Shown here piece after piece: positions 1 to 35,199 of a DNA stretch of 35,199 nucleotides. Source of the DNA: Verrucomicrobiota bacterium (GTDB lineage: Bacteria; Verrucomicrobiota; Verrucomicrobiia; Chthoniobacterales; UBA10450). Made by a program: the position numbers and the translations under genes. The notes under the pieces are model-generated. The model was given only the letters and a program-made list of their open reading frames with translations, did not search any database and was not told where the DNA came from. Position 1 is the first letter of the stretch, and each line of letters starts with the position of its first letter. Location: positions 1 through 35,199 of the forward strand of contig QHOS01000031.1 of NCBI GenBank assembly GCA_003219415.1, given 5' to 3'.

Positions 1-810
1 TCTAAACCTGGAACTGGCAACGGTCAGATCCTCGATAATGTAACTGACGTAACACGAATCACCAGCCAACCCATCTACACGCACTACAACGTTATACCGG
101 TGGTCGATGTTTATGGCGGAGTTGGAGGCAGAGATCTCGGTGGAGTGCTAAGTGACATTAGGCCGATCGTTGCGCAGGCCCAGAAGACCGCGCCGCAAGG
201 CGTCAGTATTGTTCTGCGCGGACAAGCAGCGACGATGAGTTCGAGCTTTCTCGGACTGGGCATAGGAATGTTAGTGGCGATTGCCCTAATTTATTTACTG
301 CTCGTTGTGAACTTCCAGAGCTGGCTCGACCCATTCATTATTTTAACGGCATTGACCGGTGCCCTCGCGGGTGTGATTTGGGGGCTGCATGTTACGAGTA
401 CAACTTTAAGCGTGCCGGCTATGATGGGTGCGATCATGTGTCTCGGTGTCGCGACTGCGAACTCTGTTTTGGTCGTGACCTTTGCCCGCACTCACCTTCA
501 GGAAGGAATGGATTCGGTGAAAGCGGCCTGGGAAGCCGGCACCGGCCGTTTGCGCCCAGTGATCATGACGGCGACGGCAATGATCATCGGAATGTTACCA
601 ATGGCGCTTGGTCTTGGTGAAGGCGGCGAGCAGAACGCGCCGCTCGGGCGCGCGGTCATTGGCGGTCTCATGCTCGCAACCGTCGCGACGCTACTTTTTG
701 TGCCTGTGGTATTCAGCCTGTTGCACCGCCAACCAGCCGACACTGCCAAGGCAGAACCGAAAGAAAATGTTCCATCAACGGTCCTTGAGGCCGTCTCCTC
801 CGCAACCTAA
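1..810 (+). CDS. RND efflux transporter, C-terminal part (5' truncated by window)
   Basis: The frame is open from base 1, so only about the last 269 residues are visible. They contain the end of the second periplasmic porter region and then the terminal membrane bundle of an AcrB/HAE1-type pump: hydrophobic segments at roughly residues 85-100, 108-126, 131-158, 180-200 and 213-235, the expected pattern for TM8-12. The segment GVATANSVLVVTFAR lies where many HAE1 pumps have a G-x-x-x-KN-A-I-L motif. Proton-driven export of drugs or other small molecules is the family role. The membrane-fusion gene follows 16 bp downstream, so the two are probably co-transcribed. The order (pump first, adaptor second) is the reverse of the common acrAB arrangement. 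No outer-membrane channel gene follows in the window. The substrate cannot be predicted. Confidence 0.93.
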   Translation, partial: SKPGTGNGQILDNVTDVTRITSQPIYTHYNVIPVVDVYGGVGGRDLGGVLSDIRPIVAQAQKTAPQGVSIVLRGQAATMSSSFLGLGIGMLVAIALIYLLLVVNFQSWLDPFIILTALTGALAGVIWGLHVTSTTLSVPAMMGAIMCLGVATANSVLVVTFARTHLQEGMDSVKAAWEAGTGRLRPVIMTATAMIIGMLPMALGLGEGGEQNAPLGRAVIGGLMLATVATLLFVPVVFSLLHRQPADTAKAEPKENVPSTVLEAVSSAT

Positions 811-826
811 ACACACCCCTCTATAC

Positions 827-2047
827 ATGAGCACAACTACCCCTACCGACAGCGTTAGCTCCGACGAACAAAAAACAGGCCCCGTCCAGCCTCGCCGGAG
901 ACATCGTTTTATCCTGATGTCAGGTGGAGCAATGCTTCTGGTCGCATTGGTCGGTGGCTTTGTTCCCCAATTCCGGCAGCGGCAAACAGCTGCGGCTGAT
1001 ACTAAGGAGTTGGCGATCCCGACCGTGGAGGTGGTTTCGCCAACCGCTACCACACCGCGAAGTGGGCTTAACTTACCAGCTGAAGTCAAACCATGGCAGG
1101 AAGCATCTATCTTTGCACGGGTCAACGGATACCTAAAAGACTGGCTCGTGGATATCGGCGCGCACGTCGAGAAAGACCAGTTGCTCGCCGAGATCGACAC
1201 CCCTGATCTGGATCAGCAGCTTGCGCAAGCTCGCTCGCAGGCTGTGCTGGCGAAAAAAAATTTGGAACAAGCCAAAAAGACGAACACGAAATGGCAGGAG
1301 TTATACAAACAAGGTGTCGTTTCCCAACTTGATGCCGAGAACACCGACACTTCGCAGGGCACGAACCAGGCCAACACCGAAGCATTTGCGGCCAATCTTC
1401 GTTTCCTCGAACAGGAAGTCGCCTTCAAACGTGTGACCGCGCCTTTCGCTGGTATCATCACGGTCCGTAACGTGAACGTCGGCGACCTGATTACCGCGAA
1501 CAATACGAGCTTCGAAATGTTTCACATTCAACAAACAGATCCTCTGCGCGTTTATTTTCGTATCCCGCAGGAGGACGCAGCGAACATCACGGTGGGACAA
1601 ACCTTCGACGTTCAGGTCGGTGCGGAAAGCGCAAAGACGTATCCCGGGAAAGTGATCTCCACGTCGGGAGCCGTCTCCCCCGATTCCCGAACGATGCTTG
1701 TCGAGTTACAAGTGGAAAACGGGAAGAACGAAATCCTGCCTGGCAGCTATGCCACTGTTCGGGTGCCACAGGTTGCTTTAGGGAAATTGGTTACCTTGCC
1801 TGATAATACACTCATATTTCGCGAGAAGAGTGTCCAAGTCGGCGTCGTGGACGCCAAGGGCGTCGTCCAACTCCGCGACGTCAAAGTCGGACGGGACTTT
1901 GGTGTACAATCCGAGATCCTGAGCGGAGTTACCGAATCCGACAAGGTAATCGTCAATCCATCCGATTCTCTTACTACGGGAACAATAGTCCGCGTCGCGC
2001 CATCAGCAGCGCCCGGCCAAAGCCCTACGCCTTCTGCACCAAAGTAG
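827..2047 (+). CDS. RND efflux membrane-fusion protein (HlyD/AcrA family)
   Basis: Periplasmic adaptor that couples an inner-membrane RND pump to an outer-membrane channel. The ATG at 827 is preferred (406 aa), because the open frame upstream overlaps the pump gene. A basic cytosolic N-terminus is followed by one membrane anchor at about residues 28-45. Then come a biotinyl/lipoyl-like half motif (KPWQEASIFARVNGYL), a coiled-coil hairpin rich in Gln/Ala/Lys around residues 130-200, the returning lipoyl half (FKRVTAPFAGIITVRNVNVGD), and beta-barrel and membrane-proximal domains. The tail is Pro/Ser/Ala rich. There is no lipobox cysteine, so it is anchored by the N-terminal helix, not by lipid. 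It sits 16 bp after the pump gene with no room for a promoter, which supports one operon. Confidence 0.93.
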   Translation: MSTTTPTDSVSSDEQKTGPVQPRRRHRFILMSGGAMLLVALVGGFVPQFRQRQTAAADTKELAIPTVEVVSPTATTPRSGLNLPAEVKPWQEASIFARVNGYLKDWLVDIGAHVEKDQLLAEIDTPDLDQQLAQARSQAVLAKKNLEQAKKTNTKWQELYKQGVVSQLDAENTDTSQGTNQANTEAFAANLRFLEQEVAFKRVTAPFAGIITVRNVNVGDLITANNTSFEMFHIQQTDPLRVYFRIPQEDAANITVGQTFDVQVGAESAKTYPGKVISTSGAVSPDSRTMLVELQVENGKNEILPGSYATVRVPQVALGKLVTLPDNTLIFREKSVQVGVVDAKGVVQLRDVKVGRDFGVQSEILSGVTESDKVIVNPSDSLTTGTIVRVAPSAAPGQSPTPSAPK

Positions 2048-2297
2048 CCAAAAAATAGCGGTCTTCGGGCATGAACCCATGTGAGCCGCCGGTCAGAACG
2101 TCGTCGTGACGGAAGGTTATAGACAGATGCACAGCGGCAAGTGCGCTTCCGCGTTGCCCTCACCATGGACCTATAAACTTTTGGGCCGTGAACGAACAAG
2201 AACGGGAGAAAATCGGAATATGACGACTCCCGCAAATCAAAAGTCATCAGCCAAGCAGCCATCGTAACCGGCGCGCCTGGCGGAATCGAAGATCTCT
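2048..2297. other. Gene-free stretch upstream of the first leader element
   Basis: No convincing coding frame is present. There are short weak dyads, such as GGGCATGAACCC near 2068, but no T-run terminator. I see nothing else that can be supported before the leader element that begins at about 2298. Confidence 0.4.
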
Positions 2298-2350
2298 CTC
2301 TACCTCCAAAGAGGGAGCCCGCATCACCGCGTTGGTGGTACAACAAAATC
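2298..2350 (+). promoter_or_regulatory. Two-hairpin leader element, copy D
   Basis: Most divergent of four related copies. Hairpin 1 is CTC-ta-CCTC, loop caaa, GAGG-GAG (2298-2317), seven pairs with a two-base bulge. Hairpin 2 is ATCACC, loop gcgtt, GGTGGT (2323-2339), six pairs including one G-T. The AAAATC box is at 2345-2350. The distance from the first G of GAGGGA (2311) to AAAATC is 34 nt, the same as in copies A and B. The box starts 58 nt before the ATG at 2403. CCAAAGAGGGA is shared exactly with copy B. Its function is unknown, and the constant spacing suggests a 5' leader. Confidence 0.6.
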
Positions 2351-2402
2351 CTACTAACGCGCCTGAGTGGCGCCCATTACGGCGTCCGTAGCGTGAACGG
2401 CA

Positions 2403-3404
2403 ATGAATACAAGAATAAAAAATGGAGGTGAAGTTACGAAAAAGAGTTTGTTTGCATCTATTTTTATGGTCCTCCCGTTCGTATTCGTCTGCTTTGGGCT
2501 TTCGCCCGCAGTGCGAGCGGTTGTCCCGGCCCCGGACGGCGGCTATCCGGGCTTCAACACGGCTGAGGGGACTAATGCCCTGTTCAGCCTTACAAGCGGC
2601 GTTGGAAACAACGCCATTGGTTTTCAGGCGCTCTTGCACAACACAACCGGAATCCACAACACGGCCGATGGTTTTGCCGCGATGTCTAGAACCACGACGG
2701 GACAGCATAACACGGCCACCGGTGACGAGGCGCTCGGCAGCAATACAACCGGCAGTTTCAACACAGCGGATGGCGCTCATTCGTTGGAAAACAACACGGG
2801 CACCGGCAACACGGCCTTAGGCTTTGCGGCCGGCGCCAACGTCACCACGGCCACTAACGTTATCTGTCTCGGGGCCGGGGTCCTTGGTGCGAACGAAAAC
2901 AACAGCTGCTTTATCGGCAACGTCTTCAATCGAACCTCCGCTGTGGGAGCGGCGGTTTTCGTTAATTCAAGTGGTAAGCTCGGCACGATTACTTCCTCGA
3001 GGCGGTTCAAAGAAGAGATTGAGCCGATGGCACAGGCCAGCGAAGGACTCTTTGCGCTCAAACCAGTGACTTTCCGTTACAAGAAAGGGATAGATCCCCA
3101 GAGGATTCCACAGTTTGGGCTGGTGGCCGAGGACGTGGAAGCGGTCAATCCGGACTTGGTGGTCCGTGATGAGGAGGGCAAAGTGAACACCGTGCGCTAC
3201 GACGCAGTGAACGCGATGCTACTGAACGAATTCCTCAAAGAGCATCGCAAAGTGGAAGAATTGAGCTCCATGGTGGCGGAGCAGCGCAAGGAGGTTAATG
3301 CTCTTGCAGCGGCTGTGAAAGAGCAGGCTGCGCAAGTCCAGAAGGTGAGCGCGCAGGTTGAGCTAAGCAAAGCTGAGCCACAAATGGTCTTTAACAAGCA
3401 GTAG
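2403..3404 (+). CDS. Exported protein with beta-roll-type repeats and C-terminal S74 intramolecular chaperone domain
   Basis: 333 aa. The signal peptide has a hydrophobic core at about residues 18-33 and a likely cut after AVRA (residue 39). Residues 60-146 carry four or five repeats of about 21 residues with the pattern N-T-A-x-G-x-x-A-L, like left-handed beta-roll or YadA-head repeats. From about residue 190 a Peptidase_S74 (endosialidase-type chaperone) domain follows. Its entry motif SSRRFKEEI corresponds to the S-D-x-R-x-K-E-x-I motif where autocleavage occurs in phage proteins, with Ser198 or Ser199 as candidate. Residues 275-322 form a coiled coil, suggesting a trimer. It is probably a cell-surface fibre. 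Start choice is ambiguous: a good GGAGG at 2424-2428 stands 7 nt before an ACG codon (2436), not before the ATG at 2403. The leader element spacing favours 2403. Confidence 0.85.
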   Translation: MNTRIKNGGEVTKKSLFASIFMVLPFVFVCFGLSPAVRAVVPAPDGGYPGFNTAEGTNALFSLTSGVGNNAIGFQALLHNTTGIHNTADGFAAMSRTTTGQHNTATGDEALGSNTTGSFNTADGAHSLENNTGTGNTALGFAAGANVTTATNVICLGAGVLGANENNSCFIGNVFNRTSAVGAAVFVNSSGKLGTITSSRRFKEEIEPMAQASEGLFALKPVTFRYKKGIDPQRIPQFGLVAEDVEAVNPDLVVRDEEGKVNTVRYDAVNAMLLNEFLKEHRKVEELSSMVAEQRKEVNALAAAVKEQAAQVQKVSAQVELSKAEPQMVFNKQ

Positions 3405-3445
3405 CGCGCATTTGCTGCTGCGCAATCACAGCATTCGATCCGCCT

Positions 3446-3459
3446 CGGCTAAGAAGCCG
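3446..3459 (+). terminator. Weak hairpin after the S74 gene
   Basis: CGGCT, loop aaga, AGCCG forms a five-pair hairpin 42 nt after the stop codon. No T-run follows, so it is only a weak candidate for a terminator or mRNA 3' stabiliser. Confidence 0.25.
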
Positions 3460-3550
3460 CCCGACTCTTCGTACGTAACCTATCTCAAATAAAGAAGCGC
3501 ATCACCTCACAGGCAGCATGACAACATCCCATGGCCGGCCCAGGAGAAAA

Positions 3551-4090
3551 ATGGCTATGACTAATTTGGTGTCGACACTTTGCCTCGTCCCGTTGTGCAG
3601 TGCGATCTTTCTCGGCTCAGGCATACTAGCTGCAGCACAGAAGTCCGGCCTAGATGGAACCTACATCGTAGACGAAACCGACAGCGACAATGTGAATGAG
3701 GTGATCGAGGAGGCGGTGGGAAAGCTGAACTTCCTGACGCGAGATATCGCTCGAGGGCGCCTCAAGAAACTGAACCCCGCTTACCGCCAGGTAGCCATCA
3801 CTTCCTCTCCGAATGAAATCAGCGTCACCGTGGATAACCAGCCGCCGTTACGGACACCGGCGAAGGGTGCACCTGTCGCTTGGGTTGGTCCTGACGGAGG
3901 AAAAGTGAACGCTAGCATGCAGTTGGCAGGCCGGCGTTTGGCGCAGACATTCACGTCAGCAGACGGGCGCAGAGTTAATGATTACACTCTAAGCCCTGAT
4001 GGCCGGACGCTGACAATGCAAGTGACAGAAACGAGCCCCCGACTGTCTCAAACTATCACGTACAAACAAGTTTACAGACGAGTCTCCTGA
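3551..4090 (+). CDS. Exported protein of unknown function (about 179 aa)
   Basis: The ATG at 3551 is chosen because AGGAG (3542-3546) lies just upstream. An earlier in-frame ATG at 3518 would add 11 residues that spoil the signal peptide. Residues 5-29 form a signal sequence ending near LAAAQ. The mature part is small and mostly beta-strand-like. A conserved-looking helical section (DNVNEVIEEAVGKLNFLTRD) is followed by alternating strands, a calycin-like or lipocalin-like layout, but I do not recognise the family. There are no cysteines in the mature part and no catalytic motif. It has its own spacing on both sides, and no copy of the leader element was found before it. The stop codon overlaps the start of a structured 3' segment. 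Confidence 0.75.
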   Translation: MAMTNLVSTLCLVPLCSAIFLGSGILAAAQKSGLDGTYIVDETDSDNVNEVIEEAVGKLNFLTRDIARGRLKKLNPAYRQVAITSSPNEISVTVDNQPPLRTPAKGAPVAWVGPDGGKVNASMQLAGRRLAQTFTSADGRRVNDYTLSPDGRTLTMQVTETSPRLSQTITYKQVYRRVS

Positions 4091-4152
4091 AAAGGATGCC
4101 GACGGATCTGCTGTCCGAGTAAGGGCACGACCCGTGGTTTGTCATCCTTTTC
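4089..4152 (+). ncRNA. Structured segment closed by a 10-bp perfect stem (possible 3'-UTR RNA or terminator)
   Basis: GAAAAGGATG (4089-4098) is perfectly complementary to CATCCTTTTC (4143-4152). Inside are CGGA/TCCG (4103-4106 with 4114-4117) and CACG, loop acc, CGTG (4126-4136), giving a three-way-junction layout. It begins inside the stop codon of the preceding gene. The 3' strand ends in TTTTC, so a terminator is one reading and a small RNA another. The pairing is visible in the sequence; the function is inference. Confidence 0.45.
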
Positions 4153-4404
4153 GCCTCAATGATTTCTTACGTCTACATTCCCGATCCGTGGTACGCTCCC
4201 GTGTAGTCCCGGGGTCCCAGGTGATACTCCCTCATTCGAAATAGCTTTAAACAGCAACGACGTAACCGGAGTCGGATAAATGTGCATTCACAATACTGGT
4301 CGTACGGATAGTAATAGTTGATCAAGGGAGTTGAGGAACATCTGCCAGCGCGCACCGGGTTTTGATCCAGAGGTGGCTAGAAGGAACGCCCATTCTACTC
4401 AGTG
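4153..4404. other. Gene-free stretch
   Basis: There is no convincing gene. A 60-codon minus-strand frame at 4173-4355 has no plausible start context and low-complexity composition, and was not accepted. Nothing else is recognisable before the leader element at 4405. Confidence 0.4.
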
Positions 4405-4458
4405 AGTCTCCCTCAAAGGGGATAAGCCTGCTTCCCTCACCTGCAGCAGAAGAAAATC
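4405..4458 (+). promoter_or_regulatory. Two-hairpin leader element, copy C
   Basis: Hairpin 1 has the same geometry as copies A and B: G-T-C, bulged T, C-C, a seven-base loop, then G-G-G-A-T (4406-4423), with a G-T pair where A and B have C-G and G-C. Hairpin 2 is CTGCT/AGCAG (4428-4432 with 4445-4449) with a longer loop. The AAAATC box is at 4453-4458, followed by TCAC as in copy A. The box starts 54 nt before the ATG at 4507. Confidence 0.65.
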
Positions 4459-4506
4459 TCACGAGTGCAGACTGGCCGCCATAGGATTCCGGCTGAAGGG
4501 TGAATT

Positions 4507-4947
4507 ATGAAAATATTAAATCACGTTTCAAGTAAACTAATCATGGTTGCAATCGCATGCAGCTTTGCTGCAGGCACCCCCATTCAGGCGCGAGTGGCCA
4601 GATCGAACTCTGCCTCGGCCCGTTCTGAGGATGATGCTCGTTTGATTGTTTCCAGGGCAGCCAATTTTGGGACTTTCCAGTACCTCATCTTGTTTGTCGA
4701 TGGTGTACAGGTTGCGGATTTGGGGCTTGGTCAGAATTACGATGCGGTGTTGCCCCCCGGGCAGCATGTCTTGTCGGTAAGCACGACTCCACAGGGCTAT
4801 CGACGTACACCGCCGACTCGACGTCGCGTTAACCTAGAACCCGGCGAGACGTACGCATTTACCGCGTTCTGGAAAAACTCTTACAAGGCTTACCTCTATA
4901 GGAACGGCAGCTCCAAGAGAATCATCACACCGAGCGACCCAGGCTAA
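4507..4947 (+). CDS. Small exported protein, DUF2846-like
   Basis: 146 aa. Signal peptide at residues 1-29 (cut near IQARVA). The mature domain has the strand pattern of DUF2846/PEGA-like modules: LILFVDGVQVADL (a named surface strand with VDG), then LPPGQHVLSV (the turn typical of such domains), then PGETYAFTAFW and YKAYLYRNG. Domains of this kind are usually periplasmic or surface-bound and their ligands are unknown. The assignment is by pattern only. GAAGGG stands about 6-10 nt before the ATG. The leader element copy C lies just upstream. The next gene begins 13 nt after the stop, so co-transcription is likely. Confidence 0.78.
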   Translation: MKILNHVSSKLIMVAIACSFAAGTPIQARVARSNSASARSEDDARLIVSRAANFGTFQYLILFVDGVQVADLGLGQNYDAVLPPGQHVLSVSTTPQGYRRTPPTRRRVNLEPGETYAFTAFWKNSYKAYLYRNGSSKRIITPSDPG

Positions 4948-4960
4948 GAGGAGAAAACCG

Positions 4961-5368
4961 ATGAGCTCTACCGGTGATGACCCTTCCGGCTACACAAGGC
5001 GTAGGTTTCTAACACTTAGCATCGCTTCGGGCGCATCAGCATCGCTTTTGCTTTCTCGTACCTCTGCTGAGGGTGATAAGCTACCACCATCAAAACCGAC
5101 TACATACAATGGCAGCACCGATCCTTACCCGATACCCTGGCTGGATAAGAACGGCAGTCATAATCAGCCGGCTGGCCCACAGTTGGAGCCGTCGCACATC
5201 TACCATTTCAAAGGGCGCGTCGCCCGATGCGCCAATTTCGCAGGCATGGGCACTGACAATAAAGGTAACCGAATTGCCTTTGGCACCCCCACAACCGACT
5301 ACGGATTTATGCAGGGAGAATACTTCGCGGGACGCGCTGCGCAGATGGGGGCATTCACTCACATATGA
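4961..5368 (+). CDS. Tat-exported protein of unknown function
   Basis: 135 aa. The N-terminus has a twin-arginine motif (TRRRFLTLS, residues 12-20), then a hydrophobic run and a likely cut near residue 36, which predicts folded export. The mature part holds a compact domain (from YHFKGRVA, about residue 83, to GAFTHI at the end), with G-x-G-T-D-N-K-G-N-R and GTPTTDYGFMQGEY as striking motifs. I recall similar short uncharacterised proteins but cannot name a family. GAGGAG (4948-4953) precedes the ATG at good spacing. The stop TGA (5366-5368) overlaps an ATG (5365-5367) that starts the next, broken, gene. Reading through this TGA would continue in the same frame into that gene's coding region. 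Confidence 0.8.
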   Translation: MSSTGDDPSGYTRRRFLTLSIASGASASLLLSRTSAEGDKLPPSKPTTYNGSTDPYPIPWLDKNGSHNQPAGPQLEPSHIYHFKGRVARCANFAGMGTDNKGNRIAFGTPTTDYGFMQGEYFAGRAAQMGAFTHI

Positions 5369-5812
5369 CTGACATTATTTCAGGGGCAGGCTGCTCCTCA
5401 AAATCAGATTCACGATTTTCATCCTCCAATTGCGCCTTCGGGGCTGTATTGGGTCGTTCCAATTCCCAAAGGGGACCTTGTCATTAGCCCTGACGGGCAG
5501 ACCGCAACGCTCGAGATGGAGAATGTTGCGGTTGTTGATCAACCGAAGTGGCCCCGCCTTGATGCCGTAGGCACACCAGGCATTATGGATTTCAGGATGA
5601 TTTGGAAGGCGACGGATGAAAAAATCATTTATGATGATCCACAGAAGCAATTCCGGGTGGAAGGTTACCGCGCTACCGCACAGCTTGAGGCGCAGGTTAA
5701 GGTACCATCAATAGATTTCTCGTGGAAATCCGACCCTTTATCGACGTCGCAGGCCCATTTTGCGGTCATCGGGGATGAAGTGAATGGCCGATACTACACT
5801 CCAGTGAGGTAG
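5365..5812 (+). pseudogene. Translationally coupled partner of the Tat protein, frameshifted at a G4 run
   Basis: An ATG overlapping the previous stop (ATGA) begins MTDIISG, and this frame soon closes. The frame that looks coding from 5387 to 5812 (QAAPQNQIHDFHPPIAPSG and onward to YYTPVR) is displaced by one base. Removing one G from GGGG at 5383-5386 would join them into one protein of about 148 aa. The likely causes are a real frameshift mutation, a sequencing error, or +1 slippage on GGG-G. The G run is also the 5' arm of a six-pair hairpin (5383-5388 with 5392-5397). An internal ATG at 5516 could still give a 98-aa fragment. The motif IHDFHPP with following strands is conserved-looking, but the function is unknown. 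Confidence 0.55.
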
Positions 5813-5933
5813 TTTGTTATTGGCTGTGACGGCCGGCCGCAGGTTTGTCGCTGTAAGCAAAGCGGCTAGATTCGTTGTCGACTGTGCGGGGATGCTTCAG
5901 CGCCCGGCGAGTTGTGCAAGTGGAACCCTAACG

Positions 5934-6632
5934 ATGACATCGTGGCTCACACGCTTCCGTAGCAGCTGGTTGCTACCGGCTGTCTTGAGCACGACGGCAG
6001 GCGCAGTCGATGTTATCGGCTTTCTTGCGCTTGGCGGGTTGTTCACCGCCCACATCACCGGGAACGTGGTAATCGTGGCCGCGCATTACGTAACCGGTGG
6101 TTTTAGTCAGATCGGCCCGCTCCTGGCGGTCCCGGTCTTCATGGCAGTGCTAGGCCTGGTGACGCTGGCGTCCGACGCGATTGTGCGGACCGGGATGTCC
6201 CCACTGCGACCGTTGCTGCTGCTGCAAACTGCACTCCTCATCGGGTTTCTAGGACTGGGTGTCGGTTTTGGCCGCTTCCCCGATGCCAACAGTTCGATGG
6301 CTGTGCTCGCGGGCATGCTCGGAGTCGCCGCCATGGCGACCCAGAATGTGCTGGTGAAGCTCGCCCTCAAAGGCGTGCCGTCTACCGCGGTAATGACAAC
6401 GAACATCACTCAACTGACTGTCGACCTGGCGACGCTCGCCCGCAGTAGGAGAAACCCCCACGAGCTCGCCCAAGCCGGACGCCGGGCACGCATGACATTG
6501 CCCTGCATAATTGGGTTCGTCGTCGGCTGTGCCGCTGGGGCCGCCTTGGAAGTTAAGTTTAGCCTCTGGGCGCTAGTGCTACCAGTCGCTCTCGCTGTAA
6601 TCGCCATCCCCCTGGGCGAAACGCAAGAGTGA
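5934..6632 (+). CDS. DUF1275 (YoaK-family) multi-pass membrane protein
   Basis: About 232 aa from the ATG at 5934. An earlier in-frame start at 5892 would add 14 residues of poor quality. The protein opens with LPAVLSTTAGAVDVIGFL and FTAHITGNVV, the two blocks that mark DUF1275: a small-residue helix with an acidic residue, then the T-G-N motif. Six hydrophobic segments follow, with GVAAMATQNVLVKLALKGVPSTAVMTTN matching the second family block, here cited by its limits A-M-A-T-Q-N and T-T-N. The biochemical role is not known; transport of small molecules is usually guessed. It stands alone, with leader element copy A starting three bases after its stop codon. Confidence 0.88.
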   Translation: MTSWLTRFRSSWLLPAVLSTTAGAVDVIGFLALGGLFTAHITGNVVIVAAHYVTGGFSQIGPLLAVPVFMAVLGLVTLASDAIVRTGMSPLRPLLLLQTALLIGFLGLGVGFGRFPDANSSMAVLAGMLGVAAMATQNVLVKLALKGVPSTAVMTTNITQLTVDLATLARSRRNPHELAQAGRRARMTLPCIIGFVVGCAAGAALEVKFSLWALVLPVALAVIAIPLGETQE

Positions 6633-6634
6633 TA

Positions 6635-6703
6635 GCTCTTCCGAATGAGGGAGCGTAGATCACTTCTCAAGTGCTGTTTAAAAATCTCACGCCTACCCGA
6701 TAG
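6635..6703 (+). promoter_or_regulatory. Two-hairpin leader element, copy A
   Basis: Aligns to copy B over 69 nt without a gap, 49 identities by hand count. Hairpin 1 is GCTC, bulged T, TC, seven-base loop, GG-GAGC (6635-6654). Hairpin 2 is CACTT, loop ctc, AAGTG (6661-6673), a perfect five-pair stem. The AAAATC box is at 6681-6686. The stem changes relative to copy B are compensatory (C-G for G-C in hairpin 1; A-T for G-C and T-A for C-G in hairpin 2). The box starts 56 nt before the ATG at 6737. Confidence 0.7.
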
Positions 6704-6736
6704 CTCTGAGCTAACCAATTGCAATATCGTGGTAGT

Positions 6737-7102
6737 ATGGACAATCCACGGTTTAATGACGGCCCCACGCGGCGCGCGATCTCGCGTTCTACGACCGGAG
6801 CGTATTCCCAACGGATTCGAATGCCTGAACTCGGCTGCCGCGCTGGTTCAGCAAGCTCAGGGCAAAAGAGAATTTTTGCGATCGTCTCGCCACCTATCGC
6901 AACTCCAGTTGAGGGCAAAACGATGCGACGCATTGTCATTTTCGACAATCATCCCGATAGCCTGCGTCTGGTCTTACAGTTCGGTCTAGATCCAGACAGT
7001 GATGAGGCTGCCTCGCGACGGGAAATGCGGACGTCCATCACTTGTGGGTTGATTTTGATCGCAATGCTCGTAGCAGCACTGCTTTGGCCGTTGTGTTGGT
7101 AA
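6737..7102 (+). CDS. Small protein with C-terminal membrane segment, unknown function
   Basis: 121 aa from the ATG at 6737, chosen because the leader element upstream keeps its usual distance to this codon. The first 60 residues are Arg/Ser rich and not recognisable. From residue 63 the sequence becomes convincing: MRRIVIFDNHPDSLRLVLQ, then a linker, then one hydrophobic helix (about residues 104-120) ending in LCW. A second start at 6923, with GAGGG (6911-6915) at good spacing, would give just this 59-aa part, and it may be the true product. I believe similar small proteins recur in related genomes, but I cannot name a function. Confidence 0.5.
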   Translation: MDNPRFNDGPTRRAISRSTTGAYSQRIRMPELGCRAGSASSGQKRIFAIVSPPIATPVEGKTMRRIVIFDNHPDSLRLVLQFGLDPDSDEAASRREMRTSITCGLILIAMLVAALLWPLCW

Positions 7103-7123
7103 CTGGCACAATAGCCGAAACTG

Positions 7124-7192
7124 GGTCTCCCCAAAGAGGGACCGCAGAGCGCCTCTCGGGCGTTGTTTGAAAATCACACATTTACCCAGTAG
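7124..7192 (+). promoter_or_regulatory. Two-hairpin leader element, copy B (sigma factor leader)
   Basis: Hairpin 1 is GGTC, bulged T, CC, seven-base loop, GG-GACC (7124-7143). Hairpin 2 is CGCCT, loop ctc, GGGCG (7150-7162). The AAAATC box is at 7170-7175. The box starts 57 nt before the ATG (7227) of the sigma-70-type gene. The pairing matches copy A with different bases, which is what selection on RNA structure would leave. No T-run follows hairpin 2, so it is not a plain terminator of the preceding gene. Confidence 0.7.
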
Positions 7193-7226
7193 CGGCGGAT
7201 TCGCTCCAGCCACTACAGTTGCAGGC

Positions 7227-8075
7227 ATGAACGAAAGCAATGCGGTGCTCAACAGATATTTGCTGGAGATCGGACGAATGCCTCTTCTGTCCCCCGATCA
7301 AGAGACCGAACTCGGGCGGCGAATCCAAGACGGTGACGCGGCAGCGCGCGAGCGGATGATCAACGCAAACCTGCGGCTCGTTGTAACCATCGCACGCGAT
7401 TACATCAATCTCGGTCTGCCCCTGGTTGACCTGATTTCGGAAGGAAACATCGGATTAATGGAAGCAGTCGATCGATTCGACCCGGAAAAAGGCGTCAAGC
7501 TAAGCACCTATGCGATTTGGTGGATCAAGCGGGCGATCAAAAACGCACTTGCCAATCAGAGCAAAACGATCCGATTGCCGGCGAAAACGATCGAGAAAAT
7601 TAGTAGAATGCGTCGCGTTTCAGCGCAAATGGGCAACGAGCTCGGTCGCGAACCGACTGAGGGCGAACTCGGTGAAGAGCTGGGGATTGCCACTGAAAAA
7701 GTGGCGCGACTGAGAAGTATTGGCCTGCGTCCCGAATCGCTTGACGCGCCTGTTGGCGACGATGAAGCGACCGAACTTGGCGAAAAAGTTCCAGATGAAC
7801 AAGCGCAAACTCCTTTCGAATCACTGCGCGAGAAGGATTTCTCGGACCAGATCAATCGGGTTCTCAAAAACCTCAACAAACGCGACGCAACGATCATCGC
7901 AGAGCGTTTCGGGCTAAACGGCACGACAGCAAAACCGCTTGAACAGGTTGCCGAGATAGTCGGGGTAACGCGCGAACGCGTTCGGCAGTTGGAACTAATC
8001 GCACTCGCGAAATTGCGTCGCGCCTTCAAGAAGCATCTCGGCGCTCTGGAATCTGAAGTTTTCGTAGCAGCCTAG
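7227..8075 (+). CDS. RNA polymerase sigma factor, sigma-70 group 2 type
   Basis: 282 aa. It has region 1.2 (NRYLLEIGRMPLLSPDQE, residues 9-26). Region 2 follows with NLRLVV, the core-binding DLISEGNIGLMEAVDRFD and the -10-binding FDPEKGVKLSTYAIWWIKRAI (to about 105). Region 3 is about residues 115-190. Region 4.2 is a helix-turn-helix, PLEQVAEIVGVTRERVRQLE (about 237-256). It lacks the long acidic region 1.1 of a housekeeping RpoD, so it is more likely an RpoS/RpoH-like or other group 2 alternative factor; which one cannot be told here. The ATG at 7227 is chosen because family alignment starts there; the open frame continues upstream through the leader element. The structured leader suggests post-transcriptional control. 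Confidence 0.92.
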   Translation: MNESNAVLNRYLLEIGRMPLLSPDQETELGRRIQDGDAAARERMINANLRLVVTIARDYINLGLPLVDLISEGNIGLMEAVDRFDPEKGVKLSTYAIWWIKRAIKNALANQSKTIRLPAKTIEKISRMRRVSAQMGNELGREPTEGELGEELGIATEKVARLRSIGLRPESLDAPVGDDEATELGEKVPDEQAQTPFESLREKDFSDQINRVLKNLNKRDATIIAERFGLNGTTAKPLEQVAEIVGVTRERVRQLELIALAKLRRAFKKHLGALESEVFVAA

Positions 8076-8235
8076 CGAGCAGACACGAAATGGCAAAGAG
8101 CCAGCCTGATCGGTGAAGTCCAAGCCGCGGGTTTTCCTTGAGCGCCGTCGCAAGAGTGTAAGTCTGACCGCCAGTCTACCGAGGCTCTTGCTGCGAAATC
8201 ATCGACTGTGCTCGGATTTGTGCTAGAACGAACCA
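8076..8235. other. Spacer between sigma factor gene and tRNA
   Basis: No gene is seen. It should contain the tRNA promoter, but no clear -35/-10 pair stands out by eye. Confidence 0.3.
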
Positions 8236-8317
8236 GCCAGGGTGGCGAAATTGGCAGACGCGCCAGACTTAGGATCTGGTGGAGAAATCCTTAGGGGTTC
8301 GAGTCCCCTCCCTGGCA
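8236..8317 (+). tRNA. tRNA-Leu (anticodon UAG)
   Basis: The acceptor stem GCCAGGG pairs with CCCTGGC, with discriminator A at 8317. The D arm contains the class-typical GGCGAAATTGGCAGACGC. The anticodon stem is CCAGA/TCTGG around the loop CTTAGGA, which gives anticodon TAG for CUA codons. A long variable arm (TGGAGAAATCCTTA region) marks a class II tRNA, as expected for Leu. The T arm has GGTTCGAGTCC. CCA is not encoded. Confidence 0.97.
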
Positions 8318-8352
8318 CTCACCGTAAAAGCAAACGCTCAACGCTCAACCTC

Positions 8353-8401
8353 CAACTCTCAACGCCCAATTCAGACGCCGTTAGTTGGACGTTGGGAGTT
8401 G
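8353..8401. repeat. Imperfect inverted repeat after the tRNA gene
   Basis: The arm at 8353-8369 (CAACTCTCAACGCCCAA) pairs with 8385-8401 (TTGGACGTTGGGAGTTG) with 15 of 17 matches and a 15-nt loop. The left flank also holds CTCAACG/CTCAACC short tandem units (8338-8350). There is no T-run. It could act as a tRNA transcript end or be a dispersed palindromic repeat. Confidence 0.6.
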
Positions 8402-8425
8402 AGCGGTCGACGTTTAAATCGCGTG

Positions 8426-9115
8426 TCATAGCACAAGCCACTTCAGTTCGCGGGAATGTTTCCTGGTTTCCCATAGACGGATTCCGCCTAGAAACGCATT
8501 CTCATTTTGCCCGCGTTCCGTTCCTGCCGGCAAGCGACTCAAACGGTGCACGAGACCGCCACCAAGAACGGCGTAATCGGCAATGAAAGATTTTCTTAAC
8601 TGAGCGACCGCGTAAGCTACTTCGCGCTTCCATTTTTTTTCGCCTAACAGCGCCAGGCCTGGGATACCAAGGTAATCTTCAATGATGTGCCCATGGCGAT
8701 ACGGTAAGTCGCCAAGCTCAAGCGGCATCAAAGTCTTGTCCCACACCAACGCGGACCCCAGGCCGGTGCCGAGCCCCAGAAAGAGCATGCGTCCACCGCG
8801 ATAACTGCCGAGCGCCTGCAGGGCAGCATCGTTGATAACACGCACGGGGATGCCCAGCGCTCTGGCAAAATCGAAACCAACCCATCCCTTGGCCAAATGC
8901 TTCGGATCTTTGGCGATTCGTCCCCTGCGCACCGGCGCCGGGAAACCGATGGAGGCGTAGTCGAACTTCCATCCGCGCGCGGTTTCCTTGAGTTTGGCAA
9001 CCAGTTGTTGTGGTTTGAGTCGCGGACCGGAAGGAAATTCACGCTCATCGCGAGAGGACCTCAGCAGTTTTACGTGTGTGCCTCCGACGTCGACGACCAG
9101 AACTTTTCTCTTCAT
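8426..9115 (-). CDS. ROK-family sugar kinase, polyphosphate-glucokinase-like
   Basis: 229 aa from the ATG whose complement is at 9113-9115; the open frame upstream overlaps the neighbour. Residues 1-18 hold the phosphate-1 loop of the actin-type ATPase fold (VVDVGGTHVKLL). VINDAALQALGSY supplies the catalytic Asp region (N-D-A), and FLGLGTGLGSALVW the phosphate-2 loop. This last segment and the following L-E-L-G-D resemble polyphosphate glucokinases (PPGK) more than ordinary ROK glucokinases, but the C-terminus is short and the zinc-binding Cys motif of regulatory ROK proteins is absent. Probable reaction: phosphorylation of glucose or a related sugar with ATP or polyphosphate. It is last in a three-gene minus-strand run, 25 bp after the DUF4388 gene. 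Confidence 0.85.
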   Translation of the reverse strand: MKRKVLVVDVGGTHVKLLRSSRDEREFPSGPRLKPQQLVAKLKETARGWKFDYASIGFPAPVRRGRIAKDPKHLAKGWVGFDFARALGIPVRVINDAALQALGSYRGGRMLFLGLGTGLGSALVWDKTLMPLELGDLPYRHGHIIEDYLGIPGLALLGEKKWKREVAYAVAQLRKSFIADYAVLGGGLVHRLSRLPAGTERGQNENAFLGGIRLWETRKHSRELKWLVL

Positions 9116-9140
9116 GGCCCCCCGGGCGCGTTCGGGAGTA

Positions 9141-10175
9141 TTAGCGATCGCGTCGCGCCGTTCGCCCAAAACGCTGGAAGATGCTCTGCTGTTCTGGTTT
9201 GGCTGCCGTGCTGGCTGGCCAGCATTCCACTATCTCAAGAGCGACAAAGCTGAAGAGCATCTGTCGCGCAGATTTCAAATCGAGTCGTAGATTCTTCGCA
9301 ATTTGCTGCACCGAGCGAGCTCCATTGAATTGCGACGCGAACTGCGCCTCATCAGGAGTCAACTTCAACTTTTGGACACGCTCGAAGCCGTCTCTTGTAT
9401 AAGCCGGAATCGACGCTGGTTCGAAATGGGCCGTCTCATCGATATGCTCAACAAGGCGCAACGTTTCCAAGGCCCAGTCGCGAACGTTCGGCTCCCCGGG
9501 CACATCCGCAGCATCCGCTAACAGATTGGCCTTCTTTTCAAACATGATCCATACCCTTGGCGCCACCCAAAGTTGCGAGAAAAGCTTTTGCCCAAATTGC
9601 TGCATCTGTTCCATTGCTGCCTCGCGGCCCATCGATTCCTCGCGGGCAAGGGTAAGAAAGAATGGTGTTCCAGTCTCTCTCTGTTGATCGCGCGCCCTGG
9701 CCAGCACCACGACATCGAGATCGCCAAGAAGCGCTGGCGTCTCGGGACAATAGAGCTCCGGGTCCCTGGTGGTAACAAAGATGATCTCGCCATCACGCGC
9801 CAAAAGGTCGATTGGTTCCTGCTCCCAAAATGATCGCAGCAAGCCTGTGAGCTTCTCCCTTGAGATCGCTTGCAGGGCGCGGTTTAATGGAAAGAGCGTC
9901 GTGTGACCGCAGAAATAAACATCGGCGGTGCGGGGCTCGTTTGAAGTGGTAACGTTTTCGCTCGGAGCGGCCGTGGCGGGTTCTGCCCAATCGGCAGTTT
10001 GTTGCGACATGCTCCACCAATCCTCGGACTGCGCAGGTTCCGCATCGGTAGCAGCGTCTTGTGCCGGGGTATCCGCTTGCGGGACGTCGGAATCTTCCGT
10101 TTGGTCTCGCTCTTCGCTATTCGAAGACTCGATTTCAGCTTCTATCGATTTGGGTTCGCCGGATGATTTCCGCAT
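9141..10175 (-). CDS. DUF4388-domain protein
   Basis: 344 aa. A low-complexity acidic N-terminus (residues 1-80, rich in Glu/Ser/Asp/Gln) precedes a DUF4388 core: about residues 95-150 hold LNRALQAISREKLTGLLR, then D-L-L-A-R-D-G-E-I-I-F-V and so on, the pattern of a module that senses or scaffolds in signalling proteins. The C-terminal 90 residues are helical and contain LTPDEAQFASQFNG with ARSVQQIAKNLRLDL, reminiscent of a winged-helix or PatZyme-type effector module. DUF4388 proteins often occur with type IV pilus or two-component regulators, but none is nearby. AGAGGTG stands about 5 nt before the ATG. It may be co-transcribed with the acyl-CoA-synthetase-like gene upstream (54-bp gap). 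Confidence 0.8.
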   Translation of the reverse strand: MRKSSGEPKSIEAEIESSNSEERDQTEDSDVPQADTPAQDAATDAEPAQSEDWWSMSQQTADWAEPATAAPSENVTTSNEPRTADVYFCGHTTLFPLNRALQAISREKLTGLLRSFWEQEPIDLLARDGEIIFVTTRDPELYCPETPALLGDLDVVVLARARDQQRETGTPFFLTLAREESMGREAAMEQMQQFGQKLFSQLWVAPRVWIMFEKKANLLADAADVPGEPNVRDWALETLRLVEHIDETAHFEPASIPAYTRDGFERVQKLKLTPDEAQFASQFNGARSVQQIAKNLRLDLKSARQMLFSFVALEIVECWPASTAAKPEQQSIFQRFGRTARRDR

Positions 10176-10229
10176 AATACACCTCTCGTTCTAAGCAAAT
10201 CCCATGTAAAGGCTTTATCAAGGACCCAA

Positions 10230-11654
10230 TCATGGCAATGGCGGTGTCTTGTGTCTCGTTGAGAACCGTCGCGAGAGCTCGCGACGGCTGATTTTTCCTC
10301 GCTCATTCGCAGGGAGTGCGTCCACGACGAAGATCCGCTTCGGCACCTGCCAGCTGCTTAGCGCGCCACGGCAAAACTGCAGGAGATCGGTCTCGCTTAC
10401 GTCTGCCGCAGCCACCACGCAGGCCGCTACTTCTTCATTGCGTAACACCGATTCTCGACCGAAGACGACTGCCTGTCGCACGCCGGGGAAGCGCAGCAAA
10501 TGCGCTTCCACTTCTGCGGGGTTCACCTTTTTACCTACGACGTTGATTACGTCGGAGATCCGACCGACGATTTTGAACCCGGAACCGGCACGCGTCAGTA
10601 AGTCGTCAGGAACAAAAATTCCATTGCCCAATTTTTCTTCATCTGGCTCTGGGAAATAGCCATCGCCTACAGCACCGCTGCGCACGTGAATCTGACTCGC
10701 TGACCCCTGTGGATCTACGAGTTTGAGGTTGACGTCGTTCATCGCTTCGCCAACGAACCCTTCGTCCCGGTTTGCTGCCCGTGGATCGTAGCAAATCCCG
10801 CCACATTCGGACGCACCGTAAAATGAGTGGATTGGCAGATTAAACTTTTTCTGAAATCTCTTCGCGGTTGCGAGCGGGAGAGGGGCGCCGGCTGAAATAC
10901 AGAGCTTAAGCTTTGGCAGCTTGGGAACATGTTCCATTTCACAAAATGCCTGATAGAAGACGGGCATCCCTGGGAAAACTGTCGCGTTGCTGCGGGCAAG
11001 ATCCTCGAGGATGGCGCGCGGCGTTCTGTCACGACTGATGACCATAGGCACACCGCGCGCAATCAGCGGCGTCAGGAGATTGCTGAAACCGTAGGAGTGC
11101 GAGACTGGGACGACGCCGAAATTCAGATCAATATCGGAAATCCCCATCGTGTCGCAAATCTGATTGCAATCGGCCAATAGCTGTTTGCTACGAAAGCGGA
11201 TTGCGCGGGGCGTGGCTGTTGTACCGGAGGTAAGCTTCAGGAGATTCGGCGGATTCCCGCGCCAATCTGGGGTGCAGTCGGCTATCCCCAGTTGAATGAT
11301 CTCCTCTGGTGAGTCTCCGCTGGGGACAGCGGACACTACAGCCTTAGCCTTGCAAATTTCTAATGCCTCGCCGCGTTGACGTTCGCTCATCGACTGTTCC
11401 AGAGGGAGAACAACCAAATGCCTGCGCAAGCAACCGATCAAAATTGATGGCCAATCTTCATGATTACCGATCTGGACTGCGACAACGCTGCCTTCGTGGA
11501 AAACGTCGATCCTTCGCATCAAGTTGCGAGCGCGTTGTTCAATGTCGCCAAATGTTCGGAGCACCTCGCCGCTGGTCGCAAAAATAGCTGGCCTATCCCG
11601 CTTTCGCGCGAGCGTTTTCTCCCAGTCTTGCAGCAATGGATCGGAAGATTTCAT
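10230..11654 (-). CDS. Acyl-CoA synthetase / AMP-dependent ligase (ANL superfamily)
   Basis: 474 aa from the ATG whose complement is at 11652-11654. Motif A3 (phosphate loop) is LLKLTSGTTATPRAI, slightly off the usual S-G-T-T-G-x-P-K. A5 is YGASECGGI. The hinge and A8 are GRISDVINVVGKKVNPAEVE. A10 is NERGKISRREL, with the catalytic lysine in place. The reaction is adenylation of a carboxylate followed by thioester formation, probably with CoA. The protein is shorter than typical fatty-acyl-CoA ligases, and the N-terminal domain is reduced. The substrate is unknown. A TGD-type A7 motif is not obvious (DDLLTRAGSGFKIVGR replaces it). First of the three minus-strand genes and divergent from rpmE, whose ATG is 51 bp away. 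Confidence 0.87.
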   Translation of the reverse strand: MKSSDPLLQDWEKTLARKRDRPAIFATSGEVLRTFGDIEQRARNLMRRIDVFHEGSVVAVQIGNHEDWPSILIGCLRRHLVVLPLEQSMSERQRGEALEICKAKAVVSAVPSGDSPEEIIQLGIADCTPDWRGNPPNLLKLTSGTTATPRAIRFRSKQLLADCNQICDTMGISDIDLNFGVVPVSHSYGFSNLLTPLIARGVPMVISRDRTPRAILEDLARSNATVFPGMPVFYQAFCEMEHVPKLPKLKLCISAGAPLPLATAKRFQKKFNLPIHSFYGASECGGICYDPRAANRDEGFVGEAMNDVNLKLVDPQGSASQIHVRSGAVGDGYFPEPDEEKLGNGIFVPDDLLTRAGSGFKIVGRISDVINVVGKKVNPAEVEAHLLRFPGVRQAVVFGRESVLRNEEVAACVVAAADVSETDLLQFCRGALSSWQVPKRIFVVDALPANERGKISRRELSRRFSTRHKTPPLP

Positions 11655-11704
11655 CGCTTGCGCAGAGCTCGTTGCGCGAGTAAATTCCGCGCTCCTTTCC
11701 AAAG

Positions 11705-11932
11705 ATGAAAACCGGTATTCATCCAGAGTATTACGACACCGATATGGTGTGCGCATGCGGTGCGGTATATCATACTCGCTCCACGCGCCGCGATATTAAG
11801 ATCGGTATTTGCGCCGCTTGTCATCCCTTTTTCACCGGCGAGCAGAAGTTCGTGGATACAGCCGGGCGCGTCGAGAAATTTGCCCGGCGTTACGGCAGCA
11901 CCAAAGCTGCGCGGGCTGAAAAGAAAGCTTAG
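11705..11932 (+). CDS. rpmE: 50S ribosomal protein bL31, zinc-binding form
   Basis: 75 aa. The four cysteine ligands are in place: Cys16 and Cys18 (VCACG) and Cys36 and Cys39 ([13 protein letters not shown]). It is therefore the C+ form, not the zinc-free paralogue. The C-terminal [11 protein letters not shown] is the family block that contacts the 30S-50S bridge. It is followed by prfA, as in many bacterial genomes, with a hairpin-rich spacer between. Confidence 0.97.
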
Positions 11933-11945
11933 CTGAGCTGTAGCT

Positions 11946-11990
11946 GGGGCCGACGGCCCCGGCTGTACCGAACCCCGAATGCTTTCGGGG
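11946..11990 (+). terminator. Two hairpins between rpmE and prfA
   Basis: GGGGCC, loop gac, GGCCCC (11946-11960) and CCCCGAA, loop tgct, TTCGGGG (11973-11990). The second ends 8 nt before the prfA ATG, where a ribosome binding site would normally lie. No T-run follows. They could attenuate transcription or limit prfA translation. TAGCTGGGGCCGACGGCCCC also resembles the dispersed GTAGCCG-type palindromes. Confidence 0.45.
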
Positions 11991-11998
11991 CTATAGAT

Positions 11999-13084
11999 AT
12001 GGACTTTAACTCCCTAATTCAACTCAAACGCGAACGCTTCGTTCAACTTGAGCGCGATATTGCCGACCCGGCGCTTTTTTCTAATCGTCAGCGCGCCAAG
12101 GAAATTATGCGCGAGCACGCGAGCATTAAACAACTGCTGGCCAAATGGGATGAGCTCGGGACCGCGCGTAAGCAATTGGACGACAATCGGGAGCTGGCAA
12201 TGTCAGGCGACGTTGAAATCGCCGCGATCGCTGATGACGAGATTCCGGACCTCGAAAAACGAGTGGCCGATCTTGAACGCGAAGTTCAGATTGCGTTGCT
12301 GCCGCCGGACGAAAATGAAGACCGCGATGCGATCGTGGAAATCCGAGCCGGAACGGGCGGAAGTGAAGCGGCCATTTTCGCGGCTGATCTTTACCGGATG
12401 TACCATCGCTATGCGGAATCTGCCGGCCTAAAAACCGAGGACCTCGAATCGAGTCCGTCGGAGCTCGGTGGATTTAAGGAAGCGATTTTCCGCGTTTCGG
12501 GAGAATCAGTTTTTCGAAAACTGCGTTACGAAAGCGGCGTTCACCGGGTGCAACGCGTACCTGCGACCGAGGCGCAGGGTCGCATTCATACATCGACTGC
12601 GACGGTCGCGGTGTTGCCTGAGGCGGAAGATGTAGATCTTGAATTGAAACCGGAAGATTTGCGAATTGAAGTCTCCCGCTCCGGCGGACCGGGTGGGCAA
12701 GGCGTGAACACAACCGATTCGGCTGTGCAAGTATTGCACATTCCGACAGGCACAATCGTGCGTTGTCAGGATGGTCGCAGTCAGATCAAAAACAAGGAAC
12801 GAGCGCTTTCGATCTTACGCGCTCGCTTGCTGGAGCGAAAGCAGCGCGAGGAAGCCGAAAAATACAGCGCGCAGCGCCGCGGCCAGATCGGCACTGGTGG
12901 GCGAGAAGAAAAAATTCGCACTTACAACTTTCCACAGAATCGCGTCACCGATCATCGCATCGGTCTGACGCTTCATAATCTTGATCGCGTGATTGACGGC
13001 GATCTCGACGAATTGATCAGCGCGTTGCAAGCCGCGGATGTAGCGGAACGCTTGAAAGACTCAGCGGTGGCGGCTGGCGCTTAA
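11999..13084 (+). CDS. prfA: Peptide chain release factor 1
   Basis: 361 aa, family-typical length. Reads UAA and UAG stop codons. The stop-codon tripeptide is PAT (residues 188-190, in RVPATEAQGR), which marks RF1 rather than RF2 (SPF). The catalytic GGQ is at 232-234 (SGGPGGQGVNTTDSA). Its glutamine is the target of the methyltransferase PrmC, which is encoded by the next gene. The ATG at 11999 has no clear purine-rich site; a strong hairpin occupies the space. Confidence 0.98.
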   Translation: MDFNSLIQLKRERFVQLERDIADPALFSNRQRAKEIMREHASIKQLLAKWDELGTARKQLDDNRELAMSGDVEIAAIADDEIPDLEKRVADLEREVQIALLPPDENEDRDAIVEIRAGTGGSEAAIFAADLYRMYHRYAESAGLKTEDLESSPSELGGFKEAIFRVSGESVFRKLRYESGVHRVQRVPATEAQGRIHTSTATVAVLPEAEDVDLELKPEDLRIEVSRSGGPGGQGVNTTDSAVQVLHIPTGTIVRCQDGRSQIKNKERALSILRARLLERKQREEAEKYSAQRRGQIGTGGREEKIRTYNFPQNRVTDHRIGLTLHNLDRVIDGDLDELISALQAADVAERLKDSAVAAGA

Positions 13085-13132
13085 TCGCTTGACCGGCTTG
13101 AAACTTATTAACACCGCTCGATCGGCTATTTG

Positions 13133-13161
13133 GAGATTCTTCGACTTCGCTCGGAATGACA
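13133..13161. repeat. Short dispersed repeat, TGTCATTCCGAGC family
   Basis: Between prfA and prmC. Its complement reads TGTCATTCCGAGCGAAG and continues to AATCTC. Related copies lie at 23941, 24001 (inverted) and 30413. Such short elements are common between genes of soil bacteria. Confidence 0.6.
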
Positions 13162-13171
13162 CCGAACGCGT

Positions 13172-14008
13172 ATGACTGTTCTGGAAGTGTTACAAGCCAC
13201 AACTGCGTTTTTTAAAAAACATGACATTGAGAATCCGCGACTGAATGCGGAACACTTGTTGGCGCATGTTCTTGGGCGGAAACGAATAGAGCTTTATCTG
13301 GATTTCGAGCGGAAGTTAACTGAAACAGAACTCGGTCCATTGCGCGAACTGGTGAAGCGTCGCAGCGAAGGCGAGCCTCTTCAGCATCTTCTCGGCACCG
13401 TAGAATTTTGCGGACAGGTTTTTCTTTGTGACAAACGCGCCATGGTTCCGCGGCCGGAGACGGAAGAACTCGTCGAGTTGTTAAAATCCGAAATCCAAGA
13501 TCCAAAATCCGAGATTTTGGATGTTGGTACTGGCAGCGGTGTGATCGCGCTCAGTCTCGCTGCGGAATTTCCTGAGGCACGGATTCTCGCCGTTGATGTT
13601 TCGGATGATGCGCTCGCGCTCGCGCAAGAAAACGCCATCAGGCTTGACTTGAGCGACCGCGTCCAGTTTCTGAAAAGTCGTTTGCTCGAAACCATCGCGG
13701 GACCTTTCGATCTAATTGTCGCGAATCTTCCTTACATCTCAACGCAAGACCGGCGAACTCTTTCGCGCGAAGTGTTGCGTGATCCGGAAATTGCTCTGTT
13801 CGCCGGTCCGCGGGGCGATGAGCTGGTGCGTGAGCTGATTAATCGATCCCCAACCCGACTCCGGCCCGGTGGAATGTTGGCTCTGGAAATAGGCCTCGGC
13901 CAGAGAGATGCGCTTCTTTCGGCTCTGGCGGAAAAAAATTACCGCGACATTTGTTCGAAGAACGATTATAACGGCGTGACACGATTCCTTTTTGCCAGGT
14001 ATGGATAA
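13172..14008 (+). CDS. prmC: Peptide chain release factor N5-glutamine methyltransferase
   Basis: 278 aa. The N-terminal helical domain (residues 1-90) that grips the release factor is followed by the SAM-binding Rossmann domain. Motif I is ILDVGTGSGVIALSLA, the acidic loop is ILAVDVSDDALA, and the catalytic signature reads NLPY (IVANLPYIS) where most PrmC proteins have NPPY; the variant is known in this fold. PRPETEELVE is the usual block before motif I. It methylates the GGQ glutamine of the prfA product encoded just upstream. Between the two domains a short repeat (13483-13522) has been absorbed in frame. The stop overlaps the murA start by 8 bp, so the two are translationally coupled. Confidence 0.96.
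   Translation: MTVLEVLQATTAFFKKHDIENPRLNAEHLLAHVLGRKRIELYLDFERKLTETELGPLRELVKRRSEGEPLQHLLGTVEFCGQVFLCDKRAMVPRPETEELVELLKSEIQDPKSEILDVGTGSGVIALSLAAEFPEARILAVDVSDDALALAQENAIRLDLSDRVQFLKSRLLETIAGPFDLIVANLPYISTQDRRTLSREVLRDPEIALFAGPRGDELVRELINRSPTRLRPGGMLALEIGLGQRDALLSALAEKNYRDICSKNDYNGVTRFLFARYG
13483..13522 (+). repeat. AAATCC-type short repeat within prmC, with a perfect 10-bp inverted repeat
   Basis: Units AAAATCCG, AAATCCAAGATCC and AAAATCCGAG follow each other. ATCCAAAATC (13500-13509) and GATTTTGGAT (13513-13522) are perfect inverted copies with a 3-nt loop. It encodes LKSEIQDPKSEILD, the linker just before motif I. Confidence 0.65.
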
Positions 14009-15263
14009 GATCCTCGTTCACGGCGGTCATCCGCTTTCAGGTTCTATCAAGGTCAGCGGCTCAAAAAATTCATCGCTGCCGATCCTGGCCGCGACGCTGC
14101 TCACCAAAGAGCCTTGTATTGTTCACGGCGTGCCAGACCTGAGCGACACACATTATATGCTGCAAATCTTAACCCATCTGGGCGCGCAGGTGGAACGCGC
14201 CAGCGGAACCGTCAGTGTCACGGCAGAAAAGACCCACTCCGTTGCGCCTTACGATGTCGTCCGCAAGATGCGCGCTTCGGTTTGCGTGCTTGGCCCGTCA
14301 CTGGGTCGATGCAAGGAAGCGACCGTTGCTTTGCCCGGGGGTTGCGTCATCGGAGATCGTCCAATTGATTTGCATCTGAGAGGTTTCGAAGCGCTCGGGG
14401 CTGCGGTTCGCGTGGAGGGTGGCGACATCAAAGTTTTTGCACCGAAATTGAGCGGAGCAGTCATCAACATGCAGAGCAAATTCGGTCCCACTGTTCTCGG
14501 CACCGATAACGTGATGATGGCCGCGGCGCTGGCAGAAGGTGTGACCGTTATTGAAGGAGCAGCCCAGGAGCCCGAGGTAGTGGACCTGGCAACGTTCTTA
14601 AACAAGATGGGCGCGAAGATCGAAGGCGCGGGAACGCGCCGGATCATTATCGAAGGAGTGGCTGCCTTGCATGGAGCCGAGCACCGGGTAATCCCGGACC
14701 GGATTGAGGCTGGAACATTTCTGGTGGCGGGTGCAATTGCCGGAAAGGGAGTCACCGTCAAGCGAGTGGAACCGGAGCATGTTCGCACAACCACCGATGC
14801 GCTGGCGAGTTGCGGCTATCACATCGATATCGGCGACCATGAGATTTCGATTTTTCCGAATGGCGCCGCGAGCGCGCTGGAGCTGACAACAGCACCATAC
14901 CCCGGTTTCCCCACTGACATGCAAGCCCAGATGTGCGCGCTACTCTCCATTAGCAAAGGCACCAGTTCCGTGACCGAAAATGTTTTTCCGCAGCGTTATA
15001 TGCATGTGGCGGAGCTAAAACGCATGGGCGCGCAGGTGCAATTGGAGGGTGCTACTGCAGTGATCGATGGTGTGGATTGTCTCCTCGGGGCACCGGTGAT
15101 GGCCAGTGACTTACGTGCGTCGGCCGCGCTGGTGCTTGCAGGATTGAAGGCAGACGGAATTACCGAAGTAAGCCGCGTCTACCACATCGACCGCGGGTAC
15201 GAACATCTCGATGAAAAATTGAGCGAACTCGGCGCACACATCGAGCGGGCAAAAGCAGCGTAG
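14001..15263 (+). CDS. murA: UDP-N-acetylglucosamine 1-carboxyvinyltransferase
   Basis: 420 aa. First committed step of peptidoglycan synthesis: transfers enolpyruvate from PEP to UDP-GlcNAc in the cytosol. Lys22-Asn23 ([10 protein letters not shown]) binds substrate. The catalytic loop [15 protein letters not shown] holds Cys115, the residue alkylated by fosfomycin, so the enzyme should be sensitive; Asp-substituted resistant forms are excluded. Conserved FPTDMQAQ and [10 protein letters not shown] blocks are present in the second half. The ATG at 14001 overlaps the end of prmC. Confidence 0.98.
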
Positions 15264-15332
15264 TCCAATCTTTTTTCTTGCTCTCGTGCCGGCCAGGGGG
15301 CAGTCGTTGTGATACGCAAAGGAAAGGATAAT

Positions 15333-15704
15333 ATGGATCAAACACCTCCGACACCTCCATCAACTTCATCGGACGTCCGAACGTGGTGTGTTCTCTGCCA
15401 CGCCGCCGCATTACTCGGATTGTTTTTTCATTTCCTGGGCCACATCTTGGGACCGCTTATCGTTTGGCTCATGAAACGTGGCGACTCTCCCGAGATTGAC
15501 GCCTACGGAAAAGAATCTCTCAATTTCCAAATCTCGATGCTGATCTATGACGCCATCGCCGCGATTCTTTGCATCGTGCTGATAGGCGTTCCGATTTTGA
15601 TCGCGCTCTGGGTGTTGAACACGGTGCTTGTCATCATCGCATCAGTCAAAGCCGGCCAGGGAGAGTTCTATCGCTACCCATTTACGATTCGGTTGATCAA
15701 TTGA
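15333..15704 (+). CDS. DUF4870 (Tic20-like) small membrane protein
   Basis: 123 aa. A Pro/Thr/Ser-rich N-terminus of about 20 residues is followed by three or four hydrophobic helices. VRTWCVLCHAAALLG, the family-typical GPLIVWLMKR, and the downstream FQISMLIY fit DUF4870. The function is unknown. AAAGGA precedes the ATG at 15333 by about 6 nt. It ends 8 bp before the end of the convergent nfo gene. Confidence 0.88.
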   Translation: MDQTPPTPPSTSSDVRTWCVLCHAAALLGLFFHFLGHILGPLIVWLMKRGDSPEIDAYGKESLNFQISMLIYDAIAAILCIVLIGVPILIALWVLNTVLVIIASVKAGQGEFYRYPFTIRLIN

Positions 15705-15711
15705 TTGGCCC

Positions 15712-16641
15712 TTAAAGTCGAGCGGTTGTCATCAATCGGCGCAACGTCTTTAGATTGATCACATCTTCTCGTAAGTCTTTGCCCTTTGGCGTTTCCAACA
15801 CTTTCGGGATTTTGCGGAACCGGCGGTCGCCCATGATGAAGCGGAAAGCAGGAAGCCCGATTCTGCCCCTGCCGATATGTTCATGTCGATCGACCCGCGA
15901 ACCGCAGGCAGTTTTGGAATCGTTTAGATGGATTGCCACGAGACGATCCAAGCCAACCACGCGACCGAATTCGCGGAATGTCTTCCGAACCGAGGCTTCG
16001 CTTCCGATGTCATAACCCGAAGCGAAAACATGCGCGGTATCGAGGCAGACACACAATCGCTCTGGTTCACGCACACGGCTGATAATGTACGCAAGGTGCT
16101 CGAATTTGTTCCCCAGGCATGAGCCTTGGCCAGCGGTCGTTTCGAGCGCGATCCGTGTTTTGATTTTCGGAAGACCGGAAAACACGCAATCAATCGATTC
16201 CACAACTTTTTCAAGTCCCGCTTCTTCACCCGCGCCGAGGTGCGCACCGGGATGCAACACCAAGAATGGGAGTTCCAGCTGATCGGTGCGAACCAATTCT
16301 TCCGACAGCGAACGGATCGAATTTGCGTGAAACTGCCCGTTCGTGGCTGCGAGATTGATGAGATAGTTCGCATGGGCGAAAATCGATAATAATTCGCTGC
16401 GTTGCTGATGTTCCAGGAAGGTCCGGATTTCGTCGCGGGTAAGCGGGCGGGAGAACCACTGCATGTTGTTCTTCACGAACATTTGCATGGCGGTACAGTC
16501 GATCGAGCGCGCGCGCTCAATCGCCAGGTTCACGCCACCGGCAATCGACATGTGCGCGCCAATGAGAGTTGGATGAATCGGCGAGTCGGCGAGTCGGCGA
16601 ACCGGTGAAGGCGCCGTTTCTCCATCTCGGCGCTTCTTCAT
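15712..16641 (-). CDS. nfo: Endonuclease IV (AP endonuclease)
   Basis: 309 aa from the ATG whose complement is at 16639-16641. Cuts DNA at abasic sites in base excision repair, using three zinc ions. All nine metal ligands of the family can be seen in order: AHANYLINLA (His), LVLHPGAH (His), ALETTAGQG (Glu), CLDTAHVFA (Asp and His), AIHLNDSK (His), DRHEHIGRG (Asp and His) and KVLETPKG (Glu). The normal protein would begin near LIGAHMSIAGG; the 25 residues before it are basic and come partly from a GGCGAGTC repeat (16579-16604), so they are probably not functional. It lies 14 bp after the AsmA-like gene on the same strand. Confidence 0.95.
   Translation of the reverse strand: MKKRRDGETAPSPVRRLADSPIHPTLIGAHMSIAGGVNLAIERARSIDCTAMQMFVKNNMQWFSRPLTRDEIRTFLEHQQRSELLSIFAHANYLINLAATNGQFHANSIRSLSEELVRTDQLELPFLVLHPGAHLGAGEEAGLEKVVESIDCVFSGLPKIKTRIALETTAGQGSCLGNKFEHLAYIISRVREPERLCVCLDTAHVFASGYDIGSEASVRKTFREFGRVVGLDRLVAIHLNDSKTACGSRVDRHEHIGRGRIGLPAFRFIMGDRRFRKIPKVLETPKGKDLREDVINLKTLRRLMTTARL
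16579..16604. repeat. GGCGAGTC tandem repeat in the 5' end of nfo
   Basis: Three consecutive units of CGGCGAGT with one changed base in the last. It encodes the RRLADSP segment of the N-terminal extension of endonuclease IV (minus strand). Confidence 0.6.
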
Positions 16642-16655
16642 TTCGTTCCTCTTCA

Positions 16656-19052
16656 CTATTGGCTCTTCAAAACGGCTGGGCGCCAATCCGGCTTCTTCAG
16701 GCTCCCTGTGCCGGCGTATTCCAAAAGTTTATACACTGGTGTGAGCAGCACGCCGGGTCCCTTCATGTTGAGCCGCAGACTGAAATCGAGCTTATCATCG
16801 AGAAAATGGACGTCGCCATGACCCAGCATGCTAAAGAGCGTGCCGTCTGCGTCGAAATCGTCGGTATGAATGGTTCCCTGATCGATCTTGAAGTCTGCAC
16901 TCGCTTTGTGCGCGACGCTGTATCCGCTGCCGGGAAGAATCCGATTCAGAATTCCTGAGAGCGGCCCGAAAATAGGGATGGCGAAGACATCGCCGTTGGT
17001 GACTTCCACTTTTCCACGCCCCCGCATGGTGCGCGGATCGCTGCCGAGCCCGGTAAAATCGTACGTGCCGCTCAACAGGCCGAGCGCTGTCTTGTAGTTG
17101 TAGTACAAGTCAGTCAGCAGCGGGAAATTGATCTCGCTTACGGAAATATTTGCGCGGTAACGCGGATCATTTTTCGCCAGTGAAATGTCGGCGTTTCCAC
17201 GCAATGTGCCCGCGAGAAGCGCGCCACGAAGATCAGTGATTTGCAATCGGTCGTTGGTGAATAGCAATCGCGCGGAGATCCGATCAAAAGGCAACGTTTT
17301 CCCAAGAAAGACGTAATCCATTCCGTTCGCGCCCTCTACCTTGATCTCCAGACGTGTATTCTTGCCGCCGCGAAATTGATACAAACCGTTCGCCGTGACG
17401 GAGGGCGGCCGCCGAAATTTATATGGCGCCACTGTGTTCGAAACTTTTGGATCAATCCAAAAAATGACCTCGGCAGGATTCAATGAACTCTTAATATTTG
17501 AGATGCGTACCTCGTGCTTTTTAAAGTCGTAGGTGAAACTGCCCGTTCCAGTGCCTTCATTGCGCGCGACGTGTAAATCCTCACAGGCAAGCGCACCGTC
17601 GGCGAAATGGATTTTAGTATCCGCACTGTTCATCCATGTGCCGCGGAACCTGGTTCGACCTAAAATGAGGGTCCCATCCCCTTTCCAGGTTCCGGGATTG
17701 TGGTCCTGGCCCCGGATCGCGAGGCGAATGGCAGGTGGACGTTGCCATTCCCACTGCCGGAGAAATTCATTCAGTTCCGGGGGAGCGATCGTACGCACCG
17801 GCTCCGGGACTATTGTGCTCTCGATGTTCAAGCGAAAATCCGCCGGTGCTTCGAAAAGATCAGCCCGGACCTGGCCCGTCTGATGTCGCAGACGCAGGTC
17901 TCTGATCAGTGTGCGCTCGCCGTCCCACGAAAAATCAGCTGTGAGATCGGAAAACGGAACTTTCTTGTACGTGAACTGTCCAAAAGCAACGTGTCCGATA
18001 ATAGTTGGCTTGAAGCGATCTGATCCAAATTTTACGGAGCCGGAAATCTCGACCGCGGGCGGCGCTTGAAATTCAACGCTGACAAATGGCTCGCCCAGTC
18101 CGAACGCATCGAGAAAAGCTTTCAAATCCAGACTGCTGCGGGTTTGGAAACTCGCGCTGCTGCCTTGCACATTCCAATTCACGCGCCCGGCAAAACTGCC
18201 CATGTCATCGCTCCATTCGCAATGAGCGATGGTCAGCTGTTGATTGTTCCATTCTGCAACTGCGGAGAGGTCTCTCATTTCGTAGTTGCCCCGTTGCAGT
18301 CGATCGCCTCGAAGGGTTGCCTCGACATGTGCCTTCTCGAGCTCAGCGACGTCCCCGCTAAATTTTATCTGTAGTGAGGGACGCGTAGCGGGAAACCTGA
18401 ACTTTTGCAGTTCGTTCACCGCGCGTTGCGCAATCAACAATCGTCTTTGCCATTCTTCGGCTGAAAGCGCAGCCGACGGTTGATAATTCTCGCGCTTGAT
18501 TAGCTGTCCAGTGGCCGAAATCCGAATCCCGCAAAAGATTCCCTCCGCCTGACTGACGTAAATTTGTTCTGGCGGAAAATAAACATGGGCGCGCAGGTTG
18601 GTCAGCGCAGCTCTGTCGCCCTTTTCATCCGCCGTCTTGAATGGAAGAATGATTTGCGCATCCCGCACGTCGAGTGCGTTGAGAAACGGCTCATGATGGA
18701 TGAGCGCAGCGTAATTGATATCGAGCGAGACCTCGCTGATCCGGGCAAGCGTGTTCTCGCGATTCTTGTAATCAAAAATCCGGACATTTTTTGCGATGAG
18801 ACCGCGAAACGGATCCAGCGTCAGGCGCCCGATGTTGGCTTCGACTCCGTGCTTGCGCAATTCCTCCACTACCCGGTCGCGCCATTGACGGCCAAAGCCT
18901 CTCTTGGCGAGGTAATATCCTCCGCCGCCGACCCCAAGAACTACGCCAAGAATCACGAGGCGCACGAAGGTCACGGCGATTCGATGCGCCCAGGTTGATT
19001 TTCGACGCTGTCGAGGCGGCCGAACCTGCGGTGGTTCGAGGACGGGCGGCAT
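16656..19052 (-). CDS. AsmA-like / YhdP-type envelope protein
   Basis: 798 aa. A basic cytosolic N-terminus (to about residue 24) and one transmembrane helix (25-50) are followed by a very long, strand-rich periplasmic part. The start of the periplasmic part (VEANIGRLTLDPFRGLIAKNVRIFD) is the signature of AsmA N-domains. The last 200 residues contain the repeat-rich AsmA C-terminal block (GDVFAIPIFGPLSGIL and GTLFSMLGHGDVHFLDDKLD). Family members such as AsmA, TamB and YhdP bridge the periplasm and are implicated in lipid traffic to the outer membrane. That role is transferred from the family. Divergent from the DUF420 gene at 19126, with a shared promoter region of 73 bp. Confidence 0.88.
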   Translation of the reverse strand: MPPVLEPPQVRPPRQRRKSTWAHRIAVTFVRLVILGVVLGVGGGGYYLAKRGFGRQWRDRVVEELRKHGVEANIGRLTLDPFRGLIAKNVRIFDYKNRENTLARISEVSLDINYAALIHHEPFLNALDVRDAQIILPFKTADEKGDRAALTNLRAHVYFPPEQIYVSQAEGIFCGIRISATGQLIKRENYQPSAALSAEEWQRRLLIAQRAVNELQKFRFPATRPSLQIKFSGDVAELEKAHVEATLRGDRLQRGNYEMRDLSAVAEWNNQQLTIAHCEWSDDMGSFAGRVNWNVQGSSASFQTRSSLDLKAFLDAFGLGEPFVSVEFQAPPAVEISGSVKFGSDRFKPTIIGHVAFGQFTYKKVPFSDLTADFSWDGERTLIRDLRLRHQTGQVRADLFEAPADFRLNIESTIVPEPVRTIAPPELNEFLRQWEWQRPPAIRLAIRGQDHNPGTWKGDGTLILGRTRFRGTWMNSADTKIHFADGALACEDLHVARNEGTGTGSFTYDFKKHEVRISNIKSSLNPAEVIFWIDPKVSNTVAPYKFRRPPSVTANGLYQFRGGKNTRLEIKVEGANGMDYVFLGKTLPFDRISARLLFTNDRLQITDLRGALLAGTLRGNADISLAKNDPRYRANISVSEINFPLLTDLYYNYKTALGLLSGTYDFTGLGSDPRTMRGRGKVEVTNGDVFAIPIFGPLSGILNRILPGSGYSVAHKASADFKIDQGTIHTDDFDADGTLFSMLGHGDVHFLDDKLDFSLRLNMKGPGVLLTPVYKLLEYAGTGSLKKPDWRPAVLKSQ

Positions 19053-19125
19053 GGTCTTGGCAATCGTTAAGTCATTGCGTCGAAGCGATGGGTCAATGTA
19101 GCGTTTAACAGTTCAAGGCTTCAAC

Positions 19126-19557
19126 GTGATTTCAATCTCCGATCTCCCTGCTCTTAACGCGTCGTTTAATTTGATCAGCACAGTCTTCATTTCAATGGGC
19201 TGGTACTTCATCCGGCATGGCGCGTGGCGCCGGCACATGGCGTGCATGATCACCGCTGTGGTTTCCTCGGCTTGTTTTCTGACGGGCTACATCATTTATC
19301 ACGCGAACGCCGGCGAAAAATCTTCGGGATACACGGGATGGATTGCCGCTATTTATTTTCCGATACTGGCTTCGCATGTTCTGCTTGCTTTTGTGACGCT
19401 GCCTCTGGTGATTATCACCCTTGTTCAGGTGTTTCGTCGCCGATGGAATCGCCACAAGCGAATCGCGCGTTGGACGATCCCGATCTGGCTCTATGTCTCA
19501 GTCACAGGCGTGTTTGTATATTTGATGCTCTACAAATGGTTTCCTCCGGGCGCCTGA
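19126..19557 (+). CDS. DUF420 (YozB/CtaM-like) membrane protein
   Basis: 143 aa, starting with GTG at 19126. Opens with DLPALNASFNLISTVFISMGW, the family block. Then come RRHMACMITAVVSSACFLTGYIIYH-type segments with conserved histidines (residues near 37, 59, 84 and 109), and four hydrophobic helices in all. DUF420 members are associated with cytochrome oxidase assembly (CtaM) in Gram-positive bacteria. No oxidase genes are within view, so the role is uncertain. Confidence 0.88.
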   Translation: MISISDLPALNASFNLISTVFISMGWYFIRHGAWRRHMACMITAVVSSACFLTGYIIYHANAGEKSSGYTGWIAAIYFPILASHVLLAFVTLPLVIITLVQVFRRRWNRHKRIARWTIPIWLYVSVTGVFVYLMLYKWFPPGA

Positions 19558-19630
19558 CACCAAATCTTGCACTTGGCCATTAGTTGATGTTTGATCACAC
19601 GATGTTAATGCCGCGGATGCGACAGGATTT

Positions 19631-20089
19631 ATGGTGACGATTGCCACGTTCAATGATCCGGCCAAGGCGAGGCAACTAAAACGGCGCTTCCACGATGCAG
19701 GATTACGGACCGATGTTCACAATGAGGCGCCGTTGCAGCAGGTTGGCTTTATGTCGCGCCCGCTGGCAAATGCGAAAGTAATGGTGGAAGACACCGATTT
19801 CGAGAAGGCCCAAACCCTCATGGTCGAATGGGAGGCGACGGATCCTGATATCTCCGCGGCCCTTGTCCGTTGCCCGCAATGCAGCTCTTCGAATATCGAA
19901 TATCCACAGATGACTCGAAAATTCATGACTCCTGCGCTGGTTGGTGTGCTTTGCGCGATCAAAATCATTCCCAAGGAGTTTTACTGCCAGGATTGCCATT
20001 TTACCTGGAGCAATCGGGAAGAGCGCACGATTGGACGCCTCTGGCATCGCTTCTTTCCAGGGAGCGAATCTGGGACCGGCGCCTCGTAG
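19631..20089 (+). CDS. DUF2007-type signal-transducing domain with zinc ribbon
   Basis: 152 aa. Residues 1-68 fit DUF2007: IATFNDPAKARQLKRRFHDAG, then a conserved acidic/hydrophobic strand (VMVEDTDFEKAQTLMVEW). Residues 80-130 form a zinc ribbon with CPQC (about 81-84) and CQDC (about 118-121), then W-S-N-R. Proteins of this type are small cytosolic domains with unknown partners. The start ATG at 19631 is the first in frame. No operon link to the neighbours is clear. Confidence 0.82.
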   Translation: MVTIATFNDPAKARQLKRRFHDAGLRTDVHNEAPLQQVGFMSRPLANAKVMVEDTDFEKAQTLMVEWEATDPDISAALVRCPQCSSSNIEYPQMTRKFMTPALVGVLCAIKIIPKEFYCQDCHFTWSNREERTIGRLWHRFFPGSESGTGAS

Positions 20090-20225
20090 CAAAACCGATT
20101 TCAGTGGCGGCGATTGATTCCTCGCACACGATTCCTTTTGTGATGAATCCTGGGTTGCCTTGGCGTCTTCTGGTTCGGCCCGACTGTCGCATTCCGCTCG
20201 AAGTTTCGACGACATTTTACCAGCC

Positions 20226-21068
20226 ATGAAGTGGCTTTTCGTCTTGTTTCTTGCGTTGGTCATTTTCGGCGGTGCGGCCTGGTTTGGTTACAACACCTTT
20301 ATAAAAGAAGACATCGCAGTAAAAAAAGAGCAGCGTGGGGAAGTTACGCCAGCGCCGGTGCCGGATATTAGTCTTCCGGAGTTTCAGGCGGCGACCCAAC
20401 TACGACAGGAAGGAAAACTGACTGAATCTCGCGATGCGCTTATCGGATTTATCCAAAAATATCCCACGGGGAAACATCTCGATGAAGCGAAGGATCTCCT
20501 CGGGGAAACAAATGTTGCCATTCTCCTATCGCGTTATCCGTCTCCAGAAAAAACAGAATACGTTGTGAAATCCGGAGACGTGCTAGCCAAGATTGCGCGG
20601 AAATTGAAGACGACTCCCGAGTTGATCATGCGCATGAACAACATGAGCGGCACCATGCTACGCATTGGCGATCATTTGCTCATCTCACACCCCGATTTCT
20701 CCATGGTTATTCAACGGAAGGCGAACTCGGTTGTGCTCCTGAATCACGGCGCATTTTTTAAGCAATATCATGTTCGCGAAGCAAAGTTACCGGGCAAACA
20801 GCCGGCCAAAATCTCGGCAAAAGTGGCCGAAACCATGGCTTGGAAAGACGGAAAACGCGTCGGCGTCGGCAGCAAGGAGTACCTCAGCAGCACGCGATGG
20901 GTTCGGCTGGCCGGCGCGGCAGGTTATACTTTGTATTCGGTACCCGATTCTGCGCATCCGAATCTTGATCAGCCGCCGCCGCCGGTGGGTCTTGGCCTCG
21001 CGGCTTCGGACCTTGAGGAACTCAGCAGCCTTGTAAAGAACGGCATGGCTGTCACGATTACGGACTGA
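20226..21068 (+). CDS. LysM protein with a degenerate L,D-transpeptidase-like (YkuD-fold) domain
   Basis: 280 aa. Membrane anchor at residues 3-22. A TPR-like helical stretch (50-97) is followed by a LysM peptidoglycan-binding domain (111-154, EYVVKSGDVLAKIARKL onward). Residues 159-279 follow the strand order of YkuD: a starting I-Q-R-x-x-N-x-V-V-L-L-N-H-G-x-F-F-K-Q-Y strand, S-T-R-W-V near 222, and a closing L-V-K-N-G-M-A-V-T-I strand. Where active enzymes have I-H-G-T and S-x-G-C-I-R, this protein has LYSV (236-239) and PVGLGLA (253-259). The catalytic Cys and His are therefore absent. It probably binds wall peptides without cross-linking. The ATG at 20226 is chosen because it gives a clean anchor. 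Confidence 0.8.
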   Translation: MKWLFVLFLALVIFGGAAWFGYNTFIKEDIAVKKEQRGEVTPAPVPDISLPEFQAATQLRQEGKLTESRDALIGFIQKYPTGKHLDEAKDLLGETNVAILLSRYPSPEKTEYVVKSGDVLAKIARKLKTTPELIMRMNNMSGTMLRIGDHLLISHPDFSMVIQRKANSVVLLNHGAFFKQYHVREAKLPGKQPAKISAKVAETMAWKDGKRVGVGSKEYLSSTRWVRLAGAAGYTLYSVPDSAHPNLDQPPPPVGLGLAASDLEELSSLVKNGMAVTITD

Positions 21069-21159
21069 GTCACAAGGTTAAAGCGGATGGGGACGAACAC
21101 GCTGGCACGAGTTGCTTGACCTTGTAACCTTTCTAACCTTTCACTTTTTAACTTTCTCC

Positions 21160-22146
21160 ATGGACTGGCAACCGCTCGATTTTGAAAAACCGATCTTCGA
21201 ACTGGAACGGCGTTTACAGGACTTAAAGAATCACTCCAACGCGCACGATGTCGACCTTGATTCCGCTGTTAAGGCCCTTGAGGGAAAACTTCGTGAAACG
21301 CGACGGGAAATTTATGGCAAGCTCACTGCGTGGCAGCGGGTGCAAATCGCGCGGCACACGCAGCGGCCCTTCGCCATGGACTACATCGAACGGTGCTTTA
21401 CGAATTGGATTGAGCTGCATGGAGATCGCCGCTTTGCCGACGATCGAGCCATGCCTTGCGGCCTGGCCACACTTGGCACGCAACGTTGTGTCGTCATCAC
21501 CCATCAAAAGGGCCGCAACACAAAAGAAAATGTGATGCGCAATTTCGGTTGCGCCCATCCTGAAGGTTATCGCAAAGCGCTGCGATTAATGCGACTTGCT
21601 GAAAAATTTCGCGTGCCGGTCATTTCATTGATCGACACGCCAGGCGCTTTTCCCGGGATCGGATCGGAGGAACGTCATATTTCAGAGGCAATTGCAGTAA
21701 ATCTCTTCGAAATGATGAGGCTTCGCGTGCCAATCGTTGCCGCAGTCATTGGCGAGGGTGGCTCAGGGGGCGCGCTGGGGATTGGCGTGGCGGACCATGT
21801 AATGATTCTGGAAAACGCGTATTATTCCGTGATCAGCCCCGAAGCGTGTTCCGCGATTTTGTGGAGAGACCGCCGGCACGCCGCTGAAGCAGCCGAGGCG
21901 CTCAAATTGACCGCGCAGGATTTGTTGAAACTGGAGGTAGTGGACCAAATCATTTCTGAACCGGTAGGCGGCGCGCATCGAGACTATGATTCTGTTGCGG
22001 TCAATCTTGGCGCAGCACTGCGCCGGGCGCTGGAGGAGATTTCTAAAATTCCAGCCGACGAACTGCTGGAAAAACGATATCGAAAGTTTCGCCGCCTGGG
22101 TATCTTTTCCGAAAGCAAAACCGTCACCGCCTCGCCTCGCTCTTAA
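21160..22146 (+). CDS. accA: Acetyl-CoA carboxylase carboxyltransferase subunit alpha
   Basis: 328 aa from the ATG at 21160. The N-terminal helix (DFEKPIFELERRL), PRPFAMDYIE-like segment (QRPFAMDYIERCF) and the core are typical. GRNTKENVMRNFGCAHPEGYRKALRLM and SLIDTPGAFPG are seen in order (cited by their limits), as is GEGGSGGALGIGVAD, which binds CoA/biotin. It transfers carboxyl from carboxybiotin to acetyl-CoA together with AccD, which is not encoded here. It precedes the first exported paralogue by 5 bp, which suggests that the three genes share a transcript. Confidence 0.97.
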   Translation: MDWQPLDFEKPIFELERRLQDLKNHSNAHDVDLDSAVKALEGKLRETRREIYGKLTAWQRVQIARHTQRPFAMDYIERCFTNWIELHGDRRFADDRAMPCGLATLGTQRCVVITHQKGRNTKENVMRNFGCAHPEGYRKALRLMRLAEKFRVPVISLIDTPGAFPGIGSEERHISEAIAVNLFEMMRLRVPIVAAVIGEGGSGGALGIGVADHVMILENAYYSVISPEACSAILWRDRRHAAEAAEALKLTAQDLLKLEVVDQIISEPVGGAHRDYDSVAVNLGAALRRALEEISKIPADELLEKRYRKFRRLGIFSESKTVTASPRS

Positions 22147-22151
22147 TTCTG

Positions 22152-22955
22152 ATGTTTGGGACTTGGGGTAAATTGGCTGGTGTTTGGCTCAGTGCGCTTG
22201 CTGCTGTCGCCTTACCGCGTGGCAGCGCGGCGGCCGTAGAGTTCCGTTTCGATCGCGACACCTTCGCGTTTCAAAACGCCACCGTGCTGAAATACCACGA
22301 CGGGATCGCGTTTTTCCGACCGAAGTCGGAAGTGAGTGATCCTGCCAACAGCTATACTCGCCGCTGCTTCGTCATGACCCGCACGGCGATGCAGTTCCGC
22401 AAATTCGCCCGTTTCAATCCACACGGCGTTCCATTAAACGATCAGGAACTCGCACGGCGCATTCGTGCTGTCGCGCGCCGGAAGCCTTGGCTCGAAGTAT
22501 TGCCGGAAAATCGGCGAATCGTCTTTCCAGGCTACTCGAATCTACGTGAGATAAGCAAACCCCACACTCAAGTCTTCGAGAACAATATCGGCAGCGGCTT
22601 CATGAGTTATTTTCGGCCGAGCAATATCCGCATGGTCTTCCTGGACAGTAAAGGATATCAGGAGAAAACGCACCAGAACCTCGATGCGTCCCTCGCGCGT
22701 GGTGACACGTTCGTGGCTTTTCTTACCACTTATCCAAAAATGAGTATAAACCACGCCGTGCTCATTTATGGCCGGAAAAAAAGTCGCCCCGGAGACGAAC
22801 TCGAACATTATTTGGTTTATGATCCAAACCATGCCGAAGCGCCGCGTGAGCTAACATGGTCGCCTCGCGAATGTGCCTTTGCTTATCAGAAAGACATAGA
22901 CTTCATCGGTGGATTCGTTCGGGTTTACCAGGCTTACGACAAGCCGTTGCAGTGA
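22152..22955 (+). CDS. Exported protein of unknown function, paralogue 1 (papain-like-fold motifs)
   Basis: 267 aa. Signal peptide at residues 1-27 (cut near GSAAA). The mature part contains YTRRCFVMTRTAMQF, FPGYSNLREI, FVAFLTTYPKMSINHAVLIYG, and HYLVYDPNHAEAPRELTW. A cysteine near residue 74, His in I-N-H-A-V and the Y-D-P-N motif are the arrangement seen in papain-like or BtrH/C39-like cysteine enzymes, so hydrolase or acyltransferase activity is possible. That is only inference; I recall an uncharacterised family with these blocks in Verrucomicrobia and myxobacteria. The second paralogue follows after 22 bp. The start ATG at 22152 comes 5 bp after the accA stop. Confidence 0.75.
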   Translation: MFGTWGKLAGVWLSALAAVALPRGSAAAVEFRFDRDTFAFQNATVLKYHDGIAFFRPKSEVSDPANSYTRRCFVMTRTAMQFRKFARFNPHGVPLNDQELARRIRAVARRKPWLEVLPENRRIVFPGYSNLREISKPHTQVFENNIGSGFMSYFRPSNIRMVFLDSKGYQEKTHQNLDASLARGDTFVAFLTTYPKMSINHAVLIYGRKKSRPGDELEHYLVYDPNHAEAPRELTWSPRECAFAYQKDIDFIGGFVRVYQAYDKPLQ

Positions 22956-22977
22956 AAACGATGGACGCGTTCTTGAT

Positions 22978-23784
22978 ATGATTCCCGGTAATTCGCGTAC
23001 AGCGGCAGGTTTTTGGCAGCTCGGCGCTTTCCTAGCTCTCGTCCTTCTACGAAGCAGCGCGGCAGCGTCCGATTTTCGCTTCGGCCGCGATACGGTCGGC
23101 TTTGCCAACGCAACCGTCTTCGAGTATCGCGAAGGTCATCCTTCTTTGCGGCGGCAAAGAGAGAAGGGAGAGCCGAAAAGGTACACTCGCCGCTGTTTTG
23201 TCCTATGCCGTACGACGATGCAGTTTCACAAGTTCGCTCGCTTCGATCCGCACGCCCCTCCGTTGGACGACAACGCGTTGGCCGCTCGCATTCGAAATGT
23301 CACCCGCCGGGCGGCTTGGGAAAAGCCATTGCCGACAAATCAGCGCGTCGTCTTCCCAGGCTACGCTAACTTGCGCGCAATGAGCGATGCGCGCCGCGAA
23401 GTTCTGCGAAGAAATATCGGCCTTGGCTGGCCGACTTACGTTCGGCTCGGGAATTTCCGGATGCTTTTCGATCACGACTCTAATTACCACAAGGAAACCC
23501 AAGCCAACCTCGATGCAGCTTTGGCGCGCGGCGAGTTATTTGTCGGTTTTCTCACAACCTATCCTCGTCTCAGCATCAATCACGCGGTCTTGGTCTACGA
23601 ACGAAAATCAGCCTCTCTGAATGACGGAATTGATCACTATCTCGTTTACGATCCCAATCATCCGGAATCACCGCGTGAGCTCACCTGGTCCTCCCGCGAC
23701 CGTGCTTTCGCATATCAAAAAGATTGGGATTTCATCGGCGGCTTCGTTCGCGTTTATCAAATTTACGGCAAGTGGCTGCAGTAA
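22978..23784 (+). CDS. Exported protein of unknown function, paralogue 2
   Basis: 268 aa. It aligns along its whole length with the preceding gene: YTRRCFVLCRTTMQFHKFARF, VVFPGYANLRAM, FVGFLTTYPRLSINHAVLVYE, HYLVYDPNHPESPRELTW and DFIGGFVRVYQIYG. The central region differs most. The putative Cys (RRCF), His (INHA) and YDPN residues are kept in both copies, so both may be active. The ATG at 22978 is preferred over a GTG in frame at 22909 because it gives a signal peptide (residues 1-30, cut near SSAAAS). Gene duplication in tandem is the simplest origin. Confidence 0.75.
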   Translation: MIPGNSRTAAGFWQLGAFLALVLLRSSAAASDFRFGRDTVGFANATVFEYREGHPSLRRQREKGEPKRYTRRCFVLCRTTMQFHKFARFDPHAPPLDDNALAARIRNVTRRAAWEKPLPTNQRVVFPGYANLRAMSDARREVLRRNIGLGWPTYVRLGNFRMLFDHDSNYHKETQANLDAALARGELFVGFLTTYPRLSINHAVLVYERKSASLNDGIDHYLVYDPNHPESPRELTWSSRDRAFAYQKDWDFIGGFVRVYQIYGKWLQ

Positions 23785-23802
23785 AGACGATTCTCTAGAG
23801 GG

Positions 23803-23910
23803 ATGCCAATGCCAGAGACTCCGTCACCACCGAAGCCGACTCCACCAACTCCCACGCCGCCTCCTGAGCCATTGCCGCCGAATCCGCCAGTCCCGCCGGT
23901 AGGAAGGTGA
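23803..23910 (+). CDS. Proline-rich micro-ORF (35 aa)
   Basis: Starts 18 nt after the second paralogue. The product reads MPMPETPSPPKPTPP and then alternates Pro with Thr, Glu, Leu and Asn to the end at VGR. 18 of 35 residues are Pro. A second ATG at 23809 has AGAGG (23797-23801) at suitable spacing. Codon third positions vary while Pro codons remain, which would fit a real peptide. It could equally be non-coding repetitive DNA. Confidence 0.45.
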   Translation: MPMPETPSPPKPTPPTPTPPPEPLPPNPPVPPVGR

Positions 23911-23940
23911 TATAACGATCGGCGCCCCCGCTCCTTTGCC

Positions 23941-24030
23941 TGTCATGTTGAGCGAAGCGAAACATCTCTGATTGTTTCTGTTACGGCCAATCAAAAAAAT
24001 CCAAGGTTCTTCGCTGTGCTCAGAATGACG
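23941..24030. repeat. Imperfect inverted repeat of the TGTCATTCCGAGC family
   Basis: Left arm TGTCATGTTGAGCGAAG (23941 to 23961) and right arm (24010-24030) with complement CGTCATTCTGAGCACAG match at 16 of 21 positions. The arms are 48 nt apart. The 54 nt between include a A7 run. It lies between convergent genes and may serve as a terminator. Confidence 0.6.
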
Positions 24031-24047
24031 TTTCTTGATGCCGGGAT

Positions 24048-24851
24048 TTATTTCCCTCGCGAAAACAAAAACCGCAGCGCCGGTTCAACCCGCGCTGCCC
24101 AAGCCGCTTCGCTGTGATCACCGGACTGAGCTTCCATGTATTGAAGATCCTTGGGAGGTTTCCAGCCTTTCTCAACGAGACGTTTGAGTAACTCGCGGGC
24201 TTGTTCCCAACCCGGTTCGGCTGTGCCGGTGTCGAGCCAGATTTTCAATGGTGGCTTCTGCTCGATAGAATCGACGAGTCGATAAATCGCGAAATTGTCC
24301 CACCAGATTGACGGCGACATCACCATGAGTCGACTGAAGGCATGCGGATACAAAATTCCAATCGCAAGCGTAACGAGACCGCCCAGAGAGGAACCGCCTA
24401 ACCCGGTAAATTCCGCATCCGGGTTGGTTCGATATTTTCGGTCGATGTAAGGTTTGAGTTCGTTGATTAGGAAGTGCCCATACTTTCGGGCCAGACCTTT
24501 GCTGCGTTTCTTGCGTTTCGCCTTGGCATCGATCACTCCCCGCGTGGGAGCGTACTCGTGAATCCGTTCCTCGCCCGTGTTCGCAACTGCCACAACGATG
24601 AGCGGTTCGATTAGGTCCTCTTTGATCAAGCGTTCAGCTGTTTCGTCCACGCCCCATTCCACGCCTGAAAACGACGTCGCCGCATCGAAAACGTTTTGGC
24701 CGTCGTGTAAATAGAGCACTGGGTAACGCCGTCGGGAGAGCAGCCGGTAGCCGCGCGGCAAATAAACCAGGACGTCGCGTCGGTTTCCGAGAATCTTCGA
24801 CGGAAATCCGGGGTGCCGTTTAATGTTTCCAGTAAGCGTATGCTTGGGCAT
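24048..24851 (-). CDS. Alpha/beta-hydrolase esterase (enterochelin-esterase/Fes-like)
   Basis: 267 aa from the ATG whose complement is at 24849-24851. Opens with the early strands R-D-V-L-V-Y-L-P-R-G-Y and VLYLHDGQNVFD, the pattern of putative esterases of the Fes/D family. The nucleophile elbow is FTGLGGSSLGGLVT (Ser in G-x-S-x-G). WLDTGTAEP contains a possible acid residue, and SGDHSEAAW provides the final His. There is no signal peptide, so it is probably cytosolic. The real substrate is not known. Divergent from another hydrolase gene (24981). Confidence 0.85.
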   Translation of the reverse strand: MPKHTLTGNIKRHPGFPSKILGNRRDVLVYLPRGYRLLSRRRYPVLYLHDGQNVFDAATSFSGVEWGVDETAERLIKEDLIEPLIVVAVANTGEERIHEYAPTRGVIDAKAKRKKRSKGLARKYGHFLINELKPYIDRKYRTNPDAEFTGLGGSSLGGLVTLAIGILYPHAFSRLMVMSPSIWWDNFAIYRLVDSIEQKPPLKIWLDTGTAEPGWEQARELLKRLVEKGWKPPKDLQYMEAQSGDHSEAAWAARVEPALRFLFSRGK

Positions 24852-24980
24852 CGAAAAACGAGACGCTTCGCCGAAGATCAAACGTAGCGCAAGCCCCTCA
24901 ACTCCACCGATGGCGCGGATTCGTCTTTTGGCGAGCTTGCGATTTGGCCCTCCCGCAACCAAGATGGACGGGCTATTTCA

Positions 24981-25691
24981 ATGAACGAACGTTACATTAA
25001 ATGGTACACGCCGTGGTTGAACCGCGAATTTGAAATGCTCGTGTTCGGAAATGGTGGCGGGCTACCACTGATCCTCTTTCCGACCTCGTTTGGCAGTTAT
25101 TACCAAAACAAAGATTTTGGCCTGGTTGGGTCTGTGAGCGGCTATGTCGACGCGGGCAGAGTGACGGTCTACTGCCCGGACGCCATCGACTTGGAAAGTT
25201 TTTACGATAAATCGATTCATCCAGCCGATCGGATGCGCACACATAATGCGTACGAAAATGTAATCGTGCGGGATGTGTTCGATCTCGCGCGCCGCGAATG
25301 CAACTCTCATCGTGTGGCAGTCTGCGGAGCCAGTCTTGGTGCCTATCACGCTGCCAATATTGCTTTTCGTCATCCGGACGCCGTCAGTCGTCTCATCAGC
25401 TTGAGCGGCTCGTTCGACATCAGCTCATTTTTCGACGGATATCATGACGACAACATTTATTTCAACAGTCCCTACGAATATCTGCCGAACGTGCCTGACC
25501 CATGGAAATACAATCACATGGGCATCATCCTCGGCACTGGCGAATGGGACAACACGCGCCACGAATCCTATCGCTTGTCTGAGATCTTGAATTCAAAAGG
25601 CGTCAAGCACTGGCTCGATGAGGGAAAGTGGCGCGGCCACGACTGGAATTATTGGCGCGACATGCTGCCGCATTATTTGTCGGTCTTATGA
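24981..25691 (+). CDS. Alpha/beta-hydrolase esterase
   Basis: 236 aa. Starts with MNERYIKWYTPWLNREFEM. The nucleophile elbow AVCGASLGAYHAAN (Ser in G-x-S-x-G) is followed by SLSGSFD. HWLDEGKWRGHDWNYW near the end supplies the likely catalytic His. GTGEWD may contribute the acid. Belongs to the putative esterase group with no signal peptide. The paired location with another hydrolase suggests related roles, but they are not close paralogues. The gene ends 13 bp before ubiX on the same strand. Confidence 0.85.
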   Translation: MNERYIKWYTPWLNREFEMLVFGNGGGLPLILFPTSFGSYYQNKDFGLVGSVSGYVDAGRVTVYCPDAIDLESFYDKSIHPADRMRTHNAYENVIVRDVFDLARRECNSHRVAVCGASLGAYHAANIAFRHPDAVSRLISLSGSFDISSFFDGYHDDNIYFNSPYEYLPNVPDPWKYNHMGIILGTGEWDNTRHESYRLSEILNSKGVKHWLDEGKWRGHDWNYWRDMLPHYLSVL

Positions 25692-25704
25692 TCTCTTTGT
25701 TTCA

Positions 25705-26280
25705 ATGAAACTTGTGATTGCCGCGACTGGCGCCAGCGGAACGATCTATCTGCAAAGGTTACTGGCACAAATCGATTGTTCCGCTCACGAAGTTCATCTG
25801 GTCATGAGCGCGTCCGCAAGGGACGTTGCGAAGCAGGAGATCGATGACTTCAAGACTCCCTCAAATGTTTCGCAGCATGCTGAAAATGACATGAACGTGC
25901 CATTCGTCAGCGGCTCCGCGCGTTTTGACGCGATGGTGATCGTCCCGTGCTCGATGGCGACGCTGGGTCGAATCGCTTCGGGTTCCAGCGACAGCGCGCT
26001 GTTGCGGGCAGCCGACGTTTTTTTGAAGGAGCGGCGGAAATTAATCCTCGTTCCCAGGGAGACACCTTGGAATTTGGTTCACGCACGCAATGTGGTGAGA
26101 CTGCTCGAAGCCGGCGCGATTGTAATGCCGGCGATTCCCTCGTTCTACAGCCGTCCCGATTCCGTAGCCGCAGTCGTGGACACGGTCGTTTGGCGTATTC
26201 TCGACCAAATTGGGCTGCCGAACCCGCACACATATCGTTGGGGACAGCAAAGCGCGTCGGCCAGGCGCAAGAAACATTGA
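25705..26280 (+). CDS. ubiX: Flavin prenyltransferase (UbiX/Pad1 family)
   Basis: 191 aa. Makes prenylated FMN, cofactor of UbiD-type decarboxylases. The flavin-binding start KLVIAATGASGTIYLQRLL is followed by MVIVPCSMATLGRIASG (the Ser/Cys motif near the isoprenoid pocket), and LVPRETPWNLVHARNVVRL. Length is typical. No ubiD gene is in the window. The stop TGA overlaps the TTG start of the following acyltransferase gene, which suggests coupled translation. Confidence 0.96.
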   Translation: MKLVIAATGASGTIYLQRLLAQIDCSAHEVHLVMSASARDVAKQEIDDFKTPSNVSQHAENDMNVPFVSGSARFDAMVIVPCSMATLGRIASGSSDSALLRAADVFLKERRKLILVPRETPWNLVHARNVVRLLEAGAIVMPAIPSFYSRPDSVAAVVDTVVWRILDQIGLPNPHTYRWGQQSASARRKKH

Positions 26281-26921
26281 AAATCGAAGGTTGGCTTGCG
26301 CGATGGTTGATCGCGTTTGGCTTTTATTTGTTGCAGGTTTGGGCGCGCACTCTGCGCTATGAAGTCGATGACCGGGCGGGTTTCATTGGTAGGCCGGTGA
26401 CTGAAAATTATATCGGAGCGCTTTGGCACAATCGCTTGCTCATCTTTCCATTCGTTTTGCGGCGCTTTTTCTCCAATCGAGATGGTGCAGCCCTCATTAG
26501 CGCCAGTCGTGATGGAGATTTGCTTGCCGACGCGATTCAACGATTTGGCTACGACGTGGTGCGCGGCTCGAGCTCTCGGTTGGGGGCGACCGCCGTCCGT
26601 CAGCTCACCGAAGTGCTGGCCGGCGGTCGCGATGTCGTGATCACTCCCGATGGTCCACGGGGCCCGGCTTACGAACTTGGTCCAGGGATTATTTTTCTCG
26701 CCCAGAAATCAGGCGCCGCGGTGTTGCCGATGAATCTGGAATATTCGCATTGCTGGCGGCTGGGAAGTTGGGATCGGTTCATTGTGCCCCGACCGTTTGC
26801 CAAAGTGCGCATACTGATCGATCCACCGCATCGTATAAGAGCGACGGCTACACCGGAAGAGTTTGAATCTGAACGCCTCTCATTGCAGCGGATCATGATG
26901 GCGCTGGTCGAAATGCGCTGA
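26277..26921 (+). CDS. DUF374 lysophospholipid-acyltransferase-type protein
   Basis: 214 aa, starting with TTG at 26277 (overlapping the ubiX stop, ATTGA). It carries a hydrophobic N-terminus (residues 8-25) and ALWHNRLLIFP, the H-x(5) motif of acyltransferases. ISASRDGDLLADAIQRFGY, the VITPDGPRGPAYELGPGI block that defines DUF374, and FLAQKSGAAVLPMNL also occur. Close relatives act near lipid A acylation (LpxL-like) in Gram-negative bacteria. The precise acyl donor and acceptor are unknown here. No SD site is visible, so translation is probably coupled. Confidence 0.88.
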   Translation: MKIEGWLARWLIAFGFYLLQVWARTLRYEVDDRAGFIGRPVTENYIGALWHNRLLIFPFVLRRFFSNRDGAALISASRDGDLLADAIQRFGYDVVRGSSSRLGATAVRQLTEVLAGGRDVVITPDGPRGPAYELGPGIIFLAQKSGAAVLPMNLEYSHCWRLGSWDRFIVPRPFAKVRILIDPPHRIRATATPEEFESERLSLQRIMMALVEMR

Positions 26922-26931
26922 CGCCGTGTTT

Positions 26932-27012
26932 TGTAGCCGCTTGGGTACGGCAAGCGCAGCGCTGAGGTGTTGCCAACTCGCGCATTACGCGTCCCACAGT
27001 GACGCGGCTACA
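26932..27012. repeat. 81-bp element bounded by a 9-bp perfect inverted repeat
   Basis: TGTAGCCGC (26932-26940) and GCGGCTACA (27004-27012) are perfect inverted copies. The intervening 63 nt hold further short dyads. It lies between the DUF374 gene and folD. The same GTAGCCG/GTAGCTG words recur at 11939 and 31788, so a dispersed family is likely. Confidence 0.55.
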
Positions 27013-27064
27013 GCAATGCTCGCTTGCGTAGCGGGCACTCGCAGGCAGGATTGCCTCCATCACT

Positions 27065-27943
27065 ATGGCGAAATTGATCGATGGACGCGCGATCGCGGAG
27101 AAAGTTTATGTCGATCTTTGTCGGGAGATCGCGGAACTAAAGGAAAAAGACGTCACGCCAGGCCTTGCCGTGGTTCTCGTAGGCGACGACCCGGCATCGC
27201 GCGCTTACGTGCGCTCGAAAGACAAAATGTGTCGCGAGCTTGGACTGCACTCACTGAAATTGGAATTACCGGCTTCGACCACTCAGACTGAGCTTCTCAG
27301 CCGCGTCGAAGAATTGAACGCCGACTCCGCCATTCATGGGATTCTTGTTCAATCACCACCGCCGGCACACATCGACGAAACAGCAATCGTTCGAGCCCTC
27401 GATCCACGCAAAGACGTGGATGGATTTCATCCGGAAAACGTCGCAAAGCTCGTGCTGGACGATTCCAGCGGCTTTGTCCCGTGCACGCCGCTGGGCGTCC
27501 AGCGTCTGCTAATAGAAAGCAAGATCAACATTAATGGCGCGCACGTTGTGGTTCTTGGCCGCAGCATGATCGTGGGGAAGCCGCTGGCCCTCCTTCTCAT
27601 GCAGAAAAACGAGAAGGCTAACGCCACAGTTACTGTGGTGCACTCGCGCAGCCGCGATCTCGCCGAGATTACCCGCACGGCCGACATCATCATTTCGGCA
27701 ATTGGTCGCGCTGGATTTGTCCAAGCCGATCACGTGCGCGAAGGCGCCGTCGTCATCGATGTTGGCATTAATCGCGTGGAAGACGCAGCGTCGGAGCGTG
27801 GTTATCGCCTGGTGGGCGATGTCGCATTTGATGAAGTATCAAAAAAAGCGAGCGCGATCACGCCAGTTCCGGGCGGCGTGGGGCCGATGACCATTGCGAT
27901 GCTGATATCGAACACGGTAAAAGCCGCTCGGCAATTGCTGTAA
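27065..27943 (+). CDS. folD: Methylenetetrahydrofolate dehydrogenase / cyclohydrolase
   Basis: 292 aa. Bifunctional enzyme of one-carbon metabolism: oxidises 5,10-methylene-THF with NADP and hydrolyses the product to 10-formyl-THF. The catalytic Lys lies in [26 protein letters not shown] (Gln of the active site), [14 protein letters not shown] and [13 protein letters not shown] occur in order. The NADP-binding segment is [17 protein letters not shown], and the closing signature is [15 protein letters not shown]. It stands alone between repeats and is convergent with the flavoprotein gene. Confidence 0.98.
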
Positions 27944-27999
27944 CCAAGCCGTCACGGCGCTACGCCCAACGCGACACACTGCAAGAAATGTTTGTAAAC

Positions 28000-28020
28000 T
28001 CGACGGCTTAAAGCCGTCGA
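28000..28020. terminator. Hairpin between convergent genes
   Basis: TCGACGGCT, loop TAA, AGCCGTCGA: a perfect nine-pair stem with a three-base loop, placed between folD (+) and the flavoprotein gene (-). AATTC flanks it with no long T-run on either side. It fits a bidirectional transcription end. Confidence 0.6.
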
Positions 28021-28023
28021 ATT

Positions 28024-29112
28024 CTAACTGGCTTTTTTTGGGTAAACAATTTTCGTGGTGAGCAATTTCAAGATTGAGGGATTAATTCGCGCTGCACGGA
28101 CAAAGAGCGAACCGATGCGAGGAGATAAAACCGCAGCGCGCGCCAGTCGATTGATCCAGAGTCTTCCCCAATACATTTCGGCGGAGGCGCGAGCGAATTC
28201 GCGAAGTGCGAATTGTCGATCTTTGCCGCCGATGATTTTCGCAATCGCACTTGCGGCGAGCTCTCCTGAGCGAAGTGCGTAATAGATTCCTTCGCCAGTA
28301 AACGGCTCCACGACGCGGGCAGCGTCACCGATAAAAAGAAGATTTTCTTGGGCGCACGGAACAGGCGCGCGGGTAAGCGGTGTGATAGTGCGCCAAGGTT
28401 GATCAGCGGGGATTTCGAAGTGTCGTTGTGCCCATTGCCGCAGTCTGGAAATAGTGGGGGGCCTGCCGACGAGGCAAAGATTGAGCTCCGATTCGTTTAC
28501 CGGAGCCTGACCTGAGTAACCTTCTCGAAGAAATTGCAGCACGATGCGTTTGCCGAAATTTCGCGGAAGTGGGATATGCGCTTGCAATGCGACGCGTTCG
28601 CGCGCCGGGCGCGGCAGCAAATTGCGCAGGCGCGCCACGGTGGAATTTCGTCCATCTGCGCCAATTAATGTCCGAGCGCAAAAAGCTTCGTGGAGGCCGG
28701 TTTCAATTTTCCAATCGCCGTCGTGCGCCAATGTAGTGACCGTTGTTTCCCCGCGAACGTGCGCGCCAAGTTCGCGAGCGCGTCTCAGCAGGAGCTCATC
28801 GAAAAGGCTGCGTTTTATCGACAACTCGCAATCGTCTCCGGTTGGAAAATCGACAATGACTTTGTGACCGTCGATGGCGATGAACTCGACTGAGGTGAGT
28901 TTGGAATGCCGCAAATCCCAAACCCGCTGCGTGAGGCCGAGACGCTCCAATACAGGCCAGCACGATGGGTTCAAACAATCGCCACAGACTTTCTCTCGCG
29001 GAAACCTTTCCCGCTCGAGAACGAGCGTATGCAAACCAGAGAGCGCACAAAACGCTGCACAGCTCGATCCGGCTGGGCCGCCGCCCACGATCGCCACGTC
29101 GAAGATTTCCAT
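28024..29112 (-). CDS. Geranylgeranyl-reductase-type FAD-dependent oxidoreductase
   Basis: 362 aa. The FAD-binding N-terminus is FDVAIVGGGPAGSSCAAFCA (dinucleotide fold), followed by REKVCGDCLNPSCW, a Cys-rich block typical of this family. LIGADGRNSTVARL (the G-A-D-G motif) and LLFIGDAARVVEPFTGEGIY (the G-D motif of the flavin's ribityl binding site) follow in the correct order. Family members reduce isoprenoid double bonds or oxidise other hydrophobic substrates; the actual substrate is unknown. No quinone or lipid gene is adjacent apart from ubiX 1.7 kb away. Divergent from the site-2 protease gene. Confidence 0.9.
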   Translation of the reverse strand: MEIFDVAIVGGGPAGSSCAAFCALSGLHTLVLERERFPREKVCGDCLNPSCWPVLERLGLTQRVWDLRHSKLTSVEFIAIDGHKVIVDFPTGDDCELSIKRSLFDELLLRRARELGAHVRGETTVTTLAHDGDWKIETGLHEAFCARTLIGADGRNSTVARLRNLLPRPARERVALQAHIPLPRNFGKRIVLQFLREGYSGQAPVNESELNLCLVGRPPTISRLRQWAQRHFEIPADQPWRTITPLTRAPVPCAQENLLFIGDAARVVEPFTGEGIYYALRSGELAASAIAKIIGGKDRQFALREFARASAEMYWGRLWINRLARAAVLSPRIGSLFVRAARINPSILKLLTTKIVYPKKAS

Positions 29113-29125
29113 CTTAGATCGACTA

Positions 29126-29204
29126 GTGATCAGTGAACGGTGATCGGTGATCAGTGATCAGTGATCAGTATGTGTCGGTTCACCGATCACCCGTCACTGA
29201 TCAC
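29126..29204. repeat. GTGATCAGTG-type inverted and tandem repeat
   Basis: The left arm 29126-29150 and the reverse complement of 29179-29204 agree at 23 of 25 positions. The loop contains further copies of TGATCAG (29148-29168). It lies between divergent genes, upstream of both. Confidence 0.65.
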
Positions 29205-29277
29205 ATGTATCGCTGCGATGTCCATGCCGGCCGAATCCTGCTGGCGCGCGATCTAATCACAGAGGACAGTAATTCGA

Positions 29278-30360
29278 ATGAGCTGGTCTCTCCCAATCTT
29301 CCGCATCGCGGGCATTCAATTGCGGATTCACATTACGTTCTTACTGCTGATTGCCTGGCTGGCTTTCGGCTATTACGCGCAGGGCGGTTCGGCGGTGGCG
29401 GCCAGCCGCGTGATATTTGTTTTGCTTCTTTTCCTTTGCGTGGTGCTGCACGAATTCGGCCACGCATTCGCTGCGAAGGCGTTCGGGATCAATACGCCTG
29501 ACATCACATTGCTGCCGATCGGCGGAGTGGCGCGCCTTGAACGAATGCCGGAGGAACCGGTTCAGGAATTGATCATCGCAGTGGCGGGGCCGTTGGTGAA
29601 TGTGGTGATCGCGCTCGGTTTGTTTGTGGCAGGCGGATTCCATGCGTTGCTCAATCCCTCAAACGTTGAAGGCGGCGGTCTCGTTGCGCAGTTGCTTACG
29701 ATTAACATCATGCTGGTGCTTTTTAATTTGTTGCCGGCATTTCCAATGGATGGGGGGCGCGTGTTGCGAGCCTTGCTTGCCACACGATTAAGTTATGCGC
29801 GCGCTACACAGGTCGCTGCGAACGTCGGCCAGGGTTTTGCATTCATTTTCGGATTCATCGGATTGCTTTGGAATCCATTTCTGCTCTTCATCGCGCTTTT
29901 TGTTTATATCGGTGCGTCTCAAGAAGCAGCCTTGGCGCAGATGAAAGATGTCTCGCGCAGGTTCCCGGTTTCCAGCGCGATGGTACGTGAATTTCGTACT
30001 CTCTCGGGAGATGCCACCCTGCAGGAAGCGGTGGATGCTTTGCTTGCGACTTCGCAACACGATTTTCCGGTCGTTGATGACAGTGGCAACGTCGCCGGCT
30101 TGTTGACGCGTCAAGATCTGATCGCTGCGTTGCGTAAAAACGATCCCGCGCTTCGCGTGGGCGACGTGATGCGCCGAGATATTCCCACGGTGACCACCGG
30201 AACGCGCTTCGAAGAAGCGTTCCGCATCATGCAAGAGTGTAATTGCCCGGCAGTGCCGGTTCTGGATCGGATGAAGCGCCTGGTCGGTTTACTCACGCCG
30301 GAGAACGTGACCGAACTGATGATGGTGCAATCTGCCATGCCGCAACGGCGGGTCTTTTAA
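29278..30360 (+). CDS. Site-2 protease family zinc metalloprotease (M50) with CBS domains
   Basis: 360 aa. Six hydrophobic segments make up the membrane protease. The zinc motif HEFGH is at residues 58-62 and the third ligand lies in LLPAFPMDGGRVLRAL. From about residue 230 two CBS domains follow (HDFPVVDDSGNVAGLLTRQDL and CPAVPVLDRMKRLVGLLTPENV, cited by their limits), which usually bind adenine nucleotides and regulate activity. This protease-CBS layout matches the S2P subfamily found in archaea and many bacteria. Probable role: intramembrane cleavage of an anti-sigma factor or other membrane substrate; none is obvious here, and the sigma factor at 7227 has no anti-sigma neighbour. Confidence 0.93.
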   Translation: MSWSLPIFRIAGIQLRIHITFLLLIAWLAFGYYAQGGSAVAASRVIFVLLLFLCVVLHEFGHAFAAKAFGINTPDITLLPIGGVARLERMPEEPVQELIIAVAGPLVNVVIALGLFVAGGFHALLNPSNVEGGGLVAQLLTINIMLVLFNLLPAFPMDGGRVLRALLATRLSYARATQVAANVGQGFAFIFGFIGLLWNPFLLFIALFVYIGASQEAALAQMKDVSRRFPVSSAMVREFRTLSGDATLQEAVDALLATSQHDFPVVDDSGNVAGLLTRQDLIAALRKNDPALRVGDVMRRDIPTVTTGTRFEEAFRIMQECNCPAVPVLDRMKRLVGLLTPENVTELMMVQSAMPQRRVF

Positions 30361-30412
30361 GACTGCCCTATCTACTCAGGGGCTCGCTAGCGTGCGGATC
30401 GGTCAAGCCGCA

Positions 30413-30450
30413 TGTCATCCCGAGCCTGCGGAGACGGCGAGGGACCTCTC
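30413..30450. repeat. Short dispersed repeat, TGTCATCCCGAGC family
   Basis: TGTCATCCCGAGC starts at 30413 and ends in GGGACCTCTC. Related to the elements at 13133 and 23941. Between the protease gene and the end of dnaN. Confidence 0.5.
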
Positions 30451-30553
30451 ACAGGGTAGTGGATCACGCTTTCCATCCTGTGCGTAATCAAACAGCCTGT
30501 GGGTGAGCTCCTCGGCGCGCTTCGCCAGTCTCGGGACAATTCAGTGCACGAGC

Positions 30554-31651
30554 TTAGGAGCTGATGCGCATCGGCATCAGGACATAGAGGAATGGGGTCT
30601 GAATTTTCAAAACGCCCGGGCTCATTTCGTCGATGAGATCGAGAAAGACTTCGTCTTCTGTCAGAGCGCGCAGCGGCGCCATGAGAAATTCGGGATTAAA
30701 CGCGATGGAAAAATCGCGGCCCTTGTAAGCGACGGCGATTGATTCCTTCGCTTCGCCGACCTCCGGCGTAGTGGCAGTAATATCGATATTGTTCTTACTA
30801 AAGTTCAGCTTAATCGAGTGCGTTTTATCGCTGGCGAGAAGGGAAACGCGCCGAAGCGAATTTAGAAATGTTTCGCGCTCGAGTTTTATCCGCTCTTTTG
30901 CCTCTGATGGAATGACCTGGCGATAGTTTGGGTAATTGCCTTCGATCAATTTCGAGACGAGCAGCGTTTTATTGAGATCGAATGCGATCTGCCCGCTGCC
31001 CATGCTGACCTTGATTTCGCCATCATCAGCAAGCAGGCGTTGCAATTCTGTCACCGCTTTCGTCGGGATAATTAAGTCAGCTTCATGACTGCGCGGGAAT
31101 TCCAGCTCGATTTCGCCCATAGCGAGCCGACGCCCATCCGTCGCCACCAGCGTCAGCTTGTTGTCCTTAAAACTGAAAAGAACCCCGTTGAGGACGTAGC
31201 GAGTTTCGTCAGTCGATATCGCGTACGAAGTCTTGCGCAGTCCGTCGCGCAAATCTTTCTGCCGGATGGTGACAACTTTTGCGTCCTCGAACTTTGGCAG
31301 CGGCGGGAATTCTTCCTCGGGCAGCCCGAGGATTTTGAAAAAACTTTGGCCACTCCGGATGGAAGCGGCATTTTTTCCGTTAACGTCTACCTGAATTTCA
31401 CTCGAAGGCAGTTCACGAACGATATTGAAGAGGCGACGAGCAGGAAGTGTAGTCGCCCCCTCTTTTTCTACATCCGCTTCGCAACTGCCGCGGACACCGA
31501 CGTCGAGATCGGTTGTCGTGAGATGGATTTCGTCGCCGTGCGCCTGAAGCAGAACGTTGGAAAGGATAGGAAGAGTGGTGCGCGTGCTGACCACGTTTTG
31601 GACCTGCTGCAGGCCTTCGAGCAGTTTTTCTTTCGCGACACTAAATTTCAT
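30554..31651 (-). CDS. dnaN: DNA polymerase III sliding clamp (beta subunit)
   Basis: 365 aa, family-typical. Ring-shaped dimer that holds polymerase on DNA. The N-terminus is MKFSVAKEKLLEGLQQVQNVVSTR (cited by its limits), followed by three similar domains. SKLIEGNYPNYRQVIP is the conserved second-domain block, and YVLMPMR closes the protein, in the position of the MPxR end of E. coli beta. Follows dnaA on the same strand, the classical origin-linked order. Confidence 0.98.
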   Translation of the reverse strand: MKFSVAKEKLLEGLQQVQNVVSTRTTLPILSNVLLQAHGDEIHLTTTDLDVGVRGSCEADVEKEGATTLPARRLFNIVRELPSSEIQVDVNGKNAASIRSGQSFFKILGLPEEEFPPLPKFEDAKVVTIRQKDLRDGLRKTSYAISTDETRYVLNGVLFSFKDNKLTLVATDGRRLAMGEIELEFPRSHEADLIIPTKAVTELQRLLADDGEIKVSMGSGQIAFDLNKTLLVSKLIEGNYPNYRQVIPSEAKERIKLERETFLNSLRRVSLLASDKTHSIKLNFSKNNIDITATTPEVGEAKESIAVAYKGRDFSIAFNPEFLMAPLRALTEDEVFLDLIDEMSPGVLKIQTPFLYVLMPMRISS

Positions 31652-31723
31652 TATGACGGTCTAAGATGTAAAGCTTTGGGTTTTGTTCGGCAACCGCAAT
31701 CTCTTCAGTGCCCGGCAAGTCCA

Positions 31724-31779
31724 CCACGGCGAATTCGTCCGGGGGGCAAGTCCGCCAGTCGGACGGACTCGTCCCGTGG
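31724..31779. terminator. Inverted repeat in the dnaA-dnaN spacer
   Basis: Outer arms CCACGG (31724-31729) and CCGTGG (31774-31779) flank an inner hairpin GTCCG, loop ccagt, CGGAC (31750-31764). Lies between dnaA and dnaN (spacer of 182 bp). Could be an attenuator or dispersed repeat. Confidence 0.4.
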
Positions 31780-31833
31780 CGAGTTTGTAGCCGCGGTAGC
31801 TGGAATCGCAAGGTGGAAACACAGCAGTGAGGC

Positions 31834-33195
31834 TTAACGCTGAAGGGAACTATCAATGAAGGATATGGTCTGGCGGAGGTTGTCTTGTTCGGCCATCCGT
31901 TTCTTCACCAGTTTGCATGCATGCAATACCGTACCGTGATCGCGTCCTCCGAATGCGTCGCCAATTTCATTCAAGGACGCCTTGGTAAGTTCGCGCGCAA
32001 GAAACATCGCCACCTGCCGCGGAAAGGCGATGCTGGCGGGGCGCCGCTTGCTTGTCATATCGGCCACGCGCACATCAAAATGCTCAGCCACGCGTCGCTG
32101 AATTTGTTCGATTGTGATCGAATGGCGTCCTTCCTCCTGCAAAATATCCTTTAGCAAATGTTCCACGACCTCCTGGGTCAGTTCCTTGCCGCTGAGTGAT
32201 GCAAACGAAGCCACACGCATGAGCGCGCCTTCAAGCCGACGCACATTTGTGCGAATACGGCTTGCAAGAAATTGAAAAACCTCATCGCGCAATCTGATCT
32301 GCATGCCGTGCGCTTTTTTCCGCAAGATCGCCATGCGCGTCTCGATGTCCGGCGGTTGGAGCTCGGCGGTGAGTCCCCATTCAAAGCGTGAGACCAGCCG
32401 GTGCTCCAGATTTGCAATCTCCGAAGCAGGCCGGTCGCTGGAGAGCACAATCTGTTTATGTCCGTCGAAAAGCGTATTGAAGGTGTGAAAGAATTCTTCC
32501 TGGGAACGCTCTTTGCCTCCAAGAAATTGGATGTCGTCTATCAGGAGGAGATCGACCTGGCGATAACGCTTTCGGAATTTGACCAGATTACTGTGCTGGA
32601 TCGCGTCGATGAACTCGTTGATGAACAGTTCACTCGAGACATAAATCACCTTTACGTTTTTCTTCTTCGCCCAAACGTATTGGCCGATGGCCTGCATCAG
32701 GTGGGTCTTGCCAAGACCGACACCGCCATAAATGAACAGCGGGTTGTATGTGCGCGCGGGCGCCTGCGCTACGGCAAGAGCGGCAGCGTGCGCAATTTCA
32801 TTGTTCGGACCGACCACGAAAGATTCGAACGTGTTCCGTGGATTGAGCCCAGGCACGGTTCCGCCTGGTTTTGTGTTCGCGGACGGTTCGGGTAAAATTT
32901 TCTCCAGCGGCGCGGCATCCTCGACGGGCATCTGCACGCTCGTTCCCGACGGAGAGCAGAATTTTACCGGACGCGGGCCACCGAGCGTCGTTACAATGGC
33001 AGTCTGCAACGCGGGCATATAATTACTTTCTATCCAAAACTGATAGATGTTGTTTGGAACGCGAAGAGTGAGCGATTTGTCTTTCGCCTCTACAAGTTCG
33101 ACGGCCGAAAACCAGCGTTTAAAGCTGTCGGCGCTGATCTGTGGTTTAAGCGCAGCTGATAATTGCTGCCACAGCTGAGCGCATTTCTTGTCCAT
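31834..33195 (-). CDS. dnaA: Chromosomal replication initiator protein DnaA
   Basis: 453 aa from the ATG whose complement is at 33193-33195. Domain I (residues 1-75, LWQQLSAALKPQISADSFKRW) mediates self-contact. Domain II is a Pro-rich linker. Domain III begins with NTFESFVVGPNNEIAHAAAL and has Walker A IYGGVGLGKTH and Walker B LLLIDDIQFLGGKE. Domain IV binds DnaA boxes with GGRDHGTVLHACKLVKK as signature. Binds ATP and opens the origin. The AT-rich region upstream contains DnaA-box-like sites, which supports origin proximity and autoregulation. Confidence 0.98.
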   Translation of the reverse strand: MDKKCAQLWQQLSAALKPQISADSFKRWFSAVELVEAKDKSLTLRVPNNIYQFWIESNYMPALQTAIVTTLGGPRPVKFCSPSGTSVQMPVEDAAPLEKILPEPSANTKPGGTVPGLNPRNTFESFVVGPNNEIAHAAALAVAQAPARTYNPLFIYGGVGLGKTHLMQAIGQYVWAKKKNVKVIYVSSELFINEFIDAIQHSNLVKFRKRYRQVDLLLIDDIQFLGGKERSQEEFFHTFNTLFDGHKQIVLSSDRPASEIANLEHRLVSRFEWGLTAELQPPDIETRMAILRKKAHGMQIRLRDEVFQFLASRIRTNVRRLEGALMRVASFASLSGKELTQEVVEHLLKDILQEEGRHSITIEQIQRRVAEHFDVRVADMTSKRRPASIAFPRQVAMFLARELTKASLNEIGDAFGGRDHGTVLHACKLVKKRMAEQDNLRQTISFIDSSLQR

Positions 33196-33720
33196 AGCAG
33201 ACTTGTTAACAGTGTTACACAATCGCCACACTCGCTGATCGCGCGGAAAATCGCTGGGTAAAACCCAGGCAAAGTCGAGCTAATCGCCAGCGTAACTTCC
33301 GGGAGGAATCCTGAAGAAAACGGTCAAAAGTTCGTAAATACGAGGGAAAATGGACCGCGCTGAACGTTAGCGATTGATTCGATGCCCTAAGGTGACGCTG
33401 CATGTTCTGTCGTTGTTCCGGAGCCTTCTGCGTGTCGTTCATTCTCGCTGCTAAGAATTTCTCAGAAATGTTCACAACTTATTCACATGCGTTCTTGTTC
33501 TGCCTCGCCAGCGGGCTAGAGACTAGAAATCGCTTTCAAAATCGACAAGAAAAAAATGAACTTTATTTGAAATTTTATTTTCATCGCGGCCAAAAATTTT
33601 CTTGACTAGAAAAAGAAGCGCGCGTGTCCGAGAGAAAACAAAAAGAACATCCCGCTGCTGATTTTTGGCGCGGGCTCGCCCATAACAGGAGAGCAATCGC
33701 CGTGAGGGAGCGATCAATTG
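33196..33720. other. Probable replication origin (oriC) region
   Basis: Gene-free segment upstream of dnaA. It holds TTATTCACA at 33479-33487, one mismatch from the DnaA box TTATCCACA, directly after TGTTCACAA (33469-33477). It also holds a hairpin CTGGGT, loop aaa, ACCCAG (33254-33268) and an A/T-rich block at 33536-33605 suited for unwinding. TTGTGTAAC near the dnaA start (complement of about 33214-33222) may be another weak box. The site count is low and the identification rests mostly on gene context. A 67-codon open frame over the same region is not accepted as a gene. Confidence 0.55.
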
Positions 33721-33840
33721 ATCCGCGTCGCCATGATGCCATTCCGATTTGACCGAATCGACTCGAGCACGCAATTTTCTCGCCTCCAAAGTGTCACGGG
33801 GACCTTTGAAAGATCGAAAATGCGGGCGACGCACACGAAG

Positions 33841-34410
33841 ATGGGGAACTGGGAGGCAAATTGCACCTCTAATTGGAACAGTAGAGCGATACGCCGAATT
33901 CTCTCGACCGGCGTTATCAGCCTTTTTCTTTCTACTGCGCAGGCATATTCGGTCGATGAGTTGTTGCCGCCGTTCGGCTTTCGTTGGAACGACTCGATGG
34001 CGCATGTGGAAGCGGTGCTGCACGGTGCGAAAGCGAAGATCACCTCGCGGGAAAAAAAGGAGAGCCGGGACGTCTGGACAGTGGAAGGACTGCTTCATCC
34101 CGGGTTAAAGCGCACCCTGTTTACTTTTAAGCAGAGAGCGCTTGTTGCAGTGGAACTGCAATATGAATACCCGGATTGGTCGATCGAGCGATATAACCAG
34201 CGAATGGGAGAAATTCGCAAATACTTCGATGAGAAATACGGAACGGGAAAACTGGTGTCACGTTCCCGCGATACTGACACCGACGTCGTCCAGACGCTGG
34301 TAGGCTATCAATGGATGGTCGGCGCCACGATGCTCGAGCTTTTTTATTTTTCTGCGCAACACGGCCCGCTGCTTTACCGAACTATTACGGTTGACTATAA
34401 GGCGATGTAA
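33841..34410 (+). CDS. Small exported protein of unknown function
   Basis: 189 aa from the ATG at 33841; in-frame starts at 33820 and 33718 also exist. The signal peptide core lies at about residues 20-35 (ILSTGVISLFLSTAQA, cut near AQAYS). The mature part begins with ELLPPFGFRWNDSMAHVEAVL, a pattern seen in proteins that fold into a small alpha-beta sandwich (MlaA/DUF-type), and contains a later YEYPDWSIERYNQRMGEI. No catalytic residues stand out. Next to dnaA on the opposite strand. The stop codon lies within a hairpin (34401-34415). Confidence 0.65.
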   Translation: MGNWEANCTSNWNSRAIRRILSTGVISLFLSTAQAYSVDELLPPFGFRWNDSMAHVEAVLHGAKAKITSREKKESRDVWTVEGLLHPGLKRTLFTFKQRALVAVELQYEYPDWSIERYNQRMGEIRKYFDEKYGTGKLVSRSRDTDTDVVQTLVGYQWMVGATMLELFYFSAQHGPLLYRTITVDYKAM

Positions 34411-34464
34411 TCGCCTTCGTCGACACCAATGGCGGGTTTCGCCATCGCTGCTGTTAGCTTTTTT
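34401..34464 (+). terminator. Two hairpins and a T-run after the exported protein
   Basis: GGCGAT, loop gta, ATCGCC (34401-34415) contains the stop codon. ATGGCG, loop ggttt, CGCCAT (34429-34445) follows, and TTTTTT lies at 34459-34464, 13 nt after the second stem. The T-run is farther away than in a classical terminator. Confidence 0.5.
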
Positions 34465-34467
34465 CTA

Positions 34468-34500
34468 GTCTTCGAAGACCGGACAGGTTATCAGGTCTTC
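34468..34500 (+). promoter_or_regulatory. Palindromes upstream of the P-type ATPase gene (possible operator)
   Basis: GTCTTCGAAGAC (34468-34479) is a perfect 12-bp palindrome. GAAGACC (34474-34480) is repeated in inverted form as GGTCTTC (34494-34500). Three GTCTTC half-sites therefore lie within 33 bp, 26 nt before the ATG. This spacing suits a dimeric regulator, but no regulator gene is nearby. Confidence 0.45.
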
Positions 34501-34525
34501 CGCCAAATGAGCCGGGGAGTTGTTC

Positions 34526-35199
34526 ATGTCAGCCTCTGACCTTGCCGAATCCGCCAGTCCCAGCGTCGCTGGAATTCTGGCGAAGCTTGGGACCGACCCG
34601 AAGACCGGTCTGAATTCTGGCGAACTACAAGAGCGCCTGAGTAAGTACGGACCGAACGCACTGCCGGAAGACAAGAAGAGCGCGTTTTCCGGGTTGCTCG
34701 CTTATTTTTGGGGACCCATACCGTGGATGATCGAGGCTGCGGCCCTCATGGCCTTGATTGTAGGAGACTGGGGTGATCTTACGATCATTACCTCGCTTCT
34801 GTTGTTCAACGCCTTGTTAGGGTTTTGGGAGGAACACGAAGCTTCCAACGCGCTCGACGCTCTGAAGAATTCGCTGGCTTTAAAGGCGCGCGTGCTTCGC
34901 AGTGGAAAATGGGAGCAAGTCGACGCTCAGACGCTCGTCCCCGGAGATATTGTTCGCTTGTACCTCGGCGACGTAGTTCCGGCGGATTGTAAGCTCATCC
35001 GGGGCGATTACATCAGCATCGACCAATCCGCGCTCACGGGAGAATCGCTGCCGGTCAGTAAGAAATCGGGCGATGACGCATACTCGGGGTCTGTCGTCAA
35101 AGAGGGAGAAATGGTTGCAGTGATTACTGCAACCGGAGCGAACACCTTTTTTGGCCGCACCGCAAAACTGGTGGCAGGCGCCGGAAACGTTTCGCACTT
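34526..35199 (+). CDS. P-type ATPase, probable plasma-membrane proton type (P3A), 3' truncated by window
   Basis: The frame stays open to the end of the window (about 224 residues). The N-terminal cation-ATPase domain (LAKLGTDPKTGLNSGELQERL) is followed by two hydrophobic helices (about 60-100). LGFWEEHEASNALDALK is the block typical of P3A pumps. The actuator domain includes VPGDIVRLYLGDVVPADC, DQSALTGESLPV with TGES at residues 171-174, and GSVVKEGEM. The phosphorylation site lies beyond the window. It would drive ion export across the membrane; ion specificity is not certain. GGGGAG stands about 7 nt before the ATG. Confidence 0.93.
   Translation, partial: MSASDLAESASPSVAGILAKLGTDPKTGLNSGELQERLSKYGPNALPEDKKSAFSGLLAYFWGPIPWMIEAAALMALIVGDWGDLTIITSLLLFNALLGFWEEHEASNALDALKNSLALKARVLRSGKWEQVDAQTLVPGDIVRLYLGDVVPADCKLIRGDYISIDQSALTGESLPVSKKSGDDAYSGSVVKEGEMVAVITATGANTFFGRTAKLVAGAGNVSH

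Follow-up and report, generated by a model that had tools for sequence, protein, structure and literature searches.

The repeated element that precedes four genes in this Verrucomicrobiota sequence is probably a DNA promoter-operator module, at which an activator would bind three dyads and transcription would begin, without a leader, at the ATG. This reading is favoured over that of an RNA structure by the dyads, a -10 box, a fixed geometry and the absence of covariation. The element belongs to a large and apparently undescribed family; open-licence papers yielded no description of the motif. The sequence analysed here, referred to as the window, is 35,199 nt long and is contig 156 among the 253 contigs of a 3.6 Mb genome. 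In the following, positions within the element are counted from the first A of its AAAATC box, which is set to 0.

All four segments named in the preliminary description are present in the window, on its forward strand, with a shared layout in which 28 bases separate GAGGGA from AAAATCNYAC. Searched as GAGGGA-N22-32-AAAATCNYAC, this layout matches three times in the window, compared with 0.00 matches expected from shuffles, and six times in the whole genome, compared with none for the reversed control. The remaining copy, B, was recovered with a looser pattern allowing three mismatches, along with about seven more credible copies. The claimed distances from AAAATC to the ATG were confirmed (58, 54, 56 and 57 nt for copies A to D), as was the spacing of 34 nt between GAGGGA and AAAATC in copies A and D; in copy C, for which 36 nt had been given, it is 34 nt as well.

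The three-dyad region of copy A lies at 2298–2372, with AAAATC at 2345. It is followed by a -10-like hexamer, TAGCGT (2389–2394), which starts 14 nt before the ATG at 2403 of a gene for an exported protein with an S74-peptidase domain (2403–3404). Copy B (4406–4480, AAAATC at 4453), more degenerate than the other three, is followed by a weak -10-like hexamer, AAGGGT (4496–4501), and by the gene for a small exported protein (4507–4947), a homologue of which also stands behind an element in genome G031. Copy C (6634–6708, AAAATC at 6681) and its hexamer TATCGT (6725–6730) precede the gene for a 121-aa protein (6737–7102) with homologues behind elements in genomes G001 and G024. Lastly, copy D (7123–7197, AAAATC at 7170) and its hexamer TACAGT (7214–7219) precede the gene for a group-2 sigma factor with regions 1.2, 2, 3 and 4 (7227–8075). 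These hexamers were read from the sequence; those of A, C and D occupy +44 to +49. Between copies B and C, two ORFs (4961–5368 and 5516–5812) resemble a single broken gene for a Tat-exported protein, as might result from a frameshift, pseudogene formation or an assembly error.

Further copies, the search for which had been named beforehand as a test, turned up in large numbers with the looser pattern and with profiles, the first of which was built from 14 genomic copies and the second from sequence only. Besides copy B, these searches contributed about 15–20 copies that the strict pattern had missed, and the genome of the window has about 20 copies in all. Genome-wide counts, which come from the profile searches, range from 0 to 35 across 35 genomes of the genus, several of which contain marginal matches or none. 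Family-wide, the second profile found matches in 48 of 83 genomes and in 8 of 14 genera; the profile found no element in the 130 genomes from elsewhere in the order, and none accompanied the sigma homologues of other Verrucomicrobiota and other phyla. In well-assembled genomes, the copies cluster in one island, with, for instance, seven copies within 20 kb in G073 and about nine within 37 kb in G055.

The preliminary description was right in two further respects: the element recurs before unrelated genes, with a constant spacing to their start codons, and it defines a regulon with a sigma factor among its members. Recurrent targets are small proteins without Pfam matches. Others include small membrane proteins, glycine-rich and other exported proteins, the group-2 sigma factor, a ferritin-like (Dps-type) protein, an SRPBCC protein, aldo/keto reductases, 3-hydroxyisobutyrate-dehydrogenase-like proteins, an MFS transporter and an RND pump; a gene for a molybdopterin oxidoreductase (formate-dehydrogenase-like) is located in the same islands. 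The composition of this set suggests stress or stationary-phase genes. One small-protein family among the targets, of about 70 residues, without a Pfam match and featuring the sequence HPEWxxPNGDCPTCESYESRLAELLG, is encoded behind many elements (at L057, L029, L135, L202, L206, L208 and others).

The anatomy of the motif was derived from 119 non-redundant sites of the genus. It spans about 75 bp, from -47 to +28, is essentially ungapped and has sharp edges, with almost no information content upstream of -48. The self-similarity of the profile is maximal at a lag of 24 (z 3.64; 1.46 for the next best lag), and the motif comprises three dyads of consensus TnnCnCnnnnGnGnnA with an exact 24-bp period, each with a C and a G separated by four bases and flanked by C/G and, for the most part, by T/A. 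Their centres at -36.5, -12.5 and +11.5 rank 1, 4 and 8 among 118 possible centres and correspond to -91.5, -67.5 and -43.5 relative to the ATG; dyad 1 is more symmetric than dyads 2 and 3. Such even spacing of dyads would suit a DNA-binding protein that acts as a dimer. The dyads abut a weak -35 region, TRGCNR, and the proximal dyad adjoins the -35, as does the proximal one of the repeated dyads in NarL/FixJ (DevR-like) promoters. Two other explanations of the conserved bases were rejected. The logo contains TGGCA but no TTGC at the spacing required of a sigma-54 promoter (TGGCAC-N5-TTGC), and a conserved upstream peptide ORF is at odds with stops in the three frames at 44, 72 and 62 of the 119 sites and with a logo that has no wobble pattern.

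Downstream of the dyads, the ATG stands exactly at +55 in 48 of the 119 sites and at +54 to +56 in 77, while ATG occurs about one to three times at any other position. When an EM search was run on the region from +26 to +53 for any motif, it returned [G/T]AnCnT (A 88%, T 94%) at about +42 to +48, with a log-likelihood of 88.6 compared with 17–22 in shuffles. In the modal class, this hexamer, summarised as [G/T]AnnnT, occupies -12 to -7 from the ATG, with the A at -11 and the T at -7. A sigma-70 -10 element would have its two best-conserved bases at just these places if transcription started at the A of the ATG, which is the spacing expected of a leaderless promoter. About 20 of the 28 sites with an ATG elsewhere or farther away keep the hexamer in place. 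The same holds in hold-out genera, whose -10 region the search model did not cover: of 39 sites, 19 have a TAnnnT that begins at +42 to +44, compared with 0.6 expected. Shine-Dalgarno sequences are not enriched before the element genes over their own shuffles, but the raw energies of these genes do not differ from those of other genes. Judged by the place of the -10 hexamer, the mRNAs behind the elements are probably leaderless, in which case the constant distance of about 55 nt arises because the promoter geometry fixes it.

What might bind the dyads is suggested by the islands themselves. In several genera, they encode a NarL/FixJ response regulator (receiver and GerE domains) beside a PAS/GAF HisKA_3 kinase, and this pair is often directly followed by an element and then the ferritin-like gene. 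The regulator orthologues are mostly 80–93% identical. They are present in 28 of the 83 family genomes, and all 28 carriers have elements (hypergeometric P = 1.6e-9, a value that ignores relatedness). Among genomes at least 90% complete, 15 have both, 2 the element only, none the regulator only and 13 neither (Fisher P = 1.8e-6, relatedness again ignored). As the regulator and many elements share an island, this co-occurrence is partly linkage. Judged by gene neighbourhood and co-occurrence, this response regulator is the best candidate for the activator. We propose that it would bind the three dyads cooperatively and recruit RNA polymerase to the weak -35 (TRGCNR) and the -10 ([G/T]AnnnT). 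Transcription would then start at the A of the ATG or within 1–3 nt of it, yielding a leaderless mRNA, and a stress or dormancy-like regulon that includes the group-2 sigma factor would be switched on; that the regulation is positive is our inference.

The strongest competitor to this proposal keeps the DNA module and replaces the bound factor by another response regulator or a core transcription factor. The candidate regulator has no recognisable copy in 20 of the 48 element-positive genomes, and lowering the cut-off to 1e-35 did not reveal one in twelve of them. Some of these bins are incomplete, which may explain some of the absences, yet G047 (95% complete, 8 elements) and G031 remain awkward cases. 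On the other hand, the perfect one-way association of the regulator with elements, as well as the fact that regulator, element and ferritin-like gene have stayed next to one another in several genera, speak against a different factor, which we regard as unlikely, albeit worth keeping in mind. As for a substitute of the same type, no NarL-type regulator was found on the element contigs listed for five regulator-less genomes.

Less probable still is that the island group-2 sigma factor itself reads these promoters as a class of its own, with the long motif as an extended recognition sequence and no separate activator. The sigma factor in the window is an island paralogue of a core sigma factor found in nearly every family genome, and its nearest named homologues are from Verrucomicrobiota. 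Its own gene is among those preceded by an element, both in the window and in several genomes, and island copies of the sigma factor occur in many element-positive genomes, including the regulator-less G047 and G031. However, the conserved sequence, with its 24-bp repeat, reaches back 100 bp from the ATG, whereas a sigma factor contacts about 35 bp, which counts against direct reading. Moreover, the related core sigma is also present in element-free genomes, and the -10 box is an ordinary TAnnnT.

The preliminary description had instead proposed a structured RNA leader with two hairpins, possibly a riboregulator or thermosensor. Such a leader would be transcribed from an upstream promoter, and its hairpins would control translation of the gene 55 nt downstream. 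The preliminary description had also stated that no named RNA class has these features, and indeed the four window copies gave no Rfam match even at an E-value of 10. As to the leader itself, every copy can fold, the arms of hairpin 1 are complementary in most copies and the folding energy is slightly below that of shuffles (mean z -0.84 for the sense and -0.58 for the antisense strand). The covarying pairs, however, which had been noted in four copies, vanished once more sequences were compared. With the stems originally proposed, 61.9% of the cells were paired in the 14 genomic copies, compared with 60.2 ± 2.0% in shuffled columns, and a better register of hairpin 1 paired no more than its own shuffles. 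RNAalifold retained three pairs, none of them compensated, and a helix scan of the 119 sites found no run of pairs with a systematic Watson-Crick excess. Hairpin 1 resembled a stem because it coincides with the best-formed DNA dyad. Furthermore, no conserved promoter is found upstream of -47, and the conserved -10 box sits between element and ATG, so that the predicted transcript would start at or next to the ATG and the element would lie upstream of the mRNA. Elements also occur in head-to-head pairs with 21–87 bp between their edges; at L119, 21 bp separate two oppositely oriented elements at their outer edges, which leaves no room for separate promoters upstream of RNA leaders. For lack of covariation and given the position of the -10 box, both of which bear on conditions that the preliminary description itself had set for its refutation, the RNA leader is most likely wrong, and we give it very little credence.

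A mobile repeat or recombination site (such as an integron-like attC or a transposon end) that precedes genes by chance could account for the clustering in islands and the copy numbers of 0–35, but is hardly credible in view of the fixed distance to -10 and ATG, the divergent pairs, the absence of an extended palindrome and viral contigs (IMG/VR) without matches above chance. For the latter, the 40 pattern matches were near a rough chance estimate and included one weak profile match; a viral origin was accordingly rejected.

The proposed activator-dependent DNA module is best compared with the dormancy promoters of Mycobacterium tuberculosis, where the NarL-type regulator DevR/DosR binds cooperatively to closely packed sites, the proximal of which overlaps the -35 (PMC3029386). 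Both share a NarL-subfamily response regulator (here a candidate), packed sites with a proximal one at the -35 (here predicted sites, at about -43.5), divergent shared promoters and stress-type targets. The DevR/DosR kinase is of the GAF-HisKA_3 type, as is the partner kinase of our candidate. By analogy, the proximal dyad would act as the proximal DevR/DosR site does. The Verrucomicrobiota module differs in lineage and dyad sequence, and in that its array is rigid, with exactly three sites spaced by 24 bp, and fused to a putative leaderless start.

Promoters of leaderless mRNAs, whose -10 box closely precedes the start codon, are known from, for example, Actinobacteria and Deinococcus-Thermus. 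They resemble the present ones in having TAnnnT at -12 to -7 of the ATG and perhaps in lacking a clear Shine-Dalgarno enrichment; in the module described here, unlike in them, a single constant operator array stands upstream of dozens of genes. Likewise, group-2 or RpoS-like general stress regulons share with it a group-2 sigma factor, a ferritin-like (Dps-type) protein and reductases as targets, but here the operator array, and not a sigma consensus alone, defines the regulon. The module is probably a rigid, leaderless variant of an activator-dependent promoter within one family of Verrucomicrobiota. More tentatively, and at somewhat less than an even chance, it marks a stress or dormancy regulon that resembles that of DosR and has not been described before. 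In such a regulon, a single two-component system would drive a second sigma factor as well as dozens of leaderless genes, by way of a rigid operator that has three sites phased at 24 bp and is fused to the start codon.

In this way, a whole regulon becomes readable from sequence alone in little-studied bacteria, with transcript starts predicted nearly to the base, and small proteins, several of them without a Pfam match, can be connected with a sigma factor and with a sensor kinase and response regulator. The case also advises caution, as elements at a fixed distance before start codons can be leaderless promoters and not RNA leaders.

The window holds some further features. Right after tRNA-Leu (8236–8317), a long imperfect inverted repeat at 8328–8412 matched an animal microRNA model by chance. 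The dnaA gene lies on the minus strand (31834–33231), and opposite to it, at 32679–32730, the AsdA antisense RNA family is matched below threshold, which probably reflects conserved dnaA coding sequence only. Finally, the segments 22794–22962 and 23623–23791 form a direct repeat of 169 nt with 75% identity.
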